From Polaromonas glacialis (lineage in GTDB: Bacteria > Pseudomonadota > Gammaproteobacteria > Burkholderiales > Burkholderiaceae_C): a stretch of 64,000 nucleotides of DNA. Every line of letters starts with the position of its first letter. Position 1 is the first letter of the stretch. Of this stretch, positions 1 through 64,000 are shown one piece after another. Both the position numbers and the translations under genes were made by a program. The notes beneath the pieces were generated by a model that searched no databases, was not told the origin of the DNA, and saw only the letters and a program-made list of their open reading frames with translations. Location: the NCBI RefSeq assembly GCF_000709345.1, contig NZ_KL448323.1, positions 2,424,346 through 2,488,345 of the forward strand, in the 5' to 3' direction.

Positions 1-23
1 GCCGGAATCTGATTTACTGCGCA

Positions 24-2015
24 TCAAGCCAATTCAGCCAGGGCGGCGCCACCTGCACCAATCGCCTGGCCCTGGAGGGCCTGGAAAGCAAAAGGCGAAG
101 ACTCAACATCAAGAAGCAGCGGCAAGGTCAAGTCGCCGAGTCGGACGTCCAGCGCTCGAAGCCGGAGTTCCTGCTCCTCCAGTTCGGCAATTCGCTCATC
201 CAGCGTCGCCGCAGCCTGCTCGATGCGATCGATGGCTTCGAGCCGCCTGGAAAAACCCTGGCGCCGTTCGCGCATTTGCGCATCGAGTTGCGCGGACGCT
301 GACTGGTTCCACTGCTCCACTTCACCCAGGGCAGACTCAAAAACCATGCGCAGGCGGCTGCTCAACGCACGCACCAGCCGCTCGGAAAACCCGGCCTGCG
401 CAAGCCGGAGCACATTGCCCAGACCCAGGTATTGCAGGTGGCTGTGCTCGATCAGTTCGAGGTCCTGGGCATATTGCGCCATCTCCGGCGCCCGCCCCGC
501 CTGCAGCGAAAAACCGAATTCCGCGTTGATCTGCCGAAAGGCCGAATCCAGCATCACCTGTATTTCGGCCGTGATCGTTTGCGCCTGGTGCAACACGTCG
601 CGCAAGCTCGAAAACGTTTCTCCATAGGTTCTTTTCAGGCGCAGCTTGATGCCGGGCTGCTTGAGCGCAGCGGTCAACCCGGCCAGTTCGGCCCTGAGCG
701 TTGGCATGCCCAGCAAATGGACGACATCGCCCAGCAAGGTGTTATGCACCGAACGGACCGCATGCACCCTGGCACTGCTGCCTGAAAACTCGGCCTGCTC
801 GTGCTCGATCCGCTTGCGCATGTGCTGGATGACCGTGCTGTTTTTTCCCCGCAGGCCGCGCAGTTCCAGCATCTGTTCGGTCTGGTCGCGACGGCGCATG
901 TTCAATACGCGTTCGGCCTCGCTTTTGAGTTCCTGAATGCCGGCGGCGGCGGCCGCGCGGAGGATTTTCTGCCGCTGGCCCATCAAGCCCTTCGCCAGCG
1001 CCGCTTCAAGCGCCGGCAACTGGCTGGCCTGCAACAGCGCGTCGTCGTGCGTGACCTTGGCCACCAGCCCCTTTTGCGCCGATACGGCAAAGACCTGCGA
1101 GCGCTGCAAGCCCAGGATTTCGGCCGAGCTTGCGGTTTGCCGGTCAATCTGCGCCTGGACCTGTTCGGGCGTGCTCAGCGCATCCCACAAGGTGTCGATC
1201 TTGTTGAGCACAACGAGCCGGTTCTCGCTGCCTGTTGCGCCGCTGACCAGATGCTCCCGCCAGATGGACAGGTCGGACCGGGTCACGCCCGTGTCGGCCG
1301 CCAGGATGAAGACGACGGCATGCGCCTGCGGAATCAGGCCGACCGTCAGTTCAGGCTCCGCACCGATGGCGTTCAGCCCTGGCGTGTCGAGGATCACAAG
1401 CCCCTGCCTGAGCAGCGGATGCGCGATATTGATCAGCGCATGGCGCCATTTCGGCACCTCGACCCGGCCATCGGCCGCCACCGGCGGATCTTCATCAAGG
1501 CTGCCGTCATTCCAGAAACCAAGGGCGCGGGCCTGCTCCAACGACACATGCTGCACTTCGGCGACCTTCTGGAGCGCATCCGCCAGCTGGGCGGGGTTGT
1601 CCACCTCCAGATCGATCTGAAGCCATTTTTCGGGCACGAGGCGCCACTCGACCAGGGCCTGCGGCTGCAGCCGCGTTTCGATGGGCAAGAGGCGCAGGCA
1701 AGGCGCAATGTCGGGGTCATAGCCCAGTTCGGTCGGGCACATGGTGGTCCGCCCGGCGCTTGCCGGCATGATGCGCCGGCCATACCCGGCAAAGAAAATG
1801 GCATTGATCAGCTCGGACTTTCCGCGCGAGAACTCCGCCACGAACGCCACCATGACCTTGCCCGAGCGCACCTGCGCCTGCAGCCTGAGCATGCGGTCCT
1901 CAGCCGCCGCGTTGAGCAGGCGCTGCTCTTTCATCCACTGGGCCAGCAGTTTGAGGCGCAAGGCGAATTCGCGCCGCCAAGCGCCATGCTGGTCAAATTG
2001 TTCGTTGAAAGACAT
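24..2015 (-). CDS. Dynamin-like large GTPase
   Basis: This 663-residue protein carries a GTP-binding domain of the dynamin superfamily, the group that couples GTP hydrolysis to membrane remodelling. I see a P-loop ending in SRGKS at residues 63-67, a DTPG switch motif at 210-213 and an NKID base-recognition motif at 271-274. The C-terminal 300 residues are rich in Glu, Gln and Arg and look helical, as expected for a stalk, with a Glu-rich coiled stretch near residues 610-640. There is no signal peptide. Bacterial members often occur as adjacent pairs, but only one is visible here, with unrelated mutM upstream. The physiological role is unknown. Confidence 0.85.
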   Translation of the reverse strand: MSFNEQFDQHGAWRREFALRLKLLAQWMKEQRLLNAAAEDRMLRLQAQVRSGKVMVAFVAEFSRGKSELINAIFFAGYGRRIMPASAGRTTMCPTELGYDPDIAPCLRLLPIETRLQPQALVEWRLVPEKWLQIDLEVDNPAQLADALQKVAEVQHVSLEQARALGFWNDGSLDEDPPVAADGRVEVPKWRHALINIAHPLLRQGLVILDTPGLNAIGAEPELTVGLIPQAHAVVFILAADTGVTRSDLSIWREHLVSGATGSENRLVVLNKIDTLWDALSTPEQVQAQIDRQTASSAEILGLQRSQVFAVSAQKGLVAKVTHDDALLQASQLPALEAALAKGLMGQRQKILRAAAAAGIQELKSEAERVLNMRRRDQTEQMLELRGLRGKNSTVIQHMRKRIEHEQAEFSGSSARVHAVRSVHNTLLGDVVHLLGMPTLRAELAGLTAALKQPGIKLRLKRTYGETFSSLRDVLHQAQTITAEIQVMLDSAFRQINAEFGFSLQAGRAPEMAQYAQDLELIEHSHLQYLGLGNVLRLAQAGFSERLVRALSSRLRMVFESALGEVEQWNQSASAQLDAQMRERRQGFSRRLEAIDRIEQAAATLDERIAELEEQELRLRALDVRLGDLTLPLLLDVESSPFAFQALQGQAIGAGGAALAELA

Positions 2016-2081
2016 GCGCTGTGGTCATAAAAGTGGTTAGGACAATATAGCACCGGCCCCCGGCCGGCCGCGTTGAAACCC

Positions 2082-2897
2082 TCAGGGTTTCTGGCAGGTG
2101 GCGCAATAAAAGGTCGAGCGCTGGCCCTGCCGAATGCCCTTGATCGGCGCGGCGCAGACCCTGCATGGCAAGCCGGCGCGGTCGTAGACCATGGCTTCAA
2201 GCTGAAAATGGCCCGCCTCGCCAGCGGCATTGGAAAAATCCCTGAGCGTGCTGCCGCCCTTGGCCACCGCATCCGTCAGCACCGTCTGGATCGCGTGGTG
2301 CAGCCGGGCAGCGCGCGGCTTGCTGATTTGCGATGCCCGGGTGGTGGGGCGGATGCCGGCCAGGAACAAGGCCTCGGATGCATAGATGTTGCCGACGCCG
2401 ACCACCGCCTGGCCCGCGAGCAACAGCGGCTTGATGGCGGTATGGCGCGCGTGGAGCCACTGATGAAACACCAGCGCGTCAAACGCCTCGCTCAGCGGCT
2501 CGACGCCCAGCCGGCCCAGCAGCTTTTGCGCCGCAGGATGCGCTTCGCCCGCCGCATGGACCACGGCCCCGAAGCGCCTCGGATCGTGCAGCCGCAAGGT
2601 GCCCAGGCTGGTCACCAGGTCAAAGTGGTCATGCTTGCCGGCTAGCGGCAGGTTGGCGCCAAAGCTGACGCTGCCCGACATGCCCAGGTGCATCAGCAGC
2701 AGGCCGTCGCTCAGGTCGAGCAGCAAATACTTGCCACGGCGGCGCACCGCCAGCACCTGCTGGCCGTGCAACTGCGCCGCCTCGCAGCCCAGCGGCCAGC
2801 GCAGGGGCTTGCCGACCACCACGCCTTCGATGCGGGCGCCCGCAATGCGGTCGGCAAAGCTCAGGCGGGTGACTTCAACTTCGGGCAGTTCAGGCAT
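2082..2897 (-). CDS. mutM: Formamidopyrimidine-DNA glycosylase (Fpg/MutM)
   Basis: Base-excision repair enzyme that removes 8-oxoguanine and formamidopyrimidines and cleaves the abasic site. The start at 2897 was chosen because it gives the N-terminus MPELPEVE, where Pro2 is the catalytic nucleophile and Glu3 is essential. An upstream in-frame Met would bury this end. The C-terminus carries the expected zinc finger, with CRVC near residue 242 and CATC at the end. The length of 271 residues is standard for the family. It is divergent from the TPR gene that begins at 3022. Confidence 0.95.
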
Positions 2898-3021
2898 GGG
2901 TTTAAAACTCTTCGGGGAAAACATGGGGCTTGCAAAGCCTGGCACAAGAGGAGGCAACTTCAATGCCTGCGTGCATGACCAGCGCAAAGCACCGGCACAA
3001 GCCTTCAATTATCATGGGCCG

Positions 3022-4818
3022 ATGAAGAAAAAACCCGGCCTTGCCTTTGCCTGCCTATGCCTTGCTGCTCCGCTGGTGCTGGCGCAGGCCACGATGCCCG
3101 AGACCCCGGCGCCCGTCAGACCCGCCGCAGTTTCTGGCCTTTCCGAGGCCAGGGCGGCGCAAGCAGCGGCGACCGTGTCTCCGCTGGACGGCGAGTTGTT
3201 TTACCAGGTGCTGGTCGGAGAGATGACGGCGCAGGAGGGTGAAGCGGCCTCGGGCTTTGCCCTGCTGCTGGACGCGGCCCGAAAAACCGGCGATGCCCAG
3301 CTTTACCAGCGGGCCACCGACATTGCCCTGCAGGCCCGATCCGGCGATGCGGCCTTGCAGGCCGCGCTGGCGTGGAAGCAGCAACTGCCCGCGTCCCGCG
3401 ACGCCAACCGCTACGTCCTGCAGATCCTGATCGCGCTGAACCGAATTGCCGACACCGTCGAGCCCCTGAAAACCGAGCTCAGGATGGCGCCAGATGCCGA
3501 ACGCCTGGCCGTGCTGGCGGCCATGCCGCGCGCTTATGCCCGCGCCAGCGACCGCAAGCTGGCGGCCAGCGTGGTCGAAACGGCTCTGGCCGACTCCCTG
3601 GCCAATCCCGCCACGGCCAGCGCAGCCTGGACCACAGTCGGACGGATGCGGCTGGCCGCGGACGACAGGCCAGGCGCCTTCGAGGCTGCCCAGCGCGGCC
3701 AGGCAGCCGATCCGCGCGCCGAAGGCCCGGTGGTGGTGGCGCTCGAACTGATCGATCCGAAGCAGCCCGAAGCAGAAATGCTGATCACAAATTACCTGGC
3801 CGATGGCCAAAACCCGTCCACAGCGCAGCCTGAAATCCGCATGGCGTATGCCCGCGTGCTGCTCGATGCCCAGCGCTATGCCGAAGCCACGGCGCAGTTG
3901 CAGATCCTGACGCGCGAGAAGCCCGACTACCCCGAAGGCTGGCTGGTGCTGGGATCGCTGCAGTTGCAGGACAACCAGCTGGCTGCCGCCCAGGCTTCGC
4001 TGGAACGCTATGTGGCGCTGGCCGGACAGACGCCGCAGGCCGAGCGCAACCCCGGACTGGCGCAGGCCTATCTGTCGCTGTCGCAGCTGTCCGAAAAGCG
4101 CAAGGACTATGCGGCGGCCGAAAGCTGGCTCGGCAAGATTGAAAACTCCGCCGACCTGACGCAGGCGCAAACCCGCCGCGCCTCGATCCTGGCCAGCCAG
4201 GGCAAGATCGATGAGGGCCGCCGCCTGATCCGCGCGCTGCCCGAACGAACGCCCGAGGAAGCGCGACTCAAACTCAACGCCGAAGTCGGCCTGCTGCGCG
4301 AGTTCAAGCAGTACCGCCAGGCGCATGAGCTTCTGGCGCAGGCGCTGGCCAAAACGCCCGAAGACACCGACCTGCTGTACGAGCAGTCGATGGTCGCCGA
4401 AAAGCTCGGTTTGCTCGACGAAATGGAGCGGCTGCTGCGCCAGGTGATCCAGCTCAAGCCCGACTACCACCATGCCTACAACGCGCTCGGTTATTCACTG
4501 GCCGATCGCAATGTCCGGCTTCCCGAAGCCCGCGACCTGATCCGCAAGGCGATCGAGTTCGCACCAAGCGACCCCTTCATCAGAGACAGCCTGGGATGGG
4601 TTGAATTCCGCATGGGAAACACGCTGGAAGCGGTGCAAATTTTCGAGGCCGCCTACAAGGCCAGGCCCGACGCTGAAATTGCCGCCCACTTCGGCGAAGT
4701 GCTCTGGAGCCTGGGACAGCGGGACCGCGCCCTGGCCATCTGGAAAGAAGGCCAGCTCATCAACGCTGACAACGAAACCCTGCTTGAGACGCTCAAACGC
4801 CTCAAGGTGACGCCATAA
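3022..4818 (+). CDS. Exported tetratricopeptide-repeat protein
   Basis: A 598-residue TPR protein. The ATG at 3022 opens a clear Sec signal peptide (MKKK, hydrophobic core, LVLA-QA near residue 20), so the product should reach the periplasm or outer membrane. Alanine- and leucine-rich helical repeats run through most of the chain, with the best TPR units around residues 430-560, where A-L-G-Y-S-L-A-D and F-E-A-A-Y-K-A-R type helices appear. It lies directly upstream of lolB, 13 bp apart, and is probably cotranscribed. The neighbourhood suggests a part in envelope biogenesis. The partner is unknown. Confidence 0.85.
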   Translation: MKKKPGLAFACLCLAAPLVLAQATMPETPAPVRPAAVSGLSEARAAQAAATVSPLDGELFYQVLVGEMTAQEGEAASGFALLLDAARKTGDAQLYQRATDIALQARSGDAALQAALAWKQQLPASRDANRYVLQILIALNRIADTVEPLKTELRMAPDAERLAVLAAMPRAYARASDRKLAASVVETALADSLANPATASAAWTTVGRMRLAADDRPGAFEAAQRGQAADPRAEGPVVVALELIDPKQPEAEMLITNYLADGQNPSTAQPEIRMAYARVLLDAQRYAEATAQLQILTREKPDYPEGWLVLGSLQLQDNQLAAAQASLERYVALAGQTPQAERNPGLAQAYLSLSQLSEKRKDYAAAESWLGKIENSADLTQAQTRRASILASQGKIDEGRRLIRALPERTPEEARLKLNAEVGLLREFKQYRQAHELLAQALAKTPEDTDLLYEQSMVAEKLGLLDEMERLLRQVIQLKPDYHHAYNALGYSLADRNVRLPEARDLIRKAIEFAPSDPFIRDSLGWVEFRMGNTLEAVQIFEAAYKARPDAEIAAHFGEVLWSLGQRDRALAIWKEGQLINADNETLLETLKRLKVTP

Positions 4819-4831
4819 ACCGGGAACCGCC

Positions 4832-5344
4832 TTGCACTTCACCCACCGGCTGCGCGCCCTGCTTCTTCACGGATTTCTTTTTGCTACTCTTTTAATAGCT
4901 GGCTGCGCCCGTCCTGTAAGCGGAAACGGCATAAAAGTCGTAAAAAATGAGTTGTGGACAGGGCGCATGAGTTTGAATATCAAAAGCGAGCCCGAGCAGT
5001 CTTTCTCGGCCGGCTTTGAACTCAAGGGCCGGTCGGAGCGCGGTGAACTGACACTGATCAGCCCGTTGGGCAATGTGCTCGGCGTGCTGCGCTGGGCGCC
5101 CGGCGAAGCAGAACTGGATTCGGGCAACCGCAACATCCAGCGCTTTGACTCCGTCGATGCCCTGATGGCGCAGGCCACGGGCGCGGCCGTTCCGCTGTCT
5201 GCGCTGTTCGCCTGGCTGCAGGGCGACAACGCGACGGCCAGTGGCTGGTCAGCCGATCTTTCACGGCACGGCGAAGGGCGCATCGCCGCCACGCGGATGC
5301 AGCCCATGCCCCAGGCCGACCTTCGCGTCGTGCTCGACCAGTAA
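4832..5344 (+). CDS. lolB: Outer-membrane lipoprotein localisation factor LolB
   Basis: LolB is the outer-membrane lipoprotein that accepts lipoproteins from LolA and inserts them into the outer membrane. The start is a TTG at 4832, and the lipobox LIAG-C places the lipidated cysteine at residue 25. After it come the family features: LWTGRMSLNI, F-E-L-K-G and the LISPLGNVLG strand. The length of 170 residues is slightly short but within range. The order lolB-ispE-prs is widespread in proteobacteria and supports the name. The region coding for the lipobox and the next 15 residues is a copy of the AT-rich palindromic repeat (4881-4948), which is unusual. Confidence 0.88.
   Translation: MHFTHRLRALLLHGFLFATLLIAGCARPVSGNGIKVVKNELWTGRMSLNIKSEPEQSFSAGFELKGRSERGELTLISPLGNVLGVLRWAPGEAELDSGNRNIQRFDSVDALMAQATGAAVPLSALFAWLQGDNATASGWSADLSRHGEGRIAATRMQPMPQADLRVVLDQ
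4881..4948 (+). repeat. AT-rich palindromic repeat, copy a (inside lolB)
   Basis: Begins with GCTACT-N5-AATAGC and continues with GGCTGCGCCCGT, the same order of blocks as the intergenic copies at 9220 and 54884. It codes for the end of the LolB signal peptide, the lipidated Cys and the following linker. Confidence 0.6.
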
Positions 5345-5373
5345 GGCCCTGCCCGCCCGACAGCCTCCCTCTT

Positions 5374-6282
5374 TTGAAGGTTTCCAGCGTGAACCGCTTT
5401 CCTGTTTCCTCGCGGCCCCTCAAGGCCCTGTATGACGTGCCGGCGCCGGCCAAGCTCAACGTGTTCCTGCACATCACCGGCCGCCGGCCCGACGGCTACC
5501 ATTTGCTGCAGTCGGTGTTCATGCTGATCGACTGGTGCGACACGCTGCATTTCGAACTGCGCACCGACGGAAAAATCAGCCGCACTGACCTGAAAAGCGC
5601 CGACGGCACCAATTCCGAAGCGCTCCCGGCCGAAGACCTGGCGGTGCGCGCCGCCCGCGCCTTGCAGGCGGCCTGCGGCACGCCGCTGGGTGTTCACATC
5701 GGTCTGGAAAAAAATATTCCGTCCCAGGCCGGCATGGGCGGCGGCTCATCCGATGCGGCGAGTTGCCTGCTCGCGCTGCAGCGCCTGTGGGGGGTCCGCC
5801 TGCCGGAAAAAGACCTGCGTGCATTGGCGCTTTCACTGGGGGCGGACGTTCCTTTCTTCCTTTCGGGAGGCCATGCCTGGGTCGAGGGAATTGGCGAGGA
5901 AATCACGCCGATTGCCTTGCCATCGGCGCGGTTTCTGGTGGTCAAAACACCTGCCGGCGTGTCGACACCAGAAATTTTCAATGCACCGGGGCTAAAACGT
6001 GACACCGGGACTGCTACAATGCTAGGCTTTGCTGCATATGCTGATGGACAGGTTTTTAAATTTGGCCATAACGACTTGCAGCCGGTAGCGCAAAAGCTTT
6101 GCCCGCAGATTGGCCAGTCACTTGAGTGGTTAGAATCGCAGCAGCTTTCAGGACGCATGACCGGCTCGGGAAGTGCTGTATTTGCACAGATTTTTGAAGA
6201 TGCCGACTTGGCAGACGCTCCTGGCGACTGGCTGACTCGCAAATGCAGAAATCTGGAGATGCATCCCCTGGCAGGTTGGTAA
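5374..6282 (+). CDS. ispE: 4-diphosphocytidyl-2-C-methyl-D-erythritol kinase
   Basis: GHMP-family kinase of the MEP isoprenoid pathway; it phosphorylates the 2-hydroxyl of CDP-methylerythritol. The ATP-binding glycine loop GMGGGSSDAA is at residues 120-129. The N-terminal APAKLNVFLHI block and the DGYHLL motif at residues 40-45 are also present. The TTG at 5374 gives 302 residues. A GTG at 5389 is in frame and would give a length nearer the family norm, so the start is uncertain by five codons. It follows lolB by 29 bp and precedes tRNA-Gln and prs. Confidence 0.93.
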   Translation: MKVSSVNRFPVSSRPLKALYDVPAPAKLNVFLHITGRRPDGYHLLQSVFMLIDWCDTLHFELRTDGKISRTDLKSADGTNSEALPAEDLAVRAARALQAACGTPLGVHIGLEKNIPSQAGMGGGSSDAASCLLALQRLWGVRLPEKDLRALALSLGADVPFFLSGGHAWVEGIGEEITPIALPSARFLVVKTPAGVSTPEIFNAPGLKRDTGTATMLGFAAYADGQVFKFGHNDLQPVAQKLCPQIGQSLEWLESQQLSGRMTGSGSAVFAQIFEDADLADAPGDWLTRKCRNLEMHPLAGW

Positions 6283-6357
6283 ACTACCGGCTTCCTGGAA
6301 TGCAATTAGCAAGCAACGGTTATAGGTCGGTTGTTGGCAACAACAATTGTCCTGTGT

Positions 6358-6434
6358 AGGGGTGTCGCCAAGTTGGTTAAGGCACTGGATTTTGATTCCA
6401 GCATTCGCAGGTTCGAATCCTTCCACCCCTGCCA
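6358..6434 (+). tRNA. tRNA-Gln (anticodon UUG)
   Basis: The cloverleaf folds with a seven-pair acceptor stem (AGGGGTG/CACCCCT), an anticodon stem CTGGA/TCCAG enclosing TTTTGAT (anticodon TTG), and an encoded CCA. The T stem GCAGG/CCTTC has one C-T mismatch at the second pair. It lies between ispE and prs. Confidence 0.95.
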
Positions 6435-6440
6435 AATTTC

Positions 6441-6519
6441 CAGACCTGCCAGTCGCAGGTCTGAGTGATCCAAGCGCCGCATGATTGCGGCGCTTCCAGA
6501 CCCGCAAGTGGCGGGTCTG
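6441..6519 (+). promoter_or_regulatory. Three tandem hairpins between tRNA-Gln and prs
   Basis: Three perfect inverted repeats lie in a row. Hairpin 1 is CAGACCTGC (6441-6449) with GCAGGTCTG (6455-6463). Hairpin 2 is AAGCGCCGCA (6472-6481) with TGCGGCGCTT (6486-6495). Hairpin 3 is CAGACCCGC (6497-6505) with GCGGGTCTG (6511-6519). Hairpins 1 and 3 are the same unit with one base pair changed on both strands. None is followed by a clean T-run except weak Ts after hairpin 3, so processing of the tRNA transcript or attenuation ahead of prs are both possible. Confidence 0.7.
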
Positions 6520-6646
6520 TGTGTTTTGAAAGACTGCAACGGAATTCACTGCCAAGTCCGCGTTGCACTTTACTTTCAGTGCGTATTTTTTCGACAAATA
6601 TTTCACACCACTTTCAAGTCCTTCCGCAGCTGGGCTTCATACGCAA

Positions 6647-7621
6647 ATGCACCACCCCGACTTCATGGTTTTCACCGGCAATGCCAATCCTGGCCTGGCC
6701 GCAGAAATTGCCCAGAACCTTGGCATCTCACTGGGCACTGCCCATGTGGGACGTTTTTCAGATGGTGAAGTCACCGTCGAAATCCAGCAGAACGTCCGCG
6801 CCCGCGACGTGTTCGTGGTGCAGTCCACCTGCTCGCCGACCAACGACAACCTGATGGAACTGCTGATCATGGTGGACGCGCTCAAGCGCTCGTCGGCCGA
6901 CCAGATCGCCGCCGTGATCCCCTACTTCGGTTATGCCCGCCAGGACCGCCGCCCGCGTTCGGCGCGCGTTCCCATCACCGCCAAGGTGGTCGCCAACATG
7001 CTGCAGGCCGTCGGCGTGACCCGCGTCCTGACCATGGACCTGCATGCCGACCAGATCCAGGGTTTCTTCGACATTCCCGTGGACAACATCTATGCCTCGC
7101 CGGTGCTGCTGGGCGACCTGCGGCAGAAAAACTACACCGACCTTATGGTGGTGTCGCCCGACGTTGGCGGCGTGGTGCGCGCCCGTGCGCTGGCCAAGCA
7201 GCTGGGCTGCGACATGGCGATCATCGACAAGCGCCGCCCCAAGGCCAATGTGTCCGAAGTTATGCATGTGATCGGCGACATCGAAGGCCGCAACTGCGTG
7301 ATCATGGACGACATGATCGACACCGCCGGCACGCTGGTCAAGGCGGCCGAAGTGCTGAAGGAGCGCGGCGCCAAGAAGGTCTATGCCTATTGCACCCACC
7401 CGATTTTCTCGGGGCCGGCCATCGAGCGCATCACGCAGGGCGACGCGCTCGACGAAGTCGTGGTCACCAACACCATTCCGCTGAACGCCAACGCGCTGGC
7501 GTGCAAAAAAATTCGCCAGCTCTCCGTGGCACCGCTGATCGCTGAAACCATGCAGCGCATCGCCAAGGGAGAGTCGGTCATGAGTTTGTTCTCGGATCAA
7601 GACCAGCCTGATCTGATCTGA
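6647..7621 (+). CDS. prs: Ribose-phosphate pyrophosphokinase
   Basis: Makes PRPP from ribose 5-phosphate and ATP, feeding purine, pyrimidine, histidine, tryptophan and NAD synthesis. The PRPP-binding loop [10 protein letters not shown] starts near residue 221, and the ATP-site block [10 protein letters not shown] is near residue 100. Starting at the ATG at 6647 gives [15 protein letters not shown] and 324 residues, close to the usual 310-320. An upstream in-frame ATG adds 28 unlike residues and was rejected. A second candidate is the ATG at 6665. No strong Shine-Dalgarno sequence decides between them. Confidence 0.94.
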
Positions 7622-7730
7622 AGCAAAAAAGCCGGCTGCGCAGCGACAGGACCTTGCAAGGTTCCAGCACTGGGCAGTCTTTTGAAGTCAGGGTGAGACT
7701 GGTCGCGGTCCGCCCATTTTGGAGAAGATT

Positions 7731-8405
7731 ATGAAATTCGTCGCTTTTGAGCGCGCAAAGCAGGGCACGGGTGCGAGCCGCCGTCTCCGCATCACCGGCC
7801 GCACGCCCGGTATTGTTTATGGCGGTACCGCCGAACCTATCCTGATCGAAATCGATCACAACGCCTTGTGGCACGCCATCAAGAAGGAAGCTTTCCACGG
7901 CTCCATCCTGGAGATGGAACTGGCCGGCAAGGAACACAAGGTTCTGCTGCGTGACCTGCAAATGCACCCCTACAAGCAGCAAGTCCAGCACATCGACTTC
8001 CAGCGCGTCGAAGCCCGCACCCGCATGACCGTGAAAGTGCCTGTTCACTTCAGCGGCGAAGAAGAATCCCCAGCCGTCAAGACGGAAAACTGCCTGGTCA
8101 CCCACGTGCTGACCGAGATGACGGTTTCCTGCTTCCCGGCCGACATTCCCGACTTCATCGCTGTCGACCTCGGCGGCCTGACCAAGGGCAAATCGCTGCA
8201 CGTCAAGGACGTCGTCCTGCCAAAGGGCGTCAAGGCTGCGCTCAAGGGCCAGGTCAATCCGGTCATGGTCTCGGTGACGCCGATTGTCGAAGAAGTCGAA
8301 GCCGCTCCCGTGGTGGTCGATCCCAAGGCAGCCAAGGGCAAGCCAGGCGCCAAGCCTGCAGCCAAACCGGCAGCCGCTGCGGCCAAGCCTGCTGCCAAGA
8401 AGTAA
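7731..8405 (+). CDS. rplY: 50S ribosomal protein L25, CTC form
   Basis: Binds 5S rRNA in the large ribosomal subunit. At 224 residues it is the long (CTC/TL5-like) form, with the N-terminal L25 domain (FVAFERAKQGTGASRRLR) followed by a beta-rich second domain. It ends in a Lys/Ala/Pro-rich tail typical of rRNA-binding extensions. The start at 7731 is fixed by GGAGAAG just upstream at 7721. An in-frame ATG four codons earlier overlaps this ribosome-binding site and is rejected. It lies between prs and pth, a common arrangement. Confidence 0.95.
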   Translation: MKFVAFERAKQGTGASRRLRITGRTPGIVYGGTAEPILIEIDHNALWHAIKKEAFHGSILEMELAGKEHKVLLRDLQMHPYKQQVQHIDFQRVEARTRMTVKVPVHFSGEEESPAVKTENCLVTHVLTEMTVSCFPADIPDFIAVDLGGLTKGKSLHVKDVVLPKGVKAALKGQVNPVMVSVTPIVEEVEAAPVVVDPKAAKGKPGAKPAAKPAAAAAKPAAKK

Positions 8406-8467
8406 TTCCCGGCTTGCGGCATCGGCCTGAAAAGGCCTATTCCCAAGTTCTCGGGCAGTGATCCCGA

Positions 8468-8503
8468 AAGCCCTTATCCTCCCGCGAGGTTAAGGGCTTT
8501 TTT
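8468..8503 (+). terminator. Intrinsic terminator after rplY
   Basis: AAGCCCTTA (8468-8476) pairs with TAAGGGCTT (8491-8499), with an inner CCTC/GAGG extension, followed by a run of T. Confidence 0.85.
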
Positions 8504-8561
8504 CATGCAGGGAAGCTTCTGCTACCCTTTGCCGCCCTCCCCTTTCTTTTTTGCACACCCC

Positions 8562-9215
8562 ATGATCAAGCTGTTTGTCGGCCTGGGCAACCCAGGCCCC
8601 GAGTATGAAGCCACGCGCCACAATGCCGGCTTCTGGTGGATTGACGCGCTCTCGCAAGAGCTGAAGGCGCCGCTCAGCCTGGACAAGAACTACCACGGCC
8701 AGGTCGCCCGCACCACGGTCAACGGCCAGACCGTCTGGCTGCTCAAGCCGCTGACCTTCATGAACCTGTCGGGCAAGTCGGTGGCGGCGCTGGCGCGCTT
8801 TTTCAAGATTTCACCCGGCGAGGTGCTGGTCGCGCATGACGAACTCGACATCGTTCCCGGCCAGGTCAAGCTCAAGCTCGGCGGCAGCCATGCCGGCCAC
8901 AACGGCCTGCGCGACATCCATGCGCAGCTCGGCTCGGCCGACTACTGGCGCCTGCGCATCGGCGTGGGCCACCCGGGGGTCAAGGCCGAAGTCATCAACT
9001 GGGTGCTGAAAAAGCCTTCGCAGGAACACCGCGTCGCCATCGAGGACTGCATCGCGCGCAGCCTGAAAGCGGTGCCCGAGCTGCTCAGGGGCGAGATGGA
9101 AAAGGCCACGATGCTGATTCACACCAGCTTGCCGCCGCGCCCGAAACCGCCCCGGCCGGTGGCCATGCCGGATGCTGCAACCGACACAACCGCAAGCGTG
9201 TCAAAGCCTGCGTAG
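8562..9215 (+). CDS. pth: Peptidyl-tRNA hydrolase
   Basis: Releases tRNA from prematurely dropped peptidyl-tRNA. Starting at the ATG at 8562 ([12 protein letters not shown]), the active-site residues fall at the standard numbers: Asn10, His20, Asn68, Asp93 and Asn114. That agreement decides the start over the in-frame ATG at 8505. The length is 217 residues, with a Pro-rich tail after residue 190 that adds nothing recognisable. The gene follows the rplY terminator, so it probably has its own promoter or depends on read-through. Confidence 0.96.
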
Positions 9216-9219
9216 AATT

Positions 9220-9286
9220 TACTATTATTTTGATAGCTGCTTGCGCATTCTGGCCGTGCGCAAAGCGCCTATTTGATGCTCAAATG
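9220..9286 (+). repeat. AT-rich palindromic repeat, copy b (intergenic)
   Basis: Clear family member between pth and the ferredoxin gene. It has an ACTATTATTTTGATAGC palindrome, then GCTTGCGC, GTGCGCAA and CCTATTTGATGCTCAAA. It is used here as the reference copy. Confidence 0.8.
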
Positions 9287-9299
9287 AGCGCCGGCGGCA

Positions 9300-10071
<772 letters not shown>

Positions 10072-10170
10072 GGGCCGAATTATGCCCTTGCCCCCCGCCT
10101 GGGCCTCCCCGGCACCGGGTGCAACCCTGCGGGCCGTGCGGCCGCTTGAGGCGCTTGCACCCGACCCGGC

Positions 10171-10845
10171 TCAGGCCGGCAGGGGCTCTGCCGGCAGATC
10201 GTTTTTGGCCAGCAAATGAAAATGCACCGCGCCGGCCTTGGCGCTGCGGTGGACCTTGAGCCCCAGCGCCTGCAATTCGTCGTCCTGCCAGGCGCGTGGC
10301 GCTTCCAGGTACACCAGGCCGGTCGGGCTGATGGCCTGGGCAGCCGCCTTGAGCGCCGGCTCGAACACGTTCGAGTCGAAAGGCGGATCGATCAGCACCA
10401 GCTGCATGCTGCCGGCGTCCAGCCGCTTGAGCGCGCTCAGGCCGTCGCCGCGCTCAATGCGCACCGCGTCGGCCTTGAGCCTGGCCTGCACGGCCTTGAG
10501 CTGCACGACCAGCCCAGGGTCCTGCTCGCACAGCAGCACATCGGCGGCGCCGCGCGAGGCGGCCTCGAAGCCGAGCACGCCGGTGCCGGCGAACACGTCG
10601 GCGCAGCGCCAGCCGGTCAGGTCCTGGCCGAGCCAGTTGAACAGGGTTTCGCGCACGCGGTCGGGCGTGGGGCGCAGGCCGGAATGGTTTGGCACGGTCA
10701 GCTTGCTGCGCCGGTACTGTCCGCCGATGATGCGGATTTCGCCGGACGGCTTGAGGTGGGCGGTGCCCTTGGGCTTGACGGTGTTGGCCTTGGCCGAAGG
10801 CTTGGGCGCAGTCTCGGGGGCGATGGGTTTGGGTGTGTATTTCAT
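10171..10845 (-). CDS. rsmD: 16S rRNA (guanine(966)-N2)-methyltransferase
   Basis: Methylates G966 of 16S rRNA in the small subunit. The SAM-binding motif VFAGTGVLGFEA and the catalytic DPPF motif of amino-methyltransferases are both present, with the family block RPTPDRVRETLFNW ahead of them. The first 35 residues are Pro/Lys/Ala-rich and are an extension compared with the E. coli enzyme; the catalytic part starts at GEIRIIGGQ. The start codon overlaps the stop of the upstream M16 gene by 4 bp, which argues for translational coupling. Confidence 0.93.
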   Translation of the reverse strand: MKYTPKPIAPETAPKPSAKANTVKPKGTAHLKPSGEIRIIGGQYRRSKLTVPNHSGLRPTPDRVRETLFNWLGQDLTGWRCADVFAGTGVLGFEAASRGAADVLLCEQDPGLVVQLKAVQARLKADAVRIERGDGLSALKRLDAGSMQLVLIDPPFDSNVFEPALKAAAQAISPTGLVYLEAPRAWQDDELQALGLKVHRSAKAGAVHFHLLAKNDLPAEPLPA

Positions 10846-12287
10846 TTTGCGGCTCCGAGAATAACAGTCACCATTTTGTCGGGCTGCAGCTTGCGCGCAA
10901 AAGCCGCCTTGATGTCGGCCACGGTGACTTTATTCACCTGCTGCGTCCAGGTGTCGAGGTAGTCGAGCGGCAGATCGTTCCAGGCGATGCCGGCCAGGTT
11001 GCCCAGCAGCTTGCGGTTGCTGTCGATGCGCAGCGCAAAGCCGCCGACCAGGTTGTCCTTGGCGGCCTTCAGTTCCGCTTCGCTCGGGCCGCTGGCGACA
11101 AAATCACCCACCACCTGGCGCGCGATCTGCAACGCCTGCGCCGCCTGGTCGGGCCGGGTCTGCAGGCCGACGGTGAAGCTGCCGGCATGCAGGCCCGGCG
11201 AGAACGAGCTGGAAATGCCGTAGGTCAGTCCGCGCTTTTCGCGCACTTCATTCGTCAGGCGCGAGACAAAACCGCCGCCGCCCAGGATGTAGTTGCCGAC
11301 CGTCAGCGGGAAGTAGTCGGGGTCGGCGCGCCTGAAGCCGGGCTGGCCGATCAGCACATGCGCCTGCGCCGAATCAAAGGGAATGGCTTTTTCCTCCGCC
11401 TGCGCGAGCGGCGCCACATCGGGCACGGCCGGCAGCGGCGGCAGGCTGGCGCAGGGCACCGAAGGCAGGCGCGACAGCAGCCGCGCGGCCATCGCATCGG
11501 CCTGTACACGCGTGACGGCACCGACCATGCTGATGCGCGCGCGGCAGGCGACGACGCCTGCGGCATGCGCGGCCTGCAGGTCCGCGACGCTGATGGCCGC
11601 CAGCGTCGCTTCGGTCATTTCAAAGCCATAAGGATGCTGGCCATAAACGGCCTTTGAATAGGCCCTGCCCACCACGCTGGCCGGGCGTGTGTAGGACTCC
11701 TTGAGCGCGGCCTGCAGGCGCTGGCGTTCGCGCTGCCAGACCGCGTCGGGATAGGACGGTTCGGCGATCTGGCGCGCCGCCAGCGCCACGGCCTGGTCGA
11801 GCAGCGCCGGGTCGGTCAGCGAGCGCAGCGAAAAGCTCATGCGGTCGGATGACGCGCTGGCCCCGAACTGGCCGCCCAGGTCGGCCCAGGCTTCGCCGAG
11901 CGCGTTTTCGTCCAAGGCTGGTGCCCCCACGCTTGTCGCTTCGCGTACTGCGCTGCCCCCCGAGGGGGCCGCTGCGCCTGCAATCTGGCTGAGCCGGTCC
12001 TGCGGCCCCTGCTGGTGCATAGGGGAAGCCCTTACTCCTTTTTCGAGCATGTTTGCCGTCATGCTTGCCAGCCCGGCCTGTGCGGGCGGGTCGCGCCGGC
12101 TGCCGGCGTCAAAATCTATTTGCACATCAACCATGGCAATGGCCGGGCTTTCGACCAGATAGACCTTCGCGCCACTGGCCTGCGTCCAGTGCTGGACGGG
12201 AATCACCGCCTGCGCCGAAATATGAACAAAAAGGCCTGTTACGCACACTGCTATGGCGCGAGCAGCTATTTTTTTAGTAGCAATCAT
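10842..12287 (-). CDS. M16-family protein, non-catalytic partner
   Basis: A 481-residue, M16 peptidase-like exported protein. It lacks the zinc motif HxxEH but keeps the C-terminal substrate-site region SRLTNEVREKRGLTYG, as seen in the inactive R/Y partner of M16 heterodimers. The true partner is the catalytic gene just upstream. The ATG at 12287 opens a signal peptide ending in AQA. Two repeat elements lie inside it: the signal peptide is coded by copy c of the AT-rich palindrome, and a 95-bp element is inserted in frame so that about 38 extra residues separate NMLEKGV from ALDENALGEAW. The frame stays open throughout, so I do not call it a pseudogene. Confidence 0.88.
   Translation of the reverse strand: MIATKKIAARAIAVCVTGLFVHISAQAVIPVQHWTQASGAKVYLVESPAIAMVDVQIDFDAGSRRDPPAQAGLASMTANMLEKGVRASPMHQQGPQDRLSQIAGAAAPSGGSAVREATSVGAPALDENALGEAWADLGGQFGASASSDRMSFSLRSLTDPALLDQAVALAARQIAEPSYPDAVWQRERQRLQAALKESYTRPASVVGRAYSKAVYGQHPYGFEMTEATLAAISVADLQAAHAAGVVACRARISMVGAVTRVQADAMAARLLSRLPSVPCASLPPLPAVPDVAPLAQAEEKAIPFDSAQAHVLIGQPGFRRADPDYFPLTVGNYILGGGGFVSRLTNEVREKRGLTYGISSSFSPGLHAGSFTVGLQTRPDQAAQALQIARQVVGDFVASGPSEAELKAAKDNLVGGFALRIDSNRKLLGNLAGIAWNDLPLDYLDTWTQQVNKVTVADIKAAFARKLQPDKMVTVILGAAK
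11923..12017 (-). repeat. 95-bp GC-rich repeat, copy 1 (in frame within M16 gene)
   Basis: Matches the copy at 19655-19749 at 88 of 95 positions by eye, with the two copies in opposite orientation on the plus strand. It contains the palindrome GCCCCC-CGA-GGGGGC. The M16 reading frame runs through it. Confidence 0.9.
12218..12284 (-). repeat. AT-rich palindromic repeat, copy c (M16 signal peptide)
   Basis: On the minus strand it reads GCTACTAAAAAAATAGC, GCTCGCGCC, GTGTGCGTAA and GGCCTTTTTGTTCATA, block for block like copy b. It codes for nearly the whole signal peptide of the M16 protein. Confidence 0.7.
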
Positions 12288-12319
12288 GATGAAAACATTC
12301 TTTCGGTTCGGGAAGCCGC

Positions 12320-13819
12320 TCAATGCCGGCCACCGCTGGCCGGTGTGCTGGCGGGGCGCGGCTTGCGGTTCGGGTCCAGGGGCTGCGGCAGCAGGGTGGA
12401 CACGGTCATCTGGTCGTCGCCGAAGTATTTGCCGGCCACGGCCTGCACCTCTGGCGCCGTCACCGTGCGCAGCTGGGCAATCAGGCGCGTGCTGGCATCG
12501 AGCGGCAGGCCCTGCACCCAGTTGGAGCCGAGTTCGCGCGCCTGGCTGAACACCGAGTCGAGCTTGTAGGTCTCGCTGGCCACCCACTGCGTCTTGACGC
12601 GCTGGAGTTCGGCTTCGCTGACGCCGTCACGCGCCACCACGGCGACCTGCTGGCGCAAGGCGTCGGCCACCTGCTGCGTGGTTTTGCCATCGGCGGGCAC
12701 GCCGTCGAGCGTGAACAGCTGCGGCCCCCGGCCCATCAGGCCGCTGGAAGCGCCGGCGCTGTCGGCCACGCGTCCGCCCTTCTCGCCCTGCCCCTGCACC
12801 AGCGCGCGCTCCAGCCTTGCGCCGCTGTAGCCGTCGAGCACGGCCGACAGCACCGTCAGCGCCAGCGCCTCGCGGCTGGCGGCGGCGGTGGGCGATGCGG
12901 CACCTAGCGCTGCCAGGTCGGCCGGCTGCACCTTGGGCACCTTGAACGCCATGCTCACATACGCCTGGCTGGCGGGCGCCTTGAGGTCGATGCGGCGCAG
13001 GCCCGCCTGCTCGGGCTCGGTGCGCGGCTTGCGCTCGGGCACGGGGCGCTTGGCAATGGCGCCATAGTATTTCTCGGCCAGCTTCCGGACCTGCGCCACG
13101 TTGACATCGCCGGCCACCACCAGGGCGGCGTTGGCCGGAACGTACCAGCGTAGGTAGAAGCTGCGCACGTCGCCCGGCGTCATGGCGTCCAGGTCGCTCA
13201 TCCAGCCGACGATTGGGCGCCGGTACGGCGACGCCAGAAAGGTGATGGCGCTGGCCTGCTCATGCAGCATCGCGCGGGGCGACTCCTCGGTGCGCATCCG
13301 GCGCTCCTCCTTGACCACCTCGATCTCGCGCCTGAACTCATCATCTAGCCACTGGCTGTGGCCAAAACGGTCAGCCTCCAGGCGCATCACGTCTTCGAGC
13401 TTACCGGCCGGAATCTGCTGGTAATAGCCGGTGCTGTCGCTGCTGGTGAAGGCATTCTCCTGGCCGCCCAGCGCCGCCACGCGCCGGGAGAACTCGCCCG
13501 CCTTGACGGTCGGCGTGCCCTTGAACATCATGTGTTCGAGCACATGGGCGACGCCCGACGTGCCATCGACCTCGTCCATGGCGCCGACCCGCACCCAGAG
13601 CATGTGCGCCACCGTCGGCGCCCGGTGGTCGGGCTTGACGATGACCGTCAAGCCGTTGGCCAGCTGGAACTGCTCGACCGGCGCGGGCGCCTGGGCAAGG
13701 GCCACCTGGCCGGGGCCGGCGATCAGCGCGGCCGACAGCAGCAGCCTTGAAAAACCGCCCGTCGGACGCCGGAAAAACAATAGTGGGGGCTTGACGCCCA
13801 TCTGCTTGAGGTGTTTCAT
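12320..13819 (-). CDS. M16-family zinc metallopeptidase, catalytic partner
   Basis: A 499-residue exported insulinase-type peptidase. The inverted zinc motif HxxEH is present as HVLEHMMFKGT near residue 93, followed by the distal glutamate region (GQENAFTSSDSTGYY). The N-terminus has a signal peptide with the hydrophobic core LLLSAALIAGPGQVALA. The non-catalytic partner follows 32 bp downstream, giving the usual two-gene M16 pair. Its start lies only 28 bp from the divergent ftsY start. Substrate unknown. Confidence 0.93.
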   Translation of the reverse strand: MKHLKQMGVKPPLLFFRRPTGGFSRLLLSAALIAGPGQVALAQAPAPVEQFQLANGLTVIVKPDHRAPTVAHMLWVRVGAMDEVDGTSGVAHVLEHMMFKGTPTVKAGEFSRRVAALGGQENAFTSSDSTGYYQQIPAGKLEDVMRLEADRFGHSQWLDDEFRREIEVVKEERRMRTEESPRAMLHEQASAITFLASPYRRPIVGWMSDLDAMTPGDVRSFYLRWYVPANAALVVAGDVNVAQVRKLAEKYYGAIAKRPVPERKPRTEPEQAGLRRIDLKAPASQAYVSMAFKVPKVQPADLAALGAASPTAAASREALALTVLSAVLDGYSGARLERALVQGQGEKGGRVADSAGASSGLMGRGPQLFTLDGVPADGKTTQQVADALRQQVAVVARDGVSEAELQRVKTQWVASETYKLDSVFSQARELGSNWVQGLPLDASTRLIAQLRTVTAPEVQAVAGKYFGDDQMTVSTLLPQPLDPNRKPRPASTPASGGRH

Positions 13820-13847
13820 AGAATGGTGGACTCTACAAGATCAAGCA

Positions 13848-15029
13848 ATGTTCAGTTTCTTCAAAAAAAAATTACGCCCCGCCCCGCCGCCCCCGCCTGC
13901 CGAGGTGCCCGCGCAGGTAACCCAGCCCGAATCCGGTGACGCGTCCGCCGCCCCAGGCACGCCCACTGCCCGCTCAGCACCGGCATCCGCGCCAGCCCAG
14001 GTGAAGTGGCCTGCCGGCAACGGCGGCTCGATGATCGGCAGCGCACTGGTCACGCCGATCGACATTCCAGAGGCGCTCGCGCTGGCCGTGGCACCCGAGC
14101 GCCAGCGCTGGTTCAGCAAGCTGCAGCAAGGCCTGCGCAAGACCGGCTCCAGCATCTCGACCGTCTTCACCGGCAGCCAGATCGACGAGCAGCTCTACGA
14201 AGACCTGGAAACCGCGCTGCTGATGGCCGACACCGGCGTCAGCGCGACGGAACACCTGCTGGCCGATGTCAGGCGCCGCGTCAAGGAAGGCGGCATGACG
14301 CATCCGGTGGCGGTCCGGAATGCGCTGATCGAATCCATCACCGTGCTGCTCAAGCCGCTGGAGCGGCCGCTGGTGATTGGCGAATTCATGCCCACCGTGA
14401 TCATGGTGACTGGCGTCAACGGCGCGGGCAAGACCACCTCGATCGGCAAGCTCACGCGCCACCTGGCCAATGAAGGCGCGTCGGTGCTGCTGGCGGCGGC
14501 CGACACCTTCCGCGCGGCGGCGCGCGAGCAGCTCAGCGTCTGGGCCGACCGCAACACGGTCGAGATTGTCAGCCAGGAAAACGGCGACCCGGCAGCCGTC
14601 AGCTTTGACGCAGTCACTGCCGGCAAGGCGCGCGGCAAGGACGTGGTGCTGGTCGACACCGCCGGCCGGCTGCCGACGCAGCTGCACCTGATGGAAGAGC
14701 TGCGCAAGATCAAGCGCGTGGTGCAAAAGGCCGACGCCACCGCGCCGCATGAAGTGCTGCTGGTGATCGACGGCAACACCGGCCAGAATGCGCTGGCGCA
14801 GGTCAAGGCTTTTGACGACACGCTGCAGCTGACCGGCCTGGTCGTGACCAAGCTCGACGGAACAGCCAAGGGCGGCGTGCTGGCGGCCATCGCGCTGTGG
14901 GCGCGCGAACGCGCCAAGGCGTCGCCGGGCCTGCGGCCGGTGGCGGTATATTTCATTGGCGTCGGAGAAAAGCTCGAAGACCTCGAAACCTTCAATGCCC
15001 GCGAATTTGCCCAGGCCCTGCTAGGCTGA
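13848..15029 (+). CDS. ftsY: Signal recognition particle receptor FtsY
   Basis: SRP receptor GTPase that docks ribosome-nascent chain complexes at the inner membrane. The ATG at 13848 gives MFSFFKKK followed by a Pro/Ala-rich acidic-poor linker and then the NG domain. The P-loop GVNGAGKT is at residues 189-196, with DTAGRLP and TKLDGTAKGG further on. The length is 393 residues. The open frame extends far upstream, but that part is antisense to the M16 gene and is rejected. Confidence 0.96.
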   Translation: MFSFFKKKLRPAPPPPPAEVPAQVTQPESGDASAAPGTPTARSAPASAPAQVKWPAGNGGSMIGSALVTPIDIPEALALAVAPERQRWFSKLQQGLRKTGSSISTVFTGSQIDEQLYEDLETALLMADTGVSATEHLLADVRRRVKEGGMTHPVAVRNALIESITVLLKPLERPLVIGEFMPTVIMVTGVNGAGKTTSIGKLTRHLANEGASVLLAAADTFRAAAREQLSVWADRNTVEIVSQENGDPAAVSFDAVTAGKARGKDVVLVDTAGRLPTQLHLMEELRKIKRVVQKADATAPHEVLLVIDGNTGQNALAQVKAFDDTLQLTGLVVTKLDGTAKGGVLAAIALWARERAKASPGLRPVAVYFIGVGEKLEDLETFNAREFAQALLG

Positions 15030-15117
15030 TGTGTCGGGGTCATGCCGGCCACCGCCCCGTGCGGGCATTGAAAACCGGAAAATCGTCGCCATCTGCGGTT
15101 TTTAAAGGATTGCCCGC

Positions 15118-15420
15118 GTGAACAGCCCTCTGAGTCAGATTTTTCGTTTTATTTTGAAACTGGTTTTCGCCTTGTCGGCAGCCGTGCTGGCCGTCGGACT
15201 GCTCTTGGTCGCGCTGACGGTGTTTGCCCTGAGCCTGCTCAAATCCCTGATCACCGGCCGCAAATCCGCACCGCTCATGGCTTTTGCCCGCTTCCGGAAA
15301 TTCTCGCAGCAGGGCATGTGGACAGGCAGTCCCTCCCGCCAGCCTTCACCCAGGGCAGCATCCGGCCAGGTGATCGATGTCGAAGCGCGCGAACTCCGGG
15401 ACGAGCGGCGCGAGCCCTGA
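15118..15420 (+). CDS. Small single-span membrane protein, unknown
   Basis: I do not recognise a family. The GTG at 15118 is preceded by AAAGGA at a good distance. The 100-residue product has one long hydrophobic segment (residues 12-43, Leu/Val/Ala-rich), then a basic stretch and a polar C-terminus ending in alternating Arg/Glu. It lies between ftsY and rpoH, where E. coli has ftsE and ftsX, but shows no resemblance to FtsX. Codon use matches the neighbours, which supports it being real. Confidence 0.6.
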   Translation: MNSPLSQIFRFILKLVFALSAAVLAVGLLLVALTVFALSLLKSLITGRKSAPLMAFARFRKFSQQGMWTGSPSRQPSPRAASGQVIDVEARELRDERREP

Positions 15421-15453
15421 AAACCGGCCTCATTCGCGGCGCCAAGTTCATAT

Positions 15454-15520
15454 ACTCGCTATGGTTTAGATAGCTGAAAACGCATATGGCCATTGCGCAA
15501 AGTGTATTTTTCATTGTAAT
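15454..15520 (+). repeat. AT-rich palindromic repeat, copy d (intergenic)
   Basis: GCTATGGTTTAGATAGC followed by ACGCATATGGCCATTGCGCAAAG, aligning with copy b over its length. Confidence 0.65.
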
Positions 15521-15695
15521 TTTGCGAAAATAATCTACAAGTCATTGGCTGGATTCCTTCCACCAGGGTCATGGCAGGCCCCGCGCCTTTACAAGCCCGA
15601 AACCAAATCTTCTGAACCTATTGATGCAAGCTTTGTCTTATAGGCAGGGTTAACACTGATTAGCCTTTGGCTATTGATCCCATTGAACAGGTTAT

Positions 15696-15722
15696 CTAGC
15701 ACTCTCTGTAGTGGAGTGCTAA
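15696..15722 (+). promoter_or_regulatory. CIRCE operator (HrcA-binding site) upstream of rpoH
   Basis: CTAGCACTC, nine bases, GAGTGCTAA. This differs from the CIRCE consensus (TTAGCACTC-N9-GAGTGCTAA) only in the outermost base of the left arm, and it lies 30 bp before the rpoH start. HrcA itself is not in this window. Confidence 0.88.
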
Positions 15723-15751
15723 TATTTAGCGTTAGTGAAAAGGAGTTTGCA

Positions 15752-16720
15752 ATGTCTTATGCCCTTTCCCCCAAGTCGATGATGTCTTCCGCGGCCGCGC
15801 CTGCCCAGTCGGCCAACGCCGTGGCCGCGCTGAATCCTTGGTCGATGGTGCCTCCGTTGGGCAATCTTGATGCCTATATTTCGGCGGTGAACCGCCTGCC
15901 CATGCTCACGCTGGAGCAGGAGCAGGAGTTTTCGAAAAAGCTCAAGGAAAACAATGATCTGGATTCGGCCGGGAAGCTGGTGCTTTCGCACCTGCGGCTG
16001 GTGGTGTCGATCTCGCGCAAGTACCTGGGCTATGGCCTGCCCCACGGCGACCTGATCCAGGAAGGCAATATTGGCCTGATGAAGGCGGTCAAGCGCTTTG
16101 ACCCCGAGCAGAACGTGCGCCTGGTGAGCTACGCCATGCACTGGATCAAGGCCGAGATCCACGAGTACATCCTGAAGAACTGGCGCATGGTCAAGGTGGC
16201 CACCACCAAGGCACAGCGCAAGCTGTTCTTCAACCTGCGCTCGATGAAGCAGGGCTTCAAGGACGACGCCGATGTCGCCACGCACCGCGACACGCTGACC
16301 GAGGGCCAGATCGATTCCATGGCGCAGACGCTCAATGTCAAGCGCGAGGAAGTCATCGAGATGGAGCAGCGCATGTCGGGCGGCGATGTCCTGCTGGACC
16401 CGGGTCCGAGCGACGATGGCGACGACGCCTTCGGTCCTATCGCCTACCTGGCCGACAGCGCGCAGGAGCCCACGGCCCTCATCGAATCGCGCGAGCGTGA
16501 TGACCTGATGACCGGCGGCCTGAGCACCGCGCTGGAAGAACTCGACCCGCGCGCTCGCCGCATTGTCGAGGAGCGCTGGCTCAATGTGAACGACGACGGT
16601 TCAGGCGGCATGACGCTGCACGACCTGGCCGCAGAATACAAGGTCAGCGCCGAGCGCATCCGCCAGATCGAGGTGGCGGCGATGAAGAAAATGAAAAAAG
16701 TCCTCGCAACCTACGCCTGA
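15752..16720 (+). CDS. rpoH: Heat-shock sigma factor sigma-32
   Basis: Alternative RNA polymerase sigma factor for heat-shock promoters. The RpoH box QRKLFFNLR is at residues 155-163. Region 2 (GDLIQEGNIGLMKAVKRFDP, HWIKAEI) and the region 4 helix-turn-helix (SAERIRQIE) are intact. The start at 15752 is set by AGGAG eleven bases upstream; the longer frame reads back through the CIRCE site. The length is 322 residues, slightly long because of an Ala/Ser-rich N-terminus. The operator just upstream suggests HrcA repression in addition to the usual controls. Confidence 0.96.
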   Translation: MSYALSPKSMMSSAAAPAQSANAVAALNPWSMVPPLGNLDAYISAVNRLPMLTLEQEQEFSKKLKENNDLDSAGKLVLSHLRLVVSISRKYLGYGLPHGDLIQEGNIGLMKAVKRFDPEQNVRLVSYAMHWIKAEIHEYILKNWRMVKVATTKAQRKLFFNLRSMKQGFKDDADVATHRDTLTEGQIDSMAQTLNVKREEVIEMEQRMSGGDVLLDPGPSDDGDDAFGPIAYLADSAQEPTALIESRERDDLMTGGLSTALEELDPRARRIVEERWLNVNDDGSGGMTLHDLAAEYKVSAERIRQIEVAAMKKMKKVLATYA

Positions 16721-16762
16721 GCGCGCAGGCCGGCGGATTCCGGCCTTGCGTCTGACTGATTG

Positions 16763-16795
16763 AAAGCCTGCACTGAAAAGTGGCAGGCTTTTTTT
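16763..16795 (+). terminator. Intrinsic terminator after rpoH
   Basis: AAAGCCTGC (16763-16771) pairs with GCAGGCTTT (16783-16791), followed by T-rich sequence. It sits between the convergent rpoH and SCO1 genes and may serve both. Confidence 0.85.
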
Positions 16796-17427
16796 CAACT
16801 GGTCTTTATCAGCAGGCGGATATCGGATGCAAGGACTTCGGCACCCGAGCCGTAGCGGTTGTACAGCCGGACGCGGCCTTTCGGGTCATAAATATAGCTG
16901 CCTGCCGAATGGTCCATGGTGTAGCTGCCCTTGGTCTTGCCGCCGACTTTCTTGTAATAGATCTTGAAGTCCTTGGCGACTTGGGGAAGTTGCTCGGGCG
17001 TCGGCCGAAGCGCCAGGAAACCGGGGTCGAAATTGCCCATGTAGGCCTTGAGCAGCTCGGGCGTGTCGCGTTCCGGGTCCACCGTGATGAAAATCGCCTG
17101 GAGCTTGTCGCCGTCAAGCCCCAGCAGCCGCTTGACCTCGGCCAGTTCGGCCATCGAGGTCGGACACACGTCGGGACACTGGGTAAAGCCGAAAAACACC
17201 ACCACGACCTTGCCGGCGAAATCCTTGACGGTGCGCAACTGGCCGTTGTGGTCCGGCAGGGAAAAATCCTGCGCATAGTCGGCGCCGGTCAGGTCGATGC
17301 TCTTGAACTGGGGCTTGTCGGGTGTGCAACCCGTCAGCCAGGCGGAAGTCAGCGTCAGCGCCGCAAGGCTTGAGAGGGTTGTCAGCGTCCGCCTTCTTCC
17401 AGAGGACATGGGCAAGGTGGTTTTCAT
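16795..17427 (-). CDS. SCO1/SenC copper chaperone lipoprotein
   Basis: Delivers copper to the CuA centre of cytochrome c oxidase. The copper-binding CPDVC is at residues 84-88 and the ligand His at 173 (MDHSAGSY). A lipobox-like LTGC at residues 31-34 predicts a lipid anchor on the periplasmic side of a membrane. The length is 210 residues; an ATG at 17409 is an alternative start. The start overlaps the ctaB stop by 4 bp, so this is the last gene of the oxidase run. Confidence 0.93.
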
Positions 17428-18341
17428 AACAGGTAGTGGTCCAGCAGCAAGGCTGCAAACAGGGCGGACAGGTGGATCAGCGAAAAACGGAAGGTCCTGC
17501 GTGCCAGCGCATCGGAATAGTTGCGCCAGAGCATCCAGGCATAGCCGCTAAAGCCAATGCTCAGCACCACGGCGGCCACCAGGTAGAGCCAGCTGCTCAT
17601 CTTGAAGATGAAAGGCATCAGGCAGGCGGCGAACAGCACCAGCGTGTAGAGAAAAATCTGCAGCCGGGTGAATTCGTTGCCATGCGTGACTGGCAGCATC
17701 GGCAGGCCGGCCTTGCGGTAGTCTTCGACGCGGTAAAGGGCCAGCGCCCAGAAATGCGGCGGCGTCCACAGGAAAATGATCAGGAACAGGATCAACGCTT
17801 CGGGGCCGACTGACCCGGTCATGGCGGCCCAGCCCAGCACCGGCGGCATGGCGCCCGAGGCGCCGCCAATGACGATGTTCTGCGGCGTCAGCGGCTTGAG
17901 GATGACGGTGTACACCACGGCATAGCCGACAAAGGTCGCAAAGGTCAGCCACATGGTGAGCGGATTGACCCATACAAACAAAATCCACGAGCCGAGCGCG
18001 CACAGACCGGCGGAAAACGCCAGCGTCAGCGGGTTGCTCAGCTGGCCCCGGGCGGTCGGACGCCAGGCGGTGCGCCGCATCTTGGCATCGATCTGCTGCT
18101 CTACCAGGCAGTTGAAAGCTGCTGCCGCGCCGGCGACCAGCCAGATGCCGGCGCAGGCAACCAGCGCCAGCTGGACATCGGGCCAAGTCGGAAGCCCAGG
18201 CACCGCCAGCACCATGCCGATCAGCGCGCAAAACACGATGAGTTGCACCACGCGCGGCTTGGTCAGCGCGTAGAACTGACTGAAACGGGATGGGGCACGG
18301 ACGGCGGACGACGTGGCGGCGGAAGGATGAGGGGAATTCAT
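17424..18341 (-). CDS. ctaB: Protohaem IX farnesyltransferase (haem O synthase)
   Basis: UbiA-family membrane prenyltransferase that adds a farnesyl group to haem B for haem-copper oxidases. About eight to nine hydrophobic segments follow the N-terminal [10 protein letters not shown] block. The conserved prenyl-diphosphate region reads [17 protein letters not shown] near residue 90. The length of 305 residues is standard. The start overlaps the ctaA stop by 4 bp and the end overlaps the SCO1 start by 4 bp, indicating a translationally coupled run. Confidence 0.95.
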
Positions 18342-19522
18342 GCAGACATTCTCGAAGCATTCAAGGAAGGGACACGCACCGGCACAGGCGATTTCTGGCT
18401 GGAAAAAACAATGCCGGTCAGGACCACCACCAGCGCCGCGGCACCACCTGTGTGGCCGACGGCCGCCAGCAGCGGCCAGCCTAGCACTACATTGCTCAAT
18501 CCGGTGGCCACCTGCAACAGGGTCAGGCCGGCCAGCCAGCGCGCCTGAAGGCGAAACGCCGGCAGCCTGTGCAGGTGCAGCGCGAGGAGCATCAGCACGG
18601 CAAACACCGCGTAGGCCGCCAGTCGATGGACATAGTGGATGGCCGTCAGCGCCTGAAAGCTGATGTAGCCGCCCTCATGCCCTGCGCCCAGTTCGCGCCA
18701 CAGCGTGAACCCCTGGCGGAAATCCATCGATGGCCAGAATGACCCCTGGCAGGCCGGAAAATCGGTGCAGGCCAGCACGGCGTAATTGGTGCTGACCCAG
18801 CCGCCCAGCGCGATCTGCAGCCACAGCAGGGCAAAGGCGGCCAGCACGAAGCGCCGGTTGGCAGGGCTCAGAAGGCTTGGCTTGGCTTGTTCATGCACCT
18901 GGGCATAACGCACCGACTGCGCGCGCAGCAAGGCCAGCAGCACCAGTCCGCCCAGCAGGTGCATCGTCACGATGGCCGGAAACAGCTTCATTGTCACCGT
19001 GAGCGCGCCAAAAGCGCCTTGCAGGCAGACCCAGACCAGCGTGGCGGTGGGCCACCACGGTGAAAGGATGGATGCCGGGTTTGAAATTCCTGCGCTGCGC
19101 TGCTGCTCGCGGCGCGCCATCCAGGTGACCAGCGTCAGCGTCAGGATCAGCACGCCGACGCCGGTGGCCAGGTAGCGGTGGATCATTTCGATCCAGGCCT
19201 TGGAATGCGTGACCGGGCCGGTGGGCATCGCGCTCTGGGCGGCTTCAATATGCAGTTGCGCGCCAACCGGGCTGGCGCTGCCATAGCAGCCAGGCCAGTC
19301 CGGGCAGCCCAAGCCGGAATCGGTCAACCGGGTAAAGGCACCAAAGATCACCAGGTCAAAGGTCAGGAACAGCGTGACCAGCGTCAGCACGCGCAGCCGC
19401 TGGGCCACCGGCGCATGCTTGTTGCGCGCCCAGACCCAGGCCAGCGGCCCAAGCGCCACCACCAGGCCCATGATCATCAGTCGCAGGGCCGGGCTGAGGT
19501 TGTAAAGGTCTTGCGTGTCCAT
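18338..19522 (-). CDS. ctaA: Haem A synthase (CtaA/Cox15)
   Basis: Oxidises the C8 methyl of haem O to give haem A for the aa3-type oxidase. The signature [17 protein letters not shown] appears near residue 62 and a second cysteine-containing block [11 protein letters not shown] near residue 250, with multiple membrane spans. The start at 19522 ([11 protein letters not shown]) gives 394 residues; the longer frame upstream passes through the 95-bp repeat and is not believable. A 230-bp gap holding that repeat separates it from the preceding Sco-like gene, so an independent promoter may lie there. Confidence 0.93.
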
Positions 19523-19654
19523 GTCTAAAAAGAGGCGGACGTTGCCGCGCTTAATGAAGTGTTGGAAGTGCAGGGTCCGTACCACTGTCTTCGCCAAGCC
19601 ACGGACGCAGCAGCACCCCCAGCGTCGCACATCGCCAAGCGTGATGGGGTTCCA

Positions 19655-19749
19655 CACCAGCAGGGGCCGCGGAACCGGCTCAGCCGGGCCGCAGGCGCAG
19701 CAGCCCCCTCGGGGGGCAGCGCAGTACGCGAAGCGACAAGCGTGGGGGC
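19655..19749 (+). repeat. 95-bp GC-rich repeat, copy 2 (intergenic)
   Basis: Lies between ctaA and the Sco-like gene, starting 3 bp past the stop codon of the latter. It is 88/95 identical to copy 1 inside the M16 gene. It also stays open in the frame used by copy 1. Confidence 0.9.
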
Positions 19750-19752
19750 CAT

Positions 19753-20469
19753 CTACCGGCCTTCCTTGTCCCAACTGCTGGATGCGCGCAGCAGGCGGTC
19801 CAGGTCGCGCTTGGCCTTGGCAGCGGCCTCGGCATCCATGTCGGCGGGAAAACGCATCATCAGGTTGCCCAGCGGATCGACCAGGTAAAGATGGTCCTGC
19901 ACGCGTTTGCCCGGCTCTGCTGCCAGCCACTGCGCCAGATCGCCGGGCTGCACGCGCAGCACGGTGGCAGCCGCCAGGGCTGGCAGCAGAGCCGGACGTA
20001 CCGGGATGTCGTCATCCACCAGCCAGACGCGGTCCAGCCGATCCTTTTCCCGGCCCAGCGATTCGCGCAGCTGACGCTGGAAATACAGGTTCTGCTCGCA
20101 TCGCGTGTCGCAGGCACCGCCGGCAACGCTCAGCAGCAGCCACTGGTCTTTCAGCGCCGTCAGCGTGCCGGCATTGCCGTCCAGCGTCCGCGTGGCCAGG
20201 GCCGGCAAGGGACGCTGCGGGTTGATCAACTCGCCAAAGTTGCGGCGACCCTCGGGCCTGACCACGTAGTACATGAAATAGGACGCCACGACCGGGCTGG
20301 CGCAGACCAGCAGGACAAGAATCATTTTCCAGCGGCCCGAGCGGGTATCGGCCGAACGCACGCCGGACGAGTTGATCGCCGGCATGGCATGAACGGTCAG
20401 GCCCAGCGGCTGATCCTGGGCGGTGAAAGCGGATTGCAGGGCGGAAGCGTCAGAGGAATCTTTTGTCAC
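19753..20469 (-). CDS. Sco-like membrane-anchored thioredoxin-fold protein
   Basis: A 238-residue protein with one membrane span (residues 48-70) and a periplasmic thioredoxin-like domain. A CxxxC motif (CDTRC, residues 120-124) and a later His at 193 in DHLYLVDPLGN line up with the copper-binding CxxxC and His of SCO1, although overall similarity is low. It sits between surf1 and ctaA in the oxidase locus, which supports a role in oxidase assembly, possibly in CuA or CuB metallation or thiol reduction. The exact function is inferred. Confidence 0.75.
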   Translation of the reverse strand: MTKDSSDASALQSAFTAQDQPLGLTVHAMPAINSSGVRSADTRSGRWKMILVLLVCASPVVASYFMYYVVRPEGRRNFGELINPQRPLPALATRTLDGNAGTLTALKDQWLLLSVAGGACDTRCEQNLYFQRQLRESLGREKDRLDRVWLVDDDIPVRPALLPALAAATVLRVQPGDLAQWLAAEPGKRVQDHLYLVDPLGNLMMRFPADMDAEAAAKAKRDLDRLLRASSSWDKEGR

Positions 20470-20484
20470 GGTACTTGGGGCCAG

Positions 20485-21231
20485 TTAATCGCAGCGCTGG
20501 GCGCGCAGGGAAGCACGAAAAGGAAGAATGATCTGATACCAGACATACAGGATGACCACCAGCAGGCACAGGCCAAACCATTGGAAGGCATAGCCATAGT
20601 GCTTGTCGACCCCCAGGTTGGGCGCTGCCCATTCACGCAGCAGGCCCTCGCTGGGCGCACCGGTCTGCAGCAGGGAAACCTGTTCGATCAGCGGCAAACC
20701 GGTCTCAAGCCGGAAAGCGGCCAAGTCAAGATTTTGCCGTATCGGCCCCGCATCGACGCCCTTGAACTCATAAAGCTTGGAAGGTGGCGGGGCAATCCGG
20801 CCCTGGACCGTGACCACGCCTGCGGGTGTGAGCACGGGTGGCAGGCGGGAACGGTCAGAAAAATCCCGCGGAGCCCAGCCGCGCTGCACCAGAATCACCT
20901 GGCCGGTGCCTTGCAGCGTCAAGGGCGTCACTACCCAAAAGCCGCTGCGCCCGCTCATCGGGCGGTTGTCAAGGTACACCGTATGCGTCGCTTGCCAGGT
21001 ACCCTGGAACACAGCCTGCCGGTAAACTTCATCAGCTATGTTTTTAGTAGCAGACAATGACCGCGCATCAAGCGTAGAAAGGCTATTTTTGTCAACAATC
21101 GCGGCCTGGACGGCCTCCTTTTGGGCGGCACGGCGCAATTGCCACTGTCCCAGCGAAAAGGTGCCCCCCGCGACCAGCAGTGCCGCCAGCGTGAGAATCC
21201 AGAAATGGCGGGAATGCAAGGCAGAAGTCAT
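20485..21231 (-). CDS. SURF1-family oxidase assembly protein
   Basis: Inner-membrane protein that assists haem A insertion into subunit I. It has the two-span layout of the family: an N-terminal span (residues 8-28) with the block LGQWQLRRAAQK, a large periplasmic loop holding PGFWVVTPL-like and QRGWAPRDF segments, and a C-terminal span. The length is 248 residues. Copy e of the AT-rich palindrome codes for part of the variable linker (AIVDKNSLSTLDARSL...). The gene starts 18 bp from a small divergent gene. Confidence 0.9.
   Translation of the reverse strand: MTSALHSRHFWILTLAALLVAGGTFSLGQWQLRRAAQKEAVQAAIVDKNSLSTLDARSLSATKNIADEVYRQAVFQGTWQATHTVYLDNRPMSGRSGFWVVTPLTLQGTGQVILVQRGWAPRDFSDRSRLPPVLTPAGVVTVQGRIAPPPSKLYEFKGVDAGPIRQNLDLAAFRLETGLPLIEQVSLLQTGAPSEGLLREWAAPNLGVDKHYGYAFQWFGLCLLVVILYVWYQIILPFRASLRAQRCD
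21032..21100 (+). repeat. AT-rich palindromic repeat, copy e (inside surf1)
   Basis: AGCTATGTTTTTAGTAGC, then GCGCATCAAGCGTAGAAAGGCTATTT, in the same block order as the intergenic copies. It is read in frame within surf1, antisense to the strand shown. Confidence 0.55.
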
Positions 21232-21249
21232 GGGCTGATAATTGGGTTC

Positions 21250-21471
21250 ATGAATTATCTTGTTGCACTGGCATTCATCGCCATTCTCGCCAGCCTGGGC
21301 GCCGCCCTTTTCTTCATGATGAAAGACGGCACGGATGGCAAACGCAAGACCAGCAACATGGCACGGGCGCTGGCGTTTCGCGTCGGCTTTTCGATATTGC
21401 TCTTTGTCTGCATTCTGATTTCATGGAAGATGGGCTATATCCAGCCAACCGGCATCCCGGCGGGGAAATAA
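21250..21471 (+). CDS. DUF2909-type twin-transmembrane protein
   Basis: A 73-residue protein with two hydrophobic spans (residues 2-24 and about 46-62) joined by a basic loop (KDGTDGKRKTSN). It resembles the small 'twin transmembrane' family found beside cytochrome oxidase genes in beta-proteobacteria. The ATG at 21250 lies 18 bp from the divergent surf1 start. It is the only plus-strand gene within the oxidase locus. A role in oxidase assembly is inferred from position only. Confidence 0.75.
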   Translation: MNYLVALAFIAILASLGAALFFMMKDGTDGKRKTSNMARALAFRVGFSILLFVCILISWKMGYIQPTGIPAGK

Positions 21472-21486
21472 TAAGACAGGTCAATA

Positions 21487-21513
21487 AAAAAGGCCGCGTC
21501 AAGCGGCCTTTTT
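21487..21513. terminator. Bidirectional terminator between DUF2909 gene and ctaE
   Basis: GGCCGC (21492-21497) and GCGGCC (21503-21508) are flanked by an A-run on the left and a T-run on the right, so the hairpin can act on both strands. Confidence 0.88.
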
Positions 21514-21559
21514 GATGGGACTCAGGGAAACATGGCGGCCGGTTAAACCGCCAGGCACG

Positions 21560-22444
21560 TTACAGCCAGTACACCAGTATATAAAGACCCAGCCACACCA
21601 CGTCCACAAAGTGCCAGTACCAGGCAGCGCCTTCAAAGCCAAAGTGCTTGTCGGCGGTGAAATGCCCTTTTTGCAAACGCAGCGTGATGAACAGCAGCAT
21701 CAGCATGCCGACCAGCACATGAAAGCCGTGAAAGCCGGTCAGCATGTAAAAGGTTGAGCCATAGATGCCGGAAGTAAGCTTCAGGTTGAGATCCGAATAG
21801 GCATGGAAGTATTCGTAGCCCTGAACGCACAGGAAGATGATTCCGAGCAGCACCGTCAGCCACATGAAGGCAATCGTGCGGCCCCGGTGGTTTTCACGCA
21901 GTGCGTGGTGGGCGATCGTCAGGGTCACGCCGGAACTCAGCAGCAATGCCGTGTTGATCGTCGGCAGCCAGAACGGCCCAACGGTGGAAAAGGGCTCGAT
22001 GATGCCGGCAGGCGATGCGGTGGCCCCAACGGCAGCCAGGCTGGGCCAGACCGCCTTGAAGTCAGGCCAGAGCAAGGCGTTGTCCAGGCTTCCGAGGGCG
22101 GGAACCGAATGCGCGCGGGCCCACCAGAGTGCGGTGAAAAAAGCACCAAAAAACATTACCTCGGAAAAAATGAACCAGCTCATGCTCCAGCGGTAAGACA
22201 AATCGATCCTGTGGCCGTAAAGGCCGCCTTCGCTTTCGGCGATCGAGTCACGAAACCACTGGAACAGGGTACCCAGCCAGAACAGCATGCCAAAAGCTAG
22301 GCACCACGCCCCCCAGCCGGCGCCGTTGATCCACTGGCTGGCGCCGAGGATCACAAAAAACAGGCCGATGGCGGACATGACCGGGTGCCGCGAAGGTCCG
22401 GGCACAAAATAGTAAGGGGTTGCCCCATGGGTTGCTGCTGACAT
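21560..22444 (-). CDS. ctaE: Cytochrome c oxidase subunit III
   Basis: Core membrane subunit of the aa3/caa3 oxidase. The 294-residue chain has seven hydrophobic segments; recognisable blocks are FFGAFFTALWWARAH and the C-terminal HFVDVVWLGLYILVYW. The N-terminus carries HGATPYYFVPGPSRHP, as in other beta-proteobacterial subunits. It follows the DUF2970 gene by 58 bp and is transcribed with the upstream oxidase genes up to the bidirectional terminator. Confidence 0.95.
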   Translation of the reverse strand: MSAATHGATPYYFVPGPSRHPVMSAIGLFFVILGASQWINGAGWGAWCLAFGMLFWLGTLFQWFRDSIAESEGGLYGHRIDLSYRWSMSWFIFSEVMFFGAFFTALWWARAHSVPALGSLDNALLWPDFKAVWPSLAAVGATASPAGIIEPFSTVGPFWLPTINTALLLSSGVTLTIAHHALRENHRGRTIAFMWLTVLLGIIFLCVQGYEYFHAYSDLNLKLTSGIYGSTFYMLTGFHGFHVLVGMLMLLFITLRLQKGHFTADKHFGFEGAAWYWHFVDVVWLGLYILVYWL

Positions 22445-22502
22445 CGCTCGACTCCTGTTTTTTCTCTCGAATTTTCACTGATCTTTTAACTAACCGTGGT
22501 GT

Positions 22503-22709
22503 CTAGCGCGCAACCGCCCAGTTCACCAGCAGCACCAAAACTGCCACAAATACAAAAATACCAACCAGCCCGACAGCAATGATGTGAAGCGGGCTCAGGT
22601 TTTTGACATCTTCTTCATAGTCGCCTCTGGCCCGCAAGCCAACGAACGACCAGGCAACGGCCTTGACGGTTCGCCAAAGCGAGGGCTTGCGCGGAGGCTT
22701 TTGTGCCAC
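22503..22709 (-). CDS. DUF2970 small membrane protein
   Basis: A 68-residue protein with a basic N-terminus (MAQKPPRKPSLW) and one C-terminal membrane span (residues 43-65). The block AVAWSFVGLRARGDYE is typical of the DUF2970 family that accompanies cox genes in Burkholderiales. The start is 2 bp past the end of ctaG, so it is translationally coupled. Its role is not established. Confidence 0.8.
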   Translation of the reverse strand: MAQKPPRKPSLWRTVKAVAWSFVGLRARGDYEEDVKNLSPLHIIAVGLVGIFVFVAVLVLLVNWAVAR

Positions 22710-22711
22710 CT

Positions 22712-23290
22712 TCAGGCACCTGCCGCTTTGGAGTCATCCGGAACGGCCGGTGTCTTGCCGCCTACCTCGAAGAAGGTGTAGGAGAGCGTGATGGTTTTCA
22801 CATCCCTGGACAGCTTCGGATCAATCACAAAGGCAACCGGCCACTGCTTTTTCTCGCCAGGGGCCAAGGTGTACTGGCTAAAGCAAAAGCATTCCAACTT
22901 GTTGAAGTGCGAGCCCGCCTGCGCTGGCGCATAGCTGGGAATGGCCTGGGCCGACATGGTGCGGTTCTGCACGTTCTGGAACTCATACATGACAGTCGTC
23001 AATTCCCCGGGATGGACCTGCACCGAACTTTGGGCTGGCTTGAAATGCCAGGGGCCGCGCGAGTTGGCATCGAACTCGACCGTGATGGTCCGGCTTCGGT
23101 CAACCTGCGTATTGGCCGGCAGCGTGGCCGTTGCACCGGGAATCTGCCGATCGCCCAAGGCCAGCACGTTGATGCCGGTCATCTCGCAAATGGCCTTGTA
23201 GATCGGCACCAGCGCATAGCCGAAGCAGAACATGCCAAGCACGATCACGCCCAGCTTGCCTAACATGTTGAAGTTTTCGCGCTTGAGCAT
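22712..23290 (-). CDS. ctaG: Cytochrome c oxidase assembly protein CtaG/Cox11
   Basis: Membrane-anchored copper chaperone for the CuB site of subunit I. It has an N-terminal span (residues 11-31) and a periplasmic immunoglobulin-like domain. The copper-binding CFCF motif appears near residue 134 (NKLECFCFSQ). The length is 192 residues, standard for bacterial Cox11. It lies between a 40-residue membrane protein and the DUF2970 gene. Confidence 0.95.
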   Translation of the reverse strand: MLKRENFNMLGKLGVIVLGMFCFGYALVPIYKAICEMTGINVLALGDRQIPGATATLPANTQVDRSRTITVEFDANSRGPWHFKPAQSSVQVHPGELTTVMYEFQNVQNRTMSAQAIPSYAPAQAGSHFNKLECFCFSQYTLAPGEKKQWPVAFVIDPKLSRDVKTITLSYTFFEVGGKTPAVPDDSKAAGA

Positions 23291-23322
23291 CGGGAATTGT
23301 CAGAACGGGGAACTTGTCCGGC

Positions 23323-23445
23323 TCAACGGCCCAGAAAAATCATCTTGGCCATGAAACCAAAAAAGAACACGACAACGACCGATGCCAGGATCAGGGCAAG
23401 GCGAAGGTTGCTTTTTTTCTGGTCAGGCTTCATAGGATGGGTCAT
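23323..23445 (-). CDS. Small cytochrome-oxidase assembly-type membrane protein
   Basis: A 40-codon ORF starting at 23445 with MTHPMKPDQKKSN, followed by a single span (ALILASVVVVFFFGFMAKM) and ending LGR. It fills the gap between ctaD and ctaG and is on the same strand. Burkholderiales oxidase loci usually have a tiny membrane protein at this spot. An ATG at 23433 is an alternative start. Function unknown; the position suggests oxidase assembly. Confidence 0.65.
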   Translation of the reverse strand: MTHPMKPDQKKSNLRLALILASVVVVFFFGFMAKMIFLGR

Positions 23446-23450
23446 CAAGT

Positions 23451-25085
23451 TCAGGCAATCACGCGGGTTGCGGTGGCATCGAGCTTGGGCGGTGTTTCAA
23501 AGGTATGGAAAGGCGCAGGCGACGGAACTTCCCATTCCAGGCCCTCGGCACCCTTGCCGCCTTCGTCCAGCCAGGGATTCTGCTTGGCTGGCACGCCCTT
23601 GCCGCGCATGGCCGGCAGCACGACGAAAAAGAAGAAATACACCTGTGCGAAACCAAAGAAGAAGGCGCCGACGCTGGCAATCGCGTTGAAGTCGGCGAAC
23701 TGCATCGGGTAGTCGGCATAACGGCGCGGCATGCCGGCCAGGCCCAGGAAGTGCATCGGGAAAAATGTGACGTTGAACGAGATCAGCGACCACCAGAAAT
23801 GGATCTGGCCACGGGTTTCGCTGTACATCACGCCGGTCCACTTCGGGCTCCAGTAGTAGTAGCCGGCAAACATGGCATAAAGCGATCCTGCCACCAGCAC
23901 ATAGTGGAAGTGGGCCACCACGTAATAGGTATCCTGCAGCTGGGTGTCAATCGGCGCCACCGCCAGGATCACGCCGGTCAGGCCGCCAATGGTGAACACG
24001 AAGATGAAGCCGACCGCAAACAGCATCGGCGTCTCGAACGTCATTGAACCCTTCCACATCGTGGCGATCCAGTTGAACACCTTCACGCCGGTTGGCACCG
24101 CGATCAGCATCGTCGAGTACATGAAGAACAGCTGGCCGGTGACCGGCATGCCGGTGGTGAACATGTGGTGCGCCCAGACGACGAAGCTCAGGATGGCGAT
24201 CGAGCCGGTGGCATACACCATCGATGCGTAGCCGAACAGGCGCTTGCGTGAAAACGCCGGAATGATCTGGCTGATGATGCCAAAGGCCGGCAAGATCATG
24301 ATGTAGACCTCGGGGTGGCCGAAGAACCAGAAGATGTGCTGGAACATCACCGGGTCGCCGCCGCCGCCCGGATTGAAGAAACTGGTGCCGAAGTGGCGGT
24401 CGGTCAGCGTCATGGTGATGGCGCCAGCAAGGACCGGCATCACGGCGATGAGCAGGTAAGCCGTGATCAGCCAGGTCCAGCAGAACATCGGCATTTTCAT
24501 CAGGGTCATGCCGGGCGCGCGCATGTTCAGGATGGTCACGATGATGTTGATCGAACCCATGATGGACGAAGCGCCCAGCAGGTGAATCGCGAAGATGCCG
24601 GCATCCATCGCTGGCCCCATCTGCAGCGACAGCGGGGCATACATCGTCCAGCCGCCGGCCATCGCGCCGCCCGGAAGGAGGAAGGACGTGCTGAGCATCA
24701 ATGCCGCCGGAATCATCAGCCAGAAGCTGAAGTTGTTCATGCGCGCAAACGCCATGTCCGAGGCGCCAATCTGCAGCGGGATCATCCAGTTCGCAAAGCC
24801 GACGAACGCCGGCATGATGGCGCCAAACACCATGATCAGGCCGTGCATGGTCGTGAGCTGGTTGAACAGTTCGGGGTTGACCAGTTGCAGGCCCGGCTGG
24901 AACAGTTCGGCGCGGATCAGGAGCGCCAGAACGCCGCCGAGCATCAGCATCGTGAAGCTGAACAGCAGGTAGAGCGTGCCAATGTCCTTGTGGTTGGTGG
25001 CGAACACCCAGCGGCGCCAGCCCGTCGGGGCATGGTGATCGTGGGCATCATGCGCGTGATCGGGGTGGTCTAGAACTGCACTCAT
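23451..25085 (-). CDS. ctaD: Cytochrome c oxidase subunit I
   Basis: Catalytic subunit with haem a, haem a3 and CuB. The 544-residue chain has twelve spans. The low-spin haem ligand is in [10 protein letters not shown], and CuB and haem a3 ligands are in [14 protein letters not shown] (with the His-Tyr pair), the VWAHHMF block and [10 protein letters not shown]. The start at 25085 is preceded by AAGGAAG. It follows ctaC by 94 bp that contain no ORF with a normal start codon. Confidence 0.97.
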
Positions 25086-25179
25086 CTTGGCTTCCTTTGG
25101 TGGCTTGTGCCTGTAGCTTTGTCTTTTAAGGCTGAAAGCGAATCGCTCGGCAGCCCGTCATTTATCAGAATCGGATGAT

Positions 25180-26394
25180 TTACTTGCGTGCGGCCAGCAC
25201 CTCGGCGGGCTGGACGATATGCCCGGTCTGGTTGGACCAGTTGTTCTTGGTGTAGCTTGCCACGGCAGCCAGGTCGGTATCGCTCAGCGCTTTCCAGGAA
25301 GGCATGGCGCCACCGGCAGCACCGTTCAAAAGGATCTGGATTTGCTTGTTGTGGTCGGCATCCAGCACGATGGCCGATCCGTCCAGCGGCTTGATGGGGC
25401 CGGCACCCTTGCCGTTGGCCTGGTGGCATGCAGCGCAGTTGGCGGCGTAAACCTTTTCACCACGGGCCTTGAGGTCCACCAGCGTCCAGACTTTGGACGG
25501 GTCATCGGCCAGGGCGGCAGCCTCTTTCGCCTTGACGGCAACCCATGCGGAGTAATCCTGGGCGGACACCACCTTGACATGGATGGGCATGTAGGCATGT
25601 TCCTTGCCGCAGAGTTCCTGGCATTGGCCATAGAAGTCGCCAATCTTTTCGGCGCGGAACCAGGTGTCGCGCACAAAGCCAGGAATCGCATCCTGCTTGA
25701 TGCCGAAGGCCGGCACGGCAAACGCATGAATCACGTCGTTGGCCGTGGTGATGATGCGGATTTTCTTGTTGACGGGAACGACCAGCGGGTTGTCCACCTT
25801 GAGCAGGTAGTTGTCGGGCGCTGTTTCACCGGCCTTGGGTCCGCCGTTGTTGGACATCTGGCGCTGGGCGGTATCGAGCGTCGAGACAAAGCCGATGCCT
25901 TCGCCCTCGCCCTTGATGTAGTCGTAGCCCCATTTCCACTGGATACCGGTCGCCTTGATGGTCAGGTCGGCGCTGGTGGTGTCTTTCTGGGCAACCAGCA
26001 CCTTGGTGGCAGGCAGCGCCATGCCGATGACGATGACGAAAGGAACGATGGTCCAGGCAATCTCGACAACGGTCGACTCATGGAAATTGGCCGCCTTGTG
26101 GCCGACCGATTTGCGGTGCTTCAGGATGGAATAGAACATCACCCCGAAAACAGCCACGAAGATCAGCACGCAGATGATCATCATGAACCAGTGGAGCCAG
26201 TGCTGCTCCGCAGCAATGCGGGTGACCGCAGGATGAAGATTGAGCTGATTGACCGCCGGGCCGCCAGGCAGATCGTTGACGGCATGGGCAGCAGTGCTCA
26301 GCCAGGCTGCTGCAAAGACGCCTGCCGAGCCTGCATGCTCAAAGCCAAGCCGTGTCAATTTGCTCATGGTGTTGCTCAGGTTCATCGTGATCAC
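25180..26394 (-). CDS. ctaC: Cytochrome c oxidase subunit II with fused cytochrome c domain
   Basis: Subunit II carries the CuA centre that accepts electrons. The CuA ligands are in GQCQELCGKEHAYM near residue 267. After this domain a class I cytochrome c module follows, with CAACH near residue 341 and a later methionine in AMPSWKAL, so the enzyme is of the caa3 type. The N-terminus has a signal peptide and two membrane spans. The length of 404 residues reflects the fusion. An ATG at 26385 is an alternative start. Confidence 0.96.
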   Translation of the reverse strand: MITMNLSNTMSKLTRLGFEHAGSAGVFAAAWLSTAAHAVNDLPGGPAVNQLNLHPAVTRIAAEQHWLHWFMMIICVLIFVAVFGVMFYSILKHRKSVGHKAANFHESTVVEIAWTIVPFVIVIGMALPATKVLVAQKDTTSADLTIKATGIQWKWGYDYIKGEGEGIGFVSTLDTAQRQMSNNGGPKAGETAPDNYLLKVDNPLVVPVNKKIRIITTANDVIHAFAVPAFGIKQDAIPGFVRDTWFRAEKIGDFYGQCQELCGKEHAYMPIHVKVVSAQDYSAWVAVKAKEAAALADDPSKVWTLVDLKARGEKVYAANCAACHQANGKGAGPIKPLDGSAIVLDADHNKQIQILLNGAAGGAMPSWKALSDTDLAAVASYTKNNWSNQTGHIVQPAEVLAARK

Positions 26395-26432
26395 TTTTTT
26401 TCTGCTTCAATTACTGATTGAATTAACCGGTC

Positions 26433-26438
26433 ATTATA
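26433..26438 (-). promoter_or_regulatory. Candidate -10 element upstream of ctaC
   Basis: A perfect TATAAT on the minus strand, 38 bp before the ctaC start. No good -35 at 16-18 bp was found (the nearby TTGACC is 12 bp away), so the promoter call is weak. Confidence 0.35.
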
Positions 26439-26499
26439 AAGTTTGCGACAGGTCAAAACTCCAAAATCGAAAATCAGGCAGGAACATCCTGGCTGCGGG

Positions 26500-26994
26500 T
26501 CAGCAGGTACGCAAGGCAAAGCGTATTTCGCGGGCCAGCAGGGGCCGCAACTCGGGCCGCACATGGCGGCCTACCCGCACCGACCGGCCCTGGCCCGACA
26601 CCTCGATCAGTGAACCGTCTTCATTCTTGGGCTCGATGCGAACCCATTCCCGATTGAACGCGGCGCGCTCGGTCCGGCCAGCGGTTTCAAGTTCAATCAC
26701 CAGTTGCCCGTCCTGCAAAACAATTTTTTCAGTGTCGCCCGCGTGACGCGAATAAACAACAAATGCAGTGCCAATGGCCAGCAAGGCAAACGTCATGACG
26801 ACCGACGCATTCTGCGACGACAAAAAAGCCGCCACGCCAAGGCAGGCAAGGCAAAGCGACAGGTAAAACCATCCGAGCTGCGCCGGCGAGATCAGGCTGT
26901 GCCGCTTCAGACGCCACAGCACGACCGAGCCTTGGGAAGGAACATGGTTGGCAGATAAGGTGGCAAATTGAAAAGCCGGGGGTGATTGCAACAT
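26500..26994 (-). CDS. DUF2244 integral membrane protein
   Basis: A 164-residue protein with two adjacent membrane spans (about residues 38-75) followed by a soluble beta-rich domain. The block LVIELETAGRTERAAFNREWVRIE matches the layout of the DUF2244 family, which commonly precedes coxB in alpha- and beta-proteobacteria. The start at 26994 (MLQSPPAFQF) was preferred to the longer frame, whose extra residues are Cys/Phe-rich and unconvincing. Function unknown. Confidence 0.75.
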   Translation of the reverse strand: MLQSPPAFQFATLSANHVPSQGSVVLWRLKRHSLISPAQLGWFYLSLCLACLGVAAFLSSQNASVVMTFALLAIGTAFVVYSRHAGDTEKIVLQDGQLVIELETAGRTERAAFNREWVRIEPKNEDGSLIEVSGQGRSVRVGRHVRPELRPLLAREIRFALRTC

Positions 26995-27191
26995 GTGACA
27001 ACCCTCACGAAAACAGCATGCAGCGTGGAAAAAACAGGGGAAGCAAACAAACCCAAACATGGCCAAAAGCAGTTCAGGCTGGCCGCAAGTTCACGAATTT
27101 AAACAGAAACTCTCGCAATCCTTCCTAGGGAAAACCGCAAAGACCTTAAACATAATGCAACAGGAGGGTTGCCCCGCTGGGGACAGGCCGC

Positions 27192-28094
27192 TCAACCCGG
27201 TGCGCCCGAACCGCTCTGCAGCATCCTGCGCATGTCCTCGACCGACACGGAACTGAGCGCGCTCACCTTGAATTTTGGCCTGGCCTTCAGCGCATGCCCA
27301 TAAATGACCTCGAACGTCAGCGACAGCCGGCCGTCGCTGCCGGTCAGCTGCGTCGCCAGTTCTTGCGCCAGTTTTGCCTTCCACGCCCTGCCCCGCAAGC
27401 CGGGAAAGCGGGCCGGATGGAAATTGCGGCCAAGCTCGCCAAGCTCCTGCAGCAATCGCTCGGGCGTTTCATACGTCAGCGTGATGCGCTCCATGTCCAT
27501 CACCGGCTCGGCAAAGCCGGTTTGCACCAGCATGTCGCCCCAGTCGTGCATGTCGGTCAGTTCATGGCCGGCCGGTGGCCAGCCCAGGCGGGCGTACAGC
27601 GAACGCAACTCCCTGGCGGTATCGGGTCCGAGGCATGAAAACATCAGGAATCCATCGACCTTCAAGGCGCGGTGCCACTGGGCGAGCAGCGCCTGCGGAT
27701 CGGCCGATTCGTGCAGCGCCATGTTCGCCCACAGCATCTCCACGCTGTCCGGCGGCGGCATCTCGAAATGCACCGGCGCGGCGCGCCACTGGCTCGGGCT
27801 CCACCAGGGTTTCGCTATATTTTTAATAGCTACTTGCGCCCGTCCTTCTTGCGCTTCAGCAACAAAACATGCTGAATCCGGATAGATTTTCGCCAGTTCG
27901 GCATGCGCCTGCAGTCCGCCGCGCAAGGCGCCCCAATGCGCCCAGGCCTGCGGCCTGAGCTTGATCCACTCCAGCCGGCCCTGCATGCGGCTGGCGACTT
28001 CCTCATGCAGCCAGGGAGAAGTCAGGGGTGCCGTTCGCTGCCAGCGGCTGACGGCGTTGGGATCGAGCGTGGGCGGGCGCGAGGTGGTGGTCAT
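27192..28094 (-). CDS. BioC-like methyltransferase with degenerate SAM motif
   Basis: A 300-residue class I methyltransferase-fold protein resembling BioC (malonyl-ACP methyltransferase), with the later motifs intact: MLWANMALHE, FLMFSCLGPDTARELR and TDMHDWGDMLVQTGFAEPVMD. The glycine-rich motif I (DxGxGxG) is missing; the corresponding stretch reads RPQAWAHWGALRGG. Copy f of the AT-rich palindrome codes for the segment just after it. No other biotin gene is nearby; comF is divergent. The catalytic status is uncertain. Confidence 0.75.
   Translation of the reverse strand: MTTTSRPPTLDPNAVSRWQRTAPLTSPWLHEEVASRMQGRLEWIKLRPQAWAHWGALRGGLQAHAELAKIYPDSACFVAEAQEGRAQVAIKNIAKPWWSPSQWRAAPVHFEMPPPDSVEMLWANMALHESADPQALLAQWHRALKVDGFLMFSCLGPDTARELRSLYARLGWPPAGHELTDMHDWGDMLVQTGFAEPVMDMERITLTYETPERLLQELGELGRNFHPARFPGLRGRAWKAKLAQELATQLTGSDGRLSLTFEVIYGHALKARPKFKVSALSSVSVEDMRRMLQSGSGAPG
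27812..27880 (+). repeat. AT-rich palindromic repeat, copy f (inside BioC-like gene)
   Basis: GCTATATTTTTAATAGC then TACTTGCGCCCGTCCTTCTTGCGC, a strong match to the first two thirds of the family. It is read antisense and in frame by the methyltransferase gene (VAIKNIAKPW). Confidence 0.7.
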
Positions 28095-28139
28095 GAGGGG
28101 CGATGGTGGCACAAGGGGTCGGGCGAGTATATTGACACG

Positions 28140-28904
28140 GTGCGCCAACCCCTGTCCGCCCTTCGCCGATTCATGCCCCGCTTGCCGGGTCTTGTCAGCC
28201 AGTGCGCCGTCTGCCACGGCTGGCCGGCAGCGCAGGTCTGCCGGCCCTGTCTGGCGCGATTCATGACGGGCCAGCCCTGCTGCGCGGTGTGCGCACTTCC
28301 CCTGCCCGCGCTCTTGCCGGTCGAGCTGCCAGCGGCCCCGCGTCTTTGCGCCAGCTGCATGCGCCAGCGCCCGCCCGTGGACACCACGCTGGCCGCCGTG
28401 CCTTATGCCTATCCCTGGTCGGCGCTGATTTCACGCTACAAGTTTGGCGAGCAGCCCGGCTGGGCCGGTTTTTTTGCCGGCCTGCTGCTGCAGACGCCAG
28501 GCGTGGCCCAGGCACTGGGCGAGCTGGACACGCAGGACTGGCTCCTTCCCCTGCCGCTGTCGGCCGAGCGGCTGCAGACGCGCGGCTTCAACCAGGCCTG
28601 GGAACTGGCCAGCGCCCTGGCCCGCCAGTCCAGCACCCGGGGCCGGGCCGATACGCGGCTGCTGCTGCGGCTGAAGCACACGCGTCCGCAAAGCCAGCTC
28701 GGGCGGGAAGCGCGGCTGTCCAACGTCAGGGGCGCTTTCCAGGTCGATCCGCTGCGCGCCGGCGAACTGGCCGGCCGGCGCGTGGTGCTGGTAGACGATG
28801 TGATGACCAGCGGCGCATCGCTCTTTGCTGCGGCGCAGGCGCTGCGCGATGCCGGCGCGGCGCACATCACCGCGCTGGTCCTGGCGCGCACGGCGCCCGC
28901 CTAG
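28140..28904 (+). CDS. comF: ComF-family phosphoribosyltransferase-like protein
   Basis: ComF is linked to DNA uptake, probably acting on incoming single strands. The N-terminal zinc-finger cysteines (CAVC, CRPC, CAVC, CASC) precede a phosphoribosyltransferase domain with the PRPP loop VVLVDDVMTSGAS. The block LQTRGFNQA is typical of the family. The GTG at 28140 gives 254 residues and an N-terminus like that of relatives; the ATG at 28173 is an alternative. It is divergent from the BioC-like gene. Confidence 0.88.
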   Translation: MRQPLSALRRFMPRLPGLVSQCAVCHGWPAAQVCRPCLARFMTGQPCCAVCALPLPALLPVELPAAPRLCASCMRQRPPVDTTLAAVPYAYPWSALISRYKFGEQPGWAGFFAGLLLQTPGVAQALGELDTQDWLLPLPLSAERLQTRGFNQAWELASALARQSSTRGRADTRLLLRLKHTRPQSQLGREARLSNVRGAFQVDPLRAGELAGRRVVLVDDVMTSGASLFAAAQALRDAGAAHITALVLARTAPA

Positions 28905-28983
28905 AATCGCCGCTTCATTCACCGCCGCGTCCCGCACCGCCATGGGTTCGCCATCAAGGCGCGGCCATTCCCCTTTTCACCTC

Positions 28984-29463
28984 ATGTTCAATATCGTCCT
29001 GGTCGAGCCCGAGATTCCGCCCAACACCGGCAACGTGATTCGCCTGGCGGCCAACACCGGCTGCCGGCTGCACCTGGTCGAGCCGCTGGGCTTTTCGATG
29101 GACGACAAGCACATGCGCCGCGCCGGGCTTGACTACCACGAGTACGCCCAGGTGCTGCGCCACGCCAGCTGGCCGGCTTTCCTGGCCAGCCAGCAGCCGC
29201 CCTTTGAGCGGCTGTTCGCCCTGACCACGCAGGGCGCCGGCAACATGTACAACGCCCGTTTCTTGCCGGGCGACTGGCTGGTGTTCGGCTCTGAAACCAA
29301 AGGGCTGGCGCCTGAAGTGCGCGCGTCGTTTGGCCTGGGCCAGCGCCTGAAGGTGCCGATGCTGCCCGGCCAGCGCAGCCTGAACCTGTCCAACACCGTG
29401 GCCGTCACCGTGTTCGAGGCCTGGCGGCAAAACGGCTTTGCCGGCACCACCCTGCCCGGCTGA
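28984..29463 (+). CDS. trmL: tRNA (cytidine/uridine-34 2'-O)-methyltransferase TrmL
   Basis: SPOUT-family enzyme that methylates the wobble ribose of leucine tRNAs. The N-terminus MFNIVLVEPEIPPNTGN starts at 28984. The knot-forming motifs FGSETKGL and MLPGQRSLNLSNTVAV appear in the C-terminal half. The length of 159 residues is standard. The longer frame upstream overlaps the comF end and is rejected. Confidence 0.94.
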   Translation: MFNIVLVEPEIPPNTGNVIRLAANTGCRLHLVEPLGFSMDDKHMRRAGLDYHEYAQVLRHASWPAFLASQQPPFERLFALTTQGAGNMYNARFLPGDWLVFGSETKGLAPEVRASFGLGQRLKVPMLPGQRSLNLSNTVAVTVFEAWRQNGFAGTTLPG

Positions 29464-29478
29464 TTCAGCCCACGGGTT

Positions 29479-29934
29479 TCACGGATAGCGCCGCACCAGC
29501 GCTTCGGCCACGCACACTGGCTTGGCCGCGCCTTCGCGCTCGACCGTCACGTCCCACGCCATCTGCAGGCCGCCCGCCTCGATGGGCTGGGCGCTCAGCA
29601 GCTTCATGCGTGCGCGCAGACGGCTGCCAACCACCACGGGCGCCATGAAACGCACCTTGTTCAGGCCATAGTTCACGCCCATGCGGGACTCGATAATTTC
29701 CATCGACGACTCGAAAAACCGGGGCAGCAGCGACAGCGTCAGATAGCCGTGGGCAATCGTTGCGCCAAACGGCCCGGCGGCGGCTTTTTCAGGATCGACA
29801 TGAATCCACTGGTGGTCGCCTGTGGCCTCGGCAAACAGGTTGACCTGCTGCTGCGTGATCGTGATCCAGTCGCTGACGGCGACTTCCTGGCCCACGCAGG
29901 CCGCCAGATCTGGCAGGGTTTGAAAGGTTTTCAT
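29479..29934 (-). CDS. MaoC-like (R)-specific hydratase domain protein
   Basis: A 151-residue hot-dog-fold protein. The MaoC/PhaJ signature is clear: the catalytic Asp and His fall in EATGDHQWIHVD near residues 37-48, followed by FGATIAHGYLTLSL. Proteins of this type hydrate trans-2-enoyl-CoA substrates. The start could be the ATG at 29934 or the one at 29937. It is convergent with trmL and has no fatty-acid gene next to it, so the substrate is open. Confidence 0.88.
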   Translation of the reverse strand: MKTFQTLPDLAACVGQEVAVSDWITITQQQVNLFAEATGDHQWIHVDPEKAAAGPFGATIAHGYLTLSLLPRFFESSMEIIESRMGVNYGLNKVRFMAPVVVGSRLRARMKLLSAQPIEAGGLQMAWDVTVEREGAAKPVCVAEALVRRYP

Positions 29935-30141
29935 CATGGCACTGTAGCGGGATGGCCGGCATTGGAAACAGGCCGGGTGTCGATTGGGCGACAGCCCTGG
30001 CGCCAAAACACGGCCGGTAAAAATCTCGTCCGATGCGGGCGGCGCCCGGCTTTTCCGCTATCGTTGCCGGATGCATGCACCCCATGAGACGTTTCTCCAG
30101 CCCCGGCGGCTTGCCCGCACGGCATCGCCCGCGAGTCCTGA

Positions 30142-31965
30142 ATGAACCACGCACCCGACTGGCTGATCAACAGCTTTATCTACCTCGCCGCCGCCGTGGT
30201 CGCCGTGCCGCTGGCGAAAAAGCTCGGCCTGGGCTCGATCATCGGCTACCTGGCCGCCGGCATCGCCATCGGCCCGTGGGGGCTCGGGCTGGTCACCAAT
30301 GTGCAGGACATCCTGCATTTCGCCGAGTTCGGCGTGGTGCTGATGCTTTTCCTGATCGGCCTGGAGCTGGAGCCCCAGCGGCTGTGGAACCTGCGCCGGC
30401 CCATCTTTGGCTGGGGCAGCGCCCAGTTGCTGAGCTGCGCCGCGCTGCTGACCGGCACCGCCATGGCATTTGGCATCGGCTGGCCGGTCGCGCTGGTCGC
30501 CGGCCTGGGGCTGGCGCTGTCCTCGACCGCGATTGCGCTGCAGTCGATCAACGAGCGCAACCTGATGCGCACCTCCAGCGGCCAGGCCGGCTTTTCGATC
30601 CTGCTGTTCCAGGACGTGGCGGCCATCCCTATCCTGGCGCTGATGCCGCTCCTGGGCACGCTTGGAGAAGGAAATGAAACCATCACGCACACCAGCCGTG
30701 CATTTGAAGCTCTGAAAATCATAGCAAGCATCGGCGGCATCATTCTGGGCGGCCGGCTGCTGCTGCGCCCGGTGCTGCGCTGGATCGCCAACAGCGGCAC
30801 GCCCGAGATATTCACCGCCGCGTCGCTGCTGCTGGTGGTCGGCATTGCCGCCTTGATGCAACTGGTCGGCCTGTCGATGGCGCTGGGCGCATTTCTGGCC
30901 GGCGTGCTGCTGGCCGAAAGCGAATACCGCCGCGAACTGGAAACCGACATCGAGCCGTTCAAGGCCTTGCTGCTCGGCCTTTTTTTCATTGCGGTGGGCA
31001 TGAGCATCGACTTTGGCGTGCTGTGGAAATTCCCCGGGCAGATGCTCGCCATCCTGGCCGGCTTCCTGGGGCTGAAGCTGCTGGCCATCTACGGACTTGC
31101 TTATGCGATGAAACTGCCCTACCAGGAGCGGCCGGTGTTTGCGCTGCTGCTGGCGCAGGGCGGCGAATTTGCCTTCGTGGTGTTCCAGGCCGCTGCCGGC
31201 GCCCGGGTGTTTTCAGCCGAAACCGCCTCGCTGCTGATCGGCGCCGTGGCGCTGTCGATGCTCATCAGCCCGCTGCTGCTGGTGGCCATCGACAAGCTGC
31301 TGCTGCCGCGCTATGCCAACGGAAAAAAAACCACGCTGGAGGAAATCTCGGAGCCGCAGGAGGCGCCGGTCATCATTGCCGGCTTTGGCCGCTATGGCCA
31401 GATCGTCGGCCGCATGCTGCTGGCGCAGGGCATTTCGGCCACGGTGCTTGACCATGACGCCGATATGATCGAGACCATCCGCACCTTCGGCTACCGCGTG
31501 TTCTACGGCGACGCCACCCGGCTCGATTTGCTGCGCACGGCGGGCGCGGCGCAGGCAAAGATTCTGGTGCTGTCGGTCGATGACGTGGAGCAGTCGCTGA
31601 AGATCGTCGACATGGTCAAGGAGAATTTTCCACAGCTCCAAATCGTTGCCCGTGCGCGGGATGTGCCGCACTGGAACGCGCTGCGCGACCGGGGCGTGAT
31701 GCGCGTCGAGCGCGAGCTGTTCGAGTCCAGCCTGCGCAGCGCCCGCACCGTGCTCGAACTGCTGGGCCAGCCGCAGATGGCCGCGCAACAGGCCGCCGAA
31801 CGGTTCCGCCAGCACAACCTGGCGCTGTTCGAGCAGATGTACCCGCACCGCAACAACCGCGAAAAATTCATTGCCGTTGCCAAACAGGGACGGATGCAGC
31901 TGGAAGCGCAGATGAAGCAGGAGCGCGAGCAGCTGGCGCAGCAGGCCAGAGACGCGCAGGGCTGA
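30142..31965 (+). CDS. Kef-type cation:proton antiporter with TrkA-N domain
   Basis: A 607-residue CPA2-family antiporter like KefB/KefC. About twelve spans fill residues 1-385 (for example LGSIIGYLAAGIAIGPWGLGL and LFLIGLELEP). A cytosolic NAD-binding RCK domain then begins at VIIAGFGRYGQIVGR, with a second acidic motif near LDHDAD. It ends in a Gln/Arg-rich helix. No KefF/KefG partner is adjacent. A possible decayed copy of the AT-rich palindrome lies at 30668-30728. Confidence 0.92.
   Translation: MNHAPDWLINSFIYLAAAVVAVPLAKKLGLGSIIGYLAAGIAIGPWGLGLVTNVQDILHFAEFGVVLMLFLIGLELEPQRLWNLRRPIFGWGSAQLLSCAALLTGTAMAFGIGWPVALVAGLGLALSSTAIALQSINERNLMRTSSGQAGFSILLFQDVAAIPILALMPLLGTLGEGNETITHTSRAFEALKIIASIGGIILGGRLLLRPVLRWIANSGTPEIFTAASLLLVVGIAALMQLVGLSMALGAFLAGVLLAESEYRRELETDIEPFKALLLGLFFIAVGMSIDFGVLWKFPGQMLAILAGFLGLKLLAIYGLAYAMKLPYQERPVFALLLAQGGEFAFVVFQAAAGARVFSAETASLLIGAVALSMLISPLLLVAIDKLLLPRYANGKKTTLEEISEPQEAPVIIAGFGRYGQIVGRMLLAQGISATVLDHDADMIETIRTFGYRVFYGDATRLDLLRTAGAAQAKILVLSVDDVEQSLKIVDMVKENFPQLQIVARARDVPHWNALRDRGVMRVERELFESSLRSARTVLELLGQPQMAAQQAAERFRQHNLALFEQMYPHRNNREKFIAVAKQGRMQLEAQMKQEREQLAQQARDAQG
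30668..30728 (-). repeat. Possible decayed AT-rich palindromic repeat, copy g (inside kef gene)
   Basis: On the minus strand it reads GCTATGATTTTCAGAGCTTC and later GTGTGCGTGATGG, with the right block order but several mismatches. Confidence 0.35.
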
Positions 31966-32033
31966 AATATTGATCAAATAGGGGTTTTGCGCAATACACG
32001 CCAGCGCAATCAGCTATTATTTATATAGCATTC
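31966..32033 (-). repeat. AT-rich palindromic repeat, copy h (intergenic)
   Basis: On the minus strand: GCTATATAAATAATAGC, GATTGCGC, ATTGCGCAA and CCCCTATTTGATCAA. It fills the gap between the kef gene and the next gene. Confidence 0.8.
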
Positions 32034-32085
32034 ACACCATTCCGGCCAGCCGCTGCCGGTCATGCAAAACCTGAAGGATTCGCCC

Positions 32086-33030
32086 ATGACCCACCCTGCC
32101 CCTAGCGTCCTGAGCGCCGCCGACACCGCACGCGCCTTGCCCTACCCGGCGCTGGCGCGGGAGATTGAAGCCTTGTTGCGCGACCCGGCGGTGGTCGTTC
32201 CGGCGCGCATCGTGCAGGCGCTGCCGGGCGGCGGCAGCCTGTTTGTCATGCCGGCGGTCGATGCCCGCGTCGCCATCACCAAGCTCATCACCTTCACGCC
32301 GGACAACGCCGGGCGCGGCCTGCCCAGCATCCAGGGCGACATCGTGGTGTTCGACGTGGCCACCGGCCGCCGGGTGGCGATTCTGGACGGGCCGACGGTG
32401 ACCGCGCGCCGCACGGCGGCCGTGTCGCTGCTCGCTGCGCAAAAGCTGGCCAGGCGTACCGACGGCCCCTTGCTGATCGTCGGGGCGGGCGTGCAGGGCC
32501 GCGCCCATCTGGAAGCCTTTCACGCCGGGCTGGGCCTGCGGGAAGTGTGGGTCGCTTCACGCAACCCGGCCAGTGCCGATGCCTTGGTGCGGCATGCCCA
32601 GGCACTGGGCCTGCGCGCCCGCCGGGTCGATGACGCCGACGCCGCGCTGGCCGACTGTCCGCTGGTCGTCAGCACCACGCCAGCGCAGCAGGTGGCCTTG
32701 CGCGCCATGCCTGCGCTTGACGCATTTGTCGCTGCCGTGGGCGCCTTCACGCCGGCCATGGTGGAGTGGGATGCCGCGATTTGCCGCCGGCTGGCGGCAG
32801 AAGGCACGCTCGTGGTCGATACCCGCGACGCCGACCATGAAGCCGGCGACCTGCTGCAAGCGGGCATCGACGTAGCAGCCCTGCCGACGCTGGCCGATGT
32901 GGTCGGCGGCACCGCTGCCTGGACCGGCCAGGCCGCACGCCGTGCCAGCGGGCCGGTCTTTTTCAAAAGCTGCGGCTGGGGAGGCTGGGACCTGGCTGCT
33001 GCGCGATGCATGACCCGCTTGGCCCCATGA
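32086..33030 (+). CDS. Ornithine cyclodeaminase / mu-crystallin family enzyme
   Basis: A 314-residue NAD(P)-dependent imine reductase or deaminase of the ornithine-cyclodeaminase family. The substrate-side blocks FVMPAVDARVAITKLITFTPDN and the GPTVTARRTAAVS segment are present, with the dinucleotide fold IVGAGVQGRAHLEAF near residue 130. The ATG at 32086 is supported by AAGGA eight bases upstream. The family includes ketimine reductases and delta-1-pyrroline-2-carboxylate reductases, and I cannot choose among them. Flanked by repeat copies h and i, with no cotranscribed partner. Confidence 0.85.
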   Translation: MTHPAPSVLSAADTARALPYPALAREIEALLRDPAVVVPARIVQALPGGGSLFVMPAVDARVAITKLITFTPDNAGRGLPSIQGDIVVFDVATGRRVAILDGPTVTARRTAAVSLLAAQKLARRTDGPLLIVGAGVQGRAHLEAFHAGLGLREVWVASRNPASADALVRHAQALGLRARRVDDADAALADCPLVVSTTPAQQVALRAMPALDAFVAAVGAFTPAMVEWDAAICRRLAAEGTLVVDTRDADHEAGDLLQAGIDVAALPTLADVVGGTAAWTGQAARRASGPVFFKSCGWGGWDLAAARCMTRLAP

Positions 33031-33084
33031 ATCTATCAAACCGGACAATGCGGACGATGACGGGCTGCGCAAGACGATTTGCTC

Positions 33085-33155
33085 CGAAAATGTGAATAAA
33101 ACAACCCTCTTGCGCAGTAAGTACGGGCATTAGCAGCTATTTATTTTATAGCATC
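33085..33155 (-). repeat. AT-rich palindromic repeat, copy i (intergenic)
   Basis: On the minus strand: GCTATAAAATAAATAGC, GCTAATGCCCGTACTTACTGCGCAAG. It touches the stop codon of the TauE/SafE gene. Confidence 0.75.
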
Positions 33156-33909
33156 AAAGCAAGCCGTCCGACAGCAGCTTGACGCCCGTCAGGAACATGC
33201 CGCCGTACAGGATGCGGTAAAACCAGAGCGGGCTGATGGTCCGGGCCATGCGAACGCCCACCCACACGCCGATGGGTGCCAGCGGCAGCAGCACCAGCGA
33301 GGTCGCCATGTTGCGCCAGTCCAGCAAGCCAAGCCAGGCGTAGGGAATCCATTTCGACAGGTTGATGACAAAGAAGAAAAACGCCATGGTGGCGGTGAAC
33401 CTGACCGGGCTCAGGCGCAGCGGAATCACATACGCGCTGATCGGCGGACCGCCGGCATGGGCGACGAAGCTGGTGAAGCCCGAGGTCACGGTCAGCAGCG
33501 CGCCCAGCCATTTCGGCGGCGGCGGGCTCTCAGGCCGGGGCGGAAACAGCAGGCGCTGCGCCAGGAACAGCAGCGTGAAACCGCCGACGATGGCCGCGAC
33601 CGTGTGCGCATCGAGCACCCGGAACAGCAGCGCGCCCGCCACCGTTCCCATCAGGCCGAAGGGCACAAGGAACTTCAGGAACGCAAAGTCGAAATCCTTG
33701 CGAAACGCAGCGATGCCCAGCAGGTCCATCAGCAGCAGCAAGGGCATCAGGATGGCGGCGGCCTCGGGCACCGTGACGGCGAGTGCCATCATCGGCACGG
33801 CCAGCGAGCCAAAGCCGGCGCCAAAACCGCTCTTGCTGATGCCCAGCAGCAGCACCGCAGGCACGGCGACGGCGTAGAAGTAAGGGTCGGTGATCAGCGG
33901 AAAGTCCAC
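33154..33909 (-). CDS. TauE/SafE-family permease
   Basis: A 251-residue membrane protein with about seven to eight spans, of the TSUP (TauE/SafE) family that exports or imports sulfonates, sulfite or organosulfur compounds. The N-terminal SKSGFGAGFGSLAVP and the central TSGFTSFVAHAGGPP repeat motifs are characteristic. The start is a GTG at 33909. No sulfur-metabolism gene adjoins it, so the substrate is not known. Confidence 0.88.
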   Translation of the reverse strand: MDFPLITDPYFYAVAVPAVLLLGISKSGFGAGFGSLAVPMMALAVTVPEAAAILMPLLLLMDLLGIAAFRKDFDFAFLKFLVPFGLMGTVAGALLFRVLDAHTVAAIVGGFTLLFLAQRLLFPPRPESPPPPKWLGALLTVTSGFTSFVAHAGGPPISAYVIPLRLSPVRFTATMAFFFFVINLSKWIPYAWLGLLDWRNMATSLVLLPLAPIGVWVGVRMARTISPLWFYRILYGGMFLTGVKLLSDGLL

Positions 33910-34038
33910 GGCGGCACGTCTTTCTGGTCCGAACCGTGTGGCAAGGCGGAAGTAGAAGAAGAAGAAAAAAACTGCGCCATGTTAACCGCCATGAAGGCCT
34001 GGGCCATGGCCGGCGCCCGGCACGGGGACAATGGCCGC

Positions 34039-34680
34039 ATGCTTGTTGACATTCAATCCTGGGGAGAAACGCTGCGCCTGGTGGTCGAACTGGCGGGCAC
34101 CACCGCCTTTGCCGTATCAGGCCTGCTGGAAGCGGCGCGCAAGCGGCTCGATGCCGTCGGCGTCTGCGTGGTCGCCTTCCTGACGGCGTTTGGCGGCGGC
34201 ACGCTGCGCGACCTGCTGCTGGACCGGCGGCCTTTTTTCTGGGTCCAGCATGTGGAACTACTCTGGGGCGTGATGGCGCTGTGCGTGCTGGCCATGCTGT
34301 TCTTGCGCCAGCAGCATTTCGAGGTGACCGAAAAGGCCATTCAGTGGCCCGATGCGCTGGGGCTGGGGCTGTTCGCGGCCACCGGCGTTCACCTGGCGCT
34401 GGTTGACGGGATGCCGCTGCTGGTGGCCGTGCTGCTGGGCGTGATCACCGGCGTGTTCGGCGGCGTGCTGCGCGACATGGTCTGCAACGAAGTGCCCACG
34501 GCCTTCCGTGACCACCGGCCCTATGCCGTCTGCGCCTTTGCCGGCGGCTGGGTTTACGCAGGGCTCTGGCTGCTGGACGCGCCGGGCTGGATGGCGCTGG
34601 TGGCCTGCGTGGTCACCACGGCCGGATTGCGCCTCGTGGCGCTGTGGCGCAACTGGGAACTGCCGGCCTGGCGGGTGTGA
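34039..34680 (+). CDS. UPF0126 / TRIC-like membrane protein
   Basis: A 213-residue protein with seven hydrophobic segments and two inverted copies of the UPF0126 domain. Each domain carries the glycine-rich signature: AFGGGTLRDLLLDRRPFFW in the first and GVFGGVLRDMVCNEVP in the second. Bacterial relatives are trimeric cation channels of the TRIC type. The ATG at 34039 was chosen because the frame upstream is polar and low-complexity. It is divergent from the TauE/SafE gene. Confidence 0.88.
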   Translation: MLVDIQSWGETLRLVVELAGTTAFAVSGLLEAARKRLDAVGVCVVAFLTAFGGGTLRDLLLDRRPFFWVQHVELLWGVMALCVLAMLFLRQQHFEVTEKAIQWPDALGLGLFAATGVHLALVDGMPLLVAVLLGVITGVFGGVLRDMVCNEVPTAFRDHRPYAVCAFAGGWVYAGLWLLDAPGWMALVACVVTTAGLRLVALWRNWELPAWRV

Positions 34681-34720
34681 GGGAATCCAATTCAAGTCGA
34701 CCAGCCTGGCACCATCGGCT

Positions 34721-34942
34721 TCAGGACTTGCGCGATCCCATCACCAGCACGATGGCACCCAGGACAATGGCGCCCAGGCTCAGCCACTGGGGAATGTTCA
34801 CCGCCTTCTTTTCGGTGACGGTCAGTTCCATGGGGCCGATTTTGGCGGCGGTCGTGTCCTGGGTGAAACTGAATCCGCCAGTGAAAAATCCAGCCAGGCC
34901 GGCCACGATCAAAATAATGCCTGCAATGCGCGCTGCGTTCAT
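34721..34942 (-). CDS. Small two-span membrane protein
   Basis: A 73-residue protein starting at 34942 with AAGGA well placed upstream. It has a span at residues 5-22, a polar loop with KIGPMELTVTEKKAV and a span at residues 50-68, ending GSRKS. It resembles the small DUF3185-type membrane proteins, but I am not certain of the family. Function unknown. Confidence 0.65.
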   Translation of the reverse strand: MNAARIAGIILIVAGLAGFFTGGFSFTQDTTAAKIGPMELTVTEKKAVNIPQWLSLGAIVLGAIVLVMGSRKS

Positions 34943-35123
34943 CGAAATTTCCTTGCCGGGCGGGTGGGTCGATGGGCGGCACTGACCGGAATTGCACCGC
35001 CCTGCGGGTAATGTACGGCCTTTGCATGGCTTGTCCTTCACCCGGGCCGTCAGGCTGGACGGGAAACCGCAGTCAAATCATCACGCACGCAATGGAAAAA
35101 GCCTGCGTGATAGGCTCTGGCCC

Positions 35124-35558
35124 ATGTTTACGCCCTCACAAGCCGACGTTCGCCGGTTTTTTTGCTCTGTTTATGCCAAGTCCCGCACCAGTCAACCGCT
35201 GGAAGCTATTGAAACCATAGCAAGCCAGTGGATCGACGAACATCCCGAATACCAGGCCGACTTCATGAACATGGATACGGCGCTTGAAAAGGTTTATGGC
35301 GTGGAAGGCGGCCATACCAATCCTTTCCTGCACCTGTCGATGCACCTGTCCATCAGCGAGCAGTGCTCGATTGACCAGCCGCGCGGCATCCGCCAGGCCG
35401 TTGAATTGCTGACCGCGCGGCGCCGTTCGCTGCACGATGCGCACCATGAAGCGATGGAGTGCCTGGGCCGGATGGTCTGGGAAAGCCAGCGCTCAGGCCG
35501 GCCGCCCGATGGCGCGGCATACATCGAATGCGTGCAGCGCCAGGCCACCAAAGACTGA
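35124..35558 (+). CDS. DUF1841 protein
   Basis: A 144-residue soluble protein of the DUF1841 family, recognisable from HTNPFLHLSMHLSISEQ and the QPRGI..AV.LL block. It is conserved in beta- and gamma-proteobacteria with no known function. The ATG at 35124 (MFTPSQADVRRFF) matches the expected N-terminus. Residues 27-37 (LEAIETIASQ) coincide with a possible decayed copy of the AT-rich palindrome. Confidence 0.85.
   Translation: MFTPSQADVRRFFCSVYAKSRTSQPLEAIETIASQWIDEHPEYQADFMNMDTALEKVYGVEGGHTNPFLHLSMHLSISEQCSIDQPRGIRQAVELLTARRRSLHDAHHEAMECLGRMVWESQRSGRPPDGAAYIECVQRQATKD
35155..35222 (-). repeat. Possible decayed AT-rich palindromic repeat, copy j (inside DUF1841 gene)
   Basis: On the minus strand: GCTATGGTTTCAATAGC, then CCAGCGG and TGGTGCGG. 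The palindrome is good but the remainder is weak. Confidence 0.4.
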
Positions 35559-35600
35559 GATGGAGCAGGCATTGGGCCTGACAAGACGATAGTCACGCAC

Positions 35601-35628
35601 AAAAAAGCCGCTGGTCCAGCGGCTTTTT
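35601..35628. terminator. Bidirectional terminator between DUF1841 and cytochrome c genes
   Basis: AAAAAGCCGCTGG (35602-35614) and CCAGCGGCTTTTT (35616-35628) form a stem flanked by A- and T-runs, serving the two convergent genes. Confidence 0.9.
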
Positions 35629-35656
35629 CCTTGCATTCGCGCCAGTGTTCGCAGGA

Positions 35657-36334
35657 TCAGCGGAAGCGGCTTTCCGGAACCACCTTGAGCTCACCCGGCA
35701 CGGAAGACAGGTAGTTGGCCATCGCCTTGAGTTCGGCATTGGTGTACTGCTTGGCCATGCCGCCCATGATGGGGTGCGCGCGGCCGACCTTGGCGTTGGC
35801 ATTGCCGGCGTTGTCGTTCTTGTAGGCCTTAAGCGCCACGAACAGGTAGTCGGCATGCTGGCCGGCAATCTTGGGGTAGGAAGGATCGATGGGCTTGCTG
35901 AAATTGGCGCCGTGGCAGGATGCGCAATTGGCCTTGTTCAGCAGCGCCTGAACGTCGGTGCCAGGCTCTTTGGCGGGCTTGTCAGGCAACTGGGCGCCGG
36001 CTACCAGGCCGTGCGCGCTGTAGTAGGCCGACAGGTCGGCAATGTCCTGGTCCGTCAGGGTGGCGGCAATGCTGCGCATGGTCGGATGCTTGCGGTCGCC
36101 TTTTTTGTAGGCATGCAGCGAAGCGGCAATGTAGTTCGCGCTCTGGCCCGAGATCATGGGCACCTTGTATACCTCGGGAAACGAGGACTGGTAGCCCTTG
36201 ATACCGTGGCAGCCAATGCACATCGCATTCTTGGTCTGGCCGGCGTTGGCATCGCCCTTGATGTCCTGGGCAAGGCTTGCCATCGTCACGGAAGAGACAG
36301 CCAGGGCGAATATCGAGGTGAACAGCTTATTCAT
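35657..36334 (-). CDS. Dihaem cytochrome c (c4-like)
   Basis: A 225-residue periplasmic cytochrome with a signal peptide (MNKLFTSIFALAVSSVTMASLAQ) and two class I haem domains. The haem motifs are CIGCH near residue 39 and CASCH near residue 138. Axial methionines are likely in RKHPTMRSI and AHPIMGGM. The duplicated domain layout is that of cytochrome c4, an electron carrier to terminal oxidases. It is divergent from the MoxR gene. Confidence 0.9.
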   Translation of the reverse strand: MNKLFTSIFALAVSSVTMASLAQDIKGDANAGQTKNAMCIGCHGIKGYQSSFPEVYKVPMISGQSANYIAASLHAYKKGDRKHPTMRSIAATLTDQDIADLSAYYSAHGLVAGAQLPDKPAKEPGTDVQALLNKANCASCHGANFSKPIDPSYPKIAGQHADYLFVALKAYKNDNAGNANAKVGRAHPIMGGMAKQYTNAELKAMANYLSSVPGELKVVPESRFR

Positions 36335-36467
36335 TTTGCGCGCACAATCCGGTGAAAAATCATCGTTTAAACAACGTCGGATTATATCTGCGCCCGCCCA
36401 AACGCGGACCATTGCCGATAATCCGGCCAAATACCCCATCCACATCAATACGCCGACTCCAAAAATC

Positions 36468-37310
36468 ATGAAATTTCACGGTTCCAAAAACTACGTTGCC
36501 ACGCCGGACCTGATGCTGGCGGTGAATGCCGCATCGACCCTGACCCGCCCGCTGCTGGTCAAGGGCGAGCCGGGTACCGGCAAGACCATGCTGGCTGAGG
36601 AAGTGGCCCAGGCCCTGAATCTTCCGCTGCTGCAATGGCACATCAAGTCCACCACCAAGGCACAGCAGGGGCTGTATGAATACGATGCCGTTTCGCGCCT
36701 GCGCGACTCGCAGCTCGGCGATGAAAAGGTCAAGGACATCCACAACTACATCGTCAAGGGCGTGCTGTGGCAGGCTTTCACGGCGGACCAGCCGGTGGCC
36801 CTGCTGATCGATGAAATCGACAAGGCCGACATCGAATTCCCGAACGACCTGCTGCGCGAAATCGACCGCATGGAGTTCTACGTCTACGAGACGCGCGAGC
36901 TGATCAAGGCAAAACACCGGCCCCTGGTGTTCATCACCTCCAACAATGAAAAAGAATTGCCCGACGCTTTTTTGCGCCGCTGCTTTTTCCACTACATCAA
37001 GTTTCCTGACGCCGACACGATGAAAAGTATCGTGGACGTGCATTTCCCGACGCTCAAAAAAGAACTGCTGGCCGCCGCGATGAAAACGTTTTACGACGTG
37101 CGCAACCTGCCCGGCCTGAAAAAGAAACCGTCCACCAGCGAACTGCTCGACTGGCTCAAGCTGCTGGTCGCAGAGGACATCCCCCTTGAAGCGCTGCAAA
37201 GCGGCGACCAGAAAGTATCGGTGCCGCCGCTGATCGGCGCGCTGCTGAAGAACGAGCAGGATGTGACGCTGTTTGAAAAGCTGGTGTTCATGCAGCGCAA
37301 CAACCGCTGA
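36468..37310 (+). CDS. MoxR-family AAA+ ATPase
   Basis: A 280-residue AAA+ ATPase. Walker A is GEPGTGKT near residues 33-40, Walker B is LLIDEIDKAD near residue 110, and a sensor region reads VFITSNNEKELPDAFLRRC. MoxR ATPases usually work with a VWA-domain protein to mature or assemble other complexes, and one is found two genes downstream. The ATG at 36468 (MKFHGSKNYVATP) matches relatives. Confidence 0.93.
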   Translation: MKFHGSKNYVATPDLMLAVNAASTLTRPLLVKGEPGTGKTMLAEEVAQALNLPLLQWHIKSTTKAQQGLYEYDAVSRLRDSQLGDEKVKDIHNYIVKGVLWQAFTADQPVALLIDEIDKADIEFPNDLLREIDRMEFYVYETRELIKAKHRPLVFITSNNEKELPDAFLRRCFFHYIKFPDADTMKSIVDVHFPTLKKELLAAAMKTFYDVRNLPGLKKKPSTSELLDWLKLLVAEDIPLEALQSGDQKVSVPPLIGALLKNEQDVTLFEKLVFMQRNNR

Positions 37311-37323
37311 CGCGATAAAACCC

Positions 37324-37923
37324 ATGCGATTTATCGAACCCCCGACCTTGGCCGGCCGCGACTGGGCCATCCTGGAGCCGCTGGAACAAAAACATGAGGC
37401 CGAACTGCTGGAAGCGGCTAAAGACGGCGAGTTGTGGAACCTCTGGTACACGGCCATTGCCGGTCCGGACGGCGTGATGGGCTACATGGAGGCAGCCTTG
37501 AAAATGCGCGACGAATTGGGCGCCATGCCTTTTGTCGTGCGCCGCAAGTCGGACGGAAAAATCGTCGGCTCGACGCGCTACTTCAATGTCGATGCCAAAA
37601 ATCGCCGGCTGGAAATAGGCCATACCTGGTACAGCAAAAGCGTGCAAAGAACCGGCCTGAACACCGAAGCCAAGCTGCTGCTGCTAAAACACGCCTTCGA
37701 GAAGCTCGACTGCATCGCGGTGGAATTTCGCACCCACTGGTTCAATTTCGACAGCCGCGCCGCCATTGCCCGCCTGGGCGCCAAGCAGGATGGCGTGCTT
37801 CGCAACCACCAGATGGCGCCCAACGGCACCCTGCGCGACACGGTGGTGTTCAGCATCATTGCCAGCGAGTGGCCGACGGTCAAGGCGCACTTGAAACACG
37901 AACTCAGCAAACCCCGCAACTAG
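37324..37923 (+). CDS. GNAT N-acetyltransferase (RimJ/RimL type)
   Basis: A 199-residue acetyltransferase of the GNAT fold. The RimJ/RimL-like features are the central IVGSTRYFNVD strand, the EIGHTWYSKSVQRTGLNTEAKLLLL block (acetyl-CoA side) and VEFRTHWFNFDSRAAIARLGAK. The gene is wedged between moxR and the VWA gene with gaps of 13 and 10 bp, so it is almost certainly cotranscribed. The target, protein or small molecule, is unknown. Confidence 0.88.
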   Translation: MRFIEPPTLAGRDWAILEPLEQKHEAELLEAAKDGELWNLWYTAIAGPDGVMGYMEAALKMRDELGAMPFVVRRKSDGKIVGSTRYFNVDAKNRRLEIGHTWYSKSVQRTGLNTEAKLLLLKHAFEKLDCIAVEFRTHWFNFDSRAAIARLGAKQDGVLRNHQMAPNGTLRDTVVFSIIASEWPTVKAHLKHELSKPRN

Positions 37924-37933
37924 CCCACCCACC

Positions 37934-39157
37934 ATGCTGATTGATTTTTTCTACACGCTACGCTCGGCCAGACTGCCGGTGTCAGTCAAGGAATTCCTGA
38001 TGCTGCTTGAAGCGCTGCAGGCTGGCGTCGTCGGACCCAACAGCGGCAAGGAGCTTGGTCCCGATGGCGAGACCAGCGAGGGCGCCTACAAGATTGACGA
38101 CTTTTATTACCTGAGCCGCACCGTGCTGGTGAAGGACGAAAAGCACTACGACAAGTTTGACCGCGCCTTTGCAAGCTACTTCAAGGGCGTGGAAATGGTG
38201 GCCGATTTCACCAAGGACATTCCCCTTGAGTGGCTGCGCAAGAACCTGGAACTCGAACTCAGCCCCGAGGACAAGGCCAAGATCGAGAAAATGGGCTGGG
38301 ACGAGCTGATGGAAACGCTCAAGAAACGTTTTGAAGAACAGAAAGAGCGCCACGAAGGCGGCAGCAAATGGATTGGCACCGGCGGCACCTCGCCTTTCGG
38401 CGCCAACGGCTTCAATCCGCAGGGCATTCGCATCGGCCAGGAAAAAAGCCGCAACCGCAGCGCGGTGAAAGTCTGGGACCAGCGCGCCTACAAGGACTAT
38501 GACGACACGCAGGAACTCGGCACGCGCAACATCAAGGTCGCGCTGCGCCGCCTGCGCAAGTTTGCGCGCCAGGGCAACCAGGAAGAACTCGACCTGGACG
38601 ACACCATCCGCTCCACCGCCGCCAACGCTGGCTGGCTTGACATCAAAATGGTGCCTGAGCGCCACAACAACGTGAAGGTGCTGCTGCTGATGGACGTGGG
38701 CGGCACCATGGACGACCACATTCACCGGGTCGAGGAAATGTTCTCCGCCGTCAAGGCCGAGTTCAAGCACCTGGAGTTCTATTACTTCCACAACTGCGTC
38801 TATGACTTCATGTGGAAGAACAACCGCCGCCGCTTCGCCGAGAAATTCCCGACCTGGGACATCATCCGCAAGTACAACAAGGACTACAAACTGATCTTTG
38901 TCGGCGACGCGACCATGAGCCCCTACGAGATATTGCAGCCCGGCGGCAGTGTCGAATACAACAACGAGGAAGCCGGCGCCGAATGGCTGCAGCGACTGAC
39001 CAGCGCGTTCCCGAAGTTCGCCTGGATCAACCCCGAGCCGCAGGGTGTCTGGCAATACCGCCAGAGCATCAGCGTGGTCCAGCAACTGATGGGCCAGCGC
39101 ATGTATCCCCTGACCCTTAAAGGGCTTGAGGAAGCCATCCGGCTGCTATCGAAATAA
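37934..39157 (+). CDS. CoxE-like VWA-domain protein
   Basis: A 407-residue protein with a C-terminal von Willebrand A domain of the CoxE/YeaD2 type. The metal-ion site begins LLLMDVGGTMD, a variant of the DxSxS motif in which the first Ser is Gly and the second Thr. The N-terminal half is charged and helical, with EEQKERHEGGSKW and GTGGTSPFG linking segments. It pairs with the MoxR ATPase two genes upstream. Cytoplasmic; no signal peptide. Confidence 0.88.
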   Translation: MLIDFFYTLRSARLPVSVKEFLMLLEALQAGVVGPNSGKELGPDGETSEGAYKIDDFYYLSRTVLVKDEKHYDKFDRAFASYFKGVEMVADFTKDIPLEWLRKNLELELSPEDKAKIEKMGWDELMETLKKRFEEQKERHEGGSKWIGTGGTSPFGANGFNPQGIRIGQEKSRNRSAVKVWDQRAYKDYDDTQELGTRNIKVALRRLRKFARQGNQEELDLDDTIRSTAANAGWLDIKMVPERHNNVKVLLLMDVGGTMDDHIHRVEEMFSAVKAEFKHLEFYYFHNCVYDFMWKNNRRRFAEKFPTWDIIRKYNKDYKLIFVGDATMSPYEILQPGGSVEYNNEEAGAEWLQRLTSAFPKFAWINPEPQGVWQYRQSISVVQQLMGQRMYPLTLKGLEEAIRLLSK

Positions 39158-39178
39158 TGTCGAAGTAAACTCGCGCCC

Positions 39179-41179
39179 GTGACCCATTTCAGCACCCACT
39201 GCGCGCGCAAGGCCGCCGGGGCGATGCCAGGACCCTCCCGTCTTGTCATTGTTTCGCTTGCCCTCGCGGCCCTGGTTTCAGGGACCTCCGTACGGGCGCA
39301 AACAGCAAGGCCCTCAGGGTCTGGCGACGCGTCCATGTCTTCCGGTTCAACCCCGCCGTCGAATGTTCAGCAAACCGCTCCGCCGCCTGCGCCGCCTCCG
39401 GAAAATATCGCGCCCGTGGACACGCCGCAAGGCTCCGTCGGTCCGACCAGCGCCGAGCCCGAAGTCACGGCGTTTGACATCACGGTCCGGGCGCCGACGG
39501 CCGTGCGCGACATGCTGGAAAAGCACCTGGAACTGCAGCGCTACCGCGCCGTGACCGATCTGGATGAAGCCGAAATCGAACGACTGATCGTGCTCGCCGA
39601 GCGAAATGTGCGCAACCTGGTCGGCACGCTCGGGTTTTTCAGCCCCGACATCCGCATCACCCGTGAAGGCGGCGTCAACGAACGGCCTGTCATCGTGGTC
39701 GCGGTCGAGCCGGGGCAAGCCACGGTTATCGGCCCGGTGGCCCTGTCCTTTGCCGGCGACATTGCCGACTCCGCCGACAGCGACGCCACCGCGCAGCGCG
39801 GGAACATCGAACGCGACTGGCGCCTTCCAACCGGCCAGCCATTCACCCAGGATGGCTGGAGCAGCGCCAAGACGCAAGCCCTGCGCCAGCTGGTGGCCCG
39901 GCGTTACCCGGCCGGCCGGCTGGCCGGAAGCCTGGCCGACGTGGACGCACCGAACCACACCGCCAGCCTGCGGGTGGATCTGGATTCCGGTCCGCTGTAC
40001 CGGCTCGGCCCGATGCAGGTCAGCGGCGTGGAGCGCTACGACCCGGTGCTGGTGCCGCGTCTGGCGCGGCTGAACCAGGGCGAGGTGTACGACCTGAACC
40101 GGCTGGTCGAGGCGCAGTTGCGGCTGGCGTCCAGCGGCTACTTTGATTCGGCCTATGTCTTCATCAACCCCGAGAACGACCCACTGGCAGTTCCCGTACA
40201 GGTGCAGGTGCGCGAAGCCAGGCTGCAAAAAATCATTCTGGGCGTCGGCGTGACCACTGACAGCGGGCCGCGCGCATCGGTGGAGCACACGCATCTCCGG
40301 GTGCCCGGCATTGGCTGGCGCGCCACGACCAAGCTCCAGCTGGAAAAAAAATCGCCCTTCGCCCAGACCGAATGGACGTCCATCCCCGACGAAGCGAACT
40401 GGCGCTGGGGCGTGCTGGGCCGCGTCGAACGCATCAATGACGAGGAGTTGATCACCCAGGCGCAGCGCCTGCGGTTTGGCCGTTCGCAAATTGGCGACCG
40501 GATCGACCGCAACATCTACCTGCAATACGACCGGGCCAGCGTGAAGGGTGCGGGGCTTGCGGACAATTCAGCGTCCGCTACCGGCGATGGCTCGGCGCTG
40601 ACGGCCAATTACGTCTGGACCGGCCGCTACTTTGACACCCTGCCTTTTCCCAGCCGGGGTTACGCACTCGGCATTGAACTGGGTGCCGGCACCACCCTGG
40701 GCCAGGACCGCCAGCCGTTCACCCGCACGGTGGGCCGCTGGCTGGGAATCAAGCCCCTGGAAAGCGGCCGGATTGCGATGCGGGCGGAAGCCGGTGCGGT
40801 ACTGGCCAAGGACACTGCGAATATTCCGGCCACCCAGCTGTTCCGAACCGGCGGCGACAACACGGTGCGGGGCTATGGCTACCGCGACATCGGCATTGCG
40901 CTTGCCAATGGCGTGATCGGTCCCGGCCGTTACCTGGCCGTCGGCAGCGTCGAATGGCAGCGCCCCATCACGCTCAGGGGCCGGTCCAGCGAATTCGAGC
41001 ACACGCTATTCGTTGACGCCGGCGCGGTGGCCGACAAGGCGCAGGACTTGCGTCCTTCCTTCGGCATCGGTACCGGCGTGCGCTGGAGAAGCCCGATCGG
41101 ACCACTGCAGATCGACCTGGCTTATGGCCTGAAGGTAAAGCAGGCGCGCCTGCACATCAGTGTGGGCTTTGTCTTTTGA
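39179..41179 (+). CDS. tamA: TamA-like Omp85 outer-membrane protein
   Basis: Omp85 family component of the translocation and assembly module. The 666-residue chain begins with a long signal region (GTG start), then a Pro-rich linker, three POTRA domains (about residues 95-340, for example LYRLGPMQVSGVERYDP) and a 16-strand barrel domain. The family hallmark VRGYGYRDIG lies near residue 563, and the chain ends in an aromatic residue (VGFVF). It is followed immediately by tamB. Confidence 0.92.
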   Translation: MTHFSTHCARKAAGAMPGPSRLVIVSLALAALVSGTSVRAQTARPSGSGDASMSSGSTPPSNVQQTAPPPAPPPENIAPVDTPQGSVGPTSAEPEVTAFDITVRAPTAVRDMLEKHLELQRYRAVTDLDEAEIERLIVLAERNVRNLVGTLGFFSPDIRITREGGVNERPVIVVAVEPGQATVIGPVALSFAGDIADSADSDATAQRGNIERDWRLPTGQPFTQDGWSSAKTQALRQLVARRYPAGRLAGSLADVDAPNHTASLRVDLDSGPLYRLGPMQVSGVERYDPVLVPRLARLNQGEVYDLNRLVEAQLRLASSGYFDSAYVFINPENDPLAVPVQVQVREARLQKIILGVGVTTDSGPRASVEHTHLRVPGIGWRATTKLQLEKKSPFAQTEWTSIPDEANWRWGVLGRVERINDEELITQAQRLRFGRSQIGDRIDRNIYLQYDRASVKGAGLADNSASATGDGSALTANYVWTGRYFDTLPFPSRGYALGIELGAGTTLGQDRQPFTRTVGRWLGIKPLESGRIAMRAEAGAVLAKDTANIPATQLFRTGGDNTVRGYGYRDIGIALANGVIGPGRYLAVGSVEWQRPITLRGRSSEFEHTLFVDAGAVADKAQDLRPSFGIGTGVRWRSPIGPLQIDLAYGLKVKQARLHISVGFVF

Positions 41180-44100
41180 TGGCGGCATCGGGCAATCCGG
41201 AAGACCAGTCAACAACGGCCGCCGCCAAGCCTGCGAGGCGATGGCTGAAAACCGCCGCATGGACAGCCGCAGGCCTTGTAGCGCTGACCGTTGGGAGCAC
41301 GGGCGCGCTGTGGTGGTGGGCAGGCACCGAAGGCTCTCTGGCCAAGGCGTTGCGCTGGGCCGGCCAGTCGCAGCCGCTCACCTTTGAAGGCGCGACAGGC
41401 TCCTTGCGGGCTGGCGGGCATGTGGACCAATTGCACTGGCAGCAGGACGGCATCACCGTCGATGCCCGCGACGTCAGCCTTGCCTGGCAGGCCTGGTCCC
41501 TGCTCCAGGGAACGCTCAAGCTCGACCGCATTGCCGCTGCCAGCGTTGAAGTCACTGACGTGCGCCCCCCCACCCCCATGCCGACGACACCGCCCAACGC
41601 GCTCGGTCTTCCCTTGCGGATTGCGCTGGACGAATTCTCGGTGGGCCAGTTCCAGTTTGCGGGCAAGACCGCAGTCACCGCTTCCGGGATTGCCGGGAGC
41701 TATCTCTACACCGGGCTGCAGCATCAACTTGACTTGAAAAGCGTCAACGTGGCCAAGGGTCGCTACAGCGCACAGGCGGCACTGACGGCCAGCAGCCCGC
41801 TGACGCTCGATGCCAGCCTGTCAGGCACGCTCGATGCGGCCATCCCCAACAGTGCAGCACTGGTGCCGCTGGCATTCCAAGTGACCGCCAGGGGACCCCT
41901 GACCGAGTTGCTGGTCAAGGCCGAACTACAAATGACGGCCGCGCCTGCTGCCGGTGAAAAAAAACCAGCCCCGCAGCCCCAGGCCAACGCGACCGCACGC
42001 GTCATGCCCTGGGCGGCGCAGCCCCTGCCGCAAGCCGATGCGACCTTCCGCGATCTCGACATCGCAGCGTTGTTGCCGGACATGCCGCAAACCCTGCTGA
42101 CCGGCAGTGCCAGCGTCAGGCCGCTCGAAGCCGGCGCCCCTGCCGCGCCATCTTCCCCCGCGCAGGCCTGGTCGCTGCAGCTGAAACTCGCCAACGCGCT
42201 GCCCGGCCCCTGGGACCAGCAGCGCCTGCCGCTGGAGCAACTGGATACCCAGGGCGAATGGCGAAATGGCGTGGCCATGGTGCGCAACCTCAAGGTGCAA
42301 CTGGCTGGCGGCGAACTGCTGGCCAGCGGTGAATGGACACAGCCACCGCCCGCAGGCGAAACCGCAGCAGCAGCTCCGGCAATGCCCGCGCAGTCGTGGA
42401 AACTCGATGCCACGCTCAGGCGTATCAACCCGGCCCAGTTGCACACCCAACTGGCTCCCCTGCCACTGGACGGCAAGGCCGAAGCCAGCGGCCAGGGCGC
42501 CAATGTGCAGTTTGATGCCAGCGTTCAGGCCGTGTCCGGCACGAATGCGGCCGGCAACAGACCAGCCCCCAGAACCCATTCCGGCCAGAACAATTTTCTG
42601 CAGCAGTTGCGCCTGCGTGACGCCGCAGCCACCGGAACCTGGAACTCGCAACAAGCGGGCGGCACGCTGGCGCTGTCGGCGCTGCGGGTGCGCACCGACG
42701 ATGCCGAATTGAAGGGCCAGTTTGAAGTCCAGCCCGCCGAAAAAGGCGGCCAGGGGGCGCTCGACCTGACGGCGCCTGGCCTGAACGCCCGCTTCAAGGG
42801 CGCCTTGCGGCCCGCCAGCGGCGACGGCGAATTGCAATTGCGGGCTGGCGATGCAGCGCAGGCGCTGCGCTGGCTGCAAAAACTGCCCGGCATGCCGGCT
42901 ACGGTGCTGAACGCTTCGGCCAGCGGCAACGCCGGGCTTCGGTCGCGATGGCAAGGCGGCTGGCAGAACCCGGCCGTGCAGGCGACGCTGGAAGTGCCTT
43001 CGCTGGACTGGATCGCGGCCCCATCCAAGGCGGTGACAGCGAAAAAAGTCACGCCAGCAACGCCTGCGCCTGTTGCGACTGCGGCAACCGGCGCAAGCCT
43101 GCTGAAAATCCGTGAACTGCGGGCCACACTGTCAGGCCGACTGAGCCAGGCGCAACTGGAGGCGCAGGGCCGTGTTGAAATCGACCAGCGCCGCTACGCG
43201 CTGCAACTGGCAGGCGATGGCGGACGCATGCAACCGGCGGGCAACGCCAATGCCGGAATGAACGAGTTGCCCTGGCAAGCCGTGCTCAGGCAACTGAACC
43301 TGAGCGTTGAAGACCCGTCCCTGGGCGCCGGTGCCTGGCGGCTGGCAACGCGCGGTCCGCTGCCGCTCAGGTGGACGCCAACGCGCAATGGCGGCGCCTT
43401 TGAAAGCGGCGCTGGCGAAGCGCTGTTGACCGCGCCCTCCACCACCGTCTCAAGCGCTGCGCCATCCCAGGCCACGCTGTCCTGGCAACCCGTGCGCTGG
43501 CGATCCGGCGAACTCGTGACCGCTGGAAAAATCACCGGCCTGCCGATTGCCTGGGTTGAATTGCTCGCCGGTCCGCAAATGAAGGGCGCTGGCCTGGGTG
43601 GCAGTCTGGTTTTCGACGGCCAATGGGACGCCGTGCTCGGCAACACCCTGCAACTCAAGGCCAGCCTGGCGCGCAGCAGCGGCGACATCACCGTGCAGGC
43701 CGAAGGCGTGCAAGGCAATTCGGCGCGCGTCGCCGCCGGCATCAAGCAAGCCCGCATTTCGCTGGAAACCGCTGGCGATGCCTTGGGCCTTGCGCTAGTC
43801 TGGGACAGCGAACGCGCCGGCTCGGCCAGCGGCCAACTCAAGACGCGGCTGGTGCGCGCCGCCGACGGGCAAGGAGGGGTCGGCGGATGGCTCTGGCCGG
43901 AAGATGCGTCCCTGAGCGGCCAGTTTCGGGCGCAACTGCCACGCATCGGCGTCTGGTCCTTGCTGGCGCCGCCCGGCTGGCGCTTGCGCGGTTCGCTAGG
44001 GGCTGATATAGCCATCAGTGGAACGCGTGCGGCACCCAGCCTGGCAGGCGATTTGCAGGCCAATGACCTGGCGCTGCGTTCGGTCGTCGATGGCATCGAA

Positions 44101-45231
44101 TTCGGCAATGGCCGCTTGCGCGCCCGACTTGACGGCAACCGCATGCGCATCGACGAGTTCACCCTTCAGGGCGCAGGCGAAAAAGGCGCCGGCGGCACCC
44201 TGACCGCCCAGGGTGAAGCAGGCTGGATCGACGGAAAGCCGCAGGTTCAGCTTGACGCCAGGTTGCAGCGGCTGCGCGCCAGCATCCGCACCGACCGTCA
44301 ACTGACGGTTTCGGGCGATGTTCAGGCCAGCCTCAAGGGCGACGCGGCCGAACTCACGGGCAAGTTGCTCATTGACCAGGCACGCATCCTCCTGCCCGAA
44401 GAAGGCACGCCGCAATTGGGCGATGACGTGGTGGTGCGTACCGCCAGCGGTGCGGCTGCAGGCCAGAAGGCACCCGAGAAGACCAGTACTCAGACGGCCG
44501 ACAAGGCGGCACGGCCGCTCAAGCTGGCCGTGGAGATCGACCTGGGACGCGATTTCCAGATTCAGGGCAAGGGCATCGATACGCGTGTTCGAGGCACGCT
44601 CGCGCTCAGCGGCGACTCGCTGAGCGGTCCGCGCCTGCTGGGCACCGTCAGGACCGCTGGCGGGCAATACCGCGCCTATGGCCAGCGGCTGGATGTCGAA
44701 CAGGGCCTGATTCGCTTCACCGGGGCGATTGACAATCCGACGCTCGACATCCTGGCCGTGCGCCCCAACCTGACACAGCGTGTCGGCGTGCAAATCACCG
44801 GAACGGCCCTGCTGCCCAGCGTTCGGCTGTATGCACAACCCGAACTACCGGACGCTGAAAAGCTGTCGTGGCTGGTCGTGGGCCGGGCCTCGGCCTCGGG
44901 CGGGGCCGAAGCGGCGTTGCTGCAGCAAGCCGCGCTGGCGCTGCTGGGCAGCAAAAGTGGCGGCATGTCTGGCGGCCTGGCCGCGTCGCTGGGTCTGGAC
45001 GAATTGTCGTTCCGGGGCGCGTCGAGCAATGCGGACGGCACGACTTCCGGCGGCGCCGTCACACTGGGCAAACGCTTTTCACGCAATTTTTACGCAGCGT
45101 ACGAACGCAGCATTTCGGGCGCACTCGGAACGCTGTTTGTTTTCTACGATCTGTCTCAGCGTTTCACGATTCGCGCTCAGGCAGGCCAGCAAAGCGCGGT
45201 GGACCTGATTTTCACCATTCCATACGACTGA
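41179..45231 (+). CDS. tamB: TamB-like translocation and assembly module protein
   Basis: A 1350-residue inner-membrane-anchored periplasmic protein that partners TamA and spans the envelope as a lipid-carrying beta-groove. It has one N-terminal span (residues 18-40), a very long beta-rich, Ala/Gly/Gln-rich body and a C-terminal DUF490 domain ending near LFVFYDLSQRFTIRAQ. The ATG overlaps the TGA of tamA by one base, indicating coupling. The open frame allows a TTG one codon earlier. Confidence 0.92.
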   Translation: MAASGNPEDQSTTAAAKPARRWLKTAAWTAAGLVALTVGSTGALWWWAGTEGSLAKALRWAGQSQPLTFEGATGSLRAGGHVDQLHWQQDGITVDARDVSLAWQAWSLLQGTLKLDRIAAASVEVTDVRPPTPMPTTPPNALGLPLRIALDEFSVGQFQFAGKTAVTASGIAGSYLYTGLQHQLDLKSVNVAKGRYSAQAALTASSPLTLDASLSGTLDAAIPNSAALVPLAFQVTARGPLTELLVKAELQMTAAPAAGEKKPAPQPQANATARVMPWAAQPLPQADATFRDLDIAALLPDMPQTLLTGSASVRPLEAGAPAAPSSPAQAWSLQLKLANALPGPWDQQRLPLEQLDTQGEWRNGVAMVRNLKVQLAGGELLASGEWTQPPPAGETAAAAPAMPAQSWKLDATLRRINPAQLHTQLAPLPLDGKAEASGQGANVQFDASVQAVSGTNAAGNRPAPRTHSGQNNFLQQLRLRDAAATGTWNSQQAGGTLALSALRVRTDDAELKGQFEVQPAEKGGQGALDLTAPGLNARFKGALRPASGDGELQLRAGDAAQALRWLQKLPGMPATVLNASASGNAGLRSRWQGGWQNPAVQATLEVPSLDWIAAPSKAVTAKKVTPATPAPVATAATGASLLKIRELRATLSGRLSQAQLEAQGRVEIDQRRYALQLAGDGGRMQPAGNANAGMNELPWQAVLRQLNLSVEDPSLGAGAWRLATRGPLPLRWTPTRNGGAFESGAGEALLTAPSTTVSSAAPSQATLSWQPVRWRSGELVTAGKITGLPIAWVELLAGPQMKGAGLGGSLVFDGQWDAVLGNTLQLKASLARSSGDITVQAEGVQGNSARVAAGIKQARISLETAGDALGLALVWDSERAGSASGQLKTRLVRAADGQGGVGGWLWPEDASLSGQFRAQLPRIGVWSLLAPPGWRLRGSLGADIAISGTRAAPSLAGDLQANDLALRSVVDGIEFGNGRLRARLDGNRMRIDEFTLQGAGEKGAGGTLTAQGEAGWIDGKPQVQLDARLQRLRASIRTDRQLTVSGDVQASLKGDAAELTGKLLIDQARILLPEEGTPQLGDDVVVRTASGAAAGQKAPEKTSTQTADKAARPLKLAVEIDLGRDFQIQGKGIDTRVRGTLALSGDSLSGPRLLGTVRTAGGQYRAYGQRLDVEQGLIRFTGAIDNPTLDILAVRPNLTQRVGVQITGTALLPSVRLYAQPELPDAEKLSWLVVGRASASGGAEAALLQQAALALLGSKSGGMSGGLAASLGLDELSFRGASSNADGTTSGGAVTLGKRFSRNFYAAYERSISGALGTLFVFYDLSQRFTIRAQAGQQSAVDLIFTIPYD

Positions 45232-45306
45232 ATTCGTACGAGCCGACTTTTCATCATTGCCTGTTCAGCGAATACAATTCCGTTTCTTCGCAACTTGCCA
45301 AGACGT

Positions 45307-45381
45307 GTCGCCATAGTTCAACGGATAGAACGAGTGCCTCCTAAGCGCTAGATACAGGTTCGATTCCTGTTGGTGACACCA
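45307..45381 (+). tRNA. tRNA-Arg (anticodon CCU)
   Basis: Acceptor stem GTCGCCA/TGGTGAC, anticodon stem AGTGC/GCGCT with loop CTCCTAA, T arm ACAGG-TTCGATT-CCTGT and an encoded CCA. Confidence 0.95.
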
Positions 45382-45419
45382 TTCGATCACATTTAACCGT
45401 TGATTCCATTGAAGAAATC

Positions 45420-45496
45420 TGGTCGGGGTGAGAGGATTCGAACCTCCGGTCTCTACGTCCCGAACGTAGCGCTTTACCAGACTAAGCTACACCCCG
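45420..45496 (-). tRNA. tRNA-Pro (anticodon CGG)
   Basis: On the minus strand: acceptor CGGGGTG/CACCCCG, anticodon stem CTACG/CGTAG with loop TTCGGGA, T arm GGAGG-TTCGAAT-CCTCT and an encoded CCA. It is convergent with tRNA-Arg, 38 bp away. Confidence 0.95.
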
Positions 45497-45510
45497 AGCG
45501 GCGTTGATCC

Positions 45511-46494
45511 TCAGGAGCGCCGCACCAGCAGTTGCGAGGCAAGCTGCTCCAGAGCATGACTGTAAGGGTTTTGGGGCAGGGTTTGCAAGGCATTCAGCGC
45601 ACGCAGCGCTTCTGCCGCAGCAGTATCCCGGGTGGCCTGCAGGGCGCCGGTCTGTTGAACAATGGCAATGATCTCCGCCATCTGCCCGGTGCCTCCGGTT
45701 TCAATCGCCTGCCGGATGGTCAAGCGCTCGGCTTCAGTGCCTCGCTGCATGGCGATGATCAGCGGCAGCGTGACCTTGCCTTCGCGCAAGTCATCGCCCA
45801 GGTTCTTGCCCATTTCCAGCACGTCGCCGTCATAGTCGAGCACATCGTCGATCACCTGGAAAGCCGTACCCAACGCCTGTCCGTACTCGGCGCAATGCTG
45901 CTCAACATCGGCCGAAGACCCGGCCAACAAGGCCGCCAGCCGGGCACTGGCTTCGAACAGCTTGGCGGTCTTGGAGCGGATGACGCGCAGATAGCCTTCT
46001 TCGGTCAAGCCGGCATCATGCATGTTCATGAGCTGCAGCACCTCGCCCTCGGCAATCACATTGGTGGCTTCCGCCAGCGTCTCCATGATGCGCATCTCTC
46101 CGACTTCCACCATCATCTGGAAAGCCCGCGAATACAGGAAATCCCCCACCAGAACGCTGGCCGGGTTGCCAAACACCTCGTTCGCGGTCGAGCGGCCCCG
46201 GCGCAGCGTGGATTCATCGACGACATCGTCATGCAGCAAGGTGGCGGTGTGAATGAATTCCACCACGGCGGCCAGGTTCAGGCGCTGGGGGCCGCGGTAG
46301 CCCAGGGCACCCGACATCAGCAGCACCAGGGCGGGCCGCAAGCGCTTGCCACCGGCGGCAATGATGTATTGCGACACCTGGCCGACCAGGGGCACGTCGG
46401 ATTCAAGCCGGCGGGCAATGATGGCATCCATGGCCCGCATGTCGTCGGCGATCAGGGCAAGGGCAGCAGCGGTACTGGAAGAATTGGCAGACAA
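45511..46494 (-). CDS. ispB: Octaprenyl diphosphate synthase-type polyprenyl synthetase
   Basis: Builds the polyprenyl side chain of ubiquinone from FPP and IPP. The first aspartate-rich motif is in LLHDDVVDESTLRRG near residue 90 and the second is DDVLDYDGD near residue 217. The length is 327 residues. The start is a TTG at 46494. As in E. coli it is divergent from rplU, which strongly supports the name. Confidence 0.93.
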   Translation of the reverse strand: MSANSSSTAAALALIADDMRAMDAIIARRLESDVPLVGQVSQYIIAAGGKRLRPALVLLMSGALGYRGPQRLNLAAVVEFIHTATLLHDDVVDESTLRRGRSTANEVFGNPASVLVGDFLYSRAFQMMVEVGEMRIMETLAEATNVIAEGEVLQLMNMHDAGLTEEGYLRVIRSKTAKLFEASARLAALLAGSSADVEQHCAEYGQALGTAFQVIDDVLDYDGDVLEMGKNLGDDLREGKVTLPLIIAMQRGTEAERLTIRQAIETGGTGQMAEIIAIVQQTGALQATRDTAAAEALRALNALQTLPQNPYSHALEQLASQLLVRRS

Positions 46495-46581
46495 AGGGAA
46501 GTCCCGACGTTAAGTGTGGGCAGATTATAGAAAGGCCGACTGTCGTCATAAGTGCCCAAACCATGGCGAAACATGCCTGGC

Positions 46582-46610
46582 TGTACATTTTTTAGGCATG
46601 ATGCTAGAAT
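46582..46610 (+). promoter_or_regulatory. Candidate sigma-70 promoter for rplU
   Basis: TGTACA (46582-46587), a 17-bp spacer, then TAGAAT (46605-46610), about 50 bp before rplU. Four of six -35 bases and five of six -10 bases match consensus. Confidence 0.5.
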
Positions 46611-46660
46611 CTTGGGCTCTGTGGAAATCCGTCCGCAGAACTCAATTTACGAGGGTTTAC

Positions 46661-46972
46661 ATGTACGCGGTCATAAAAACCGGCGGCAAACAATACAAAG
46701 TTGCTGCTGGAGAAAAAATTAAAGTAGAACAGATTGCTGCGGACGTAGGCCAAGAGATCGTTATTGACCAGGTATTGGCTGTCGGCGAAGGCAGTTCAAT
46801 CAAGGTTGGTACGCCCTTGGTTTCCGGCGCAACTGTTACTGTCACGGTGCTGTCTCACGGCAGGCACGACAAGGTTCGCATTTTCAAAATGCGCCGTCGC
46901 AAGCACTATCAGAAACGCCAGGGTCACCGGCAGAACTTCACTGAACTGCAAATCGGCGCCATCGTCGGCTAA
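46661..46972 (+). CDS. rplU: 50S ribosomal protein L21
   Basis: Large-subunit ribosomal protein contacting 23S rRNA. The ATG at 46661 gives the conserved [15 protein letters not shown]-terminus and 103 residues, the usual length. The C-terminal [14 protein letters not shown] basic block is the family signature. The upstream frame extension is non-homologous. First gene of rplU-rpmA-obgE. Confidence 0.97.
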
Positions 46973-46999
46973 TCAGTTCAGTACCAGGAGTAACGAAAA

Positions 47000-47257
47000 A
47001 TGGCACAGAAAAAAGGCGGCGGCTCTACGCGAAACGGGCGTGATTCACAGCCCAAGATGCTTGGCGTCAAGAAATTTGGCGGCGAAGTAATTAACGCAGG
47101 CAGCATCATCGTGCGCCAGCGTGGTACCCAGTTCCACCCGGGCGTCAATGTCGGCATCGGCAAAGACCACACACTGTATGCACTGGTGGACGGTCAAGTC
47201 TCCTTTTGCATCAAGGGTTCGATGAACAAGCGCACTGTCAATGTGACCTCGGCGTAA
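47000..47257 (+). CDS. rpmA: 50S ribosomal protein L27
   Basis: Ribosomal protein near the peptidyl-transferase centre. The 85-residue chain begins [17 protein letters not shown], with no N-terminal cleavage extension, and has the signature [10 protein letters not shown]. It lies 27 bp downstream of rplU with GGAGTAA ahead of the ATG, and is followed by an intrinsic terminator. Confidence 0.97.
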
Positions 47258-47279
47258 GCCGATCACTTCGATGGCATCG

Positions 47280-47306
47280 AAGCCCCGACCAGTCGGGGCT
47301 TTTTTG
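47280..47306 (+). terminator. Intrinsic terminator after rpmA
   Basis: AAGCCCCGAC (47280-47289) pairs with GTCGGGGCTT (47292-47301), followed by a T-run. obgE follows 50 bp later, so some read-through or a separate promoter is expected. Confidence 0.88.
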
Positions 47307-47355
47307 TTTGTCAACCGCCCCCAGATAACCTTTCCTACCTGCACATCACTCCATC

Positions 47356-48450
47356 ATGAAATTTGTTGACGAAGCTTATATTGACATTGCCGCCGGCGAT
47401 GGCGGGAGCGGCTGCGTCTCGTTCAGCCACGAAAAATACAAAGAGTTCGGCGGTCCGAACGGGGGTGATGGCGGGCGCGGCGGCCATGTGTACGCGGTGG
47501 CGGACATCAACCTGAACACGCTGGTCGACTTCCGGTTTTCACGCCGGCATGATGCGCGCAACGGCGGCCACGGCATGGGTTCGGACATGTTCGGTGCCAA
47601 GGGCGACGATATTATTTTAAAAATGCCGGTCGGCACCATCCTGACAGATGCCGAAACCGGCGAGGTTCTTTTCGAGTTGCTGGTGCCCGGTGAGCAGATC
47701 CTGATCGCCAAGGGCGGCGACGGCGGTTTTGGCAACCTGCGCTTCAAAAGCTCGACGAATCGCGCGCCGCGCAGCAAGACGCCCGGCTGGCCCGGCGACC
47801 GCAAAAGCCTCAAGCTCGAACTCAAGGTGCTGGCCGATGTGGGCCTGCTGGGCATGCCGAACGCCGGAAAATCGACGTTCATCTCGGCGGTCTCGAATGC
47901 CAGGCCGCGCATTGCCGATTACCCGTTCACGACGCTGCACCCGAATCTGGGCGTGGTCCGTGTCGGACCCGAGCAGAGTTTTGTCGTGGCCGACTTGCCG
48001 GGCCTGATTGAAGGCGCGTCGGAAGGCGCGGGCCTGGGGCACCTCTTTTTACGGCATCTTCAGCGCACCCGGCTGCTGCTGCATATTGTCGATCTGGCGC
48101 CGTTTGACGACAACGTCGATCCCGTGGCACAGGCCAAGGCCATCGTCGGCGAACTCAAGAAGTACGACGAGGCGCTGCACAAAAAGCCGCGCTGGCTGGT
48201 CCTCAACAAGCTCGACATGATCGATGGCGACAAGCGTGCCGAAGTCGTCAAGGATTTCGTCAAGCGCTTCAAGTTCAAGGGACCCGTCTTTGAAATTTCG
48301 GCGCTGACCCGCGAAGGCTGCGAGCAGCTCGTCAAGACGATTTACCAGCACGTCAAGAAAGTCCAGAAAAGCGAGCAGCCCGAGGAGGAAATCGATCCAC
48401 GCTTCATCGAGTTGCCGCCCGAGCCCAAAAGCCCGGCGTCTTCCGACTGA
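47356..48450 (+). CDS. obgE: Obg-family GTPase
   Basis: Ribosome-associated GTPase with roles in 50S maturation and the stringent response. The glycine-rich Obg domain (residues 1-158) includes [19 protein letters not shown]. The G domain follows, with G1 GMPNAGKST near residue 166, DLPG and NKLD. The C-terminal tail is short and acidic (EEEIDPRF). The length is 364 residues, a little shorter than in E. coli, as in other beta-proteobacteria. Confidence 0.96.
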
Positions 48451-48487
48451 TTGCTGCCCATTTCCCGGCAGCCGAATATTCAGGCTG

Positions 48488-48552
48488 CTCTGTAAACAAT
48501 AGCTGGCTGCGCCCGCCCACCTTGCGCCAGAGCCTTAAAACACTTAAAAATG
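48488..48552 (+). repeat. AT-rich palindromic repeat, copy k (partial, upstream of proB)
   Basis: The right arm AATAGC is followed by TGGCTGCGCCCG and TTGCGCC, close to copy a. The left arm of the palindrome is lost. It ends at the proB start codon. Confidence 0.6.
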
Positions 48553-49686
48553 AACGCTCCATCAGGCTCGACTGTTCTACGCAACGCCCGTCGCATCGTG
48601 GTCAAGGTCGGCTCCAGCCTGGTGACCAACGAAGGCCGCGGCCTGGACGCCGAGGCCATCGGCCAGTGGTCCGAGCAGCTGGCCGCCTTGGTCAAGGACG
48701 GCCGCGAAGTCATCATGGTGAGCAGCGGCGCGATTGCCGAGGGCATGAAGCGTCTGGGCTGGCGCACCCGCCCCAAGGCCATCCATGAACTGCAGGCGGC
48801 CGCCGCCGTGGGCCAGATGGGCTTGGTGCAGATGTATGAAACCAAGCTGCGCGAAAACGGCATCGGCAGCGCGCAGGTGCTGCTGACCCATGCCGACCTG
48901 GCAGACCGCGAGCGCTACCTCAACGCGCGCTCCACCCTGCTGACCTTGCTGCAACTCGGCGTGGTGCCGGTGATCAACGAGAACGACACCGTCGTCAACG
49001 ACGAGATCAAGTTCGGCGACAACGACACCCTGGGTGCGCTGGTGGCCAACCTGGTCGAAGCCGATGCGCTCATCATCCTGACCGACCAGAAGGGCCTGTA
49101 CACCGCCGATCCGCGCAAAGATCCTGCGGCGCAGTTCGTGCACGAAGCCAAGGCCGGCGATGTAGCGCTCGAAGCCATGGCGGGCGGCGCTGGCTCCAGC
49201 ATTGGCAGCGGCGGCATGATCACCAAGATTCTGGCGGCCAAGCGCGCGGCGGGCTCAGGCGCCTCGACGGTGATTGCCTGGGGCCGCGAACCGCAAGCCT
49301 TGATCCGTCTGACCCGGGGCGAGGCGATTGGCACGCTGCTGGTCGCCCAGACCCAGAAAATGCAGGCGCGCAAGCAATGGATGGCCGATCACCTGCAGTT
49401 GCGCGGTTCGGTCACGGTGGACCCGGGTGCTGCCAGCATGGTGCAGATCGGCGGCAAGAGCCTGCTGCCTATTGGCATGACGGGCGTTCAGGGTGACTTT
49501 TCGCGCGGCGACGTGATTGCCATCAAGGATGCCGATGGCACTGAAATCGCGCGCGGCCTTGCCAACTACTCCAGTTCGGAAGCCCGGCTGATTTGCCGCA
49601 AGGTTTCGTCGGAATTCGAACGGTTGCTGGGTTACACCGGCGAATCCGAAATGGTTCACCGCACCAACCTGATCCTCAGCCGTTAA
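48550..49686 (+). CDS. proB: Glutamate 5-kinase
   Basis: First step of proline synthesis: phosphorylation of glutamate. The 378-residue chain has the amino-acid kinase domain ([13 protein letters not shown] near residue 17; VINENDTVV, the FGDNDTLGA block) and a C-terminal PUA domain ([13 protein letters not shown] to the end). The sequence directly upstream is repeat copy k, so the ribosome-binding site must lie in or beside the repeat. proA is not in the window. Confidence 0.95.
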
Positions 49687-49729
49687 GCGGGGCGCACGCA
49701 CTGCCAGCACGGGCTGGCTGCCCCCTGGC

Positions 49730-50242
49730 TTATGGCGTTACCCTGGAGTTCGGGTTTTTCAGCCGGCTGACCATTTCCTTGACCGAGCTTGCCGGCGCTG
49801 CGTTGTCGCAAGCGCCAGCCTTCGCCAGCCGCAAGGGATGTTTCGAAGGCATGTTGCCAAACATCGAGCGCCATTGCGGATCGGTGACCAGGCTCCACTT
49901 CCCATCGGCCGAGTAACGCGCATACGTCTTGAATTCGCCGGTAGAGCAGCGGATGCCTTCATACATCACGTTGCGCGCCCCGCTGGCGCTGGTCGCCACC
50001 ATCACATAACGCACCACGCCGTCGCTTTTGGTGAGGCTGATGGATGCGGGATCGACGCCGTAGGTCAGCGAGGAATTGGGAGATACGTCCAGGCTGATCA
50101 GTTTTCCCATGTCAAAAGCGGGTGGCGGCGGCGTGTCCGATTCTTTCCACTCGGGTTCATCGACGGCGAACTGTGACAAGACCGAGGTGCTCAAACCCAG
50201 CAGGAGAACACCGGCAACTATCGAGGCTGACTTGAATTTCAT
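49730..50242 (-). CDS. CNP1-like exported protein
   Basis: A 170-residue protein with a signal peptide ([24 protein letters not shown]). The body resembles the CNP1 family first seen in Neisseria and conserved in beta-proteobacteria, with [29 protein letters not shown] and [10 protein letters not shown] segments. The start codon overlaps the rppH stop by 4 bp, so the two are coupled. Function unknown. Confidence 0.8.
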
Positions 50243-50946
50243 GCTTTTTTGGTGGGTGCATTCAGACCGAAACTGGTCTGCGGGTCCGGCTCGAACGTGG
50301 CGCCCGGGGGCAACTCGAAAGGAACTCCCGGCCGGCTGGCGCAAGAAGGAATCCCGCCTGAGGCGAGAAATGACGCCGACTCCGCCGACTGGCCGGCCAG
50401 CAGATCGCGCTGGTGCAGGCCGCCGCGCAAATAGCGGTTGCGCTGCTCCGGACGCGCATCGAAGCGAAATTCGCAACGCGGCACGAAGCGCGACAGTTCG
50501 GTCAGCGCCATTTCGTAGACGCCGCGCTTGAACTCGACCACGACATCGAGCGGCACCCAGTAGTCGTTCCAGCGCCAGGCGTCAAACTCTGGATGGTTGG
50601 TGGCGCGCAGGTTCAAATCCCAGTCGTGACCGACCAGTTGAAGCAGAAACCAGATTTGCTTCTGGCCTTTGTAGTGTCCGCGCGCATCGCGCCGGATGAA
50701 TCGGTCGGGCACCTCATAGCGCAACCAGTCTCGGGTACGGGCCAGCACCTGAACGTGCTGTGGATGCAGTCCGACCTCTTCATGCAACTCGCGGAACATG
50801 GCCTGTTCGGGGTTTTCGCCCCGATCAATGCCGCCCTGCGGGAATTGCCATGAGTGGGTACGGATGCGTTTGCCCCAAAATACCTGACTTCTCTGGTTGA
50901 GCAAGATGATGCCGACATTGGGCCGAAATCCGTCCCTGTCAAGCAT
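50239..50946 (-). CDS. rppH: RNA pyrophosphohydrolase
   Basis: Nudix hydrolase that removes pyrophosphate from the 5' end of mRNAs and so triggers decay. The N-terminus [15 protein letters not shown] and the Nudix box [22 protein letters not shown] (residues near 36-57) are present. The catalytic domain ends near residue 175; a further 60 residues of low-complexity tail (Arg, Ser, Pro) extend beyond the E. coli length. The ATG at 50946 is preferred over an in-frame TTG. Divergent from proS. Confidence 0.93.
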
Positions 50947-51049
50947 AATCAAACCTCAAAATTTTTAAACTGTGTCCATTATGCACAGCGAAGGCGCACC
51001 CGCCAAGCGCACAGCCGGACGGCAGTCTCCCAACCCAGAAAAATAGCCC

Positions 51050-52792
51050 ATGAAAGCCTCCCAGTTCCTCATTTCCACCCTCAAGGAAGCCCCTGCCGAC
51101 GCGGAAATCGTCAGCCACCAGCTCATGATGCGCGCCGGCCTGATCAAGAAACTGGGCGCCGGCATCTACAACTACATGCCCATGGGCCTGCGCGTGATCC
51201 GCAAGGTGGAAGCGATTGTCCGTGAAGAAATGAACCGCGCTGGTGTAATTGAAATGAGCATGCCAGTGGTGCAGCCCGCCGAACTCTGGCAGGAAACCGG
51301 CCGTTTCGAAAGCATGGGGCCTGAACTGCTGCGCATCAAGGACCGCCACGGCCGCGACTTCGTGGTGCAGCCGACCAGCGAAGAAGTCGTCACCGACGTG
51401 ATGCGCCAGGACATCCGCAGCTACAAGCAGTTGCCCAAAAACCTCTACCAGATTCAGACCAAGTTCCGCGACGAGCGCCGTCCGCGTTTCGGCCTGATGC
51501 GCGGCCGCGAATTCATCATGAAGGATGCCTACAGTTTTGACCGCGACGCCACCGCCGCCAAGGTCAGCTACCAGAACATGGCGCAGGCTTACCGCAAGAT
51601 CTTTGACCGCTTCGGCCTGACCTACCGCGCCGTGGCGGCCGACAGCGGCGCCATCGGCGGCGACCTGAGCGAAGAATTCCAGGTGATTGCCACCACCGGC
51701 GAGGACGCCATCGTTTATTGCCCGACCAGCGACTATGCGGCGAACATGGAAAAGGCTGAAGCATTGGCGCCCGCCGGCCCGCGACCAGTTGCGTCGCAAG
51801 CCATGGTCAACACGCCAACGCCCGGCAAGGCCACGTGCGCCGATGTCGCCGAGCTGCTCGGCATTCCGCTGGAAACCACCGTCAAGTCGCTGGTGCTCGC
51901 CACCGACCAGACCAGCAAAACTGGCGAAATCGTCAAGACCCAGGTCTGGCTGCTGCTGCTGCGCGGCGACCACAACATGAACGAAATCAAGGTTGGCAAG
52001 GTTCCCGGACTGGCTGGTTTCCGCTTTGCCACCCTGGCCGAGATTGACGAGCACTTTGGCTGCGAGCCGGGCTACCTCGGGCCACTGAACCTGAAAAAGC
52101 CGGTCAAGCTGGTGGCGGACCGCGAAGTCGCCGTGCTGGCCGACTGGGTCTGCGGCGCGAATGAAGCCGACTTTCATATCACCGGCGTCAACTGGGGCCG
52201 CGACCTGCCCGAACCCGACCTGATCGCGGACATCCGCAACGTCGTCGCCGGCGACCTGTCGCCTGACGGCCAGGGCGTGCTGGCCATCGAGCGCGGAATC
52301 GAGGTCGGCCATGTGTTCTACCTCGGCACCAAGTACAGCAAAGCGATGAATGCCACCTTCCTGGGAGAGAACGGCAAGCCGCAATTCCTGGAAATGGGCT
52401 GCTACGGCATCGGCATCACCCGCCTGCCGGCGGCAGCCATCGAGCAGAACCATGATGAGCGCGGCATCATCTGGCCGGATGCGATTGCCCCGTTCACGCT
52501 GGTGATCTGCCCGATCAGTCCAGACCGCTTCCCCGACGTGAAGGCCGCCGCCGAGCAACTGCATGCCGAGCTGCTGGCCGCAGGCGTCGATGTGATGCTG
52601 GACGACCGCAATGAGCGGCCCGGCGCCATGTTCGCCGACTGGGAACTGATTGGCGTGCCGCACCGCGTCACCATTGGCGACCGGGGCCTGAAGGAAGGCC
52701 ACATCGAGTACCAGCATCGACGCGACACGGTTGCCAGCAAGGTCGATGCGGCGAATGTGTTCGGCTTCCTCAAGGACAAACTGGCTTTGTGA
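51050..52792 (+). CDS. proS: Prolyl-tRNA synthetase
   Basis: Class II aminoacyl-tRNA synthetase of 580 residues, the long bacterial form with the INS editing domain between motifs 2 and 3. Motif 1 and 2 regions ([38 protein letters not shown]) are clear. The editing insert ([18 protein letters not shown]) and the C-terminal anticodon domain ([17 protein letters not shown]) are also present. Confidence 0.97.
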
Positions 52793-53481
52793 AGGCTGAC
52801 CGTCTTGATCCGCGCATGAGCGTGCCTCTGCCCCACACAGAAAATTCAGTGATTTTTTCAAGAAGAAAATGGCTTTCCCGCACATCTGGCGCGGGTTTAT
52901 CGCTATTGTTTTCGCAGCATGCCAGTGCCGGAGGGCAGCTGGAGGAACCGTTGATGGACTCGGTGCGCACGGCACTGGGCTCGGCCATTGCCAACCAGGC
53001 ACCGCCCATTCCCGAGTTCGGGAGCACCGACAGCAAGCTGGCGTACCTGCGCTGGCTGGGCGCCATGAGCGAGCGTTTGAAACGCAAGATCCCCGAATTG
53101 CAGATCCGCCAGGAGTTTTTGCAGACGGTCTGGTACGAGAGCAAGCGTGCCGGGCTGGACGTGACGCTGGTCATGGGACTGATCCAGGTCGAAAGCAATT
53201 TCCGCAAGTTCGCCGTCAGCAGCGTCGGTGCGCGCGGCTACATGCAGGTCATGCCTTTCTGGACGCGCGTGATTGGCGATGGCGACCCGGGCAAGCTGTT
53301 TCACATGCAGACCAACCTGCGCTTCGGCTGCGTGATTCTTCGCCATTACCTGGACCGGGAGCGCGGCGACCCTTTTCTGGGACTGGGCCGCTACAACGGC
53401 AGCCGGGGCCGGGCGCCCTACCCCGAAGCGGTGTTTGCGGCGCAGCGCAGCTGGCTGCCCGGCGACCGCGCCGTCGGCTGA
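52789..53481 (+). CDS. Lytic transglycosylase (SLT domain)
   Basis: A periplasmic murein-cleaving enzyme with the SLT fold. The catalytic Glu is in [14 protein letters not shown] near residue 145, followed by [10 protein letters not shown] and the [11 protein letters not shown] segment. The N-terminus carries [12 protein letters not shown], which resembles a twin-arginine signal but with a short hydrophobic stretch. The GTG at 52789 overlaps the proS stop; the ATG at 52816 is an alternative start. It may be coupled to proS. Confidence 0.85.
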
Positions 53482-53502
53482 TACTGACAGTCCGCCAGCG
53501 CG

Positions 53503-54843
53503 TCAGGACGTAGCCGGGCCGGCATCCGCAGCAGCCATGGCCGTGCCGGCGGCGCCATCGGCCAGCCGCGACACCATGACCTGGTCGATGCGGTAGCTGT
53601 CCACGTCGAGCACCTCGAACTTGAAGCCGCCCCAGCTTACGCTGTCGGTGCGGCGGGGCACGCGGCGCAGCATAACCATCAGGAAGCCGGCCAGCGTTTC
53701 GTAGTCTTCGGCATGCGGCAGGTGATCCAGCCCCAGGGTGCGCAGCACGTCCTCGATGGGCGTGACGCCGTCGATCAGCCAGGAATTCTCGTCGCGCCGC
53801 ACGATCAGTTCTTCATCGAAAGGCGACACCAGGTCGCCCATCACCGTGCTCATCACGTCGTTGAGCGTGACCACGCCGACCACCATGCTGTATTCGTTGA
53901 CGATGACGGCGAAGTCCTCGTGGACCTGGCGGAACTGCTCCAGCACTTCGGACAGCGTCAGCCGGTCGGGAACGATCAGCACCTTGCGCACCAGGCTGTC
54001 GTCGGCCAGGGAAATCGGCTGGCTGTTGAGCACGCGCTGGAACAGGTCCTTGGCATCGACATAGCCGACCACATGGTCGATGTCGCCCTCGCATACCGGA
54101 TAGGTCGAAAACGGTTCGGCCGCGATGCGCAGCCGGATCACCGAGTCCAGGTCATCGCGCAAAAAGAAGGCAATCCGGTCACGCGGCGACATGGCGCTGC
54201 CCACCGTGCGGGTGTCGAGTTCAAACACATTCGTGATCACCTGCTGCTCGCGCGCCGCCAGCACACCGGCCACCGCGCCGGCTTCCATCATGGCCAGGAT
54301 ATCGTCCGAGGTGATGCGGTCGTCGCGCAGCGAGGACAGGCCGAACAGGCGAAACAGGGCATCGGCCAGGCGGCTGTAAAACCACACCAGGGGGCGCATC
54401 AGCATCATGCAGACCGTCATGGGCTGCGACACGCGGATCGCCAGAAGCTCGGGCGTGGCCATTCCCAGGCGCTTCGGGAACAGGTCCGCGAACAGGATGA
54501 AAAGCGACGTGACGATGAGAAAGGAGCTGAGAAAGCCCACGGTCTGCGCGGTCGGCGCCGGCAGCCAGAGTCCGAAAAAGGCATTGAAGTGCGGGCTCAG
54601 CGCGCCCTCGCCCACAATGCCGCCCAGAATAGCGACGGCATTCTGGCCGATCTGCACGACGGTGAAATAGTCGCCCGGCTGCTCCTGGATGCGCAGCACG
54701 CGTTCGGCCTGCAGGTTGCCATCGTCGGCCATCTGGCGCAGGCGCAGGCGGCGCGAAGCCGCCAGGGAAATTTCCGACACGGAAAAGAAGGCGCTGGCCG
54801 CGATCAGCAGGCCAATCACAAAAAGGCTTTGGTAAAGGGTCAT
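53503..54843 (-). CDS. CorC/HlyC-type DUF21-CBS membrane protein
   Basis: A 446-residue protein with the order DUF21 transmembrane domain (residues 1-190), two CBS domains (about 210-345, for example AFFLRDDLDSVIRL and VVGVVTLNDVMSTV) and a C-terminal transporter-associated CorC_HlyC domain. Relatives act in magnesium or cobalt efflux and tolerance; haemolytic activity is not implied. Convergent with the lytic transglycosylase gene. Confidence 0.9.
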   Translation of the reverse strand: MTLYQSLFVIGLLIAASAFFSVSEISLAASRRLRLRQMADDGNLQAERVLRIQEQPGDYFTVVQIGQNAVAILGGIVGEGALSPHFNAFFGLWLPAPTAQTVGFLSSFLIVTSLFILFADLFPKRLGMATPELLAIRVSQPMTVCMMLMRPLVWFYSRLADALFRLFGLSSLRDDRITSDDILAMMEAGAVAGVLAAREQQVITNVFELDTRTVGSAMSPRDRIAFFLRDDLDSVIRLRIAAEPFSTYPVCEGDIDHVVGYVDAKDLFQRVLNSQPISLADDSLVRKVLIVPDRLTLSEVLEQFRQVHEDFAVIVNEYSMVVGVVTLNDVMSTVMGDLVSPFDEELIVRRDENSWLIDGVTPIEDVLRTLGLDHLPHAEDYETLAGFLMVMLRRVPRRTDSVSWGGFKFEVLDVDSYRIDQVMVSRLADGAAGTAMAAADAGPATS

Positions 54844-54883
54844 GCAACGTCCATCATCGGTCTCAAGGCAGCCGGACTGTTTT

Positions 54884-54952
54884 TCGCTACTGAATTTATA
54901 GCTACTTATATAGACCAGCCGTTCACCAGAGGCCTATTTGATGCTGAAAATT
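54884..54952 (+). repeat. AT-rich palindromic repeat, copy l (intergenic)
   Basis: GCTACTGAATTTATAGC, then TACTTATATAGACC and CCTATTTGATGCTGAAAA, matching copies b and h in the 3' block. It lies between the CorC/HlyC-type gene and mutT. Confidence 0.75.
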
Positions 54953-54962
54953 TGTTGGCAGA

Positions 54963-55412
54963 TCAAAACGAGGGCGCTTGAATCTCACGCTCCTGCGCAA
55001 ACCACGCCAGCACCGGCACCGTTCCCGGCAGCACGGGCGCGACTTGCACCGGCAGGGACTGCCATGCATACATCTGGCCTTCATGCATCTGCAACTCGCC
55101 CTGCCAGTCGAAGACCTTGCAGAAGTTCAGGCGGACCAGCGCATGCGGGTAATCGACCATCTCGATCTTCCAGGGGTGGACGGCGCCGATGGTGATGCCG
55201 ATTTCCTCCTGAAGTTCGCGGCGCAGCGCGTCTTCAACGCTCTCGCCCGCCTCCAGCTTGCCGCCCGGAAATTCCCAGTAGCCGGCATAGACCTTGCCGG
55301 GCGGGCGGGAGGTGAGCAGAAACTGGCCGCCGGGCTGGATCAATACGCCCACCGCCACCTCGACCACCTTGCGGTTGGCGCCGCCTTCTCTAGGCGCGGA
55401 CGCGTCGGCCAT
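54963..55412 (-). CDS. mutT: 8-oxo-dGTP diphosphatase
   Basis: Nudix hydrolase that removes mutagenic 8-oxo-dGTP from the nucleotide pool. The Nudix box GGKLEAGESVEDALRRELQEEIG lies near residues 49-71, with GYWEFPGG just before. The start at 55412 gives 149 residues. The pairing with a DUF815 ATPase, argJ and secA is the usual beta- and gamma-proteobacterial order. Confidence 0.92.
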   Translation of the reverse strand: MADASAPREGGANRKVVEVAVGVLIQPGGQFLLTSRPPGKVYAGYWEFPGGKLEAGESVEDALRRELQEEIGITIGAVHPWKIEMVDYPHALVRLNFCKVFDWQGELQMHEGQMYAWQSLPVQVAPVLPGTVPVLAWFAQEREIQAPSF

Positions 55413-55426
55413 CAGCACCGGTTCAG

Positions 55427-56308
55427 TCACGGGGCCGGGGCCGCATGCTGGCCGGCGTAGTCGCGCGCAAACTGGTAGGCCACGCGGCCGCTGCGCGAGC
55501 CGCGCTCCAGCGCCCAGACCAGCGAGGCCGGGCGTGCCGCTGCGATGGCCTCGGCACCCACGCCAAACGACGACAGCCACTGGGCCACGATGGTCAGGTA
55601 TTCGTCCTGGCTGAACGGGTAGAAACTGACCCACAGGCCAAAGCGCTCGGACAGGGAAATCTTTTCCTCCACGACCTCGCCGGGATGGACTTCACCATCC
55701 TCGGTGTGCGTGTAGGTCAGGTTTTCCATCATGTACTCGGGCAGCAGGTGGCGGCGATTGCTGGTGGCGTAGATCAGCACGTTCGGCGTGGCGGCGGCAA
55801 TCGAGCCATCCAGAATGGACTTGAGCGCCTTGTAGCCGGGCTCGCCTTCTTCAAAGCTGAGATCATCGCAAAAGACAATGAATTTTTCCGGCAGGCCGGA
55901 CACCACGTCGACGATGTCGGGCAGGTCGGTCAGGTCGGCCTTGTCCACTTCGATCAGGCGCAGGCCACGGGCCGAATACTCGTTCAGGCAGGCCTTGATC
56001 AAGGACGATTTTCCGGTGCCGCGCGAACCGGTCAGCAACACGTTGTTGGCCGGCTGGCCGCTGACGAACTGTTCGGTGTTTCGCCGGATTTTTTCCTTCT
56101 GGTCTTCAATTTCCTTCAGGTCAGCCAGCTGCATCGTGCCCAGGTGCCGGACCGGTTCCAGCGACGCATGGCCGGAGCTGCGCTTGCGGTAGCGGAAAGC
56201 CACGGAGGCGCTCCAGTCCGGCGCGCCCAGGGGTTGCGGCAGGACGGATTCGATGCGTGCCATCAGCGACTCGACGCGCACCATCAGGCGTTCAAACTGT
56301 TCGTTCAT
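55427..56308 (-). CDS. DUF815 AAA+ ATPase
   Basis: A 293-residue ATPase of the DUF815 family. Walker A reads GSRGTGKSS near residue 93 and Walker B VFCDDLSFEEGE near residue 146; the later block IYATSNRRHLLPEYM supplies a sensor-1-like Asn. The ATG at 56308 is preferred to a TTG two codons earlier. It sits between mutT and argJ with gaps of about 15 bp. Function unknown. Confidence 0.88.
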   Translation of the reverse strand: MNEQFERLMVRVESLMARIESVLPQPLGAPDWSASVAFRYRKRSSGHASLEPVRHLGTMQLADLKEIEDQKEKIRRNTEQFVSGQPANNVLLTGSRGTGKSSLIKACLNEYSARGLRLIEVDKADLTDLPDIVDVVSGLPEKFIVFCDDLSFEEGEPGYKALKSILDGSIAAATPNVLIYATSNRRHLLPEYMMENLTYTHTEDGEVHPGEVVEEKISLSERFGLWVSFYPFSQDEYLTIVAQWLSSFGVGAEAIAAARPASLVWALERGSRSGRVAYQFARDYAGQHAAPAP

Positions 56309-56326
56309 GCTCAATGACCTGCCGGT

Positions 56327-57568
56327 TCAGCTGCGGTAGTCTGCGTTGATCTTGACGTAGTCGTAGGACAGGTCGCAGGTCCACACGGTGTCCAGCGCGT
56401 CGCCCCGGCCCAGCACGACGCGCACGGTGATCTCGCTTTGCTTCATCACCCGCTGGCCGTCGGCTTCGACGTAGTCCGCGTGCCGGCCGCCATCCTTGGC
56501 GACCAGCACGTCGTCAAGGTAGAGATCGATCTTCGTCTGGTCGAGATCGGCAATGCCGGCATAACCGACGGCAGCCAGAATCCGCCCCAGGTTGGGGTCG
56601 CTGGCAAAAAATGCCGTCTTGACCAGCGGCGAATGGGCGATGGCATAGCCGACCTGGCGGCATTCCTCGCCGGTCTTGCCGCCCTCGACCCGGATGGTGA
56701 TGAACTTGGTGGCGCCTTCGCCGTCGCGCACGATGGCCTGCGCCAGTTGCTGCGCAATGCCCATCATGGCTGTGCGCAAGACCTGGCCATCGGCGCTGTC
56801 GAGCGACGTGATGGGTGCGTGGGCGGCCTGGTTGCTGGCAATCACCACGAAGGAATCGTTGGTCGAGGTATCGCCGTCAATCGTGATGCGGTTGAAGGAG
56901 GCATCGGCCAGTTCCCTGGCCAGTTGCGCCATCAAGGCCTGCGACACGCAGGCATCAGTCGCCAGAAAGCCCAGCATGGTCGCCATGTTGGGCCGGATCA
57001 TGCCCGCGCCCTTGCTGATGCCGGTGATGGTGACCGTGGCGCCGCCCAGCGTGATGCCGGTTGAAAACGCCTTGGGCACCGTGTCGGTGGTCATGATGGC
57101 TTCGGCGGCGTTGGCCCAGTTGTCTGCCCTGGCATCGGCCAGCGCCGCAGGAATCCCGGCGGCAATCCGGTCATGCGGCAGCGGCTCCATGATGACGCCG
57201 GTTGAAAACGGCAGGATCTGCTCAGGTGAAAGATTGAGCAGGCGGGCCAGTTCAATGCAGGTGGACTGGGCGCGGATCAGCCCGTCATGGCCGGTGCCGG
57301 CGTTGGCGTTGCCGGTATTGATCAGCATGGCCCGGATGCCGTGGTTCTGGCCTGCATTGGCGGCCAAGTGCTCACGGCAGATTTGCACCGGCGCGGCGCA
57401 AAACCGGTTCTGGGTGAAGACCGCGCCGACCGAAGCGCCCTCATCGAGCAGCAGCACGGCCAAGTCCTTGCGATTGGCCTTGCGGATGCCGGCTTCGGCA
57501 ATGCCCCAGCGCACGCCGGGCACGGGATAAAGGTCGGCGGCGGGCGTGGCAATCAGGTTGACAGGCAT
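56327..57568 (-). CDS. argJ: Glutamate N-acetyltransferase / amino-acid acetyltransferase
   Basis: Bifunctional enzyme of the cyclic arginine pathway: transfers the acetyl group from N-acetylornithine to glutamate. It is an Ntn hydrolase that cleaves itself before a threonine; the autocleavage site is in [16 protein letters not shown] near residue 195. The C-terminal block [21 protein letters not shown] is also typical. The length is 413 residues. Confidence 0.95.
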
Positions 57569-57636
57569 GGATGACTCCGGTAAGACAGGGTTGGGACGCC
57601 GCTGGCGCCCATGAAATGCTCAATACGCGCAGGCGA

Positions 57637-60399
<2,763 letters not shown>

Positions 60400-60662
60400 A
60401 AATGCGAAGCCGCTATTGGCCGCTCCCCTGAGCTGGCAATGCGGCCAAAATCCCTTATTGAGTACGGAACTTAGGTGTGGGCACAAACAGTTAGTTCAAC
60501 CGTGCGCAAACCGCAGATTTTAGCGCTGCCAGGAAAACGGCCCTTTGTGTGCGCCAAACGAATGCGCTTTCAAGGGTGCAATGCATTGCCCACAACGGCA
60601 AAACCACGCTTGAGCATCCGCGATAATCAAATCGCCATGCTGACACCTTTCAAAAACTGACC

Positions 60663-60977
60663 ATGCACAGACGCCTGCAATCAGCCGTGAGCTTGCACCA
60701 GGCCGCCGGCAACTCACCGTCCCTCGCGCGGCTCACCGATTTGGTCCGGGAATCAGACCAACGATTGAAAGCCATTGAAACGCTGATTCCACCAGCCCTG
60801 CGACCAGCCGTCAAGGCAGGGCCCATTGATGGCGAAAACTGGTGTCTTCTGGTCAATGGCAATGCCGCTTCAGCGAAAGTCAGGCAGTTGGTACCGCTCC
60901 TTCAGTCAAGCCTGTTGCGCCAGGGCTGGAAGGTCAAGTCAATCAGGCTGAAAATATTGATCGCCAAGTCGCCGTGA
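60663..60977 (+). CDS. DUF721 / DciA-like protein
   Basis: A 104-residue protein of the DUF721 group, which includes the DnaB-helicase loader DciA. The conserved pattern is L..LV...DQRLKAIETLIPPAL, then GENWCLLVNGNAASAKVRQLVP and a C-terminal basic strand. Location opposite secA is typical for beta-proteobacteria. Replication-initiation function is inferred from family only. This copy lacks the N-terminal KH-like extension seen in longer DciA proteins. Confidence 0.75.
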   Translation: MHRRLQSAVSLHQAAGNSPSLARLTDLVRESDQRLKAIETLIPPALRPAVKAGPIDGENWCLLVNGNAASAKVRQLVPLLQSSLLRQGWKVKSIRLKILIAKSP

Positions 60978-61021
60978 CGGCGACCCGATAAAGCGGGATG
61001 TGGATGCGGTATTATTGCAGT

Positions 61022-61090
61022 TTGCTATATTTTTTATAGCTAAAAACGCTTGCCTAGCCTGCGCTGACTAAGCTTTTTAATCAAAAACTG
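61022..61090 (+). repeat. AT-rich palindromic repeat, copy m (intergenic)
   Basis: GCTATATTTTTTATAGC, then AAAAACGCTTGCC, CTGCGCTGACTAAGC and TTTTTAATCAAAAA. It lies between the DUF721 gene and tRNA-Thr. Confidence 0.75.
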
Positions 61091-61095
61091 TTGCA

Positions 61096-61171
61096 TGGTG
61101 CCGCTTGTCGGAATCGAACTGACGACCTACCGCTTACAAGGCGGTTGCTCTACCAACTGAGCTAAAGCGGC
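61096..61171 (-). tRNA. tRNA-Thr (anticodon UGU)
   Basis: On the minus strand: acceptor GCCGCTT/AAGCGGC, anticodon stem ACCGC/GCGGT with loop CTTGTAA, T arm GTCAG-TTCGATT-CCGAC and an encoded CCA. Confidence 0.96.
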
Positions 61172-61183
61172 ACAAGTCGTATT

Positions 61184-61747
61184 CTACTTCACGCGCTTGA
61201 GTGAAGGCCGTGGCCGTGTCGGCGGTTTGGGAGGGTCGGGCGCAACGGATTTTTTCTGCTTGCCATTGCTGGCAGCCGCCGTGTCGGGCATGCTTTCCAC
61301 CAACTGCATGATCTTGCTGTCGGGCGTTTCTGAAGAAGAATGACCGGTCTGCAGGGCATCGTGGGCCGGTGTGACCACTTGTGACTCAAGGGTGCCGCTG
61401 GTTCCGGCAGGAATTACTTCGAGCGGAAAAGCCATGCCTTGCCCATTTTCCCGGGCATAGATGGCGATCACATGGCTGATAGGCACCAGGATTTCACGCG
61501 CACTTCCGCCAAAACGCGCCTTGAATTCAATGAACTCGTTCCCCAGGGTCAGTGAACTGGTGGCATCGAATCCGATGTTCAGCACGATCTCGTTATTTTT
61601 CACGTACTCACGTGGCACCTGCACGGTGTTGTCCACCGATACGGCCACATAAGGGGTGAAACCGTTGTCGGTGCACCATTCGTACAAGGCACGAATCAGG
61701 TAAGGACGGGTTGACGTGGCGTTCGGTGCGTTCATGAATTCGGCCAA
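61184..61747 (-). CDS. sspB: ClpXP protease specificity-enhancing factor SspB
   Basis: Adaptor that delivers ssrA-tagged proteins to ClpXP. The core has RPYLIRALYEWCTDNGFTPY near residue 13, VPREYVKNNEIVLNIG and the FKARFGGSAREI..P block. The basic, Pro-rich C-terminal tail ends in SLKRVK, as expected for the ClpX-docking segment. A TTG start at 61747 has GGAG eight bases upstream; an ATG at 61735 lacks that spacing. It follows sspA by 30 bp. Confidence 0.92.
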   Translation of the reverse strand: MAEFMNAPNATSTRPYLIRALYEWCTDNGFTPYVAVSVDNTVQVPREYVKNNEIVLNIGFDATSSLTLGNEFIEFKARFGGSAREILVPISHVIAIYARENGQGMAFPLEVIPAGTSGTLESQVVTPAHDALQTGHSSSETPDSKIMQLVESMPDTAAASNGKQKKSVAPDPPKPPTRPRPSLKRVK

Positions 61748-61777
61748 GATGCTGACTCCGTTAAATTCGATGCGGCT

Positions 61778-62389
61778 TTACTTGCGCATCACTTTCTCGG
61801 AAGGTGTCAATGCTTCGATATAGGCAGGACGGGAAAAGATACGCTCGGCATACTTGAGCAGTGGTGCCGCATTTTTTGACAGGTCGATCCCGTAGTAATC
61901 CAGGCGCCAGAGCAAGGGCGCAATGGCGACGTCCAGCATCGAGAAACTGTCTCCCAGCATGAACTTGTTCTTCAGGAAAATGGGGGCCAGTTGCGTCAGA
62001 CGGTCGCGAATGTGGGCACGTGATTTTTCAAGCGCTTTTTCGTTCCCCTTGGAAGCACGTGATTCGAGGGCGCTGACATGAACAAACAACTCTTTTTCAA
62101 AGTTGAGCAGGAACAGCCGAACCCGCGCACGGTCAACCGGGTCGCCGGGCATGAGTTGCGGATGCGGGAAACGCTCGTCGATGTATTCATTGATGATGTT
62201 CGACTCGTACAGGATCAGGTCGCGCTCGACCAGAATGGGCACCTGGCCGTACGGGTTCATCACACTGATGTCTTCAGGCTTGTTGTACAGGTCTACGTCA
62301 CGAATTTCAAAATCCATGCCCTTTTCAAACAATACGAAGCGGCAGCGGTGCGAAAAAGGGCAGGTTGTGCCTGAATAAAGGACCATCAT
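61778..62389 (-). CDS. sspA: Stringent starvation protein A (GST-fold)
   Basis: RNA-polymerase-associated protein of the glutathione S-transferase fold, used during starvation and acid stress. The N-terminal thioredoxin domain has YSGTTCPFSHRCRFVLFEKG and the NPYGQVPILVERD cis-Pro region. The C-terminal helical domain includes FSMLDVAIAPLLWRLDYYG. The length of 203 residues is typical. The order petBC-sspA-sspB is a standard beta-/gamma-proteobacterial arrangement. Confidence 0.94.
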   Translation of the reverse strand: MMVLYSGTTCPFSHRCRFVLFEKGMDFEIRDVDLYNKPEDISVMNPYGQVPILVERDLILYESNIINEYIDERFPHPQLMPGDPVDRARVRLFLLNFEKELFVHVSALESRASKGNEKALEKSRAHIRDRLTQLAPIFLKNKFMLGDSFSMLDVAIAPLLWRLDYYGIDLSKNAAPLLKYAERIFSRPAYIEALTPSEKVMRK

Positions 62390-62507
62390 GATTCGGAACT
62401 CCTAAAAGCAAAAGAGTGGAAGGCTAAGATTCAAACCTTAGAACCGTCCACTCCGAAGGTGCCAATGTACGCCAGGGCAGGCCCTGGGCGCATTGATCAG
62501 CACAAAA

Positions 62508-63263
62508 CTATTTGACGTCTTTCCAGAACGCCGCGTTGAGGCGCCAGGCCACAAAGCTCAGGCCAAGCAGAAACAGCAGCACCCATACGCCGATACGGAC
62601 ACGGGTATTTTGCACAGGCTCTGCCATCCACTGAAGATAACCGACCAGATCGCCCATGGCCTGGTCGTATTGCAACGGGGTCATCGAACCCGGAGTGACC
62701 TGCTCCCAGCCCTTGAAAACGGCAACCTTGTGGCCGTGCTCTTCCTTCTCGTCATACACCGGCTTGCGCACGCCCTGCAGTTCCCACAGCGCATGCGGCA
62801 TCGCCACGTTGGGGAAAGCCAGGTTGTTCCAGCCCGTTGCCTTGGTTTCATCACGGTAGAAGGTACGCATGTACGTGTACAAATAGTCTGCACCGGAACC
62901 GCCTGCACCGGCACGTGAACGGGCAATGACGGTCAGGTCGGGTGGCGTGCCGCCAAACCAGTCCTTGGCCTGTTTCGGATCAATCGCGGCCTTCATGGTT
63001 TCACCGACTTTTTCAGTCGTGAACAACAAGTTGTCCTTGATCTGCTGGTCGGTCAGGCCAATGTCTTTCAGGCGATTGAAGCGCATGAAGGCTGCCGAGT
63101 GGCAGTTCAGGCAGTAATTGACGAAAAGCTTGGCACCGTTTTGCAAGGCTGCCATGTCATTGGTCTTGTTGGGCGCCTTGTCCCAGGCCATGCCGCCTTC
63201 AGACGCTTGCGCGCCAGCCATCAGTCCAAGCGAAGTGATCAGGGCAAAAATGATTTTTTTCAT
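62508..63263 (-). CDS. petC: Cytochrome c1 of the bc1 complex
   Basis: Haem-c subunit of ubiquinol-cytochrome c reductase. It has a cleavable signal peptide (MKKIIFALITSLGLMAGAQA), the haem motif CLNCH near residue 55, an axial Met in the NVAMPHALW region and a single C-terminal span (VLLFLLGLSFVAWRL) that anchors it in the membrane. The length is 251 residues. AGGAAG precedes the start; it follows petB by 15 bp. Confidence 0.95.
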   Translation of the reverse strand: MKKIIFALITSLGLMAGAQASEGGMAWDKAPNKTNDMAALQNGAKLFVNYCLNCHSAAFMRFNRLKDIGLTDQQIKDNLLFTTEKVGETMKAAIDPKQAKDWFGGTPPDLTVIARSRAGAGGSGADYLYTYMRTFYRDETKATGWNNLAFPNVAMPHALWELQGVRKPVYDEKEEHGHKVAVFKGWEQVTPGSMTPLQYDQAMGDLVGYLQWMAEPVQNTRVRIGVWVLLFLLGLSFVAWRLNAAFWKDVK

Positions 63264-63278
63264 GGTGTAGCTTCCTGC

Positions 63279-64000
63279 TCAGTGGGCGGCAAAAATAACG
63301 CGGTCGGGAACGCGCTTGAAAGTGCCCAGCCGGCTCCACCACGGCATCAGCAAGAAAAAGCCGAAGTAAAACAGGGTTCCGACCTGCGAGACACGTTCGC
63401 CAATGGCCGAGGGCGGCTGCACGCCAAGGTAGCCCAGGATCAGGAAGTTGATCACGAAAATACCATAAAGGTATTTGTTCCAGCTCGGACGGTAGCGAAT
63501 CGACTTGACTTCACTGTTGTCCAGCCACGGCAGGAAGAACAGGATGACGACCGCGCCGCCCATGACCACGACACCCCAGAACTTGGCGTCGATCAGCAGC
63601 ATCGCGCCGACGAGCGCTACGGCAGCACCGACGATGACGAGCTTGAAAAGGCCGGCGATTTTGGCTTTGAGCACACCGAGCACTGCGCCGGCCAGCACGC
63701 AAGCGATCAGGGCATACATCATCTCGCTGGTGATGGCGCGCAGCATCGAGTAGTAGGGCGTGAAGTACCAGACCGGAGCGATGTGAAGAGGCGTTTTCAG
63801 CGGGTCGGCGGGAATGAAGTTGTTGTACTCCAGGAAGTAGCCGCCAAACTCGGGTGCAAAGAAAATGATGGCGCTGAAAATCATCAGGAAAAGGCTGACG
63901 GCGAAAATATCATGCACCGTGTAGTACGGGTGGAACGGAATGGCGTCCAGCGGATGGCCGTTGGCATCGCGCGGCGCGTTCGGGCCCTTGACCTCGACGC
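63279..64000 (-). CDS. petB: Cytochrome b of the bc1 complex (C-terminal part)
   Basis: The gene runs off the right end; 722 bp of its 3' part are visible. The reading frame continues upstream of any internal start through AIPFHPYYTVHDIF. The quinol-oxidation motif, usually PEWY, reads PVWYFTPYY here. Four membrane segments of the C-terminal half follow, ending at FKRVPDRV. Confidence 0.95.
   Translation of the reverse strand, partial: VEVKGPNAPRDANGHPLDAIPFHPYYTVHDIFAVSLFLMIFSAIIFFAPEFGGYFLEYNNFIPADPLKTPLHIAPVWYFTPYYSMLRAITSEMMYALIACVLAGAVLGVLKAKIAGLFKLVIVGAAVALVGAMLLIDAKFWGVVVMGGAVVILFFLPWLDNSEVKSIRYRPSWNKYLYGIFVINFLILGYLGVQPPSAIGERVSQVGTLFYFGFFLLMPWWSRLGTFKRVPDRVIFAAH

Follow-up and report, generated by a model that had tools for sequence, protein, structure and literature searches.

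An M16 peptidase-like gene in a 64,000-nucleotide stretch of Polaromonas glacialis DNA (hereafter the window) is crossed by a 95-bp element that occurs a second time in the same window, raising the question of what kind of sequence this is and how a gene comes to read through it. The gene (10842..12287, minus strand) is matched by PF05193, PF00675 and 3amj_B, and it is of the inactive-subunit type, without the catalytic HxxEH motif. Its neighbor (12320..13819, minus strand), an M16 gene with an HVLEH motif, is the probable catalytic partner and has no match to the element's covariance model inside it. A previous reading of the letters alone (the sequence-only reading) had placed the two copies at 11923-12017 and 19655-19749 with 88 of 95 positions identical, and had held that the M16 frame runs through the first copy without a stop. 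Coordinates, length and identity were all borne out, and the frame is indeed open. The two copies, each 95 nt long, lie on opposite strands and are therefore inverted with respect to each other. Copy 1 lies within the M16 gene in the gene-sense orientation (11923..12017, minus strand), reads ...QQGPQDRLSQIAGAAAPSGGSAVREATSVGA... and is covered by a model match at 11921-12015 (101.5 bits). Copy 2 (19655..19749, plus strand; model match at 19657-19751, 106.7 bits) is likewise open in the same frame, as had been claimed, but it is intergenic and follows, after three bases, the TAG stop codon (19753-19755) of a gene for a PA0111-family redox disulfide protein (19753..20469, minus strand; below the curated NCBIfam cut-off), to which it is antisense. 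Clear covariance-model scores within the window were confined to these two copies. A weak match adjoining copy 2 (19567..19653, plus strand; 14.7 bits, E 0.39) may be a decayed tandem copy. The window also holds a second repeat family, built around AATAGCTGGCTGCGCCCGTCCT, at 4879-4946, 9217-9253, 27810-27846 and 48483-48550, its members being 62-81% alike to the reference copy.

The sequence-only reading had named a restriction of the element to these two places, with none in related genomes, as evidence against its own view. Searches of the genome gave 48 and 51 blast matches for the two window copies (40 candidates scored in each) and at least 124 covariance-model matches at E<=0.01, 98 of them at E<=1.5e-7, and the element was found in other genomes as well. 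Chance is excluded as the source of the window pair by these blast and model matches. The figure of 124 is a lower bound, since 150 of 10,241 candidates were scored. All the matches listed fall on contig C1, which contains the window; C1 (4,136,691 bases) is the largest seen of the 27 contigs of this 5.28-Mb genome and, judging from its 4.14 Mb, is probably the chromosome. Some copies stand in tandem, for example three at 3096723-3097020 with a spacing of ~102 nt.

Among genomes of the genus, 79 of 87, counting our own, were matched at E<=1e-6 (up to 48 candidates scored in each), and 160 of 299 genomes of the family, again with our own, were matched at E<=1e-5 (14 candidates scored in each). 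An order-wide draw of 300 genomes gave five with matches at E<=1e-6, namely our own and four of its family; with 14 candidates scored per genome, we take this to mean that the model reaches near relatives only. Genome G064 gave 141 matches at E<=1e-6 and genome G024 gave 22. A search of 59 loci for a LexA-like motif near the element, as a mark of Bordetella, found none. A search of three loci against Rfam returned no match at E<=0.1, and the plasmid collection yielded a single Variovorax record, covering 54% of the query.

The element is GC-rich (mean 76% over 71 copies), and RNAalifold predicted three main hairpins from an alignment of 37 copies from our genome. When that alignment was scored against the predicted structure, 98.5% of 960 cells paired, compared with 33-45% for structures slid by 1 to 3 columns, a comparison that favors the predicted structure because it was derived from the same alignment. 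Changes on both sides occurred in 8 of 26 pairs, a count reached by 1 of 500 shuffles, and 48 cells carried such a change against a shuffled mean of 10.4. The hairpins of the element thus show compensatory changes. Folding of the two window copies, on either strand, was no better than that of shuffled sequences (z -1.76 to 0.54). A shorter subfamily, present at loci L309, L361, L366, L367, L373 and others, has a conserved 15-nt core, GCCGGGCCGCCCCAA, with 33 occurrences; in 14 of these the core sits between the arms of a stem of 7-9 pairs, and the stem sequence varies from copy to copy.

The M16 gene is not the only one that the element has entered. Among the 98 best copies in our genome (E<=1.5e-7, which excludes the 26 weakest of the 124 matches), 19 lie in frame within conserved genes, and in every case the open frame has Pfam matches. 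A copy was assigned to a gene when the frame was open through the element and codon use on both sides was coding-like by a home-made codon score. Seventeen copies passed, and two more, at 89642 and 3374344, were included on the strength of Pfam domains flanking them, with the Fer2 match at 89642 slightly below its cut-off. As this census took open frames only, copies that break a gene would go uncounted. The copy at 3559065 has no Pfam match on one strand and lies on the other within GlnE, which scores above its NCBIfam cut-off, and it was accordingly placed in a gene. By Pfam or NCBIfam, the host genes encode a molybdopterin-dehydrogenase type flavoprotein, a fatty-acid hydroxylase, a MoCF-domain protein, an FAD-linked oxidase, a FemAB-like protein, FdhD, Mpl, a cation ATPase, PriA, a family 9 glycosyltransferase, a ligase-associated helicase (two copies), an alpha/beta hydrolase, a sulfate permease, an M20 peptidase, RsmA, a CMAS-type methyltransferase, GlnE and the M16 protein. 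Mpl, PriA, RsmA, the ligase-associated helicase and GlnE scored above their NCBIfam cut-offs; the M16, FdhD, MoCF and FAD-oxidase proteins fell short of theirs. In several hosts, including the ATPase, RsmA and the hydrolase, a single Pfam match spans the element. In genome G064, 3 of the 78 best copies (of 141) are assigned to genes under the same codon score, applied with no Pfam filter; judged by peptide, two of them appear to be in the same genes as in our genome, those for RsmA and the flavoprotein.

Several further copies lie close to this class. A tandem pair (3026438 and 3026586) is found within an open frame encoding an alpha/beta hydrolase, upstream of its Pfam match, and failed the codon score; it was counted neither as in-gene nor as outside. 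Both members of the pair, which runs from 3026438 to 3026679, read in the antisense frame favored by the in-gene copies and may extend the N-terminal part of the hydrolase. The copy at 2961931-2962025 immediately precedes a UbiA domain, is again in the favored frame, and may likewise extend an N-terminal part; it was counted among the copies outside genes. Two other candidate open reading frames had no Pfam match.

We then compared filled and empty sites, using flank pieces to collect orthologous loci from six related genomes for 18 sites (GlnE was outside this set). Seventeen sites could be mapped, the exception being the sulfate permease, for which there was no mapped orthologous flank. Of 55 site-by-locus comparisons (51 distinct site-genome pairs), 53 gave a length difference divisible by three, the two exceptions being one FdhD and one PriA comparison. 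At 15 of the 17 mapped sites an orthologue was at least 87 nt shorter and lacked the element by a simple motif search, a search that overlooks copies whose sequence has changed, examples being those in the glycosyltransferase and RsmA genes of genome G019. Several sites were filled in another species too, and in the fatty-acid hydroxylase gene of G019 the element lies in the opposite orientation. MITEs are marked by terminal inverted repeats and target-site duplication; in these comparisons and in flank tallies the ends of the present element look ragged. The element is thus inserted in open frame, is absent from orthologues, and is present at the same site in several species. The in-gene copies are presumably translated in the cell, and the host proteins appear to tolerate the added peptide of about 30 residues. 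The resemblance to Rickettsia palindromic elements proposed by the sequence-only reading is supported by this number of in-frame copies, obtained by the genome-wide search and count that it had called for.

Copies within genes also share their reading frame. When codon phase was referred to a single base position within the element, one frame accounted for 12 of 13 sense copies (binomial probability 5e-5 after a threefold correction for choosing among frames) and one for all six antisense copies, GlnE included (0.004 by the same calculation), so that 18 of 19 use the frame favored for their orientation; in these statistics the two copies of the helicase gene are not independent genes. The exception is one of those helicase copies, which uses another sense frame that is itself open in 53 of 56 copies outside genes. 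The in-gene copies of G064 (two of two sense, one of one antisense) are in the same two frames. Among copies outside genes, the favored frames are open in 55 of 56 (sense) and 53 of 56 (antisense), while the other frames are open in 41 to 53 of 56. Since the favored frames are the most stop-free of each orientation, openness explains the bias in part. The combined share of lysine and arginine is also lowest in the favored frame of each orientation. The simplest cause of the bias would be selection against bad frames; an insertion preference tied to codon phase is a possible alternative.

For the M16 protein, whose nearest named relatives are from Polaromonas, alignment with orthologues as the sequence-only reading had proposed showed that the insert is missing from most of them, the close orthologues in G019 and G024 among them. 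The estimate of about 38 extra residues held as to the insertion but not as to its size: against these two genomes, which have the closest element-free orthologues compared, the net gain is 31 residues (93 nt), since the insert took the place of a few residues native to the loop. The first core helix of the inactive M16 subunit is followed by the loop that carries the insert, and in the one protein modelled the added stretch fits a flexible loop. This loop segment has 81 residues here as against the usual 50, a length found exactly in 39 of 73 parsed named orthologues (80 named loci, of which seven gave no parsed loop). Element-like loops were found in 9 of the 73, with the window not counted, and every one seen carries the element in the same orientation and the same frame. 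In one Polaromonas genome (L069 and L259), the M16 loop reads as two tandem element copies, both in frame.

These shared features could be explained by one ancient insertion, followed by many losses or by overwriting through gene conversion, with no repeated insertion at all. Identical orientation and frame are what a single ancestor would leave, and the element-like label is somewhat clustered on the M16 tree (5 of 500 shuffles were as low). The same tree, however, demands seven changes of label, at least three of them forced by starred branches (a quick tree method was used). The loop of Variovorax paradoxus ISL-79 (L309) moreover holds the shorter subfamily, which is missing from its near sister L316, and different M16 loops carry different subfamilies of the element. 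We therefore consider a single ancient insertion unlikely, and conclude that the M16 loop has probably served as an insertion site several times, always with one orientation and one frame. It is considerably less likely that the inserted peptide is functional, for instance in binding a partner or substrate, and has been kept by selection. Element-like loops do occur in several lineages in the same frame, and one protein (L069) has two copies; yet the majority of orthologues do without the insert, those closely related in G019 and G024 among them, M16 loops vary in length and decay, and similar peptides are found in many unrelated proteins. The insert is most likely near-neutral for the M16 protein.

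For the 77 copies of our genome that lie outside genes, neighboring genes were called by the same home-made codon score. On the GTGGGGG side, 65 of these copies have a gene that converges on the element, and for 45 of the 77 the stop codon of that gene falls between -3 and +5 bases from the end of the model match. Ten further copies have the stop at 81 to 118 bases with another copy in between. On the opposite side of the element, the nearest stop codon is 22 bases off, and one gene start is at 0. Genome G064, where the census took the 78 best of 141 copies and omitted 63, gave a similar picture, with 60 converging genes and the stop in the same range in 41 of 75. In the two genomes surveyed, the element is most often found immediately downstream of a gene's stop codon, in antisense orientation to that gene. 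The stop codon next to copy 2 could be followed across the genus: a model match abuts the orthologous stop in 12 of 14 genomes (L456-L469), among them a weak one in G032 (35.7 bits), and by eye an element is present in 13 of the 14. G025 has what looks by eye like an altered element, with a model match starting ~87 nt away, and G029 has no element at this stop. Since the element stands behind the same stop in 12 of 14 genomes, copy 2 is either old and kept or has been placed repeatedly. Presence at orthologous places was shown for this one site.

Taken together, we are confident that the element is a high-copy repeat with three hairpins, likely a member of the beta-proteobacterial repeat elements (BREs), that lies behind stop codons and sometimes in frame within genes, and that it has added a net 31 residues, most likely near-neutral, to the M16 protein. 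The family appears to be non-autonomous and would be spread by a putative mobilizing machinery, landing most often directly behind stop codons and occasionally entering coding sequence by insertions that, as seen here, are multiples of three. Such in-gene insertions may be kept if the frame is preserved and the flexible peptide can be endured. A more ambitious reading, which we offer tentatively as plausible but short of probable, is that a free-living lineage has its own protein-coding repeat, independent of that of Rickettsia, a stop-adjacent 3'-end module kept at orthologous places, with one frame per orientation shaped to read as a harmless flexible peptide, which has repeatedly entered conserved genes, several times at the same permissive loops.

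Hairpin repeats with RAYT-like helper genes are a known kind, and our genome has one Y1_Tnp gene, most genomes of the genus have one to three PF01797 matches, and that family was found in 50 of 61 genomes searched; but an ordinary REP-type element mobilized by such a RAYT-like (Y1 transposase) gene is the least probable of the explanations considered, as there are no model matches in 8.5 kb around our own Y1 gene, only 2 of 33 Y1 loci hold the element (L151, 46.2 bits; L145, 37.6 bits), and the unit is larger and has several hairpins. RAYT as the mobilizer is thus disfavored, with no linkage of the repeat to the transposase gene seen in the 8.5 kb of our own genome and few cases across the 33 loci. 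The locus of the single RAYT-like Y1 transposase gene of our genome (L137, 2514000-2522500) has GGGGTCAGATTCCAATT in its flank, unlinked to the 95-bp element.

The spread of an in-frame repeat through conserved genes is best known from the Rickettsiales, and here it is seen in a betaproteobacterial genus. Because dozens of related genomes are at hand, filled and empty sites of one gene can be compared, so that two old questions can be put to the test: by what route a DNA element with secondary structure acquires the capacity to encode a peptide that proteins tolerate, and whether proteins simply put up with such insertions or gain new loops from them. There is also a warning in these results, in that an insertion in a loop of a Comamonadaceae protein may turn out to be a repeat. 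Our literature searches, which covered open-licence papers, found no paper on in-frame BRE peptides; within that literature, what seems to be new is how widely the element has inserted in frame into conserved genes, that it prefers certain frames, that it recurs at the same protein sites and that it adjoins stop codons.

Of the systems to which the element can be compared, REP elements with RAYT transposases are high-copy hairpin repeats that are mostly intergenic. The present element differs from these in its larger unit, in the lack of any linkage seen to a RAYT-like gene and in its in-frame intragenic copies; REP units are given as 20-40 bp palindromes in the portion of the literature drawn on here (PMC3733652). 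The closest in behavior are the Rickettsia palindromic elements, structured sequences of 105-146 bp that, in the accessible part of PMC2229807, are both intergenic and fused in frame into conserved protein genes, as the present element is inserted in frame in conserved genes. They belong to another bacterial group, however, and the likeness drawn here is one of behavior. We compared their intragenic habit with the in-gene copies described above. To our knowledge, the abutment of stop codons has no counterpart among the Rickettsia elements.

The element itself is probably a BRE, likened to that family by its description rather than letter by letter (PMC3110155). BREs were described in 2011 from Bordetella pertussis and other Betaproteobacteria and, as far as the accessible text goes, are GC-rich chromosomal elements of ~90 bp (75-91 bp at full length in Bordetella), single or in tandem with no or few nucleotides between, some of them wholly within coding sequences; among Comamonadaceae, Polaromonas sp. 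JS666 has 29 copies and P. naphthalenivorans CJ2 has 4, as counted with a query and threshold other than ours (PMC3110155). The 95-nt unit, the placement of all 124 listed matches on C1, the tandem copies such as those at 3096723-3097020 and the 19 of 98 copies inside coding sequences all agree with that description. In-frame translation, a preferred frame, stop abutment, covarying structure and the reuse of protein sites, on the other hand, go unmentioned in the accessible text of that paper (PMC3110155), and our results suggest that this little-studied family has a role at gene ends.
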